Assembly: GCA_018814765.1 (NCBI GenBank)
Contig: JAHIZJ010000056.1
Location: forward strand, 1 to 32,903
DNA length: 32,903 nt
From: Patescibacteria group bacterium
GTDB lineage: Bacteria; Patescibacteriota; Patescibacteriia; JAHIZJ01
Reading direction: 5' to 3'
Shown: positions 1 through 32,903 of the stretch, piece after piece
Layout: each line of letters starts with the position of its first letter
How positions within the stretch are numbered: the stretch's first letter is position 1
Translations under genes and position numbers: made by a program
Notes under the pieces: model-generated
Told to the model about the DNA's origin: nothing
What the model saw: the letters and a program-made list of their open reading frames with translations, nothing else
The model's database searches: none

Positions 1-49
1 ATTATAATTATACATTTTACTTTTTTAATTTTTAATTATTAATTAGTCC

Positions 50-886
50 ATGTATCTACTACTCGACATTGGAGGGACAAATTTAAGAATGGCGATTTCT
101 CGGACTGGTCGCAGGGTTGATGATTGTGTGATTGTTAATAGGCCCAGCGATTTCAAGAAGGGTGTTTTAGCTATTAAAACTATTGCGGACGAGCTATCCG
201 GTGGGAAGAAGTATGAAGCAGTTTGCTGTGGTATTGCCGGAATATTGGATCCCAAAAAAACAAAGCTGATTTATTCACCTCATATTAAGGGTTGGATTAA
301 TAAACCGCTAAAGAAAGAGCTTGAAAAAGTACTCAATACTAAGGTGTTTTTAGAAAATGATGCTGACCTGGGTGGATTAGGAGAAGCTGTGTATGGCGCT
401 GGTCGAGATAAAAGAATTGTTGCGTATATCGCAATCGGTACCGGTATTGGAGGGACCAGAATTATAGATAAAAAGATTGATGCAAATTCAATAGGATTTG
501 AACCCGGCCACATGATTATTTGTGCAGGAAAAAAATCCTACCTGCCACCCTACAATCTTGGTGAATGGGAGGGACTAGTTTCTGGAGCAGCTTTAGAAAA
601 ACGCTATGGTATGAAATCGAAATTGATAAAGAAAAAAGCAGCCTGGGACTATGCAATTAAATACTTGGTTTATGGTTTGCATGATGTTGTTAGGCTCTGG
701 TCTCCTGAGCTTATCGTTCTGGGTGGTGGACTAATGGACAATCCTAATATGAAAGTATCTAAGATTGCCAGTCAGCTGAGTAAGTATTTTATTATAAAAT
801 ATCACCACTCACCTATAATTCGAAAAGCCAAGCTGGGAGATAAGGCGGGTTTATATGGAGCTTTACAATATTTAAAAGATAAATAA
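50..886 (+). CDS. ROK-family sugar kinase (glucokinase-like)
   Basis: This protein of 278 residues probably phosphorylates a hexose or aminosugar with ATP in the cytoplasm. The N-terminal phosphate-binding loop DIGGTNLR (residues 6-13), the ENDADLGGLGEA segment (about 102-113) with the catalytic Asp, the second glycine-rich loop GTGIGGT and the FEPGHM segment are the standard order of ROK kinases. The zinc-binding Cys cluster found in many ROK proteins after the GH motif is not evident; only one Cys is seen there. The start ATG lies in an AT-rich leader with no Shine-Dalgarno site. Sugar specificity cannot be read from the sequence, and a ROK repressor is unlikely because there is no N-terminal helix-turn-helix. 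Confidence 0.85.
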   Translation: MYLLLDIGGTNLRMAISRTGRRVDDCVIVNRPSDFKKGVLAIKTIADELSGGKKYEAVCCGIAGILDPKKTKLIYSPHIKGWINKPLKKELEKVLNTKVFLENDADLGGLGEAVYGAGRDKRIVAYIAIGTGIGGTRIIDKKIDANSIGFEPGHMIICAGKKSYLPPYNLGEWEGLVSGAALEKRYGMKSKLIKKKAAWDYAIKYLVYGLHDVVRLWSPELIVLGGGLMDNPNMKVSKIASQLSKYFIIKYHHSPIIRKAKLGDKAGLYGALQYLKDK

Positions 887-895
887 TAAAATTCT

Positions 896-1033
896 ATGAT
901 AGAGAAAACGACAGATACAAAGACGAAAATATCAACGGAGATTCGTGTGGTTAGAGTAGTGCTCGTTACCTTTACTTCCGTATTCATTCTATCTATCGCT
1001 TTTGTGTTTGTGGTATATCTAGGTAATAGTTAA
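896..1033 (+). CDS. Small single-pass membrane protein (45 aa)
   Basis: A short open frame begins 10 nt after the ROK kinase stop. It encodes a charged, Lys/Thr-rich N-terminus (about residues 1-17) followed by one strongly hydrophobic segment (about 19-42, rich in Val, Phe, Ile and Leu) and ends with LGNS. This is the pattern of a single-pass inner-membrane peptide with its N-terminus inside. The tight spacing suggests cotranscription with the kinase. No family is recognised. It could be a chance frame, but the clean charged-then-hydrophobic layout argues for a real product. Confidence 0.45.
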   Translation: MIEKTTDTKTKISTEIRVVRVVLVTFTSVFILSIAFVFVVYLGNS

Positions 1034-1117
1034 TCAATTGGACCAAGCTTTTCTTTGTGCTCTTGCCAAACAAGGGAGATTTTGGTTAAGTAAAGACACG
1101 AGTAAATATTTAAATAT

Positions 1118-1238
1118 TAATTTTCAGTTTTCAATTATCAGTCAAAAGCCAATTACTCAATTTACAAACAATCTCTGCAAAGTTGATAATTGGCTAAATG
1201 AAAATTCATTGAAAATTGATCATTGTTAATTGATAATT
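1118..1238. repeat. AT-rich intergenic inverted repeats
   Basis: The gap before dnaG holds several low-complexity inverted repeats: AGCCAATTA near 1148 answers ATAATTGGCT near 1187, and AATTATCA answers TTGATAATT near the end. A 63-codon frame covers the same stretch, but its composition is that of the repeats and I do not call it a gene. Similar TTAATTATTAATTA-type leaders occur at the window start and before the exchanger gene at 14361. Confidence 0.4.
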
Positions 1239-1245
1239 AACGCTT

Positions 1246-3045
1246 ATGGATAACGCAGTTGAAGACATAAAAAACCGTCTCGATATTGCCGATACTATTC
1301 AGGAATATGTGCGGCTAACTAAAGCCGGTACAAACTATAGGGCGCTCTGTCCTTTTCATAATGAAAAGACGCCTTCTTTTATGGTATCACCGGACAAACA
1401 AATTTGGCATTGTTTTGGCTGTGGAGAGGGGGGTGATATATTTGGTTTTATCATGAAAATTGAAGGAGTTGAATTTCCTGAAGCCTTGCGTATATTGGCC
1501 TCAAAAGCCGGAGTTACATTACAATCACACAATCCAAAGGAAGCCAGTCAAAAAACAAAATTGCTGGACATAAACAGAATTGCGTCTGCCTATTTTCATA
1601 AGGTACTTCTAGAATCTTCACAGGCCAAGGAAGCGCGTGAGTACTTCAAAGACAGGAATGTATCTGATGATACAATAGAGTTATTTCAGTTGGGCTACAG
1701 TATCGAAGGCTGGGATGACCTAAATAACTTTTTGATAAAAAGAGGCTATAGCGAATCAGACATATTTGATGCCGGCCTGACGGTCAAAAAAAATCGTGGA
1801 TCAGGCTACTACGACCGTTTCAGGGGGCGCCTTATGTTTCCTTTGTCTGATGCCCATGGACAGATAGTTGGGTTTAGCGGCAGAATATTAACCAGCCAAG
1901 ACGAAAAAGCCGCTAAGTACGTTAATACTCCACAAACCCAGGTGTATAACAAAAGCTCTGTCTTGTACGCCCTTGATAAAGCTAAGCAGGTTATTCAAAA
2001 AGAAAAAACAGCTGTCATAGTAGAGGGACAGATGGATGCTTTGGCCTCACATCAAATAGGAGTAGAGAACGTTGTGGCGTCAGGTGGCACTGCTTTGACA
2101 GAAGGTCAAGTCCGACTTCTCAAGCGATATTGTAAAACAATTGTTTTTGCCTTTGACATGGATGTGGCTGGGGCGGAAGCAGCGCGCCGAGGCCTGGAAG
2201 TAGCTTGGCAATATGAATTAGAGACCGAGGTTGTGGTGCTACCATTTGGCAAAGACCCGGATGAGTGCATACAAAAAGATCCTTCAGTCTGGAAGAAGGC
2301 AATCACTGAGGCCAAGCCATTTATGGATTATTATTTTGAGAAAGTATTAAAAGATCTAGATGTCAATTCTGCTCAGAGCAAAAAGCAGGCAGCTAGTTTG
2401 TTACTACCCCTTATTGTGCGACTGCCTAACTCAATTGAACAGACTCACTATATTCAGAAGTTGGGTAGTCTGATAGGTGTTGACGAAGTATATTTACGTG
2501 ATCAATTATCAAAAACAAAGAAACCTGAAACCCCCACCAAAAACGACAGTGTCAATCAACCAACACCACAGAACAAGAGCAGGCTTCAGCAATTAAGCGA
2601 GCTAGTATTAGGTATATGTCTAGAGTATCCGGAACATATCGATTATGTGATTGAAAACTTCAAACCGGAGTATTTTTTGGGTGATGACCTGGTGGAACTT
2701 TACAAATCATTGATTGTATACTATACTGAGGCTAAACACTTTGATCTTAACGATTGGTATGAGTTTTTAGGTAAAAAGGATGATAAGCTAACAATTTTAG
2801 CAAAAAGACTGTGTCTCTTTATAGAATCCGACTTCGCTGAAATAGAAAGTGAAGACACTAACGCGATAAAAAAAACGTTAATCGAAGCGTTACCTTTTAT
2901 AAAAAAGTACTGGCTATCGAATGAATTATCACGGTTAGAAAAAGACTTAAAACAAGCAGAAGAATCTGACAATAAGGATCAAATCCAACAACTTTCAGAA
3001 CATATTACTAGCTTGACTGAAGAATTAGTAAAAATAAATAATTAA
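1246..3045 (+). CDS. dnaG: DNA primase DnaG
   Basis: Synthesises RNA primers for Okazaki fragments at the replication fork together with the DnaB helicase. The 599 residues show all three expected parts. The first is an N-terminal CHC2 zinc finger with C35, H38, C56 and C59 (CPFH and CFGC). The second is the RNA polymerase core with a TOPRIM fold, including VIVEGQMDAL (about 256-265) and the acidic DMDVAGAEAA segment (about 303). The third is a poorly conserved helical C-terminal domain for helicase binding (about 440-599). Length is normal for the family. It lies directly upstream of rpoD, the classical macromolecular-synthesis arrangement, though a structured leader separates the two. The ATG is preceded by an AT-rich leader without an obvious Shine-Dalgarno site. 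Confidence 0.97.
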   Translation: MDNAVEDIKNRLDIADTIQEYVRLTKAGTNYRALCPFHNEKTPSFMVSPDKQIWHCFGCGEGGDIFGFIMKIEGVEFPEALRILASKAGVTLQSHNPKEASQKTKLLDINRIASAYFHKVLLESSQAKEAREYFKDRNVSDDTIELFQLGYSIEGWDDLNNFLIKRGYSESDIFDAGLTVKKNRGSGYYDRFRGRLMFPLSDAHGQIVGFSGRILTSQDEKAAKYVNTPQTQVYNKSSVLYALDKAKQVIQKEKTAVIVEGQMDALASHQIGVENVVASGGTALTEGQVRLLKRYCKTIVFAFDMDVAGAEAARRGLEVAWQYELETEVVVLPFGKDPDECIQKDPSVWKKAITEAKPFMDYYFEKVLKDLDVNSAQSKKQAASLLLPLIVRLPNSIEQTHYIQKLGSLIGVDEVYLRDQLSKTKKPETPTKNDSVNQPTPQNKSRLQQLSELVLGICLEYPEHIDYVIENFKPEYFLGDDLVELYKSLIVYYTEAKHFDLNDWYEFLGKKDDKLTILAKRLCLFIESDFAEIESEDTNAIKKTLIEALPFIKKYWLSNELSRLEKDLKQAEESDNKDQIQQLSEHITSLTEELVKINN

Positions 3046-3060
3046 CTATTCATCTAACAT

Positions 3061-3132
3061 TGTTCCCTAGGGGACACTGATAGATCGAGCCTGTCGTTGA
3101 AATGACATCGGTTTCGTATCTATCGGGGTTGG
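3061..3132 (+). promoter_or_regulatory. Structured leader before rpoD
   Basis: Two consecutive foldable elements occupy the gap between dnaG and rpoD. The first (3061-3076) pairs TGTTCC with GGGACA around a CTAG loop. The second is a branched or bulged stem: CTGATAGAT (3077-3085) pairs with ATCTATCGG (3118-3126) with one G-U. An inner hairpin TGTCGT (3092-3097) pairs with ATGACA (3102-3107) around a TGAA loop, and CC pairs with GG below it. The GGGGTTGG segment that would act as ribosome-binding site (3125-3132) abuts the outer stem, so folding could affect rpoD translation. Function is inference. Confidence 0.45.
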
Positions 3133-3142
3133 AAATTTTTAT

Positions 3143-4420
3143 ATGACGAAGAATACAATAACGAAGAAAAAACTCAAAAAAGCGGCTTCTAAGGCCAAAA
3201 CAACAAAAAAAATCAAGACAACAAAAAAGCTAAAAGTTTCAGTTGCAAAGAAAAAACCCGCTAAAAAGATTGTTGTCAAAAAGCGGACAAAGAAGCCTAC
3301 AGCAAAATCAGCCAAAGTAAAAAAAGAAGAAAAACCGCAAATTTCTATGGAGGCAGTAGAGGATTTATTAAGACGCGGACGGCAACGTGGCTTTGTTACA
3401 GAAAAAGAGATACTCTATTCATTTCCTGAAGTAGAGGAATATTTAGATGAATACGAAGATCTATTGGATAGTTTTAAAGAACAGGGCGTATCCATCGTAG
3501 AGTCTGATGCTGGCATACTTGATGACAAGGAAGAAGAGACCCCTGCAGAAAAAACCAAAGGACTGGCAGAAAGCCAACGTTTTGATTTGAGTGATATCTC
3601 TGATGATTCAATACAGATGTATTTACGAGAGATTGGCAAAGTCCCGCTTTTGAAACAAGAAGAAGAAGTCCAGCTAGCTAAGCTTAATGAAAAAGGAGAC
3701 ATTGAATCTGCCAAAAAAATGGTTCAAGCAAACCTGAGGCTGGTTGTTTCCATCGCTAAGAAATTTACTGGGCGTTCGCTTTCTCTCCTGGATCTTATAC
3801 AAGAGGGCAATATAGGTTTATTTAGGGCGGTGGAGAAATTTGACTATCGTAAGGGTTATAAATTTTCTACCTATGCCACCTGGTGGATACGTCAAGCTAT
3901 TACTAGAGCCTTGGCTGACCAGTCAAGGATCATCCGTATCCCTGTTCATATGGTGGAGACTATAAACAAATTTCAGCAGATTGAGCGCTCACTCATACAA
4001 GACTTAGGGCGAGAACCGCTACCTGAGGAAATCGCAGCTGAAATGGGTGAGGAAGTAGATAAGGTAAGGCATATTATGAAGATATCCCAAGACACTGTTT
4101 CTCTCGAAGCCTCTGTGGGGGAAGACGATGAAGATTCTACTCTGGGTGACTTTATTGAAGACGAAAAAACAATCTCGCCTGACAGGATTGCCTCTTTACA
4201 ATTATTAAAAGATCATGTAAAAGATATTATAAAAGAACTGCCACCACGTGAGCAGAAGATACTTGAAATGAGGTTTGGTTTACTTGATGGCGTGGCTCAT
4301 ACATTAGAAGAAGTGGGACAGGAGTTTGGTGTTACCCGTGAACGTATTCGTCAGATTGAAGCCAAGGCGCTAGAAAAGATTCAGGAACATAGAGGGATGA
4401 GAAAGTTGAAGGATTATTAA
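3143..4420 (+). CDS. rpoD: Primary RNA polymerase sigma factor RpoD/SigA
   Basis: The housekeeping sigma-70 factor that directs RNA polymerase to promoters. The 425 residues contain region 1.2 ([12 protein letters not shown]), region 2 with the core-binding and -10 recognition helix ([18 protein letters not shown], then [15 protein letters not shown]), region 3 ([13 protein letters not shown]) and region 4 with the -35 helix-turn-helix ([20 protein letters not shown]). All diagnostic residues are present, and short region-1.1-like sequence lies before region 1.2 (about 70-115). The first 66 residues are an unusual low-complexity tail in which lysine dominates, with Ala and Thr, resembling histone H1 tails. 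That tail is not part of the conserved sigma core. The gene follows dnaG. Confidence 0.96.
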
Positions 4421-4485
4421 GTTTGCCCTTTAAAAAATGGATATGATAATTATGGAGCCCCAAGCTCCGGAGTAGCTCAATGGTA

Positions 4486-4525
4486 CCCGCCATGCAAGAC
4501 GAGCTTGCGAGGCGTTGCGGGCGGG
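4486..4525. repeat. 40-nt palindromic insertion in the tRNA copy
   Basis: The insert begins CCCGCC and ends GGCGGG, giving terminal inverted repeats. Inside, GCAAG pairs with CTTGC as a second hairpin (4494-4508). Removing it restores the tRNA D-loop sequence exactly. Confidence 0.7.
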
Positions 4526-4533
4526 GAGCAACC

Positions 4534-4563
4534 TCCGCCAGAGGCGGATCAGCCTTTGGCTGA
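4534..4563. repeat. 30-nt double-hairpin insertion in the tRNA copy
   Basis: Two adjacent perfect hairpins, TCCGCC-aga-GGCGGA and TCAGCC-ttt-GGCTGA, sit inside the anticodon stem of the tRNA copy. Removing the 30 nt joins ACC to GGCTGT exactly as in the intact gene. Such GC-rich paired hairpins resemble the intergenic palindromes elsewhere in the window. Confidence 0.7.
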
Positions 4564-4594
4564 GGCTGTGAGTTGAAAAATAGTTTATTAAAAA

Positions 4595-4831
4595 ATGTAC
4601 ATAGTTTATACTATAAAAAGTCTAAAAAATCACAAAAGGTATGTTGGTTATACTGGTAAGAACGTTCAAGTAAGATTGTCTGAACATAATAGAGGATGCA
4701 ACAAGTGGTCAAGAGAAAACAGACCTTTCAAATTAATTTATCATGAAAGTTTTAGTACAAAAAGCGAAGCAATTAAAAGAGAAAAATTCTTAAAATCAGG
4801 TCAGGGTAGAAAGTTTTTAGATAAAAATTAA
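4595..4831 (+). CDS. GIY-YIG domain nuclease
   Basis: A stand-alone GIY-YIG nuclease of 78 residues. The two signature strands are seen as VYTIKS (4-9) and RYVGYTG (15-21), followed by the Arg/His/Asn helix RLSEHNRG (27-34), PFKLIYHESF with the metal-binding Glu, and the conserved SEAIKREKFLKSGQGRKFL end. The family includes small UPF0213-type proteins and homing endonucleases, and a DNA endonuclease activity is expected from the fold. The gene lies between a broken tRNA-Asn 5' half and the complete intron-containing tRNA-Asn, so a role in mobility of the locus is plausible but unproven. The leader is AT-rich without a Shine-Dalgarno site. Confidence 0.85.
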   Translation: MYIVYTIKSLKNHKRYVGYTGKNVQVRLSEHNRGCNKWSRENRPFKLIYHESFSTKSEAIKREKFLKSGQGRKFLDKN

Positions 4832-4848
4832 ACGCATAAGCATCCAGT

Positions 4849-5140
4849 TCCGTGGTAGCTCAATGGTAGAGCAACCGGCTGTGAACATAAACGCAGCTCC
4901 CGACGGAAACGTTGGGATGAACTTTCCGGGATAACGGTGAAGGCTAAGCCTGCCTTATGTAGGTATGCTAATACCGTGGGAACCCACCTATGCTAAAGAT
5001 TTGGTGGGGCGCCGTAGAGACTAGATACCGGAATACCTAAATCCCCTCGGGAGATAAGGTAAAGATATAGTCCGTGCCGTATGGAAACATATGGATTACA
5101 TGTAACCGGTAGGTTGCCAGTTCGAGTCTGGCCCACGGAG
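4849..5140 (+). tRNA. tRNA-Asn (GUU) with intron
   Basis: Exons 4849-4882 and 5103-5140 join into a 72-nt cloverleaf. The acceptor stem is TCCGTGG/CCACGGA, the D arm GCTC/GAGC, the anticodon stem ACCGG/CCGGT with loop CTGTTAA (anticodon GTT), and the T arm GCCAG/CTGGC with loop TTCGAGT. The discriminator is G, as in bacterial tRNA-Asn, and CCA is not encoded. If the intron boundary is ignored the loop reads CTGTGAA, which suggests GTG (His). However, G73 and the lack of a -1 G pairing with C73 argue against His, and only the GUU reading puts a U before the intron and a G at its end. Flanks 4836-4847 and 5141-5152 also pair. Confidence 0.88.
4883..5102 (+). ncRNA. Group I self-splicing intron in tRNA-Asn
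   Basis: The 220-nt intron splits anticodon positions U35 and U36. The 5' exon end GGCTGT (4877-4882) pairs with intron GCAGCT (4893-4898), forming P1 with a U-G pair at the splice site. The intron ends in G (5102). The catalytic core shows the AGAGACTAGA segment (near 5018) and AAGATATAGTCC (near 5062), which form P7 through GACTA/TAGTC. ACCT/AGGT form P8 between them. A late hairpin CCGTATG-GAAA-CATATGG (near 5078) is P9 with a GNRA loop. No ORF lies inside the intron. It should splice with a guanosine cofactor. Confidence 0.88.
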
Positions 5141-5163
5141 CTGGGTGCTTATGTAAAGCATTG

Positions 5164-5187
5164 AGACGATGGAAAAATCGTCTTTTT
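5164..5187 (+). terminator. Rho-independent terminator after tRNA-Asn
   Basis: The perfect stem AGACGAT/ATCGTCT encloses a GGAAAA loop and ends in a run of five T, 24 nt after the tRNA. Confidence 0.85.
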
Positions 5188-5233
5188 AGGTTGATATATA
5201 GTTGAAATAAGCGTACGATTGGAATATAAATAA

Positions 5234-5312
5234 CCCCCTCAGCGCTGATTGCTTAGTCCTGAGCGAAGATCCTGAGTTCGTCGAAGGAGCGAAGTCGAAG
5301 GGTTTTGGGGGG
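5234..5312. repeat. C-rich to G-rich hairpin with CGAAG repeats
   Basis: Starts with CCCCC and ends with GGGGGG, so the ends can pair. The inside carries iterated TCCTGAG and CGAAG/GTCGAAGG units of a kind seen as dispersed intergenic repeats in many bacteria. It shares GCTGATTG with the hairpin at 6335-6373, and both precede HEPN-like genes. Confidence 0.5.
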
Positions 5313-5355
5313 TGGGGGCGTGATAAATGTAATTTCAATAAAAAAAATACTAGAT

Positions 5356-5793
5356 ATGGATTTGATTTCAAGCGAATATATAAAGTATATAATGACAAGA
5401 ACAATTAAGCAGGTTCAGACGTTAAGGAATATCAACGCACAACTAAGGACGGCGATGCAAGACCCACACTCAATGGATGATGTAAATGAGCTTGGTGCAA
5501 TTAATAACGCTCTTGTTACAGCGATTATCATTAATATAGCTAGTCTATTTGATAGAGATGAACGAGTGGCATCATTGTATAAAATACTTATAAAATCAAA
5601 AGTGGATTATTGGTGCAAAGAAAACCATTTTTTTAAAAAGATAATTGAGGTCAGAAATAAATTTGAAGCACATAAGGAAATTAAATACCTAGAAGATGGT
5701 AAATTTGGAGTAACCACTTCATATCTTATCGATTCAACAAATGAACGGTACCTTCAGGATGTGCTTGATTATTGTCAGAATCTAAAAAAATAA
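5356..5793 (+). CDS. HEPN-like protein 1 (AbiU2-like)
   Basis: An all-alpha protein of 145 residues from the chosen ATG; an in-frame extension upstream reaches into the G-rich repeat and looks non-coding. The late helix has the sequence EVRNKFEAHKE with R100 and H106, an R-x5-H version of the HEPN ribonuclease signature. It is preceded by a helix with SLFDRDERVASLYKIL that resembles the AbiU2 group. HEPN proteins often act as toxin RNases or nucleotidyltransferase partners in abortive infection. No partner antitoxin domain is seen in the same gene. It is the first of three adjacent HEPN-like genes. Assignment rests on motif and helical pattern only. Confidence 0.6.
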   Translation: MDLISSEYIKYIMTRTIKQVQTLRNINAQLRTAMQDPHSMDDVNELGAINNALVTAIIINIASLFDRDERVASLYKILIKSKVDYWCKENHFFKKIIEVRNKFEAHKEIKYLEDGKFGVTTSYLIDSTNERYLQDVLDYCQNLKK

Positions 5794-5828
5794 CTCCCCA
5801 AATCCTGGAAGAAAAATAAAAATAATAT

Positions 5829-6320
5829 ATGAATCACTTGAATAATAGTCAAAGATGGATTGAATATTTAGAAAATCATTTTGATGAATGTAGCGATTAT
5901 TTTATGTTCGCGATGGTGTGGATGTCTTTTAATTCCTATTATGCATTTCATTATCATAAGATTAATAGAGAACTTGACCAAATTGTTGAATTTGCCAAAG
6001 ATAATGAAAGTCTATATTCTGATCTAATAAAAAATAATTGTACTGATATTCTAATGGAATTTAAAAAAACCGGATGGTTATTTGGAGAGCCAGGGGAGCG
6101 AGATTGCGTTGCTGATATGCGGATTAATTCATCTAGAAAGATATATTTTAATGAAAATCATCAATCTTGCGAGGATTTTTTTAAGGTTGTTTATCAAATA
6201 AGATGTAATTTTTTCCACGGAAGCAAAGAGGTATCAGATGAAGGTAATAAGAAGATAATTCAATGGGCGTATAAATATTTGAATATATTCTGGAAGAAAT
6301 TTTTGAATCAAAACAGTTGA
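5829..6320 (+). CDS. HEPN-like protein 2
   Basis: A 163-residue helical protein beginning 35 nt after the first HEPN-like gene. The C-terminal part reads VYQIRCNFFHGSKE, a good R-x4-H HEPN motif (R125, H130) followed by the GSK that is common in Apea-like and related HEPN families. The N-terminal half is aromatic-rich (WMSFNSYYAFHYHK). No signal peptide or membrane segment is seen. Expected role, from the family, is RNA cleavage or scaffolding in a defence or toxin system. Codon usage is AT-rich like the neighbours. Confidence 0.6.
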   Translation: MNHLNNSQRWIEYLENHFDECSDYFMFAMVWMSFNSYYAFHYHKINRELDQIVEFAKDNESLYSDLIKNNCTDILMEFKKTGWLFGEPGERDCVADMRINSSRKIYFNENHQSCEDFFKVVYQIRCNFFHGSKEVSDEGNKKIIQWAYKYLNIFWKKFLNQNS

Positions 6321-6334
6321 CATTAATAAATAAT

Positions 6335-6373
6335 CCCCCAAATCCTGTTCAGTGGTGCTGATTGTTTTGGGGG
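6335..6373. repeat. CCCCCAAA/TTTGGGGG hairpin between HEPN genes
   Basis: An 8-bp perfect stem with a 23-nt loop lies between the second and third HEPN-like genes. The left arm, with CCCCAAATCCTG, recurs after the first gene (near 5795), and GCTGATTG recurs before it (5242). No T tract follows on the plus strand, so terminator action is uncertain. Confidence 0.5.
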
Positions 6374-6407
6374 CAGTTAAAAAAATAGATTATAAATAAT
6401 CATATAT

Positions 6408-7607
6408 ATGGCCAATTCATCAGTCACACAAGATATTTTATATAGACTTGTATTAGCAAAATCACTTTTTAGAAATGCTGATCAAATTATTTCTGATCCA
6501 ACATTAAATCAGTACTCTTTAGCAACTGGATTGCTTAATTTGCATGATTCTTTGGATAATTTCCTTGGTGCAGCCGCTAGTCAATTAAACATTAGTATCA
6601 AAGCCAGAGGAACCTTATTAACAACACTTGATAAAATTGAGGAAATGAGTAAGATTGCCTTGATTAAAACTCAAGAAATTAGGCAACTTAATCAGCTTAG
6701 GAACGATATTAAACATAAGGGCATCCCACCAAATGTTTCATTTGGAGTTGCACTTCTACCACCAATAAAAACTTTTTTATCAAAATACTCTCAGGATTTC
6801 TTTAGTCTCTCCTGGGAAACTATTAGCCTCGCTGACATAATCAAAGAAACAGCTGTTCGACAAGATATGAAGGATGTCGAGCAGATGATTACAAGCAAGC
6901 AGTATAAGAAGGCGTTACATAGAATGGCAGAAATTAAATTTCAGATATTTGAATATAGTGATTTGACTATGTATTTGGGAGGTAGATTTGATTTATTTAT
7001 GCCGCCTTCTGAGCAAAAAATTAAAGCGCGTCAAAAGCAATACGTTTTTACATCAGATATTAAAGGTGAGCTATTCTCCGATATTTATGAAAGAATTAAA
7101 TCAGTTGAGAAGGGTATTGATTTAGAAAAGATGAAACAATTTGAGTCTCTTACAGCAGAATGCGGTGTACAGAATGATAAAAGTAAAAGGATTATTTTTA
7201 AACATGGAAGTAATTGGGCAGCTCCTAATTGGACTAAACAAAATGCACTTTTTTGTTTTAATTACTTAATTGATATTATTTTAAAGACGCAACAAAAAGA
7301 AAAAGAATTTACAGAGAAAATGATATTCCATGAACAAAGTATATTAGTTAGAGATTCAGATATTAAAATTAATAGTTTAGATAGAGAGGGTAGGATAGAT
7401 AAAGAAGTGGGTAGACTTATTAAAAATAGAAAATATGAAGCTTGGATTGGAGATTATAAAGATGGAAGGTGGGAAAATTTTGGCGAACCTATTCTGATTT
7501 CCATACATGATAATCCGAAGATTGTTGGATATATTGATGATAAAGATAGGAAAAAAATAATAATTAGCAGTACAAAAGAAATCGAAGCCGGGGAATTGTA
7601 TAAATAA
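6408..7607 (+). CDS. HEPN-like protein 3 with C-terminal extension
   Basis: A 399-residue protein. The first 130 residues form a helical domain with QLNQLRNDIKHKG, a canonical R-x4-H HEPN motif (R98, H103) with the Asn after Arg that favours RNase activity. The remaining 270 residues are unrecognised: a mixed region with a basic segment around 205-215 and a probable beta-rich C-terminus (about 325-399). The gene is the third in a row with a HEPN-like motif. It may be the larger effector or sensor component of the set. Its last bases overlap a possible upstream start of the next gene. Confidence 0.6.
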   Translation: MANSSVTQDILYRLVLAKSLFRNADQIISDPTLNQYSLATGLLNLHDSLDNFLGAAASQLNISIKARGTLLTTLDKIEEMSKIALIKTQEIRQLNQLRNDIKHKGIPPNVSFGVALLPPIKTFLSKYSQDFFSLSWETISLADIIKETAVRQDMKDVEQMITSKQYKKALHRMAEIKFQIFEYSDLTMYLGGRFDLFMPPSEQKIKARQKQYVFTSDIKGELFSDIYERIKSVEKGIDLEKMKQFESLTAECGVQNDKSKRIIFKHGSNWAAPNWTKQNALFCFNYLIDIILKTQQKEKEFTEKMIFHEQSILVRDSDIKINSLDREGRIDKEVGRLIKNRKYEAWIGDYKDGRWENFGEPILISIHDNPKIVGYIDDKDRKKIIISSTKEIEAGELYK

Positions 7608-7668
7608 TATAAAAAAACCACCCATTATTATCATAGTACTAGTAGTAGCCGCGGGGGTTGTTTTTTTC

Positions 7669-8442
7669 ATGACTGTTGAGTCGAAGAGAGATAATACGGA
7701 GAAAACTGAAACAAACATGGCGGTAAACACGGCAACAGAAGCAATAAATACCAATGCGAATACTAATACAAATTCCATTGATACTGCAGACTTTGTTAGA
7801 TGGGATAATTTTGGGGATGGGTATATAGCGGCAACTACGCCGCTGGAGTGTCCGGATCCATTAACTATGCAAACGCCGGTTGATCTGACTAAGGTAATTA
7901 ATATTTTGTACCCGGGACAGAAACGAGGCGGGGATTTTAAGCCGCACGGCGGATTCCGTTTTGCTGACGGGACTGAAGAAGAAATTCCCGTTACCATTCC
8001 CATGGACGCCCGGCTATATGAAGGCGTTCGGTATATTGAAGGCGGCTATTTGCAGTACATGTTTGGCTTTTTAAATTCCTGCGGAGTTATGTATCGCTTT
8101 GACCATTTAGCTGGCCTGTCTGATAAACTCCAGGCAATTGCCGACACTTTGCCAGAAGCCAAGGTGGGTGATACACGGACATATCAATTTGGTGAAGCAG
8201 TACAATTCACTACCGGAGAACAAATTGCCATGGCGGTTGGTGAAGGAGATAATGTGTTTGTTGATTGGGGCGTGTATGATATACGGCAAAAAAATGGCGT
8301 AACGATAGATGATGAGATAGACACCTTAGCTGAGTACGGCGTTTGCTGGTTTGGATTACTCAATAATGAAGATGAGGCAACCGTACGGTCGTTGCCTGCT
8401 GGTGATTCAACCTCTGGGGCATACAGTGAGTATTGTTTGTAG
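7669..8442 (+). CDS. Membrane-anchored protein, M23-like fold suspected
   Basis: The frame from the first ATG gives 257 residues. In-frame sequence upstream to 7600 encodes KKPPIIIIVLVVAAGVVFF, a clear membrane anchor, but no ATG, GTG or TTG is available there. An ATA codon at 7600, about 7 nt after a GGGG run, is the best placed. After the anchor comes a Thr/Asn-rich linker (about 14-40) and a beta-rich domain. Segments HGGFRF and MYRFDHLAG recall the two His-bearing motifs of M23/LytM endopeptidases, but the full HxxxD and HxH ligand sets are not intact, so it may be a non-catalytic relative. The domain would be extracytoplasmic. Function is uncertain. Confidence 0.65.
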   Translation: MTVESKRDNTEKTETNMAVNTATEAINTNANTNTNSIDTADFVRWDNFGDGYIAATTPLECPDPLTMQTPVDLTKVINILYPGQKRGGDFKPHGGFRFADGTEEEIPVTIPMDARLYEGVRYIEGGYLQYMFGFLNSCGVMYRFDHLAGLSDKLQAIADTLPEAKVGDTRTYQFGEAVQFTTGEQIAMAVGEGDNVFVDWGVYDIRQKNGVTIDDEIDTLAEYGVCWFGLLNNEDEATVRSLPAGDSTSGAYSEYCL

Positions 8443-8474
8443 TTTTTAGTATACTCATAATATAGATAAACAAC

Positions 8475-8515
8475 AAAAATCGCCCTAAAAGACTCTAAGT
8501 TTTTAAGGACGATTT
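8475..8515. terminator. Bidirectional terminator between convergent genes
   Basis: AAATCG (8477-8482) pairs with CGATTT (8510-8515), continuing through CCT/AGG and AAAA/TTTT. A and T runs at both ends would serve the plus-strand gene ending at 8442 and the minus-strand gene ending at 8544. Confidence 0.7.
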
Positions 8516-8543
8516 AATATTGTATTAATGTTTGTTAGGCGAT

Positions 8544-8924
8544 TTACTCCTTCCACAACCCATGCAAGTTGCAATAAGCGCGGACTTCAAAATTATCACC
8601 TCGCACATGAAATTCTACTTCAGGACTATCTCCGGGTTTTAAGTATTTCTTTGCAATTCTTCCCACATCTTTCATGTTTATCTCAATCCATTCAATATAA
8701 TGCTCTGCTTCCATCGGGTGTGGCTCTGAACCAACTGTTACTTTTATGCTGTTATCAGTTTTTTCTATGACTGGTACATGTTTTTCTTTGGCTGCATCAA
8801 CTGTGTTAGCTTCAGATAGCTTCATTGGTTGGCCACAGCAAACTAGTTCGCCGGCACCTGTGTGTAGCACTTCTACAATATTGCCACATACCTCGCATTT
8901 GTAGACTTGATTTAGTTGGGTCAT
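8544..8924 (-). CDS. dfx: Desulfoferrodoxin (superoxide reductase)
   Basis: Reduces superoxide to hydrogen peroxide in the cytoplasm without producing oxygen. The 126 residues show both iron centres of the two-iron class. A desulforedoxin-type FeS4 site has C10, C13, C29 and C30 (YKCEVCG and LVCCGQPM). A catalytic Fe(His)4Cys site has H49 (EKHVP), H69, H75 (PMEAEHYIEWI), C118 and H121 (CNLHGLW). The conserved Glu47-Lys48 pair that aids catalysis is present. It lies next to rubrerythrin on the same strand, a natural pair because rubrerythrin consumes the peroxide. No strong Shine-Dalgarno site is seen. Confidence 0.96.
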   Translation of the reverse strand: MTQLNQVYKCEVCGNIVEVLHTGAGELVCCGQPMKLSEANTVDAAKEKHVPVIEKTDNSIKVTVGSEPHPMEAEHYIEWIEINMKDVGRIAKKYLKPGDSPEVEFHVRGDNFEVRAYCNLHGLWKE

Positions 8925-8982
8925 AGTATTTAATTAAGAATTAAAAATTGATAATTTAGAATTGAAGAAGATAATAGGGATT

Positions 8983-9033
8983 CGGGTGCTGGTGATGAGC
9001 TACGATAATTATTACCCCGTAGCCACCAACCCG
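8983..9033. repeat. Long imperfect hairpin between SOR and rubrerythrin
   Basis: GCTACG (8999-9004) pairs with CGTAGC (9018-9023), extended outward by TGGTG/CACCA and CGGG/CCCG with small internal loops. Further GC-rich sequence with GGCGGACAGG follows to about 9090. No T tract is seen on either strand. It may stabilise or terminate the rubrerythrin message or be an intergenic mobile repeat. Confidence 0.5.
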
Positions 9034-9161
9034 CCTTCCAAAGCTTTATGCGGCGGACAGGTCTGCTTTTGCGGCGATGATTCTTGCTAGCGCAAACAAA
9101 GATTTACGCTTACGTAGGTGGGGACTTAAATGGTTTCTTTAGAATATTGAATGATTAACTA

Positions 9162-9746
9162 CTAATATTCCTCGCACTTCAACTGATAGTAAGCCTTAGC
9201 GTGTTTGCAAGAAGGGCATACTTCTGGTGGTTCAGTGCCGACATGGACATAGCCACATTCTCGACAGACCCAAGCTACCTCTTTTTCCTTTTTAAAGATA
9301 GTGCCAGCCTCAATTTCATTGAGTAGTTTTTGGTATCTTTCTTGGTGGTGCTCTTCGGCCTTTCCGATGGCTCTAAGCTGGTCAGCAATTTCCTTCAATC
9401 CCTCTTCATCAGCTGTCTGAGCGAATTCCGGATACATAGTGGTGTGTTCATGGTTTTCTCCGGCAATGGCTGCTTTTAGATTTTCGGCGGTTGTTCCAAG
9501 GACTGTTGGTACGCCTGCTTCTATTTTAATTTCATCATTGTTGTCTTTGCCTTTTTCTTTTAGTGTTTGGATCATTTTAAAGATTTGGCTGGCGTGCTCT
9601 TTTTCCTGATCAGCGGTTTCTGTAAAAATGCTGGCTAATTGTTCATAGCCTTCGTTTTTAGCCACCTTGTTGTAGTAGTGGTAACGGTTTCTGGCTTGGC
9701 TTTCTCCAATGAAAGCTACTGCGAGATTCTTGATTGTTTTTTCCAT
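9162..9746 (-). CDS. rbr: Rubrerythrin
   Basis: A non-haem di-iron peroxidase that removes hydrogen peroxide in microaerobic or anaerobic cells. The 194 residues have an N-terminal four-helix ferritin-like domain (about 1-145) with the di-iron ligand pattern: the GESQARNRYHYY helix, DQEKEHA, GENHEHTTMYPEFA and KAEEHHQERY. The C-terminal rubredoxin-like domain has CRECGYVHVG and CPSCKHAKAYY (about 160-188), supplying the FeS4 site. Length and domain order are normal. It is read from an extended -10 promoter just upstream and paired with superoxide reductase downstream. Electron donor is not encoded nearby. Confidence 0.97.
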   Translation of the reverse strand: MEKTIKNLAVAFIGESQARNRYHYYNKVAKNEGYEQLASIFTETADQEKEHASQIFKMIQTLKEKGKDNNDEIKIEAGVPTVLGTTAENLKAAIAGENHEHTTMYPEFAQTADEEGLKEIADQLRAIGKAEEHHQERYQKLLNEIEAGTIFKKEKEVAWVCRECGYVHVGTEPPEVCPSCKHAKAYYQLKCEEY

Positions 9747-9770
9747 GATATAAGTTTAGTTGTTTTGTTA

Positions 9771-9779
9771 ATTATAACA
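9771..9779 (-). promoter_or_regulatory. Extended -10 promoter for rubrerythrin
   Basis: The minus strand reads TGTTATAAT, a perfect TATAAT with the extended TGn, 24 nt before the rubrerythrin ATG. No good -35 is seen. Confidence 0.6.
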
Positions 9780-9824
9780 CATCATAAGCATTGAAACTAT
9801 ATATGTTAAAGGGGGGATTATGGA

Positions 9825-10165
9825 CCGTAAGGCTTCAGCCTTACAAAAACGGTATTCGGATTTTTGATAAATTTAAAGATTTATAATCCAAAACGATTGG
9901 TTTTAGACTTTGGTGCCTGCCTCACTGAGACGTGAGTCGAGGCTGGTGGCTAAAGCATAAGTCAGATCCGCCTTCGTTACGGGAAATTATTGTTATTGGT
10001 TAAACTGAGTACTTCGGCGCCTGCCTGCCCTGCCTACCGGCAGGCAGGCGGTAGGCAGGGATTCTTTATGGTGGCTAAAAGCACACCCCGCTATTCGCTT
10101 TGCAAGAGTAAGGGTATGGGTTTAGTAGACTGCTTCAGCGGGATTCTTTGGTGTGGCTAAAGAAA
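9825..10165. repeat. Repeat-rich intergenic region
   Basis: The gap of about 450 nt between rubrerythrin and the zinc-ribbon terminator contains no convincing gene. It holds three loosely related units that each end in GGTGGCTAAAG or GGTGTGGCTAAAG (near 9943, 10070, 10153). Unit one contains CTCAC-GTGAG (9921-9936). Unit two contains a perfect 11-bp stem CCCTGCCTACC/GGTAGGCAGGG (10028-10060). Unit three starts with CCCGCT and pairs with AGCGGG (10087 and 10137). They look like degenerate copies of one hairpin element. Confidence 0.5.
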
Positions 10166-10221
10166 GTGATTAGTGATCTTTCGTGGTATATACTACTCGT
10201 TAGAAATTTTTATCCCCAAAG

Positions 10222-10252
10222 AAAAAGACCGACGATATGGGGATCGTCGGTC
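10222..10252 (-). terminator. Rho-independent terminator of zinc-ribbon gene
   Basis: A perfect 10-bp stem GACCGACGAT/ATCGTCGGTC with a 6-nt loop. On the minus strand it is followed by TTTTT, 36 nt after the stop of the gene at 10288. Confidence 0.92.
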
Positions 10253-10287
10253 GTGGATGTAAGCTGCGGGAGTTACAGGTTTGGCTG

Positions 10288-10656
10288 TTAGACAGCCACT
10301 GGGTAGGATGAGCCATGCTGATGGCCTCTGGAGCAATGTTCAGCACACCGAAGCACGACATTGCCACAAATGGAGCAAAAGCCACTCGTGTGTGAGCACT
10401 CACGGAAATCTTCTCCACTTGGGACTGATGGCTGGTCGGTCACCTCGTGGATGGTATCCTTCCAAGCGCCGTTTTTACCGCCGGTCGTCCAACCGTACCA
10501 CTTGCCGATGGTGTGACCATATGCACAGGTATTGGAGTCGGCCGGCATCGTGGCATTACAGATGGAACAAACGTCGCCACGATCTTCAGTGGCTTTACGT
10601 CGGCAGAGAAGTGTAACCTCTTGTCCGTCCAGTGAACGTTCTACTACCTCTGGCAT
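10288..10656 (-). CDS. Double zinc-ribbon protein of unknown function
   Basis: A 122-residue soluble protein with two Cys/His clusters. The first is CSICNATMPADSNTCAYGH (about 30-48) and the second CSICGNVVLRCAEHCSRGH (about 94-112). Both follow CxxC-x(10-11)-C-x2-GH, so each probably binds one zinc, and the repeat suggests an internal duplication. An AAGGAGG site (10666-10672) is 9 nt from the ATG at 10656 but only 3 nt from the one at 10662, so I prefer the internal start. The gene is richer in GC than its neighbours, stands alone and has its own terminator. The function is unknown; nucleic-acid or protein binding is likely from the fold. Confidence 0.75.
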   Translation of the reverse strand: MPEVVERSLDGQEVTLLCRRKATEDRGDVCSICNATMPADSNTCAYGHTIGKWYGWTTGGKNGAWKDTIHEVTDQPSVPSGEDFRECSHTSGFCSICGNVVLRCAEHCSRGHQHGSSYPVAV

Positions 10657-10756
10657 TGGCATCCCCCTCCTTGGTTTGAGTCGTATATTCCCTCGAAACG
10701 AATGAACAACGGATTATACTACCATGTACCAGCCTATATGTCAAGGACACAAGATA

Positions 10757-10765
10757 TGATACAAT
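10757..10765 (+). promoter_or_regulatory. Extended -10 promoter for lipoprotein gene
   Basis: TGATACAAT lies 29 nt before the ATG at 10795. On the opposite strand a TATAAT (plus 10713-10718) with a TTGACA 20 nt upstream may serve the zinc-ribbon gene, although the spacing is long. Confidence 0.45.
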
Positions 10766-10794
10766 ACTAATAGTATATCATCTATTATAAAAAA

Positions 10795-11142
10795 ATGAAG
10801 CTAAGACAAATACCTATAATAAGCCTGGCTCTATTTGCCCTTATTTTTACTACCGGCTGTCTGGATGGCGGTGATGGAGGTGGCCTGATCGACGTGGCCA
10901 AAAAACAAAGGGCGATTGATTCATGCCAAAGCGAGTGCCGTCAAAGAAGGGTGGTTGACGATTATAGCAATGGCCCCTGTCTCTCAAATTCGGTACAGCC
11001 TGATTGGGTTTGTGATATTGCCCATAAACCCCGAGAAGAGATTGACAACGAGCCGCAAAATCAATGTACAGATTACATACAAGACAAGGCCCATCATTTT
11101 GTTGAGCTGGACACAAGCTGTAATTTAATAAGAGCTGAATAA
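10795..11142 (+). CDS. Predicted lipoprotein, cysteine-rich
   Basis: A 115-residue secreted lipoprotein. The signal peptide (KLRQIP followed by a hydrophobic stretch) ends in a lipobox TTGC with the lipidated Cys at residue 22, then a Gly/Asp-rich linker. The mature part has six further Cys residues (SCQSECRQ, GPCLS, WVCDI, QCTDY, TSCNL), an even number that fits three disulfides in an extracytoplasmic domain. No family is recognised. It is followed after 17 nt by the bactofilin-like gene, so the two may be cotranscribed. Confidence 0.65.
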   Translation: MKLRQIPIISLALFALIFTTGCLDGGDGGGLIDVAKKQRAIDSCQSECRQRRVVDDYSNGPCLSNSVQPDWVCDIAHKPREEIDNEPQNQCTDYIQDKAHHFVELDTSCNLIRAE

Positions 11143-11159
11143 TAATTAATAATACTATA

Positions 11160-12302
11160 ATGAAAAGGGTAATTATTCTCATTGTCCTAATTGTGACAAT
11201 TACTCCATCGACAGTATTTGCTGCAACTGCCATAAATCAAGACAGTTATAACCTTAAGGCAAATGAACAGGTTGAGGGTACGCTTTATGCTGGTACGGGT
11301 GCTTTGAATATTAAAGGCGTGGTGGGAGGTGACGTAGTAGCCGGAGCAGGAACGGTAGATATTTCAGGAGATGTAAACGGTGACCTGTTAATCGGTGCAG
11401 GTACAATCAATATTTCGGGTAATGGTATTGAGGATGTTCGTGTTGCCGGTGGCCAAATTAACCTGTCCAGTCAGATTACCGGAGATTTGTTAGTCTTTGG
11501 TGGAACAGTAAATATTGACCCGAGTGCAGTGGTGGGAGGTGATTTAATTTGTGGAGCTGGTAAAATCAATATTGATGGTATGGTACAAGGCGCTATTATT
11601 GGTGGAGCAGGGGAGATCATAATCAGTGGTGAGGTTGGTGATGATATTGAAATCATTATTGAGGACCTGACCCTAGAAGATACTGCGAAAGTTGGCGGGG
11701 ACCTAAAATACACAGCTCCTCATAAAGCCACTATCAGTAGTAGCGCAATTATAAGTGGTCAAACGACCTATACTGAACGCTCAACAGAATATTTTGGTGG
11801 AGCTATATCAGTAGTGCTTGGCGCATCAATTGTAGGTTGGCTTATTAAATTTATTACACTTTTAGTCGCAGCTCTGGCCTTTTACTTTATTCTAAAGGGC
11901 TATTCCAGAAATATTGTTAATTCCGGTCTGGGGGGATTTTGGAAGCAATTGCTAATTGGGCTGATCATTCTGATTATAACACCGGTTGCAGCGATCATTC
12001 TTTTTTCAACCTTAATAGGTTCTATTATCGGAGTAGTTCTAGCGTTGTTATACGTTGTGCTGATGTTTATGGCCTGGATATATTCGGGTATTCTCTTGGG
12101 CGCATGGCTAATGCGTTTTACTCGGAAAGACAAAAAATTTGCCGGTGACTGGGTCTCCGTATTAGTTGGTGTGATATTAATTCAATTAATATCTTTGATA
12201 CCGATAGTAGGCTGGATTTTCGCATTTATTTTCTTCTTGGTTGCCCTGGGTAGTGTGAGCCTGACAGAGTGGAAATTATTGAAAGGTGAGCTTCAATTCT
12301 AG
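11160..12302 (+). CDS. Bactofilin-like polymer-forming membrane protein
   Basis: A 380-residue membrane protein with a cleavable signal (about 1-22, ending VFAA). Residues 45-180 consist of repeated beta-strand turns, for example GDVVAGAGTVDISGDVNGD and GGDLICGAGKINIDG, the right-handed beta-helix pattern of bactofilin-type polymer-forming domains. The C-terminal half contains about four to five hydrophobic helices (about 212-375). Unlike classical cytosolic bactofilins, the repeats here lie after a signal sequence and should be outside the membrane. The role may be envelope scaffolding. Confidence in the fold is good, in the role low. Confidence 0.75.
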   Translation: MKRVIILIVLIVTITPSTVFAATAINQDSYNLKANEQVEGTLYAGTGALNIKGVVGGDVVAGAGTVDISGDVNGDLLIGAGTINISGNGIEDVRVAGGQINLSSQITGDLLVFGGTVNIDPSAVVGGDLICGAGKINIDGMVQGAIIGGAGEIIISGEVGDDIEIIIEDLTLEDTAKVGGDLKYTAPHKATISSSAIISGQTTYTERSTEYFGGAISVVLGASIVGWLIKFITLLVAALAFYFILKGYSRNIVNSGLGGFWKQLLIGLIILIITPVAAIILFSTLIGSIIGVVLALLYVVLMFMAWIYSGILLGAWLMRFTRKDKKFAGDWVSVLVGVILIQLISLIPIVGWIFAFIFFLVALGSVSLTEWKLLKGELQF

Positions 12303-12349
12303 CATCTTTTATATCACAAAGGTCGTTTCAGCCTGGGTTGGGATGGCTT

Positions 12350-12377
12350 TTGTTTTTATATCATAAAATGTTATAAT
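12350..12377 (+). promoter_or_regulatory. Promoter for the 12405-gpmI pair
   Basis: TTGTTT (12350-12355), 16-nt spacer, then TATAAT (12372-12377) with an extended TGT directly before it. It lies 28 nt before the ATG at 12405. Confidence 0.65.
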
Positions 12378-12404
12378 ACACTCGTTAAAATTAATAGTAT
12401 TATT

Positions 12405-12665
12405 ATGGATGAAGTAATCCAAAAATCAATTGAACAGTATTGTAGCGATTTAAAAGTACCCGAGGATAAACGTGAAAAAGTGCTGATGGCGGTGACTAAT
12501 TTGACATATGAACGTAACCAGAACGTTATTGCTTTGGAAAAGATTAATGACGAAGAAGAAAAGAAAAAAGTGGTCGCCAAAATAACCGAAAAGGATGAAC
12601 TGATAAAAGAGAAAATTACTAACATTCTCGAGGGGAAAGAAGAAGAAATACACTATGACTTCTAA
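12405..12665 (+). CDS. Conserved-looking helical protein, unknown
   Basis: An 86-residue, highly charged and mostly helical protein, with Glu/Lys-rich heptads from about residue 45 (NDEEEKKKVVAKITEKDELI) suggesting a coiled coil. No signal or membrane segment. It has its own extended -10 promoter and its last 11 nt overlap the start of gpmI, so the two are translationally coupled. The function is not recognised. Confidence 0.65.
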   Translation: MDEVIQKSIEQYCSDLKVPEDKREKVLMAVTNLTYERNQNVIALEKINDEEEKKKVVAKITEKDELIKEKITNILEGKEEEIHYDF

Positions 12666-14235
12666 ACTAGCCGCCCTTATTATTATGGACGGCTGGGGGG
12701 TAGCTGCTCCATCGAGAGGCAATGCTGCAACTTTGGCAAACATGCCTTTTTTGGATTACTCATTAGAAAATTATCCATCAATGCTGATTGAAGCTGCCGG
12801 ATTGAGCGTAGGGTTACCCTGGGGCGAAATGGGAAACTCTGAAGTAGGACACTTGACCATCGGAGCCGGCAAGATCGTTTTCCAGAATTTAACTAGAATA
12901 AACAAGGCCATTGAGAGCGGTGAGTTTTTCAAGAATAAAGCATTTCTATTGGCCATTGATCATGTAAAAAAGAACAATAGTCGCTTGCATCTTGTCGGTC
13001 TTCTGGGCTTGGGAGGGGTACATGCGCATCAGCTACATCTGGAAAGCCTAATGCAGCTAGCTCAGGATCAAGGCGTACCTCAAGCTTATCTCCATTTATT
13101 CTTAGATGGCAGAGATTCACTTAGAGACTCCGCATTGAAGTACTTAGAAGGTTTAAATGAAAGGATTAAAGAAAGAAGCTATGGAATAATTGCCAGTCTC
13201 TGTGGGCGCTATTGGAGTATGGATAGAGACAAGAAGTGGGATCGTATTAATAAGGGTTATAACCTATTAACAAAAGGCCAAGCAGAGTATTCTAGCGACG
13301 ACCCCTCTTCTGCAATAAAAGAATCATATAGTCGACAGGTATTTGACGAGGAATTTGAACCGACTATTATCACCCAGGGCGGACAACCCATTGCCACTAT
13401 TCAGGAGGGTGATGCGGTTATATTTTTCAATTTTCGCTCTGACCGTGGTCGTCAATTGACTCAGGCCTTTGTTGAGGATGATTTTGATGGCTTTCAGCGC
13501 GGTCCCAAGATAAACAACCTGTTTTTTACCACCATGACGGAGTACATGAAAGACTTACCCGCTGAAGTAGCCTTCCCTCGAGATCATATTCGTGAGCCTT
13601 TGGGCAAGGTGATTAGTGACAATAATTTAAAACAGTTACATGTAGCTGAAACGGAAAAGTATGCTCATGTCACCTTTTTCATTAATGGTTTGCAAGAAGT
13701 GCCTTATCCGGGTGAAGATAGGGGGCTAGTCCCTTCTCCATTGGTAGATAGCTATGCTAAGACACCAGCCATGTCGGGTGACAAAATAACCCAAGAGGTA
13801 CTAAGTGGCTTGGATAAGGATAAATATAGTTTTATCGTAATGAATTATGCAAATACAGACATGGTAGCTCATACCGGTGATCTTCAGTCGACCGTAAAAG
13901 GTTTGGAAGCTAATGATAAAATGTTGGAACAAGTGGTTACTAAAGTTTTACAAAAAAACGGAACTGTCATGATCACCAGTGACCACGGTAATTGCGAGGA
14001 GCTGGTAAAGCTACAGACAGGCGAACTCGACAAAGAGCATAGCAATAGACCTGTTCCCTACATGATTATTAATGAACAACTTAAGGGACGCTTTAGTAAG
14101 GTCAGTCGGGACCAATTATATTCTCTTCAAAGTCGTGGCACGTTAGTGGATGTAGCGCCGACTATCTTATCTTTACTTGGGCTACCTAAGCCCAGAGAGA
14201 TGAAAGGCATTGATCTATTAAAGCTGGTTACGTGA
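12655..14235 (+). CDS. gpmI: 2,3-bisphosphoglycerate-independent phosphoglycerate mutase
   Basis: Interconverts 3- and 2-phosphoglycerate in lower glycolysis using two manganese ions. The 526 residues match the usual length of the enzyme. Visible features are IIMDGWG (metal Asp12), the catalytic Ser62 in GEMGNSEVGHLTIGAG, HLFLDGRD and SLCGRYWSMDRDKKWDR in the transferase domain, FFNFRSDRGRQL, and the C-terminal metal sites NYANTDMVAHTGD and SDHGNCEEL. All are intact. It overlaps the upstream small gene. With the PEP-related genes at the right end, the window is rich in three-carbon phosphate chemistry, but no operon link exists. Confidence 0.97.
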   Translation: MTSKLAALIIMDGWGVAAPSRGNAATLANMPFLDYSLENYPSMLIEAAGLSVGLPWGEMGNSEVGHLTIGAGKIVFQNLTRINKAIESGEFFKNKAFLLAIDHVKKNNSRLHLVGLLGLGGVHAHQLHLESLMQLAQDQGVPQAYLHLFLDGRDSLRDSALKYLEGLNERIKERSYGIIASLCGRYWSMDRDKKWDRINKGYNLLTKGQAEYSSDDPSSAIKESYSRQVFDEEFEPTIITQGGQPIATIQEGDAVIFFNFRSDRGRQLTQAFVEDDFDGFQRGPKINNLFFTTMTEYMKDLPAEVAFPRDHIREPLGKVISDNNLKQLHVAETEKYAHVTFFINGLQEVPYPGEDRGLVPSPLVDSYAKTPAMSGDKITQEVLSGLDKDKYSFIVMNYANTDMVAHTGDLQSTVKGLEANDKMLEQVVTKVLQKNGTVMITSDHGNCEELVKLQTGELDKEHSNRPVPYMIINEQLKGRFSKVSRDQLYSLQSRGTLVDVAPTILSLLGLPKPREMKGIDLLKLVT

Positions 14236-14261
14236 TTTAGCAATTAGTTAATTAGTTGGTT

Positions 14262-14291
14262 GTCAGGCTACGCCTGACTCGGCGAAGCCGG
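14262..14291. repeat. Tandem hairpins after gpmI
   Basis: GTCAGGC-tac-GCCTGAC is followed at once by CGGC-gaa-GCCG. There is no T tract directly after them. It resembles the double-hairpin layout of the insertion in the tRNA copy at 4534. Confidence 0.55.
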
Positions 14292-14360
14292 GGTTAATTG
14301 GTTATGAGGCGTTTTCTTTAATACATTTCTTAGTTATTAATTATTCATTTTTAATTAGTC

Positions 14361-15314
14361 ATGCTGGTTTATCTATTATTTATTATAGGATTTGTTATAC
14401 TGCTCAAAGGGGCAGATTGGTTAGTAGAAGGCGCTTCCTCAGTTGCTAAGCGTTTTGGTATCTCGGGGATAGTTATTGGTCTGACTATTGTATCGTTCGG
14501 CACTTCTGCTCCGGAATTGTTGGTCAATGTTATTGCTAGCATTCAGGGTAATAACGAATTAGCTATCGGAAACATTCTAGGTAGCAACCTTTCTAATATC
14601 TTTTTGATCCTTGGTATTGCAGCTATCATTTATCCTTTGAAGCTGACATCAAATACTACTTGGAAGGAAATTCCGTTAAGCTTGCTGGCAGTGGTAGTGT
14701 TTAGCTTGATGGTGAATGATAGGCTGGTGGACGGAAATGATTTCTCTGTTCTTGGTCGCATAGACGGATTTGTTTTATTGGCATTCTTTGTTATTTTTAT
14801 CTACTATACTTTTGGTATTGGTAAGGTACAAGGGGAAAAGCAAGATCATCACAAAGAGTACCCTTCGTGGAAAGCCGTATTAATGATGTTAGGTGGTATG
14901 ATTGGTTTGGCTCTTGGTGGTAAGTGGGTAGTTGACGGGGCCATGGCTATTGCAGAAAAATTTGGCATGAGTGAGGCATTCATTGGATTAACAATAGTTG
15001 CCATTGGTACATCCTTACCAGAATTAGCCACCTCTGTGGTTGCTGCAATGAAGAAGAAGGTGGACATTGCCGTTGGTAACGTTGTTGGCTCGAACATTTT
15101 CAATATCTTGTGGATATTGGGCTTAAGCGCTGTCATTAAACCATTGTACTTTTCTGTATCTCTGAATTTTGATATAATGATGGTTACATTCAGTACATTT
15201 CTTCTTTTCTTGTTTATGTTCGTCGGAAAAAAGCGTATTTTAGAACGTTGGCAGGGTATCAGTTTTGTTGCTATCTATGTCCTCTATATTGCTTTCTTGT
15301 TTTTTCGAGGGTAA
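14361..15314 (+). CDS. Sodium/calcium antiporter (CaCA family)
   Basis: An integral membrane exchanger of 317 residues with about ten helices in two inverted halves. Each half carries the alpha-repeat signature: GTSAPELLVN with GNILGSNLSNI in the first and GTSLPELATSVV with GNVVGSNIFNI in the second. These contain the acidic and Asn residues that bind calcium and sodium. A short hydrophilic loop (about 155-168) separates the halves. This is the YrbG-like group. The ion specificity (calcium, or another cation) is not certain. The thioredoxin-CcdA fusion follows after 30 nt. Confidence 0.93.
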   Translation: MLVYLLFIIGFVILLKGADWLVEGASSVAKRFGISGIVIGLTIVSFGTSAPELLVNVIASIQGNNELAIGNILGSNLSNIFLILGIAAIIYPLKLTSNTTWKEIPLSLLAVVVFSLMVNDRLVDGNDFSVLGRIDGFVLLAFFVIFIYYTFGIGKVQGEKQDHHKEYPSWKAVLMMLGGMIGLALGGKWVVDGAMAIAEKFGMSEAFIGLTIVAIGTSLPELATSVVAAMKKKVDIAVGNVVGSNIFNILWILGLSAVIKPLYFSVSLNFDIMMVTFSTFLLFLFMFVGKKRILERWQGISFVAIYVLYIAFLFFRG

Positions 15315-15344
15315 GCCTCACTCCTAATTATTTATTACGAAACG

Positions 15345-16559
15345 ATGATATATAAAAGAATTTTTGGTTTATTGGCGGTATTAATAGCTACTATATTTTT
15401 ATTGTGGCCTGGTGGCATTCAAGCAGAAGAAAAAGTAACTGCTTACCTGTTTTATGGTGACGGGTGTCCCCACTGCGAAAAAGAAATAAAATATCTGGAC
15501 ACATTAACAGAGGAATTTCCCGAGTTAGAAATTATGAAGTATGAGGTTTGGAATAATTCAGGAAATGCAAGAAAGTTTGAAAAGGCAGTAAAGAAGATAG
15601 GTGCTTCCAATGCTGGAGTTCCGGTGCTCATCATAGGCGATACTGCAGTTAATGGTTACTTGTCTGATAGTACGCATGGAGCAAAGATACGCCAATTGGT
15701 TATAGTCTGCAGTCAGAGTGGATGTGCTGATATAGTTGGCGAGGTAGTTGGAAATAAATCAGACAATAATAACGACCCGGATGAGCCGGTTTTTACTGAA
15801 ATTCCTGATACTATTTCACTGCCTTTTGTGGGGGACATAGAGGTTAAATCATACTCATTGCCGATTCTGACTGTAATAATTGGAGCTCTGGATGGATTTA
15901 ATCCTTGCGCGATGTGGGTGTTGCTGTTTCTCATTTCGTTACTGATTAATATGCAGAATCGTAATAGGATGTGGGCGTTGGGCGTCTCTTTTATTGTTGC
16001 GTCAGCTGTTGTTTATTTTATTTTCCTAGCAGCTTGGCTTAATGTTTTCCTTTATTTGGGTGTGGCTAGATGGTTACAAATAATTATTGCCTTAGTGGCC
16101 ATGTATACAGGCTACCACCACCTACGACAATACTGGAAGAATCGTAAAGGGCTTGTGTGTGAAGTAACTGGCTCGGACAAAAGACAAAAGACTTTTAATA
16201 AACTTAAAGGAGTCGTTGAACAAAAGAGTTTCTGGATAGCCCTGGGAGGCATTGTTATATTAGCGGCTGTGGTAAATATGGTGGAATTATTATGTTCAGC
16301 GGGACTACCGGCCGTATTTACAAGTATATTGGCATTGTCTGATATACCTACTTGGCAATACTATGCTTATCTAGTTCTATATATTGTGGTATTTATGCTT
16401 GATGACCTAGTAGTGTTTATAATTGCCATGGTAACATTGAAGGCAACTGGTGTAAGCTCTGGAAAATATAGCCGATATTCCGCCCTGATTGGTGGTTTGA
16501 TAATGTTTATAATCGGTGTTTTGTTCCTTTTTAGACCTGGATTATTAATGTTGGGCTAA
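15345..16559 (+). CDS. Thioredoxin-like/CcdA-like membrane fusion
   Basis: A 404-residue redox membrane protein. Signal peptide (1-27) is followed by a thioredoxin-like domain with the active site CPHC (C41, C44) in YGDGCPHC, and a cis-proline region GVPVLIIG. After an acidic linker (about 140-165) come six hydrophobic helices of the CcdA/DsbD type, with DGFNPCAMWVLLFLISL and VELLCSAGLPAVF supplying the paired intramembrane cysteines. The likely role is to pass reducing power across the membrane to extracytoplasmic thiols. Fusion of the thioredoxin domain ahead of the membrane domain is typical of small genomes. Confidence 0.87.
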   Translation: MIYKRIFGLLAVLIATIFLLWPGGIQAEEKVTAYLFYGDGCPHCEKEIKYLDTLTEEFPELEIMKYEVWNNSGNARKFEKAVKKIGASNAGVPVLIIGDTAVNGYLSDSTHGAKIRQLVIVCSQSGCADIVGEVVGNKSDNNNDPDEPVFTEIPDTISLPFVGDIEVKSYSLPILTVIIGALDGFNPCAMWVLLFLISLLINMQNRNRMWALGVSFIVASAVVYFIFLAAWLNVFLYLGVARWLQIIIALVAMYTGYHHLRQYWKNRKGLVCEVTGSDKRQKTFNKLKGVVEQKSFWIALGGIVILAAVVNMVELLCSAGLPAVFTSILALSDIPTWQYYAYLVLYIVVFMLDDLVVFIIAMVTLKATGVSSGKYSRYSALIGGLIMFIIGVLFLFRPGLLMLG

Positions 16560-16608
16560 ACAAGTTTACAAAAGTAAGGTATACTATTAAGGAAATAACA
16601 ATCTCGAT

Positions 16609-17067
16609 ATGGCTACAAAAGTTTTCAACTATACTCGTTTGAGTAAGTACATATATTTAGGAACAACTCTTTATTCTCACAGAGACTTGGAGACGGTTTT
16701 AAGTCTGGGCATAAAGGCAGACGTAGACTTGGAATTGGAAAAAATGGACCATCCTGAAAATCTTACGGCCTATCTTTGGTTGCCTGTTAGAGACTTTGAA
16801 GCACCTTCGATAGAGCAATTCTATTTGGGGGTATATTTCATTGATCAATTAGTCAAACGAAGAATAAAAACCTTAGTTCATTGCAACGTGGGATTTGGAC
16901 GAGCCCCCAGTCTTATAGCAGCCTATTTCGCAGCCTATCGTGGTAAAGGCATTACAGAGGCCATCTCTTTTATGAGCCACAAAAGACCGGGAGTCAGTCC
17001 CAATACAAAACAAATAGCAGGTATTAAAAGATTTATTGGTTCATTTAGCCGATCACTGACTAAATAA
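16609..17067 (+). CDS. Dual-specificity protein phosphatase
   Basis: A 152-residue cytoplasmic phosphatase of the Cys-based type. The P loop HCNVGFGRAPSLIAAY has the full HCx5R signature (C92, R98), and the general acid is probably D62 in VRDFEAPS. No other domain is present. Substrates could be Tyr/Ser/Thr phosphoproteins or a small phospho-compound. It is preceded by a gap of 49 nt and followed by a terminator. Confidence 0.88.
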   Translation: MATKVFNYTRLSKYIYLGTTLYSHRDLETVLSLGIKADVDLELEKMDHPENLTAYLWLPVRDFEAPSIEQFYLGVYFIDQLVKRRIKTLVHCNVGFGRAPSLIAAYFAAYRGKGITEAISFMSHKRPGVSPNTKQIAGIKRFIGSFSRSLTK

Positions 17068-17084
17068 ATATCACCATACAAGTG

Positions 17085-17106
17085 AAGTAGCGCTAGTCGC
17101 TTTTTT
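17085..17106 (+). terminator. Terminator after phosphatase gene
   Basis: A short stem AGCG/CGCT with loop CTAGT is followed by six T. The GC stem is only 4 bp, lengthened by A-T pairs. Confidence 0.65.
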
Positions 17107-17159
17107 ATATATCTTGAGAAATACTGGCATAATTAAATCAGAAACAGTACAATAAAGTA

Positions 17160-17825
17160 ATGAGATTACATGTATTTTTGGCCCAAGCTGGAGTAGCTTC
17201 ACGGCGTCAATCAGAAAAATATATTGCCCAAGGGCTTGTCAGAGTCAATGGGAGAGTTGTCACACAAATGGGTGTAACGATTGATCCGACCAAAGATGAA
17301 GTGCAATATCAGGGTAAACCGGTTTTTTTGTCAGATAAGAGGGTGGTAATGTCTTTTTATAAACCCCGCGGGATAATATCAACAATGAAAAAAGGCCTGG
17401 AAGAGGGACAATGTATTGCTGATATTATTGAGTCTGAAGAAAGGCTTTTTCCGGTTGGTCGTCTGGATAGAGACTCAGAGGGGCTAATGCTTTTAACCAA
17501 TGATGGAAAACTGGCTCTTAGATTAAGCCATCCTCGCTATGAGCACGAAAAAGAATATCAAGTCACCGTTGATAAAACTATCACGGATGATCAAATTAAG
17601 CGCTTGAAAAAACCGTTTATGATTGATGGTTACCGAACAAGACCTGCCCAAGTGACCAAATCGGATGACAAGGAATTCACTATTATATTACGTGAAGGCC
17701 GAAAACGCCAAATACGCCGCATGTGTGAAAATATTGGATTACAGATAAAAAAGCTAAAACGTATTCGAATCGGCGATATTCTGTTAGGTGATTTAAAGAG
17801 TGGTGAGCAGAGAATAGAAAAATAA
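17160..17825 (+). CDS. rRNA pseudouridine synthase (RluB/RsuA family)
   Basis: Converts a uridine in ribosomal RNA to pseudouridine. The 221 residues have an N-terminal S4 RNA-binding domain (about 1-48: GVASRRQSEKYI, GLVRVNGRVV), then the catalytic domain with YKPRGIIST, the catalytic Asp103 in GRLDRDSEGLMLLTNDG, and the EGRKRQIRRMCENIG motif. This is the RsuA/RluB/RluE/RluF subfamily, most like RluB. It stands alone between two hairpins, so it is probably monocistronic. Confidence 0.92.
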   Translation: MRLHVFLAQAGVASRRQSEKYIAQGLVRVNGRVVTQMGVTIDPTKDEVQYQGKPVFLSDKRVVMSFYKPRGIISTMKKGLEEGQCIADIIESEERLFPVGRLDRDSEGLMLLTNDGKLALRLSHPRYEHEKEYQVTVDKTITDDQIKRLKKPFMIDGYRTRPAQVTKSDDKEFTIILREGRKRQIRRMCENIGLQIKKLKRIRIGDILLGDLKSGEQRIEK

Positions 17826-17837
17826 ATTTCAGTTTAA

Positions 17838-17899
17838 TATCATCAAGCAGGCACATAGGTTCTAAATTTCCGGTTGGTTTTCAGTACACATTGATGATA
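17838..17899. repeat. 9-bp inverted repeat with long loop
   Basis: TATCATCAA and TTGATGATA are separated by 44 nt in the gap after the pseudouridine synthase gene. It could be an operator or RNA stem. No T tract follows. Confidence 0.35.
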
Positions 17900-17927
17900 G
17901 TATTACCGTGATAATTGATATATCTAT

Positions 17928-18848
17928 ATGTCTATAATATTTTTATGTGCAGTTATAGCTGGGATCGTTTTCGCAGCCGTAGCCATTGCAGAAGGAAAGT
18001 ACAATATGAACAAAGAAAAAGTAATCAAACGAGTTTATTTCTATCTTATTTCTTTGATAACCCTGATTACCATTGTAGTGTCGGTGGGTTTTTTGTTAAA
18101 GAGTGCCCTGACTAGTACTATTTTTACACAAGCAGATGAATATACAAGGCATTCAGAGCCACCACCTGAATTATTTTTAATGGATGCTCGAGGCTATGAA
18201 ATGAATAGTACTGAAATGCAGTGTGAAGATGAGTGTGAATTTTCTGCATCCCAAAAAGAACAAGCAGCTGCCTGGATAGAAGAGTATCACTACTGGAAAA
18301 AGGGTCGTAATGGTTATTCGCAGAAACAGCGAGACATTGTAACAAATTTATCATTATTGCTGGTAGCGCTTCCTTTATTCGTTATCCATTATCGATCAGT
18401 TCAAAAAAGTTCCAAGAAGGCATCAGGTGAGGAAAAGTCACATCAGGTTATCCGTCCATCGTATTTTTACATTGTCAGTCTGGTCGGGATAGTGATGATA
18501 ATAATTTATGGTTCAATGTTGATAAATTTAGGTCTCAAGACATATATATTTACAGGAGCAGATGATGATCAATCAAACTACAGATACCCCTTAGAAATTT
18601 CTCCGGGTACAGTAACAAGCATAGCTTCAATAAAAAACTGTCAAGCCATCTGCAATATCTCAGATGAAACAGTAGTCCTGGCTGAGCAATATTCTGACGA
18701 TTTCGAAACTTGGAATAATCAGAATACGACACCAGGGCAAAAACAAAATGAGGCCGCTAATAACATTGCTTTCCTGCTGGTCGCGATTCCATTATTTTGG
18801 TATCATTGGATAGTAATACGAAGAGAGGGTAGAAATAATATTAGCTAA
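17928..18848 (+). CDS. Duplicated DUF5671-like membrane protein
   Basis: A 306-residue membrane protein with five predicted helices. After a first helix (about 2-20), two homologous units follow. Each starts with Arg-x-Tyr-Phe-Tyr (RVYFYLISLITLI at about 35 and RPSYFYIVSLVGIVMI at about 178), continues with LKSALTSTIFTQAD versus LGLKTYIFTGADD, then an extracytoplasmic loop with a paired Cys (CEDEC versus CQAIC), and ends with a helix LSLLLVALPLFVIHYR versus IAFLLVAIPLFWYHW. This is a clear internal duplication of a DUF5671-type unit. It ends 12 nt before the ABC ATPase, so it may be a partner of that exporter. Function is unknown. Confidence 0.72.
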   Translation: MSIIFLCAVIAGIVFAAVAIAEGKYNMNKEKVIKRVYFYLISLITLITIVVSVGFLLKSALTSTIFTQADEYTRHSEPPPELFLMDARGYEMNSTEMQCEDECEFSASQKEQAAAWIEEYHYWKKGRNGYSQKQRDIVTNLSLLLVALPLFVIHYRSVQKSSKKASGEEKSHQVIRPSYFYIVSLVGIVMIIIYGSMLINLGLKTYIFTGADDDQSNYRYPLEISPGTVTSIASIKNCQAICNISDETVVLAEQYSDDFETWNNQNTTPGQKQNEAANNIAFLLVAIPLFWYHWIVIRREGRNNIS

Positions 18849-18860
18849 CGATTCAGAGTT

Positions 18861-19538
18861 GTGATTGAACTAAAAAACGTAACACGCCGTTATTTACTTG
18901 GTGGCGAATATATCTACGCCTTACGAGAGGTTAGCTTCAAAGTGCAAGATGGTGAGTTTTTAGCTATAATGGGTCCTTCCGGCTCAGGGAAGACGACTTT
19001 TTTGAACATAATTGGTGGCTTAGATCAGGGGATTAGCGGAGAAGTACTGATAGACAATGAACTTGTAGCTAAATTAAAAGACAATCAATTATCAAAATAT
19101 CGTAACCAAAAAATTGGCTTTATTTTTCAATCATTTAACCTCCAGCCAATTTATACCGCTCTAGAAAACGTAATGATGCCTCTTTATTTTGCCAAAGTAT
19201 CAGACAAAGAGAAAAACAGAAGGTCAGCTGCAGCACTAAAATTAGTCGGTTTAGGTAATCGCTTGAAGCACAAGCCGAACCAACTTTCAGCAGGACAAAG
19301 ACAGCGCGTTTCAATCGCCAGAGCACTAGTGAACAATCCCAGCGTATTATTAGCTGATGAGCCAACCGGTAATCTGGACTCTAAAACCGGTGGAGAGATT
19401 ATGACATTTCTTAAAAAGCTGAATAAAGAAAAACAAGTAACAATTGTAATGGTAACACATGACGAAGAGATGGCCCGCTATGCTGATAGAATATTAAAAA
19501 TACATGACGGGAGAATTCAAAAAACCATAAAAACTTAA
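18861..19538 (+). CDS. ABC transporter ATP-binding protein (MacB/LolD type)
   Basis: The ATPase subunit of a MacB/LolD-like exporter, 225 residues, starting with GTG. Walker A is GPSGSGKT (38-45), the Q loop is FIFQSFNLQP, the signature is LSAGQRQRVSIARAL, and Walker B VLLADEPTGNLDSKTGG is followed by the H loop VTHDEE. The VMMPLYF and Q-loop wording is typical of the LolD/MacB/FtsE group. It lies 1 nt before the permease gene, so they form one transcription unit. The substrate could be an antimicrobial peptide, lipoprotein or other envelope compound. Confidence 0.95.
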   Translation: MIELKNVTRRYLLGGEYIYALREVSFKVQDGEFLAIMGPSGSGKTTFLNIIGGLDQGISGEVLIDNELVAKLKDNQLSKYRNQKIGFIFQSFNLQPIYTALENVMMPLYFAKVSDKEKNRRSAAALKLVGLGNRLKHKPNQLSAGQRQRVSIARALVNNPSVLLADEPTGNLDSKTGGEIMTFLKKLNKEKQVTIVMVTHDEEMARYADRILKIHDGRIQKTIKT

Positions 19539-19539
19539 T

Positions 19540-20994
19540 ATGAGATTTATAGACTACATAAAAATAGCTCTGAAGAATCTCTGGCGAAGAAAAATACGGA
19601 CTAGCCTGACTATTATTGCGGTTGTTATAGGATCACTGGCGGTAGTCAGTTTAATGTCCCTAGCCATGGGTGCCCGAAATGTTTTTATTTCACAGTTGGA
19701 GTCGATCGGTGCGCTAAAACAAATAACTGTTTTCCCAGATCCTGAGGCGGATGCGGATTTTTTTGGCGGTAGTCATGAAGAATTAGATAAAGATTTCGCT
19801 GGCCAATTAATAACCGAGGAACTGATTAGTAAGATAAATAAACTCGAGCACGTAGAGGGCTCTTCACCAATCATACAAGTATATCAACTGCAAAAAGCTA
19901 ATGTTGAGGGCGGAGTTGAGAAAGAGGCTCGTTTAGACAACATTACGGGTTACCGCGTTAATCCCGGCTCAGAAAAAACCCTTATGTCAGGCCGTAATTT
20001 TACCGATAACGATGAGATGGGAAAAATAATAATAGGAGGAGATCTATTAAAAAAACTTGGTTATGAAAATAAAGCTGATGAAATAATAGGCAAAACCATT
20101 ACTTTTAAAACTTGGGAAGGATATTGGGGACTAGACTTTAAACTTCCTGATCCGGAGGGTGCAGACGAAGAGACATGGCAGGTTATCCATGAAATAGAAG
20201 CGGAAATTATTGGCGTTACAACACCAGGGCCTGACGGTAGAAGCAGTTATGTCACGGAAACTTGGGCGCGGCACTTAAGTAAGCAACAGCGCTGGGAGTG
20301 GCCCTCACAGGAAGCGTGGGAAGCTCATGACCTGGAAATGCAAAGACTGGAAGAAGAAGCTCGTGCGCGTTACGAAGAATTTGACCGTTCTCAATATGAT
20401 TTAAAACCAGAATTATTGATTGAAGATCGTATTGCTGATACGGGCTTTCCCTATATGACGGTATCGGTTGATGACGCTGACAATGTATCAGCGGTTGCAG
20501 AGGAGATAAAGAAACTTGGCGTTGGTGCAGTTACTGCCGAAGAGTTCTTGGACGGAATACTCAAGGCATTTTTAGTCGTAGAGATTGTACTTGGCGCCAT
20601 CGGCTCCATCGCTCTACTGGTTGCCGCAATTGGCATTATCAATACTATGGTTATGGCCATCATGGAGCGTACTCGAGAGATAGGGGTTATGAAGGCAGTC
20701 GGAGCTAGCAGAGGAACAATAAAAAAACTTTTTACATTAGAGGCGGGTTTCATTGGTATAATAGGTGGAGCATTTGGACTATTGCTTGGCTGGGGCCTTG
20801 GTCTAGTGGCCAATATGGTAGCCAAGCGATTTATGGAAGACGGGAATTTTTCTGTTGAATCTATTATAGAAATGCCTCTGTGGTTGATATTCGGAGTGCT
20901 TGGTTTTACATTTTTAGTAGGAATATTATCAGGGCTATATCCGGCAGCCCGAGCAGCCAAGCTGGACCCAATTGATGCATTAAGAAGTGAATAA
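19540..20994 (+). CDS. MacB/FtsX-type ABC transporter permease
   Basis: The permease partner of the preceding ATPase, 484 residues. Topology is the MacB type: a first helix (about 22-45), a large extracytoplasmic domain (about 46-340), then three C-terminal helices with the FtsX-domain pattern (IGIINTMVMAIMERTREIG, GVMKAVGAS, and the PARAAKLDPIDALRSE end). The extracytoplasmic domain carries an unusual acidic, probably helical insertion (about 245-285, WPSQEAWEAHDLEMQRLEE) that may be a coiled-coil arm contacting a partner. Such proteins work by mechanotransmission rather than by moving substrate through the membrane. Confidence 0.93.
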   Translation: MRFIDYIKIALKNLWRRKIRTSLTIIAVVIGSLAVVSLMSLAMGARNVFISQLESIGALKQITVFPDPEADADFFGGSHEELDKDFAGQLITEELISKINKLEHVEGSSPIIQVYQLQKANVEGGVEKEARLDNITGYRVNPGSEKTLMSGRNFTDNDEMGKIIIGGDLLKKLGYENKADEIIGKTITFKTWEGYWGLDFKLPDPEGADEETWQVIHEIEAEIIGVTTPGPDGRSSYVTETWARHLSKQQRWEWPSQEAWEAHDLEMQRLEEEARARYEEFDRSQYDLKPELLIEDRIADTGFPYMTVSVDDADNVSAVAEEIKKLGVGAVTAEEFLDGILKAFLVVEIVLGAIGSIALLVAAIGIINTMVMAIMERTREIGVMKAVGASRGTIKKLFTLEAGFIGIIGGAFGLLLGWGLGLVANMVAKRFMEDGNFSVESIIEMPLWLIFGVLGFTFLVGILSGLYPAARAAKLDPIDALRSE

Positions 20995-21025
20995 ATAATA
21001 GACGATAGTGGCAGTAATATGGCTT

Positions 21026-21054
21026 TTGACAGCTATTTTTTACTATGATAAGAT
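21026..21054 (+). promoter_or_regulatory. Candidate sigma-70 promoter
   Basis: TTGACA (21026-21031), 17-nt spacer, TAAGAT (21049-21054). It would start a transcript covering the broken small frames at 21053-21434 and ending at the terminator at 21446. Confidence 0.4.
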
Positions 21055-21181
21055 GCCATGTCGTTTGAACATTCAAAATGAACCACTAGGGGGGTATAGA
21101 AGTCATCGAGCTGTGGTTTATGCTGTAGCCCAGGTTAAATGCCGTGACTTACATAGTTTAGAACTGACGCAGGTTTTGTGA
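21053..21181 (+). other. Short open frame, possible gene remnant
   Basis: A 42-codon frame (reading through YRSHRAVVYAVAQVKCRD) overlaps the end of a candidate -10 and stops at 21181. A different frame then carries the gene-like product at 21228. The two may be parts of one gene broken by frameshift or stop codons, or unrelated. The rest of the gap (20995-21052) shows nothing else. Confidence 0.25.
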
Positions 21182-21227
21182 TTTTCGCGGCAATGAACGC
21201 AACTGAGACTGGCCATTTTTAACTAGC

Positions 21228-21434
21228 TTGGCCGGTAATCTGGCTTTAGAAATCGGCGAAATAACGATTGAAACAAGAGAGGGCATTTGTATTTCTCTCA
21301 AGCCATACGATGCTGAAGTCACCTGGGTGCCAGCACTAAACCGATGGCAAATCAGAGTGACAGGCGACAATGCTCTTTCACGAGCGTTCATCAAGGCTCG
21401 ATTTCCACGATTCAAATCAGCCAGATCAGCCTAG
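21228..21434 (+). CDS. Small hypothetical protein (68 aa), possibly a fragment
   Basis: The frame begins only at a TTG and no Shine-Dalgarno site is seen. Upstream, the same frame has a stop at 21204. The product reads like a protein (LALEIGEITIETREG, then AEVTWVPALNRWQIRVTGDN) with probable beta strands and a basic C-terminus (FPRFKSARSA). The stop codon lies inside a strong terminator, which suggests a transcribed unit. I cannot assign a family. It may be a real small gene with a poor start, or the 3' end of a decayed gene that includes the frame at 21053. Confidence 0.35.
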   Translation: MAGNLALEIGEITIETREGICISLKPYDAEVTWVPALNRWQIRVTGDNALSRAFIKARFPRFKSARSA

Positions 21435-21446
21435 GTCTGGCTTTTT
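21419..21446 (+). terminator. Rho-independent terminator
   Basis: A 9-bp stem AGCCAGATC/GGTCTGGCT with one G-U and loop AGCCTA, followed by TTTTT. Confidence 0.85.
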
Positions 21447-21466
21447 ATTTACTAAATAACAGAAAA

Positions 21467-21475
21467 TGTTATAAT
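21467..21475 (+). promoter_or_regulatory. Extended -10 promoter for ferredoxin-nfu pair
   Basis: TGTTATAAT, identical to the rubrerythrin -10 and to the one before 12405, 33 nt before the ferredoxin ATG. Confidence 0.65.
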
Positions 21476-21508
21476 TAGATAGTAAAAATTATTTAAGTAA
21501 TTCACTAT

Positions 21509-21733
21509 ATGAAGATAACAATAAAAAAAGACGCTTGTATAAGCGCGGCCACTTGTGTAGCAATAGCCCCGGGAGTTTTTCAGCTGGACGATGAGGGCAA
21601 AGCATACATAGTCGATAAAAAGGGCGCTGATGAAAAAACAATCATCGAAGCCGCAAAGTCATGCCCTACTCAGTGTATAACCATCAAAGACGACAAGGGC
21701 AAGCAAATTTATCCTGAAGCAAAAAAGAAATGA
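21509..21733 (+). CDS. Small monocluster ferredoxin
   Basis: A 74-residue electron carrier. The Cys pattern is C10-x5-C16 and C52-P-x2-C56, in CISAATCVAIAPGVFQLDD and KSCPTQCITI. The second Cys of the normal CxxCxxC motif is replaced by Ala13. The site therefore has three classical ligands plus C56 and may hold a 3Fe-4S or an altered 4Fe-4S cluster, as in other three-Cys monocluster ferredoxins. The stop overlaps the start of the NifU-like gene by 4 nt (ATGA), so they are translated together. Confidence 0.88.
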   Translation: MKITIKKDACISAATCVAIAPGVFQLDDEGKAYIVDKKGADEKTIIEAAKSCPTQCITIKDDKGKQIYPEAKKK

Positions 21734-21978
21734 AGAAAGTTAAGTCAAAAGAGTCACTAGAAAAAAGCGTAAAGATAGAATTAAATAAGATTCGTCCGGC
21801 CATACAGGCTGATGGAGGAGACATTGAATTCGTCAGTATGAAAAGTGGCGTAGTCAAAGTACGGCTTAAAGGTGCTTGTGCTACTTGTCCACTCTCTGAA
21901 CATACTTTGAAGATGTTTGTCGAGCAGAGGCTCAAAGAAGAAGCAAGGGGAATAAAGAAGGTCGAACAGGTCACATAA
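21730..21978 (+). CDS. NifU-like Fe-S scaffold (Nfu)
   Basis: An 82-residue protein consisting of the NifU C-terminal domain only. The pattern IRPAIQADGGDIEFVSM and LKGACATCPLSEHTLK, with the cluster-binding CxxC, is diagnostic. It assembles or transfers 4Fe-4S clusters to apo-proteins. The 4-nt overlap with the ferredoxin suggests that the pair act together in Fe-S supply or that the ferredoxin is a client. No cysteine desulfurase is present nearby. A strong terminator follows. Confidence 0.93.
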   Translation: MKKVKSKESLEKSVKIELNKIRPAIQADGGDIEFVSMKSGVVKVRLKGACATCPLSEHTLKMFVEQRLKEEARGIKKVEQVT

Positions 21979-21988
21979 GGGCGTCTCC

Positions 21989-22003
21989 CTCACTGCTCGT
22001 GAG
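21989..22003. repeat. CTCAC/GTGAG hairpin repeat
   Basis: CCTCACTGCTCGTGAGTCGG is a near copy of the hairpin at 9920-9938 (CCTCACTGAGACGTGAGTCG), a dispersed intergenic element. A second hairpin CGGCTGT/ACAGCCG follows at 22006-22030. Confidence 0.55.
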
Positions 22004-22026
22004 TCGGCTGTGCGAAACCGCCGACA

Positions 22027-22092
22027 GCCGCTTTGGTGCTCACCCTCGGGTGGAAATATGACATCCCCCCGGCACTGAAGCGGCCTTTTTTT
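22027..22092 (+). terminator. Large terminator after nfu
   Basis: GCCGCTT (22027-22033) pairs with AAGCGGC (22078-22084), with GTGC/GCAC inside and a nested CACCC/GGGTG hairpin, then seven T. Confidence 0.8.
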
Positions 22093-22161
22093 AATTATCA
22101 AATCCCAATATACAATTATCAAACAATGATCAATTTCTCAATTTATGACACTTGAAATAAT

Positions 22162-22191
22162 TTGACAATAAAGCATTTCTTTGATTATATT
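22162..22191 (+). promoter_or_regulatory. Sigma-70 promoter of 22248 gene
   Basis: TTGACA (22162-22167) and TATATT (22186-22191) with 18-nt spacing, or TTATAT with 17. The gene's AGGAGGT follows at 22234. Confidence 0.7.
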
Positions 22192-22247
22192 CATAGTTGC
22201 GGGGTAATTCGGTGGTAAATGGTCCTTACATAGAGGAGGTGGAAGCT

Positions 22248-22784
22248 ATGATAAGCAACGATATTCTGCTGACTCATATGGCAGGACCTGTACTTCGTGA
22301 GATAGTTTTCTGGGATTTGCGTGATGCACTTTCATACTGCCATAAAGGCTCATCATCTGATGAGGTTTGTCTAGTGGTAGCCGGTCAGTTAGTCGACACA
22401 GCCTCTACTCGCTCTAATAGAGGAAAAACTGTCAGACAGTTAATTCAAGATGCCTGGGATAAGAATACAATCTGTCGTGTCACTGGTTCGGTCGTTGTGT
22501 CATCGGTGCCACTAAGCGAACAGGACGTACTACTCATGGTAAACAACGGAGTCACAGCGATACTTGTTCCTGATACCATGCTCATTTCAAGGCGTATTAT
22601 TTTTTCTTGCAGACAAGGATTGTGCTCCCTTTATAGTGCTCCACTAGTTCTTTTTCAACAGGCCGACCTGACTATGCATTTGTCTCATATGTGGCATTAT
22701 GGAGAACTTAATCCTTTGCCACATGCATTTCAGGGGATTAGTAAACCCTACGACCTGACCATGTGCGTACGCAATAGACAATGA
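22248..22784 (+). CDS. Unknown protein, monocistronic cassette
   Basis: From the ATG with an AGGAGGT site 7 nt upstream (22234-22240) this protein has 178 residues. A longer frame from a TTG at 22197 has no Shine-Dalgarno site, so I reject it. The sequence is soluble, mixed alpha/beta, with hydrophobic strands (SDEVCLVVAGQLVD, RVTGSVVVSSVPLSE, GVTAILVPDTMLISRRI) and scattered Cys and His; the C-terminal third is rich in His and Trp. I recognise no family. The gene has a consensus promoter, a strong ribosome-binding site and a terminator overlapping its stop, and its base composition is richer in GC than the flanking genes. Confidence 0.75.
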   Translation: MISNDILLTHMAGPVLREIVFWDLRDALSYCHKGSSSDEVCLVVAGQLVDTASTRSNRGKTVRQLIQDAWDKNTICRVTGSVVVSSVPLSEQDVLLMVNNGVTAILVPDTMLISRRIIFSCRQGLCSLYSAPLVLFQQADLTMHLSHMWHYGELNPLPHAFQGISKPYDLTMCVRNRQ

Positions 22785-22816
22785 CTGCTTGTTTCATTTG
22801 AGGCAAGCAGTTTTTT
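22784..22816 (+). terminator. Terminator of 22248 gene
   Basis: ACTGCTTG/CAAGCAGT, 8 bp, with a 12-nt loop, followed by TTTTTT. The stem starts at the last base of the stop codon. Confidence 0.9.
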
Positions 22817-22901
22817 ATTTACATAGAGCCAATTCTTAAAGCATTATTATGATATTAAATAAAATGAATAACTGTTTTCTTTAGTCACTGTCTGGCTACT
22901 C

Positions 22902-23024
22902 CAGATCCTGCGAAGCAGGACAAAGAACCCGCCAAAGCCCAATACTAATCCAATGACTTTAACTTCTTAAGGCGACGGCGGGTACTTCTACTATAGCCAT
23001 AGTTGATTGTGAGCGCCTGCGCTC
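22902..23024. repeat. Hairpin repeats before the PEP-domain operon
   Basis: The gap of about 290 nt holds TCCTGC-gaa-GCAGGA (22906-22920), a long-loop stem ACCCGCC/GGCGGGT (22927-22983) and GAGCG/CGCTC (23011-23024). No gene is seen. Confidence 0.5.
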
Positions 23025-23055
23025 GGAGGAAGCTTAAGGCAAATAAATAATATTA

Positions 23056-23064
23056 TGCTATAAT
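23056..23064 (+). promoter_or_regulatory. Extended -10 promoter of the PEP-domain operon
   Basis: TGCTATAAT ends 12 nt before the preferred ATG at 23077, giving a predicted leader of about 6 nt. The identical sequence at the identical distance precedes the ATP-grasp gene at 32211. Confidence 0.6.
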
Positions 23065-23076
23065 ACAGTGGTATAT

Positions 23077-24615
23077 ATGAAATATTCAGAACTAAAAAAG
23101 AGAATAAAAAAACATACCTGGTGGCATGAAGAAGCCTCAATGGTTTTGCAAACTGTTCTATGGGCCTGGCATGGTTTTATTGAGCAATATAAATATGGTC
23201 ATCCGAAGTATTTGACTATTGGTATTTTTTTTCAGCAAAAGGACTTTGGACACGAATTTACGTCGAAAGAGGAAAAAGCCGAAGCATTTGAGTATATAAT
23301 TCAGAAATTGTTGCGCCAACCTAAATACGTTAGTAACTTGCATAAGAAATGGATAAGTTGGCAACCCAAACTACTTTCGCTAGCTAACGAAGTTGAAGAG
23401 CTTACGGATAAACCATTTAATTTCAAAGTGGCCGGGCATACATATAAAAAGTTTTTAAAATATACGCTTTCTTTCATGTGCCCGGCGGTCAGTATCGAAA
23501 ATGCTGATGTTTATACTGATCAGATAATTTTCGATGATGTTACTAATGAATTTCCAAATCTACCAAAGCATAAAATACAAGAATTGGTTTTTACACTGAC
23601 TGCACCGACTAGCTTGGGTTATGCCGGACGTGAACAACGTGATTTGCTTAAGACTGCAATAGAATATAAAAATAAAGCACAGAAAACACAACCGAGATAC
23701 TTTAAGCAATTAGAAACAGCCCATCCAGGCATAGCCAGGAAGCTTTATGTTTTATCTAGAAAATATTATTGGGTAAATAATAATTATGCAGCAACAAAAA
23801 TTCTTACTCCTGACTATTTTTTAAATCGCGTTAAGGTTCTTAGTCGTAAACCGATCAAGCAGTTACGGAATGAATTACGAGAAATTGAAATCAGGCCAAT
23901 TCAGGTAAAAAACCAACAAAGTAAGTTACGTCAGCAACTGAAATTATCTCGACGTATGAACACCATCTTTAATTTACTCTCCGAATATACTATTTGGCAG
24001 GATGAGCGAAAAGAATGGTCTATGCGTATGTCGCATTATATATTAAACTTTTGGAAATGGTGGAGTCAAAACACAGGTGTGTTATATCAGTATCTAATAG
24101 GTTTGGGCTGGTCAGAGATGGAAAAGTATTTTAAAACTGGCAAATTGCCGAGTGAAAAAGAATTAAAAAATCGTATAAAATTTTCTGTTTATGTGGCAGA
24201 GAGGAAAGGAAAAGGAATTGTCGGAGAAGTAGTCTCTGGAAAGCCCGCTCGCGATTTATTCAAGACTATTTTGAAACGATTTGAGGTTGGCACTGAATTA
24301 CAAGGTGTCGTGGCTAGTGCTCCAAAAAAAGTAATAAAAGGGGCTGTACAAATAGTGACCGATTTCTCGAAACAAAAATTCATCACTGGACGAATATTAG
24401 TGACTAACATGACTAGACCCGATTCAATGCCCTATGTTAGAAAATCAATTGGGATAATAACCAACGAGGGCGGTGTAACGACGCACGCCGCTATTGTTTC
24501 TCGAGAGTTAAAGATTCCATGTATTATCGGTACAAAACACGCTACAAAGCTACTGAAGAATGGCGATCGTGTTGAAATGGACTTGGAAAGCGGCAAGATT
24601 ACTATACTTAAATAA
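23077..24615 (+). CDS. Phosphohistidine-domain protein A (PEP-utilising family)
   Basis: A 512-residue protein from the ATG at 23077; a GTG at 23068 is possible but lies before the likely transcription start. The last 90 residues are the PEP-utilising mobile domain: a VVASAPKKVIKG entry strand, ILVTNMTRPDSMPYVRK, and the phosphohistidine loop NEGGVTTHAAIVSREL with H470, then DRVEMDLESGKI. The first 420 residues are helical and aromatic-rich, with YYWVNNNY (about 229) and IWQDERKEW (about 305), segments resembling the linker region before the His domain in rifampin phosphotransferase-like dikinases. There is no ATP-grasp domain and no PEP-binding barrel, so it would need a partner to be phosphorylated. 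Confidence 0.8.
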   Translation: MKYSELKKRIKKHTWWHEEASMVLQTVLWAWHGFIEQYKYGHPKYLTIGIFFQQKDFGHEFTSKEEKAEAFEYIIQKLLRQPKYVSNLHKKWISWQPKLLSLANEVEELTDKPFNFKVAGHTYKKFLKYTLSFMCPAVSIENADVYTDQIIFDDVTNEFPNLPKHKIQELVFTLTAPTSLGYAGREQRDLLKTAIEYKNKAQKTQPRYFKQLETAHPGIARKLYVLSRKYYWVNNNYAATKILTPDYFLNRVKVLSRKPIKQLRNELREIEIRPIQVKNQQSKLRQQLKLSRRMNTIFNLLSEYTIWQDERKEWSMRMSHYILNFWKWWSQNTGVLYQYLIGLGWSEMEKYFKTGKLPSEKELKNRIKFSVYVAERKGKGIVGEVVSGKPARDLFKTILKRFEVGTELQGVVASAPKKVIKGAVQIVTDFSKQKFITGRILVTNMTRPDSMPYVRKSIGIITNEGGVTTHAAIVSRELKIPCIIGTKHATKLLKNGDRVEMDLESGKITILK

Positions 24616-24623
24616 ATTAAAAC

Positions 24624-24696
24624 GTCATTCTGAACTAGTTTCAGAATCTCATAGCCTAAGTTAATTATGAGATGCCGAACAAAGTTCGTTATGACA
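24624..24696. repeat. GTCATTCTGAAC-type imperfect hairpin repeat
   Basis: The left arm has GTCATTCTGAAC and CAGAATCTCAT; the right arm has ATGAGATGCCGAAC and GTTCGTTATGACA, which pair in blocks (ATCTCAT/ATGAGAT, GAAC/GTTC, GTCAT/ATGAC). This type of repeat is dispersed in many bacterial genomes. It separates the first PEP-domain gene from the rest of the operon. Confidence 0.65.
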
Positions 24697-24709
24697 GCGG
24701 ACGGGTAAT

Positions 24710-25522
24710 ATGTCTCTATTTAATCTACTAGAGGAAAAAGCCAAAAAGAAAAAAAGAAATATTGGCATTAGCATTTTCCGCTGGACCGATTCTATCGAAG
24801 AAAGTTTAATAAAAGCAAAAGACGTTGCTAATGTTATTGTTTATGGTGATCCACGTGAGTTTGAGGGCGTTAAGGAGACAAACGAGGAACAAATTGGCCG
24901 GAAAATGGTTCAAGATTTTAAAGCAGGAAGAATAGATCAGTTTGTGCGCGGCCAAGTTGATGATTTCGGAGCGGTTGATGAATTCAAAAAACAGTTCGGC
25001 ATTCCAGCCGACAAAAAAAGATTATGCGCCGGCTTGATGCAGGACGCATATAAACATGAGTTTTTTCTTATTTTAGCTTCGAATCCAGAGGGTCAAAGTT
25101 TAAAAGAAAAAATATGGTATATTGACGGAATAGCTGATTGGATAAAAGATGTGTTTCCGCATCTTACTCTAAAAGTTGCCGTGATGGCTACTTGCCGGCC
25201 GGGCACTTACGGCAAGGATCCTGTTATGTCCAAAAGTTATGATGAAGCTGAAGCGGTAGTCAAGCATTTAAGCGCTAAAAGCATTGAAGCCAAAAATGTT
25301 CATATCGAAATAGAAAACGCTGTTGGCTGGGCAAATATTATCATGGCAGCCAACGGAACGACAGGAAATCAGATATTTAGGTCATTAGTGTATTTAGGCA
25401 AAGGAAAAAATTTATCCACTCCAACAATATTCCCCGGTTATGGAGTTTATGAGGATAACAGTCGCAACGAACTAGATTGGTATCCGCATGTTGTAACAGC
25501 CGCGGCTTTGGTAAAAAATTGA
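24710..25522 (+). CDS. PTA/PTB-superfamily-like protein 1 (MtxX-like?)
   Basis: A 270-residue cytoplasmic protein. The N-terminus (NIGISIFRWTDSIEESL) opens as in phosphate acyltransferases; a VRGQ segment (79-82) sits where such enzymes have their conserved Arg-Gly; and ANIIMAANGTTGNQIFRSLV (about 208-227) matches the GN-x3-K/R end motif of phosphotransacetylase and phosphobutyryltransferase. The methanogenesis-marker MtxX family has a similar layout. Catalytic residues for acetyl transfer are not clearly conserved, so acyl-phosphate chemistry is only suspected. A paralogue lies at 29921. The next gene starts 1 nt after its stop. Confidence 0.6.
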   Translation: MSLFNLLEEKAKKKKRNIGISIFRWTDSIEESLIKAKDVANVIVYGDPREFEGVKETNEEQIGRKMVQDFKAGRIDQFVRGQVDDFGAVDEFKKQFGIPADKKRLCAGLMQDAYKHEFFLILASNPEGQSLKEKIWYIDGIADWIKDVFPHLTLKVAVMATCRPGTYGKDPVMSKSYDEAEAVVKHLSAKSIEAKNVHIEIENAVGWANIIMAANGTTGNQIFRSLVYLGKGKNLSTPTIFPGYGVYEDNSRNELDWYPHVVTAAALVKN

Positions 25523-25523
25523 T

Positions 25524-26996
25524 ATGCTGACAAAAAAAATAAATTGGGAACGCTATTTTGCACGCAAATTCTGTGTGATGCGTTTTGAATTAGTAATGCG
25601 AGTTTTTTATTCTAAGTATTTTAAAAAAGAGTTTAATACTCAGTTGAAAAATAACCTGGTTGTACCTGAGAATAAAAACCACGTGATTTATTATGAACCA
25701 AAAGAATGGGAGAATTTTGTCCAGAAACTTTACGGTAAAGTATGCCGAAATATAAAAACATTTAATTACTACAAAAAAGTTATACAGATAGAGCAAAGAA
25801 GATATGCCCGAGTGGCCGGTAAGATGGCTTCAGGTGAATTAAGTAATTTGAGCTGGGCGGAATTAAAAAAACGCTTTTTAGTATTTGATAAACATCATTT
25901 GGAATTCTTCAATAAGCCGATTTGGATCCCGTTTCCGATCGAACCAGTTCTATCCGAAGCAACTGAAAAGGAACTGCAAAAAATAGTTACCCAGGATAAA
26001 GCTGAGGACTATCAGTATTATTTTGAAAACATATTTTCGCCGGATAAAAAAAATGCCATAAATAGAGAAAATATTGATCTGCTAAAAATCGCGCTGAAAA
26101 TAAAGGCCAATCAGGGTTTGAAGAAAAAATTAATTAAGCTGCATGCCAAAAAATATCAGTGGCTTCCCTGTTATGATATCAATGATGATCCATGGGGAAG
26201 TAAAGAATTTACAAAAATGCTGGATAAAATTCTGAAACAGCCGCTGAGTTCTATTAAGAAAGAGTTATTTGAGATTAATAAAAGCTACGTTCGGCGTTGC
26301 AGGGCTTTCGAAAAGATCTTGGATACTTTACCGAAAACAAAAAGACAAAAAGAACTTTTCTACATGGCTCATGAGATGTCATTTATCAAAGATGAACGCG
26401 ATGATTACCGACGGTTGGGCAGTTTCAATATTCAGCCGTTGTTTAAAGAAATCGGTCGTCGGGTGGGATTATCTATCAAAGAAATCACCCAGCTAACCCG
26501 CTCTGAAATGCTGGAATTATTAGATCAGCAGAAGATAAACAAGCAAAAGTGCCGGCAAAGGTTGAGAGGCTATGTGCTATTAAGAAAATATAACAGTGAA
26601 ATTAAAGTATTTGAGGGCGGGCAGGTTGGAAAATTATGCCACCAGGAACTGGGTTCTTTAGCAATAAAAAATGTTTCTGGAGTTAAAGGTACGGTCGGAT
26701 CAGTCGGAAAAGCAAAAGGTCCTGCGCAGGTTATTTATACCAAGCACGATTTAAGAAAAATAAAGTTTGGTGATATTATGATAGCAGTTACTACCCATCC
26801 GGATTTTGTCCCAGCAATGCGGCGATGCAAGGCAGTGGTTACAGACGAAGGAGGAATTACTTGTCATGCTTCAATAGTATCAAGAGAACTAAAAATTCCG
26901 TGTATAGTAGGAACGCAAAATGCCACCAGAATATTTAAATCAGGCGATACGGTCGAAGTGGATGGTTTTACCGGAATTGTAAATAGGATAATCTAA
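25524..26996 (+). CDS. Phosphohistidine-domain protein B
   Basis: A 490-residue relative of protein A. The C-terminal domain reads VKGTVGSVGKAKGPAQVIYT, then DIMIAVTTHPDFVPAMRR and TDEGGITCHASIVSREL with the predicted phosphohistidine H448. The region before it (about 310-400: KDERDDYRRLG, GRRVGLSIKEITQLTRSEM, then a Cys/Arg helix) fits the central linker of rifampin phosphotransferase/PEP-synthase-like proteins, where a helix leads into a dikinase His domain. The first 300 residues are helical, basic and unrecognised. No ATP-grasp or TIM barrel is present. It sits 1 nt after the PTA/PTB-like gene and 5 nt before protein C. Confidence 0.8.
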   Translation: MLTKKINWERYFARKFCVMRFELVMRVFYSKYFKKEFNTQLKNNLVVPENKNHVIYYEPKEWENFVQKLYGKVCRNIKTFNYYKKVIQIEQRRYARVAGKMASGELSNLSWAELKKRFLVFDKHHLEFFNKPIWIPFPIEPVLSEATEKELQKIVTQDKAEDYQYYFENIFSPDKKNAINRENIDLLKIALKIKANQGLKKKLIKLHAKKYQWLPCYDINDDPWGSKEFTKMLDKILKQPLSSIKKELFEINKSYVRRCRAFEKILDTLPKTKRQKELFYMAHEMSFIKDERDDYRRLGSFNIQPLFKEIGRRVGLSIKEITQLTRSEMLELLDQQKINKQKCRQRLRGYVLLRKYNSEIKVFEGGQVGKLCHQELGSLAIKNVSGVKGTVGSVGKAKGPAQVIYTKHDLRKIKFGDIMIAVTTHPDFVPAMRRCKAVVTDEGGITCHASIVSRELKIPCIVGTQNATRIFKSGDTVEVDGFTGIVNRII

Positions 26997-27001
26997 TAAT
27001 A

Positions 27002-28549
27002 ATGAACATACTAAGAGAAATAAAACAAATAAAAACGCAATCGGGTGGTTGGTATAATAAAAACTTTCATGCCTGGTTTCATCCGTTCTTTGGTGCTGCT
27101 TATGGCGCCTCAACCGTAGCCATACGAAGATTACCCGTTTATAGTAATTGGGGGACCTGGCTGGTTAATAGTAATAATTATGATTGGTTTTGGTCAAAAA
27201 AGGCATTACATGACATAGGAGAATGGTTGATAAACAATAATCGTAAAAACCTAAATCATTTTGATTTATTGTTAAAACAATGGGAGAAGGATTGGTTAGT
27301 TTTTCAGAAGTACAGGAAATGGTTTGAAGCGAACGATATTAAGAAACTAAGTAATAATGAGTTAGCCGATAAGTACCAGAAGCTTTTTGATTCTTATGTC
27401 TGGGTCAACTCCTTGCCGTATCTAGCTGATGGATTTTTAGCCGCTGGTGAGAGTGATGTAGTAACTAAAAAATTAACAGCAGCTCTGGGCAGTAAGTTGT
27501 CACCAAGAAAGTTAATGGAAGTTGTACAGATACTAACCACTCCGGTTTACGACTCATTTGTTAATCAATCGCATAAGAGCTTATTGAAAATTGCTTTATT
27601 AATTTCCAATAAACCAACTTTAAAAAAGACGCTTGTCAAAAGGGGCGTAAAACAAATCAGTAAGTTGTTATCGGAATACAGAGTTATTAAAAACGAAATT
27701 GATAGTTTTGAGAATAATTACCATTGGATCCACAATAATTACTATAATGTCCAGAGACTGGGCGTTGACTATGTATTAGGAGAGATAAGACATATGTTAG
27801 TCCGGAAAGAAAACATAAAAGCAGCACTGAAAAAAGAAAATAACGTTCAAAAAGCAAACAAGCTAATGAAAGTCAAGCTGATTAAAGAGTATGGATTAAC
27901 AAAAGAATTAGTAAATTTAATCAGATTAAGTGAAAAAGTTACCCGCTGGCAAGATGACAGAAAAGCTGTTGTTTACCAAATAAATCCAATCATGTTCCGA
28001 GTCTTCAGAGAAGTAGGCGGACGCTTTAGTCTTCCATGGCAAAAAGTTGCGATGGGTACGGATAAGGAGATCGTAGCGTTGTTAAAAACGGGTAAGTATC
28101 CAAAAGAAGAATGGAAAAAAAGAAGACACAGGGCAACCGTAATTCACACAAAAAAAGGCTATAAAATACTAACAGGCAAAAAAGCCGAACTTTTAATGAT
28201 CAAAGACTTATCAATGAAGTTAGATGATCGGAAACTATTAAAGGGTATTATTGCCTGTCCAGGTATAGCTAAGGGTGTTGTCAGAATAACGAATAACACA
28301 AAAAGCATTAAATTAATAAAAAAAGGTGAAGTTTTGGTAGCAAATAACACAACACCAGATTACGTTCCAGCCATGAAAAAAGCCGCTGCCGTTGTAACAG
28401 AGCAGGGGGGCATTACCGGGCATGCCTCAATAGTTTCGAGAGAATTAAATATCCCATGTATAGTCGGCGTGGAAGGGATTACAAAAGTTCTTAAAAATGG
28501 TCAAAAGGTTGAAGTAAATGCTATAAGAGGTATAATAAATATCCTATGA
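27002..28549 (+). CDS. Phosphohistidine-domain protein C
   Basis: The third relative, 515 residues. The C-terminal mobile domain has IIACPGIAKGVVRI, EVLVANNTTPDYVPAMKK and TEQGGITGHASIVSREL with H474. The upstream part has YHWIHNNYYNVQRLGVDY (about 240) and TRWQDDRKAVVYQ (about 317), aligning in order with YYWVNNNY and IWQDERKEW of protein A, so A and C are clear paralogues. The N-terminus is rich in Trp and helices (GGWYNKNFHAWFHPFFGAAY). It overlaps the amidohydrolase gene by 4 nt. A membrane role cannot be excluded for the aromatic N-terminus, but no long hydrophobic helix is seen. Confidence 0.8.
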   Translation: MNILREIKQIKTQSGGWYNKNFHAWFHPFFGAAYGASTVAIRRLPVYSNWGTWLVNSNNYDWFWSKKALHDIGEWLINNNRKNLNHFDLLLKQWEKDWLVFQKYRKWFEANDIKKLSNNELADKYQKLFDSYVWVNSLPYLADGFLAAGESDVVTKKLTAALGSKLSPRKLMEVVQILTTPVYDSFVNQSHKSLLKIALLISNKPTLKKTLVKRGVKQISKLLSEYRVIKNEIDSFENNYHWIHNNYYNVQRLGVDYVLGEIRHMLVRKENIKAALKKENNVQKANKLMKVKLIKEYGLTKELVNLIRLSEKVTRWQDDRKAVVYQINPIMFRVFREVGGRFSLPWQKVAMGTDKEIVALLKTGKYPKEEWKKRRHRATVIHTKKGYKILTGKKAELLMIKDLSMKLDDRKLLKGIIACPGIAKGVVRITNNTKSIKLIKKGEVLVANNTTPDYVPAMKKAAAVVTEQGGITGHASIVSRELNIPCIVGVEGITKVLKNGQKVEVNAIRGIINIL

Positions 28550-29913
28550 GTAGTCCCGAACAACCAGGTTTTGAGACAGAAATAACCGTATCATCACATG
28601 AGCTGGAGCCGGAAGTTTTGGAAACGATTCATGAAACGGCTCGTGAATTTGAGCCAAGAATGATAGAAGTGCGACGACAGATTCATGAGAATCCAGAGTT
28701 AGGTTTTCAAGAACATGAAACAGCCAAGTTAGTAGTCGAGCAGTTGAAAGAGATGGGAATCGCCGAGGAAGATATAGAGACGGAAATCGGCGGTACAGGA
28801 GTAGTAGCCAGAATCCGCGGCTTGAAAGAAGGGGGTCCCGTGGTAGCCTTACGAGCCGACATGGATGCCCTTCCGGTCGAAGAAGATAGCGGGGTTGAAT
28901 TTGCCTCCAAGAAGGAAGGAGTAATGCATGCTTGTGGACACGATGCTCATACAGCATCATTGGTAGGATCAGCCAAAATATTAACTGCTCTACGCGAACG
29001 AGGACGTTTAGATGGAGATGTGCTGCTATTATTTCAGCCAAATGAGGAAAGGGCCACTATCGAAAGAGCCGGTTCGGTTCAGATAATTAAACACCTGGAA
29101 GAGAATGGTTTGTGGTCGCAGATTGAGGCGATTCACGCGGTTCATGTTCATCCGACTCTGCCGCTTGATACCATCAGACTGAGAGAGGGTTTGCAGATGG
29201 CCGGCTCAAGCCGTTTTCATTGGAAAATAAAAGGTCCCGGCGGGCACGGAATGGACGTACACAGCCAGCCTAATCCTAATTTGATGGCCACTGAAGCTAT
29301 CCATGAGTTGCATAGAAAATATAATCCCCAAGAACCGCAGGATGAACCAAATGAAATAGTTTTTAATCCGACAGATTTAGAATCTGAAGAACCTCATGGA
29401 AGATTTAACGTGACCGGAAAACACGTTGATGTACGTGGAACGCTCAGAGTATTATCTGACGAGCAGCCAACGGAAAAAAGAAGAGGGTTTATCAGTGCGG
29501 CTAGGGATGCGGTGGATCGGGCAATTGAACCCTGGAGAGAAGCCGGAGCTGAGGCTGAACTGCATTTCATACCCGGAACGCCTCCAGTAGTGCATCGGCA
29601 CCCAGAACAGGTAAGAAACGCCGAGCAGGCCGCTCAAGACGTTATTGGAGAAGGACTACAGATAGACCGAAGTACACTCCCGGGTGGTGAAGATTTTGCA
29701 TTTTATCTCAGGAAATTTCGGGGACATGAAATACCGGGTTCGTTCGTAATGCTTGGTGCCAGTAATCCGGAGGCGGGTATACCAGTAACCAGACACCACG
29801 CCAAGGATTTTTTGATTGATGAGCGAGTCATCAAACAGGGCGCAGAACTGCTGGCCGAAATGGCTTTGCTGTCTATTAAGCAGATAGCTTTAAGAGATCA
29901 AAAAATTAATTAA
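28546..29913 (+). CDS. M20-family amidohydrolase/peptidase
   Basis: A zinc hydrolase of 455 residues, M20D (hippurate/IAA-amino-acid hydrolase) type. Signatures are RRQIHENPELGFQE, RADMDALP (103-110), MHACGHDAHT (127-136) with metal His and Asp, PNEE (165-168) with the catalytic Glu, and GGHGMDVH in the dimerisation domain, then LPGGEDFAFYL near the end. All metal and catalytic residues appear intact. Likely chemistry is hydrolysis of an N-acyl amino acid or related amide. An acidic N-terminal extension (about 1-35) precedes the domain. Overlap of 4 nt with protein C and 7 nt to the next gene place it inside the PEP-domain operon. Confidence 0.92.
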   Translation: MSSPEQPGFETEITVSSHELEPEVLETIHETAREFEPRMIEVRRQIHENPELGFQEHETAKLVVEQLKEMGIAEEDIETEIGGTGVVARIRGLKEGGPVVALRADMDALPVEEDSGVEFASKKEGVMHACGHDAHTASLVGSAKILTALRERGRLDGDVLLLFQPNEERATIERAGSVQIIKHLEENGLWSQIEAIHAVHVHPTLPLDTIRLREGLQMAGSSRFHWKIKGPGGHGMDVHSQPNPNLMATEAIHELHRKYNPQEPQDEPNEIVFNPTDLESEEPHGRFNVTGKHVDVRGTLRVLSDEQPTEKRRGFISAARDAVDRAIEPWREAGAEAELHFIPGTPPVVHRHPEQVRNAEQAAQDVIGEGLQIDRSTLPGGEDFAFYLRKFRGHEIPGSFVMLGASNPEAGIPVTRHHAKDFLIDERVIKQGAELLAEMALLSIKQIALRDQKIN

Positions 29914-29920
29914 ACAAGAC

Positions 29921-30739
29921 ATGGATTTAAAAAAAACTTTAGAGAATCTGGCCAGTAAAAAAAAGGTGAAAATTGGCATTGGATTACATACCCCAACGCC
30001 TTCAATTGTAAAATCACTTAAGAAAGCCTCGTCTTTTTGCGACATCGTTGTGATTGGAAAAAAAGTGCCTAACTTCAAACACATAGCAGCTACCCGCAAA
30101 AATATGGAAGAAGTGACATTAAAGGAAGTAATTAACAAAAAGGTTGATGCTTTGATACGAGGACAATCAGATGCTTTCTTGTTTGAGGATTATTTAGCAA
30201 GGCTAGGTGGTTATGACAGAAAGGGCTTACTGGTTTTTGAGCTTTTTATTGATCAGTTTGACCGATCGTTTTTCACGACCTCAGGATCGCATCCGGACGG
30301 CTGGACGATTCGCTCCAAGAAAATGCAGGTTGATGAGTTGATAAAAGTAGTTCAGAGCTTTGGCTTGAAGCCAAAGATCGGATTCCGAACTTGGGTCAGG
30401 CCCGGAAGCGTCGGCCGGAATTTTTTCTTTGATCAGACTTGGGAGCAAGCAGAATATTTAGTCGAGGATTATAAAAAACAGGGGTTTAGAGCAAAAAATT
30501 ACAATATTGAAATCGAGACAGCCGTGGCTGATGGTTGTAATATCGTAGTTTTTGCTACGGGCGCTGGCGGAAATATTTTTTCACGAGCTTTGCTGTTTTT
30601 TACCAAGAATCCGTTTGTGGTATATTTCCATGGCGGTATTAAAGAGGTCATAATACAGAACAATCGGACTTTGCAGGATTACTACAACAATTTCTTGTTG
30701 GGAGCGGCGATGGTTAATAGTAAAAGAAAGAAAAAATAA
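29921..30739 (+). CDS. PTA/PTB-superfamily-like protein 2
   Basis: A 272-residue paralogue of the protein at 24710. Both open with a Lys-rich helix and a KIGIG or NIGIS strand, carry an IRGQ/VRGQ at 79-82, a central VRPGSVGRN or CRPGTYGKD (about 160-168), an NIEIETAV or HIEIENAV strand (about 195-203), and end with GAGGNIFSRALLFF or GTTGNQIFRSLVYL. Such conservation of spacing shows a recent family duplication with function kept. The NIF/GN motif resembles the phosphotransacetylase end. The ligand is unknown. It is the last gene of the operon; a palindrome follows. Confidence 0.6.
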   Translation: MDLKKTLENLASKKKVKIGIGLHTPTPSIVKSLKKASSFCDIVVIGKKVPNFKHIAATRKNMEEVTLKEVINKKVDALIRGQSDAFLFEDYLARLGGYDRKGLLVFELFIDQFDRSFFTTSGSHPDGWTIRSKKMQVDELIKVVQSFGLKPKIGFRTWVRPGSVGRNFFFDQTWEQAEYLVEDYKKQGFRAKNYNIEIETAVADGCNIVVFATGAGGNIFSRALLFFTKNPFVVYFHGGIKEVIIQNNRTLQDYYNNFLLGAAMVNSKRKKK

Positions 30740-30747
30740 TAATGTGT

Positions 30748-30771
30748 AGGCGGACAAACGTTTGTCCGCCT
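30748..30771. repeat. 24-bp perfect palindrome
   Basis: The arm AGGCGGACAAAC is followed by its exact complement GTTTGTCCGCCT. It lies 8 nt after the operon's last stop. No T tract follows on the plus strand (TGCGTTTATTG), so it may be a weak terminator or an intergenic element. Confidence 0.65.
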
Positions 30772-30782
30772 GCGTTTATTGT

Positions 30783-30822
30783 AAAAAAGAGAGGGTGGAA
30801 TCCGGTAAAGGATCCACCCTCT
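30783..30822 (-). terminator. Terminator of the minus-strand M20 gene
   Basis: AGAGGGTGGA (30790-30799) pairs with TCCACCCTCT (30813-30822), with ATCC/GGAT inside. On the minus strand the stem is followed by TTTTTT. Confidence 0.92.
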
Positions 30823-30842
30823 TGTTGTTGGTGAAAGAGCAT

Positions 30843-32042
30843 CTAGCTTCGACCCGCCAGAGCCAGCCAGTAGGCGACCCCGAGCTGCAGTGCGTTGGCG
30901 TCGGGGTTGAATTTGGGAGTATGGTGTTCGAAACCATGCACCTCGTCCACCCGGCCGCGGCCACCAGCACCCAGCATGACGAAGCTGAGCGGAACTTGGG
31001 CTTCGGTCCAGAAGCGGCCGAACGATTCGCCTCCCAGCATCTGATCCATCTGATCGTTGACATGACTATTGCCGTAGAACTGGCTTTGATCCCATGCGGC
31101 AACTTCGCGTGCCGCCTGGACAGCGATCGCAGTCGGTCCAGTGCTGAGGTAAGTGGGAACATGGCCCTGTCGATAGTCGACCGTGATTCCAACATCCAGA
31201 AACGTTTCTCGGAACAGGTCGATCACGTTGCCGAACTGAGCCCGGACCTGCTCGTAGATCTCTGTCGTGCGAGCCCGAAGCGAAATTTCGAAGGTACACG
31301 TGGCCGGCAGGATGTTAGGTGCCTTGGTCGGAGAGATGGCGAATGTCCGATGCACAAATCCTTGGTCAGGGAATGGATCGGTGCAGTTCACCTTCAAACT
31401 GTGAGTTAACCAGGCGTCTGCGTTAATCAGCGACCCCTTCCTGTGCAGATCCTTGGCGTGGCCACCATCGGTGTTCAGAGTGATCGTCGCCCGATCGGAG
31501 TGGCTGGTGATGTTACCGACCAGCGTGTGAAACGTTCCGGTCGGACGTTCGGTCCAGAGGTGGAGGCCGTAGCACCGACTGAGTTCCTTAGCGCCACCAG
31601 CCGCGATCAGCTTCGGCTCACCACCCGGCGGAATCTCTTCTGCCTGGGTGAACAAGAAACGAATATTGCGGCGGCAGAGCTCACGATGTTCAGCCAGGAT
31701 CTGCATCGCTACCAGCAGCATGGCCGTGTGTCCGTCGTGGCCGCAGGCATGCATCACACCCGGGTTCTGGGAAGCGTACCGCAGTTCGGACGCTTCATCC
31801 ATAGCCAGAGCGTCCAGGTCAGCGCGGAATCCAACCAGAGGCCAGTCAGGATTGACGATCAGGTCAGCGTAGATGCCGCCCTCGACAGTGGTGGCCTGCA
31901 GTCCGGCCCGAACCAAATGTTCGGTAACCAGACGCATGGTTTCCGTCTCCTGCCAGCCCAGTTCAGGGCGCTGGTGGAGAAGTTCACGCAGAGACCACAC
32001 CTCTCTCATCACTTCCTTGGTTACCAGATTCATCCAACTCAT
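30843..32042 (-). CDS. Second M20-family amidohydrolase
   Basis: A 399-residue zinc amidohydrolase, distinct in sequence from the one at 28546. Signatures: LLHQRPELGWQE, FRADLDALA (72-80), VMHACGHDGHTA (97-107), QAEEIPPGG (about 152) with catalytic Glu, and GGESFGRF near 345. Metal ligands look complete. Base composition is clearly richer in GC than the surrounding plus-strand genes. It has a consensus promoter (TTGACA-17-TATTAT), a GAGGGGG site 8 nt before the ATG and a tight terminator, so it is monocistronic and probably well expressed. The two M20 genes here are not a recent duplication; this one may have been acquired by transfer. Confidence 0.92.
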   Translation of the reverse strand: MSWMNLVTKEVMREVWSLRELLHQRPELGWQETETMRLVTEHLVRAGLQATTVEGGIYADLIVNPDWPLVGFRADLDALAMDEASELRYASQNPGVMHACGHDGHTAMLLVAMQILAEHRELCRRNIRFLFTQAEEIPPGGEPKLIAAGGAKELSRCYGLHLWTERPTGTFHTLVGNITSHSDRATITLNTDGGHAKDLHRKGSLINADAWLTHSLKVNCTDPFPDQGFVHRTFAISPTKAPNILPATCTFEISLRARTTEIYEQVRAQFGNVIDLFRETFLDVGITVDYRQGHVPTYLSTGPTAIAVQAAREVAAWDQSQFYGNSHVNDQMDQMLGGESFGRFWTEAQVPLSFVMLGAGGRGRVDEVHGFEHHTPKFNPDANALQLGVAYWLALAGRS

Positions 32043-32115
32043 CTTACAGACCCCCTCATCTAAAGGCTTGTTAGCCCTTGGTTTTGAAGTTGCTGGCTAG
32101 TTCAGTTAACTGCTC

Positions 32116-32144
32116 ATAATAGCGCAAAATAGGGGTTTTGTCAA
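32116..32144 (-). promoter_or_regulatory. Consensus sigma-70 promoter of M20 gene
   Basis: On the minus strand TTGACA (plus 32139-32144), 17-nt spacer, TATTAT (plus 32116-32121). It is among the strongest-looking promoters in the window. Confidence 0.8.
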
Positions 32145-32169
32145 GATGATAAGGCCTATATTTAATGAT

Positions 32170-32198
32170 TTGTTTTTTTTCGAAAGTTGTGCTATAAT
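32170..32198 (+). promoter_or_regulatory. Promoter of the ATP-grasp gene
   Basis: TTGTTT (32170-32175), 17-nt spacer, TATAAT (32193-32198) with extended TGC. Only 12 nt separate the -10 from the ATG at 32211, so the leader is about 6 nt or less. Confidence 0.65.
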
Positions 32199-32210
32199 AA
32201 ATGCACGAAT

Positions 32211-32903
32211 ATGCAGAAAATAACTCTGCCTTTTGAAAGGCTTTCCATTAAGTCAGTGGCTGAGGCTGGTGGTAAAGGGGCAAATTTAGGCGAGATGACG
32301 AAAGCGAAGATTCCGGTACCACCCGGTTTTGTTGTACTGGCCAGTGCTTTTTCAATGTATTTGGAAGAGACCGATTTAAATGTTGAGCTGGATGCCTCAT
32401 TGGATGAATTGGGGAAAACTATTTCTGACATCAGCTCAGTGGAAAGGCAGTCAAGAAAAATGCGTTCTTTGATCGAGAAATATCCTGTTCCAGATGATAT
32501 TCGAAAAGGAATAATGTCCTCTTTTAAAAAGCTTAATGCGAAATATGTCGCTGTGCGCTCTTCAGCTACAGCCGAAGATTCAAAAGCCGCTTCCTGGGCT
32601 GGCGAACTTGAAACCTATCTGTTTGTAACCGAAAAGGATGTGGTAGAGGCGGTCAGAAAATGCTGGTCCTCGCTATATACGCCAAGAGCCTTATTCTATC
32701 GATTCGAGAAGAAACTGCATAAACAAATGATCAGAGTCGGTGTTGTGGTGCAGAAGATGATCAATTCAAAAGTATCCGGCATTGCTTTTACAACTCATCC
32801 GGTTACTCGTGACCCTAATCAGATGATTATCGAGGCTGGCTGGGGCTTGGGTGAAGCCATTGTTTCTGGGCAGGTGACGCCGGACGCCTATGTCATAGAC
32901 AAA
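32211..32903 (+). CDS. PEP synthase/PPDK-type ATP-grasp protein (5' part)
   Basis: The first 231 residues of a gene that runs off the window. They form the PEP/pyruvate dikinase N-terminal ATP-grasp domain: the VAEAGGKGANLGEM opening, IPVPPGFVV, YVAVRSSATAEDSKAASWAGE (20-residue core of the ATP site), the LYTPRALFYR helix, VGVVVQKMINSKVSGIAFTT, and EAGWGLGEAIVSG. This is as in PEP synthase (ppsA) and rifampin phosphotransferase. What follows is not visible, so whether it has its own His domain and PEP barrel is unknown. Preferred start is the ATG with GCAGAAAATAACTC after it. Confidence 0.9.
   Translation, partial: MQKITLPFERLSIKSVAEAGGKGANLGEMTKAKIPVPPGFVVLASAFSMYLEETDLNVELDASLDELGKTISDISSVERQSRKMRSLIEKYPVPDDIRKGIMSSFKKLNAKYVAVRSSATAEDSKAASWAGELETYLFVTEKDVVEAVRKCWSSLYTPRALFYRFEKKLHKQMIRVGVVVQKMINSKVSGIAFTTHPVTRDPNQMIIEAGWGLGEAIVSGQVTPDAYVIDK

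Follow-up and report, generated by a model that had tools for sequence, protein, structure and literature searches.

How does one half of a tRNA gene, interrupted by two G+C-rich hairpin-forming sequences, come to stand upstream of a complete gene for the same tRNA? The locus that raises this question lies in the window, by which we mean the whole stretch of DNA analysed (32,903 nt), a single contig (G000:C16) of a 1.38 Mb draft genome in 139 contigs. Its layout runs from a palindrome-bearing tRNA 5' half through a GIY-YIG open reading frame (ORF) to a complete tRNA-Asn, with the following features:

3143-4420, plus strand: RpoD-like sigma factor gene, the conserved neighbour upstream of tRNA-Asn
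4466-4571, plus strand: tRNA-Asn 5' half, a relic, covering tRNA positions 1-36 (block matches), with two inserts inside
4472-4485, plus strand: left copy of the longest exact direct repeat, GTAGCTCAATGGTA (right copy at 4855-4868)
4486-4525, no strand assigned: insert 1, a 40-nt imperfect palindrome (CCCGCC...GGCGGG) in the D-loop, after tRNA position 20; dispersed copies
4534-4563, no strand assigned: insert 2, a 30-nt double hairpin, TCCGCCAGAGGCGGA-TCAGCCTTTGGCTGA, after tRNA position 28; dispersed copies
4595-4831, plus strand: putative free-standing GIY-YIG endonuclease ORF, 78 aa (PF01541, E 1.1e-16)
4849-5141, plus strand: complete tRNA-Asn(GUU) with a group I intron inside (ARAGORN with introns)
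4883-5102, plus strand: the group I intron, 220 nt, without an ORF, in the anticodon loop between CTGT and TAA (RF00028; ARAGORN with introns)

The interrupted tRNA-Asn half

Removal of 4486-4525 (40 nt) and 4534-4563 (30 nt) regains positions 1-36 of tRNA-Asn with two mismatches to 4849-4884, both in the acceptor stem, and the coordinates given for this in the initial annotation proved right. The matching blocks are 4466-4485 (tRNA positions 1-20), 4526-4533 (21-28) and 4564-4571 (29-36), and the order 3' of the sigma factor gene is TCCGGAGTAGCTCAATGGTA-40 nt-GAGCAACC-30 nt-GGCTGTGA. When the half is aligned with five intact tRNA-Asn 5' ends, namely the window's inner copy and those of four relatives, the sole large gaps measure exactly 40 and 30 nt; the relatives' intact tRNA-Asn genes, free of insertions, are exact empty sites for both inserts. 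The continuation blocks GAGCAACC and GGCTGTGA have no second occurrence in this order and at comparable spacing within the window. Both inserts had been described as exact palindromes; they are indeed self-complementary and hairpin-forming, but neither is a single exact palindrome, the 40-nt insert being an imperfect nested one and the 30-nt unit, TCCGCCnnnGGCGGATCnGCCnnnGGCnGA, consisting of two abutting 15-nt hairpins. The fold of 4455-4580 beats that of 198 of 200 dinucleotide shuffles (z -3.1). In line with the initial annotation, no target duplication was seen at the inserts in the half.

Within the window, neither Rfam at gathering thresholds nor ARAGORN without introns gave a match; the group I core of the intron in the inner tRNA-Asn reaches 48.5 bits with RF00028 (E 3.9e-11), just below the gathering score of 50. 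P14 and Bp1_738 sRNA matches at the inserts score 17-18 bits against a gathering score of 45 and were attributed to chance. A role for the interrupted half as the cell's tRNA-Asn is ruled out by the intact intron-bearing copy downstream and by tRNA-Asn genes on two other contigs. The acceptor sequence of the half (TCCGGAG) differs from that of the intact inner copy (TCCGTGG), and in view of this difference the inner tRNA may have been acquired separately, as a whole gene, and not have arisen by simple duplication. A 3' relic of the outer tRNA, sought downstream within the window, was not found.

The closest match of the sigma factor is in a Candidatus Kerfeldbacteria metagenome-assembled genome (76% identity), which places the bacterium among the Patescibacteria. 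A further G+C-rich repetitive stretch at 5234-5310 (TCCTGAGCGAAGATCCTGAGTTCGTCGAAGGAGCGAAGTCGAAGGG) resembles one in locus L037. An HNH-type ORF, recognised by eye, lies within the tRNA-Asn intron in G014 and G001; in G026 and G002 it precedes the tRNA gene (loci L022, L023, L025 and L028).

Dispersal, boundaries and targets of the inserts

Searches of the genome and of related genomes found both inserts dispersed, and the copies elsewhere share their boundaries, which bears out the view that these are elements with defined ends. Search hits together with BLAST of fetched loci place the 40-nt unit in the D-loop of tRNA-Thr (L046) and tRNA-Phe (L302) relics, with a variant in a tRNA-Lys relic (L280), and also in the 5' leader of tRNA-Gln (L348) and in intergenic DNA (L347). 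The 30-nt unit has four copies in its own genome, with up to three mismatches allowed, and was found in 83 of 240 class genomes, for which a reversed-pattern control returned no matches.

We inspected 112 distinct copies of the 30-nt unit for their flanks, reading frame and nearby intact copies. At position -2, two bases before either end, T stands in 79% and G almost never, and the adjoining base (-1) is T or C in 79%; as judged from these flanks, the target preference of the unit is TY on one side and RA on the other (T-pyrimidine, then purine-A). Among long ORFs that span the unit, 33 of 39 read it in the same phase, which gives the peptide SAxGGSAxGG (binomial p 6e-11). In glycyl-tRNA synthetase (GlyRS) from the window's own genome, and in PheRS beta and the PEP synthase PpsA from relatives, this peptide faces a gap of about 10 residues in PDB homologs. 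The GlyRS copy (L004:1466-1495, on G000:C53) is read in frame as SAKGGSASGG; the same site is also occupied in G014 and G055, so that insertion of the 30-nt unit can be old.

The unit is also found within partial copies of tRNA and 16S genes, and an intact copy spanning the junction lies near 11 of the 112 copies, compared with 1 of 531 random positions (Fisher p 3e-8). Nine of these eleven are RNA genes (tRNA-Asn, Arg, Glu and Val, and twice the 5' end of 16S). The element sits in a duplicated 16S rRNA 5' end at L003:1501 (G000:C99:13482) and at L203:1201 (G052:C1), both times between TTT and GAT; at L003 the intact 16S comes about 30 nt further downstream. In two of the tRNA cases (L159 and L162) a GIY-YIG ORF separates the interrupted half from the intact tRNA, just as in the window, and the ORF was therefore followed across the class.

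GIY-YIG genes and tRNA relics across the class

Relatives of the GIY-YIG family occur in 76 of 115 class genomes. Among the 91 loci that ranked best in one search, 61 have an intact tRNA on the same strand at or just past the end of the ORF. Upstream of the ORF, a 5' part of the matching tRNA is present in 42 of these 61 (score at least 12), compared with 4 of 122 controls, some of which perhaps pass owing to a tRNA type shared between the compared loci; tRNA detection was done partly with a custom alignment script, and the comparison genomes are mostly drafts. These 42 loci represent 14 tRNA species (Gln, Leu, Ser, Glu, Tyr, Lys, Asn, Val, Asp, Met, Phe, Pro, Thr and Gly). Their 5' halves usually have the D-loop broken by a G+C palindrome: in 35 of 42 relics the D-arm is where the first tRNA block stops, the 35 nt that follow it rank in the top 5% of folding windows of their own locus in 31 of 42, and in 17 of 42, compared with 1 of 126 controls, the tRNA sequence resumes exactly after a palindrome-ended insert. 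About 10 of 58 loci also have a relic of the 3' part on the downstream side; in several of these, palindromes occupy the T- or the anticodon loop.

The sigma/tRNA-Asn locus has the same architecture with other palindromes in LSNR01000016.1 (Parcubacteria) and LBQR01000004.1 (Candidatus Moranbacteria), and its GIY-YIG ORF is present in some genomes and absent in others. Relic loci keep an intact tRNA, and gene function is thus preserved around the optional ORF. The initial annotation held that palindromic elements had inserted into tRNA sequence, which is supported by the empty sites in relatives, the copies with the same boundaries elsewhere and the tRNA resumption at other relics. It also took them to be caught while entering an RNA gene, and this part is not supported: the interrupted copy is a stranded relic, a partial duplicate 5' of an intact tRNA-Asn in an architecture that recurs throughout the class, so that the palindromes probably did not hit a working gene.

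The association of relic and ORF has exceptions. Relic/intact pairs without a GIY-YIG ORF occur at L161, L163, L168, L024 and L042, and nested tRNAs without one at L024, L037, L042 and L046. The inner tRNA of L046 lies in the anticodon loop, where the window's tRNA-Asn holds its group I intron, and that of L037 at the intron position of the same-genus genome G014 (L025). The tRNA-Thr cluster at L046:1400-1950 (G040) comprises an interrupted 5' half, then a complete tRNA-Thr that is nested in the anticodon loop of another and flanked by a palindrome.

Inverted repeats around the ORF, tested at all GIY-YIG loci, are clear only outside tRNAs, where repeats scoring at least 10 surround 9 of 30 ORFs, compared with 1.6% of mismatched pairs. 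At L304 and L312 the ORF lies in a hairpin loop of a sequence that, by eye, resembles RNase P RNA (rnpB). At L337 (G000:C59), L321 and L330, matching inverted repeats (CCCCACACCAATA/TATTGGTGTGGGG) bound the ORF in the manner of terminal inverted repeats.

Proposed origin of the locus and its alternatives

We propose that a homing-like GIY-YIG gene probably entered a tRNA gene, leaving a complete copy, and that the stranded half then gathered loop-targeting palindromes. The corresponding steps would be that (i) the putative GIY-YIG enzyme opens the tRNA gene, making the break, and the GIY-YIG gene (4595-4831) is placed inside the tRNA gene or at that gene's 5' end; (ii) repair leaves the ORF with a complete tRNA downstream (4849-5141), while a useless copy of the 5' half stays upstream; (iii) two independently mobile G+C-rich palindromes enter the relic, in the D-loop and beside the anticodon loop, by an insertion that may favour DNA hairpin loops; (iv) palindromes persist where they are harmless, that is, in tRNA and rRNA relics, in intergenic DNA and in protein loops, as an in-frame Gly/Ser/Ala linker. 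The GIY-YIG gene would thus have come first and the palindromes later. The features drawn upon here, namely the relic, the inserts and their boundaries, the dispersed copies, the empty sites, the recurrence, the in-frame bias and the target preference, are all read from the sequence.

Relics may keep their inserts for want of constraint, or because a half without interruption would interfere with tRNA folding or destabilise the cassette. That nearly all relics contain palindromes seems too regular a pattern to have built up by passive accumulation alone, and we suggest that it could reflect loop-targeting, selection for disabling a half that competes in folding or promotes excision, or a single GIY-YIG/palindrome system. 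This regularity weakens the proposed sequence of entry and later gathering, as do the acceptor difference, the missing 3' relic in the window and the relic/intact pairs without an ORF.

The last of these options deserves to be weighed as an alternative in its own right, although we regard it as considerably less probable than the homing-like scenario. The GIY-YIG nuclease would mobilise the palindromes as non-autonomous elements or end sequences, as RAYT does REPs, and would cut hairpin loops; the palindrome in the loop of a relic would then mark the cassette's cut site, not a subsequent insertion. Tentatively, one mobile GIY-YIG/palindrome system in Patescibacteria might target DNA hairpin loops, above all the D- and anticodon loops of tRNAs. 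Its autonomous units could conceivably be the nuclease together with the complete tRNA left, and its non-autonomous ones the bare palindromes and in-frame protein linkers. A palindrome does stand at the interruption point of nearly every relic, tRNA homology often ends 5-16 nt past the last palindrome, and GIY-YIG ORFs outside tRNAs sit in hairpin loops (the 9 of 30 above, two of them in rnpB-like sequence). Counts of 30-nt copies and of GIY-YIG genes correlate (rho 0.42, p 4e-6; odds ratio 10 for presence; 115 genomes, kinship ignored), but this correlation leaves phylogeny out of account, the palindrome families vary in sequence between relics, at least one relic (L268) joins its ORF directly without a palindrome, and for many in-frame palindromes there is no ORF in the vicinity.

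Y1 transposases act on hairpins, and the window's own genome has 12 Y1_Tnp (PF01797) genes, the highest number among the 115 class genomes searched. That RAYT-type Y1 transposases mobilise the palindromes, with the GIY-YIG association incidental, nevertheless appears improbable: 10 genomes carry copies of the element without a detected Y1_Tnp, hairpins are not enriched around the 12 genes of the window's genome, and the correlation of 30-nt copies with Y1_Tnp (rho 0.23) falls to a partial value of 0.08 when GIY-YIG is included (115 genomes, kinship ignored). The palindrome copies thus track GIY-YIG better than Y1, which speaks against a REP/RAYT mechanism and matches what a single GIY-YIG/palindrome system would predict.

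The recurrence of the arrangement at the sigma/tRNA-Asn locus in several families would also be expected if the interrupted half were not a relic but a conserved functional RNA (a decoy, a leader or another structured element). We consider this very unlikely, given that insert sequence, length and position vary between genomes, that the inserts match dispersed elements, that the same-family relatives G001 and G002 are without the half, and that relics derive from many different tRNAs. An assembly or chance artefact, for which the 139-contig draft state of the genome and the draft state of many compared genomes might speak, has a negligible probability, because dozens of independent genomes show this architecture, some on contigs of hundreds of kb and some in named public records.

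Implications

Our findings point to selfish DNA living in RNA genes by an undescribed route, and the relic loci exemplify one such route by which essential RNA genes are occupied without splicing. Small GIY-YIG genes are very common in Patescibacteria; in the open-access subset of the literature that was searched, their link with dispersed short palindromes and partial tRNA and 16S duplications is new. The loci form a natural set with defined boundaries, a target preference, empty sites and intermediate states, with which the long-open question of how REP- or RPE-like palindromes move becomes testable. Annotators be warned that a tRNA half in these genomes, or an SAxGGSAxGG insertion in one of their enzymes, is the footprint of an element. 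Should the less favoured single system prove true, it might amount to a REP/RAYT-like partnership based on a structure-directed GIY-YIG enzyme.

Comparison with known systems

We do not place the elements in any known class, since they depart from Rickettsia palindromic elements (RPEs) in length and host and from REPs in the tag and the flanking Y1 genes, and since homing by the GIY-YIG gene is putative. Fungal mitochondrial double-hairpin elements are G+C-rich and a few tens of nucleotides long. Those of Allomyces are double hairpins with evidence of mobility, according to the citation of Paquin 2000 in PMC7218506. By analogy, the 30-nt unit resembles them in its two adjacent hairpins and its dispersal, but is bacterial, encodes an in-frame peptide and is tied to tRNA halves.

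Rickettsia palindromic elements are small dispersed palindromes that are inserted in frame in conserved proteins, and RNA genes (tmRNA and M1 RNA) contain them as well (PMC2229807, PMC3767692). The initial annotation had drawn this comparison, which stands as a likeness: the 30-nt unit is likewise found in frame in conserved proteins (33 of 39 in one phase) and in RNA genes. In contrast to the roughly 100-150 bp of the Rickettsia elements, those described here measure 30 and 40 nt, their host belongs to Patescibacteria and not to Rickettsiales, and they are concentrated in tRNA relics, many with a GIY-YIG gene beside them. REP sequences, which are dispersed palindromes of 20-40 nt whose host genomes may encode Y1 transposases (PMC3733652), agree in size range, dispersal and the possible presence of such transposases in the genome. 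However, the 30-nt unit ends in TCCGCC/GGCGGA and showed no GTAG/CGTC tag, with only a TY preference in the flank, hairpins are not enriched beside the Y1_Tnp genes of the window's genome, and copies here lie in frame in coding sequence.

Insertions in the rRNA genes of CPR bacteria lie mostly at the top or base of rRNA stem-loops, and GIY-YIG is described there as sparse and outside homing (PMC11270868). The bacterial group is the same and GIY-YIG proteins are present in both cases, but that study treats rRNA genes, and a text search of it found no mention of tRNA or palindromes. In fungi, endonuclease ORFs split genes (Allomyces atp6; Glomus atp6, atp9, cox2 and nad3), a duplicate part restores the gene and the native end is stranded (PMC3630166). 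The loci described here follow the same split-and-restore logic, with the difference that a tRNA is split, the 5' part is stranded and interrupted by palindromes, and the GIY-YIG protein is minimal, at 78 aa. With its endonuclease domain (PF01541), its optional insertion at a fixed gene and the preserved function of that gene, the GIY-YIG ORF would recall a free-standing homing endonuclease gene.

Follow-up and report, generated by a model that had tools for sequence, protein, structure and literature searches.

The bacterial tRNAs that classically host group I introns are tRNA-Leu(UAA), tRNA-fMet, tRNA-Ile(CAU) and tRNA-Arg(CCU). Among published accounts, introns of this kind are cited for bacterial tRNA-fMet and tRNA-Ile2 (PMC8450103) and for tRNA-Leu and tRNA-fMet (PMC4033280); the review PMC3984707 makes no mention of Asn, and our search of the open-licence literature turned up no paper in which tRNA-Asn, tRNA-Asp or tRNA-Tyr is named as a bacterial intron host. 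Some tRNAs of the closed genomes in PMC8172020, nearly all of them CPR, were stated in the relevant passage to have group I introns. These are introns of the same kind as those described here, in the same bacteria, and made the tRNAs hard to detect; that passage gives no tRNA, site or family, whereas the present analysis covers the host tRNA, the insertion site, the fold and how widely the introns occur. In CPR rRNA genes, group I introns are likewise described as common and as frequently accompanied by homing endonucleases (PMC11270868), although that work concerns insertions in 16S and 23S rRNA genes and does not treat tRNAs, which are the hosts here. Group I introns in the tRNAs of these bacteria had already been mentioned. 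What may be new is the set of hosts, the shifting position of the HNH gene and the presence of GIY-YIG genes next door, all described below.

The stretch of DNA that we analysed, called the window here, comprises 32,903 nucleotides from a Patescibacteria group bacterium and carries such an intron in a tRNA-Asn gene. Like the classical bacterial tRNA introns, it is inserted in the anticodon loop after a U and is a small ribozyme with GAAA loops on P2 and P9, and a core motif flanking P7 is common to it and the tRNA-Leu(UAA) introns in records of Oligoflexia (L246) and Deltaproteobacteria (L279). Unlike the classical introns, the lineage to which it belongs is found almost only in Patescibacteria, resides in tRNA-Asn, tRNA-Asp and tRNA-Tyr with the cut between positions 35 and 36 after CUGU, and has several members whose P1 loop contains an HNH nuclease gene. 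The Patescibacteria introns may resemble those of Azoarcus and cyanobacteria (subgroup IC3), a likeness supported only by the core motif shared with the two tRNA-Leu loci.

The intron of tRNA-Asn(GUU) and its fold

The locus is made up of the following features (positions in the window):

3143-4420, + strand: rpoD (ORF lists)
4595-4831, + strand: free-standing GIY-YIG endonuclease ORF of 78 aa, separated from the tRNA by 17 nt (Pfam PF01541, E 1.1e-16)
4849-4882, + strand: 5' exon of tRNA-Asn(GUU), positions 1-35, ending ...CCGGCUGU (ARAGORN with introns)
4883-5102, + strand: group I intron, 220 nt, no ORF (ARAGORN intron; RF00028, E 1.1e-11; covariation in relatives)
5102, + strand: omega-G, final intron base (G before the 3' exon invariant in the family alignment)
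5103-5141, + strand: 3' exon of tRNA-Asn, U36 to discriminator G73; CCA not encoded, CTGG next (sequence, ARAGORN)

When introns were allowed (option -i), ARAGORN read positions 4849-5141 of the window as a single tRNA-Asn(gtt) gene with a 220-nt intron at 4883-5102, and without introns it found no tRNA match in the window. A reading made earlier from the sequence alone (the sequence-only reading) had placed the intron between positions 35 and 36, with a spliced loop CTGTTAA, and had proposed a tRNA search on the spliced sequence. With ARAGORN, that search returned a standard cloverleaf tRNA-Asn with a GUU anticodon and exactly this loop, and the combination of G73 and GUU would be consistent with Asn identity. 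The end of the gene had been put at 5140 and actually lies at 5141. The remark in the sequence-only reading that the gene could be misread as tRNA-His was fair, because read-through past the 5' splice site gives the loop CUGUGAA and the anticodon GUG. Together, these results supported an intron that splits the anticodon of tRNA-Asn(GUU) after position 35.

The search with the Rfam group I model, likewise proposed beforehand, gave a full-length match to RF00028, with all 253 model positions matched at 48.5 bits (E 2.7e-11 to 1.1e-11). This is 1.5 bits below the gathering score of 50 bits; a default Rfam scan of the window listed nothing, and the intron is therefore missed by default annotation. 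Its folding energy was 4.5 sd below that of shuffles. We aligned 70 introns sharing the core motif and counted pairs on a structure written from the window row, from P1 to P9:

4879-4882, + strand: P1 5' strand, exonic CUGU, whose final U35 forms a U.G pair with G4893 at the splice site (invariant in 69/69 distinct rows)
4893-4896, + strand: P1 3' strand, internal guide GCAG (invariant in 69/69 distinct rows)
4899-4916, + strand: P2 hairpin, CCCGACG-GAAA-CGUUGGG (both-side changes in 7/7 pairs)
4924-4929, + strand: P3 5' strand, UUCCGG, partner 5028-5033 (100% paired; both-side changes in 4/6 pairs)
4934-4977, + strand: P4, 4934-4939/4972-4977, and P5, 4942-4944/4967-4969 (A-U to U-A at the P4 end, G-C to C-G in P5)
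4978-5013, + strand: P6, 4978-4979/5012-5013, and P6a, 4983-4988/5003-5008 (P6a: both-side changes in 6/6 pairs, 79.6% of cells paired)
5019-5023, + strand: P7 5' strand, GACUA, partner 5068-5072 UAGUC, guanosine-binding helix (100% paired, nearly invariant)
5034-5061, + strand: P8, 5034-5037/5058-5061 (99.6% paired; both-side changes in 3/4 pairs)
5074-5101, + strand: P9.0, 5074-5076/5099-5101, and P9 hairpin, 5077-5083/5088-5094, with GAAA loop (both-side changes: P9.0 3/3, P9 6/7)

Across the 70 relatives, 93.6% of cells formed standard pairs, compared to 38-44% when the partners were slid by 1-3 columns, a control that is somewhat favourable because the counted structure came from a single row. 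That origin has no bearing on how often both partners of a pair changed, and changes on both sides were seen in 32 of 53 pairs, in 647 cells compared to 197 after shuffling; the covariation score was 0.475 against 0.174 for shuffled data. The conserved core of P3, P4, P6, P7 and P8 is thus present in the alignment with covariation, which comes from P3, P4-P5, P6a and P8, since P6 and P7, though paired, hardly vary. The first pair of P5 is weak (unpaired in 36/69 rows), and the third pair of P9.0 is often unpaired in relatives. An archaeal-type (BHB) intron was set aside because the group I core is complete.

The structural detail in the sequence-only reading held up throughout. P1 forms as it had been drawn, 4877-4882 with 4893-4898, around the invariant core; the U that it noted before the 5' site is the U of the U35.G pair (UG in all 69 rows), the G at the intron end is G5102, and the P7, P8 and P9 that it had recognised were confirmed by the pair counts. 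The window intron is thus a group I intron of ordinary build, and it would presumably be catalytic. The CUGU of the pre-tRNA exon would pair with the guide GCAG to form P1, a guanosine bound at P7 would attack after U35, and the freed U35 would in turn attack after omega-G, leaving U35 joined to U36 in a normal tRNA-Asn. On the 3' side of the tRNA, the window also has a palindromic repeat of the CTGAGC..GTCGAAGG type (5262-5300), and similar repeats lie in the P6 regions of related introns (L215, L238 and L255).

Hosts, distribution and nucleases of the intron lineage

The core motif CCGTAGAGACTAGATACCRR was found at at least 114 loci in contigs, nearly all labelled Patescibacteria, and the intron subtype is nearly confined to this group among the loci listed. 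Two loci labelled Bacteroidetes (L220) and proteobacterium (L249) bear the Patescibacteria-type tRNA-Asn intron; these contigs are probably mis-binned. A tRNA host was assigned for 113 loci (109 core-motif loci and four from the window and class genomes), and among the matches listed the hosts were Asn in 56, Asp in 47 and Tyr in 10. Wherever the 5' site could be located with a short P1 loop, again among the matches listed, the intron followed CTGT and had the guide GCAG. The three host tRNAs all have GUN anticodons and have C32 U33 G34 U35 in common, and the lineage would accordingly insert after CUGU in the anticodon loops of GUN-anticodon tRNAs. Several intron-bearing tRNA-Asp genes (L212, L232, L239, L248 and L268) have an unusual T-arm (GGGGTCAGCACCC, no GTTC), and on a viral contig from IMG/VR (L317), a tRNA called Ile(tat) is interrupted by a group I intron related to these.

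On a tree of the introns (111 rows, 215 columns), the hosts required 11 changes, where the minimum possible is 2 and shuffled hosts, which are far less clustered, required 42. The figure of 11 is soft: with no more than 215 columns behind the tree, well-supported branches alone force few changes (1-3 per host). It is nonetheless unlikely that each host acquired its introns just once. The window intron falls in a group with its counterparts in G026 and G002, each of them in tRNA-Asn.

Introns of about 550 nt have an HNH ORF in the P1 loop, as in G014 (L071; 105 aa, PHROG HNH E 2.8e-26), and in the G001 intron this ORF is broken. A profile search of all loci placed the HNH family inside the intron in most cases. 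At three loci, the gene is not in the intron but immediately 5' of the interrupted tRNA-Asn (L003 in G026, 1151-1483; L004 in G002, 1139-1474; L308, 5422-5754), and at a few others it lies at a greater distance or close by on the other strand. The HNH protein matched no Pfam or NCBIfam family over the cut-off, while PHROG HNH families do match it. In the window, the HNH gene is absent from both the intron and the upstream slot, and a search of the window's genome found no HNH homologue. The many moves between Asn, Asp and Tyr genes would probably have occurred either by homing, driven by an HNH nuclease whose gene lies within the P1 loop or next to the tRNA, or by reverse splicing into the P1 target that the hosts have in common. 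The window copy has no HNH gene and is presumably now inherited passively.

Within the class of the window's genome, 156 of 380 genomes matched RF00028 with an E-value no higher than 1e-6, and 124 of the 380 had a match above the 50-bit cut-off, in introns of various hosts. A search pattern that starts at P7, requires a tRNA 3' exon beginning UAA and ends at the T-loop detected tRNA-Asn introns at the same site in at least 61 of the 380 genomes (62 before removal of the match in G310, an apparent chance match in which the bases after P7 are unlike those of the family), and the reversed pattern, used as a control, gave 0 matches in the 380. An intronless tRNA-Asn was found by pattern in 275 genomes. 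In this search, in which the tRNA-Asn patterns miss variant genes, no intronless tRNA-Asn was found in 40 of the 61 intron genomes, compared to 65 of the 319 others (Fisher P 1e-11), suggesting that the interrupted gene is usually the sole tRNA-Asn of the genomes that carry the intron. Splicing is presumably needed in those 40 genomes, since they had no intronless copy, and because this is the case for most intron genomes, the interrupted gene would have to yield a working tRNA.

The sequence-only reading had called Asn an unusual host. This holds relative to the classical list of Leu, fMet, Ile and Arg, but not in the window's class, where more of the RF00028 loci inspected lay in tRNA-Asn than in any other tRNA; the other main hosts were tRNA-Phe and 23S rRNA. 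The tRNA-Phe(GAA) genes (L079, L080, L084, L086 and others) have group I introns of a different type, apparently after U33, and those in 23S rRNA lie near GGCTGTTCGCCAATTAAA (L012, L017). In some genomes, several intron matches are close together on one contig, e.g., C18 of G038.

GIY-YIG genes beside tRNA genes

In the tRNA gene region of phage T4, a free-standing gene next to tRNA genes encodes SegB, a homing endonuclease of the GIY-YIG type. GIY-YIG genes of the window's type are likewise free-standing and adjoin tRNA genes; unlike SegB, they are chromosomal and lie beside many tRNA types, and they are described here by their genomic position. No description of GIY-YIG genes beside tRNA genes came up in the papers that we searched.

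In the window, the GIY-YIG ORF fills the space between rpoD and tRNA-Asn, and rpoD is also found 5' of the intron-bearing tRNA-Asn in G001, G002, G014 and G026 (ORF lists). The window's genome has 14 GIY-YIG genes including this one, and 10 of them lie within 300 nt of a tRNA, compared to 0.4 expected (P 1.5e-13). The same distance held for 4 of 5 GIY-YIG genes in G002, 5 of 10 in G026 and 1 of 4 in G001, and for 75 of 108 loci in other class genomes (among L318-L434), a share that comes from a non-random sample, as the loci had been ordered by how closely they resemble the window protein. With the window's genome counted, all 82 of the tRNA-near genes were on the strand of the tRNA; 63 lay upstream of it, the median gap being 30 nt. 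Nearest GIY-YIG neighbours shared the tRNA type in 39 of 81 cases, compared to 6.9 expected. Judged by sequence and position, this looks like a tRNA-tracking nuclease family. Homing would be the obvious reading of such placement, with a role in tRNA processing as the alternative.

Alternative readings and implications

Taken as a whole, the data are best explained by a small ribozyme without an ORF, inserted after U35 and belonging to a Patescibacteria lineage that has moved among Asn, Asp and Tyr tRNA genes, and we hold this explanation with high confidence. The source genome (1.38 Mb, 139 contigs, 98.7% complete) has the window intron as its sole RF00028 match, and about 47 tRNA genes, a count from RF00005 matches and patterns in which odd genes may be missed. 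Among these is a second tRNA-Asn(GUU), which has no intron and lies where the ends of contigs C89 and C130 overlap. The window copy may thus be redundant in this genome, and one could suppose that its intron has decayed and no longer splices, in a dead gene whose work is done by the intronless copy. An RF00028 score under the cut-off and a missing CCA, which most other tRNAs of this genome encode, would agree with that. We consider it very unlikely, however, given that the core strands of P3, P4, P7, P8 and P9 and the tRNA exons are intact, that the window pairs in every counted helix, and that the pattern search found no further tRNA-Asn in G026 and G002, where the gene has this same short intron and likewise lacks CCA. 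The idea that the exons join two bases out of register, giving tRNA-Thr(UGU), has next to no probability. ARAGORN does call L004 and others Thr(tgt), and a shifted intron would presumably also end in G in some relatives, but in the window it would end in A. Identity as tRNA-Thr was rejected on P1, whose invariant U.G pair fixes the site after U35, on the discriminator base (G73, against T73 in the Thr tRNAs of this genome), and on the intronless genes of the same type, which read CTGTTAA.

In the window, the ribozyme after U35 and the GIY-YIG gene meet at a single tRNA-Asn gene. Any link between the two is one that we infer. They could form a collaborative homing pair, in which the nuclease would cut intronless tRNA-Asn and repair would copy both; the ORF lies directly upstream on the same strand, HNH genes fill the same slot in the nearest intron relatives, and the GIY-YIG kin adjoining tRNA-Asn form a clustered group. 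Such a pairing is nevertheless doubtful, as the six closest relatives of the protein (L326-L330 and L332, 54-70% identical) all lie directly before intronless tRNA-Asn(GUU) genes, which argues that the nuclease is independent of the intron. We would give roughly even chances to a broader proposal, that two nuclease-linked sets of elements in this class both target tRNA genes: the intron that hops through the shared CUGU, with its HNH gene inside or just upstream, and same-strand GIY-YIG genes that tend to keep to one tRNA type per lineage, acting as homing endonucleases specific for tRNA genes or as nucleases in tRNA biology.

Because standard tRNA finders miss intron-bearing genes, many Patescibacteria would be scored as having no tRNA-Asn (or tRNA-Asp or tRNA-Tyr) although the gene is present. 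Where a ribozyme sits in the middle of the anticodon of what is apparently the only gene for an amino acid, the whole proteome would hinge on its splicing. With the nuclease in the intron, beside the gene or absent, and with three hosts sharing one 4-nt target, these introns form a natural series for testing ideas on the spread of group I introns between genes. If the GIY-YIG genes that adjoin tRNA genes are tRNA-specific, they would represent a widespread niche for mobile nucleases.
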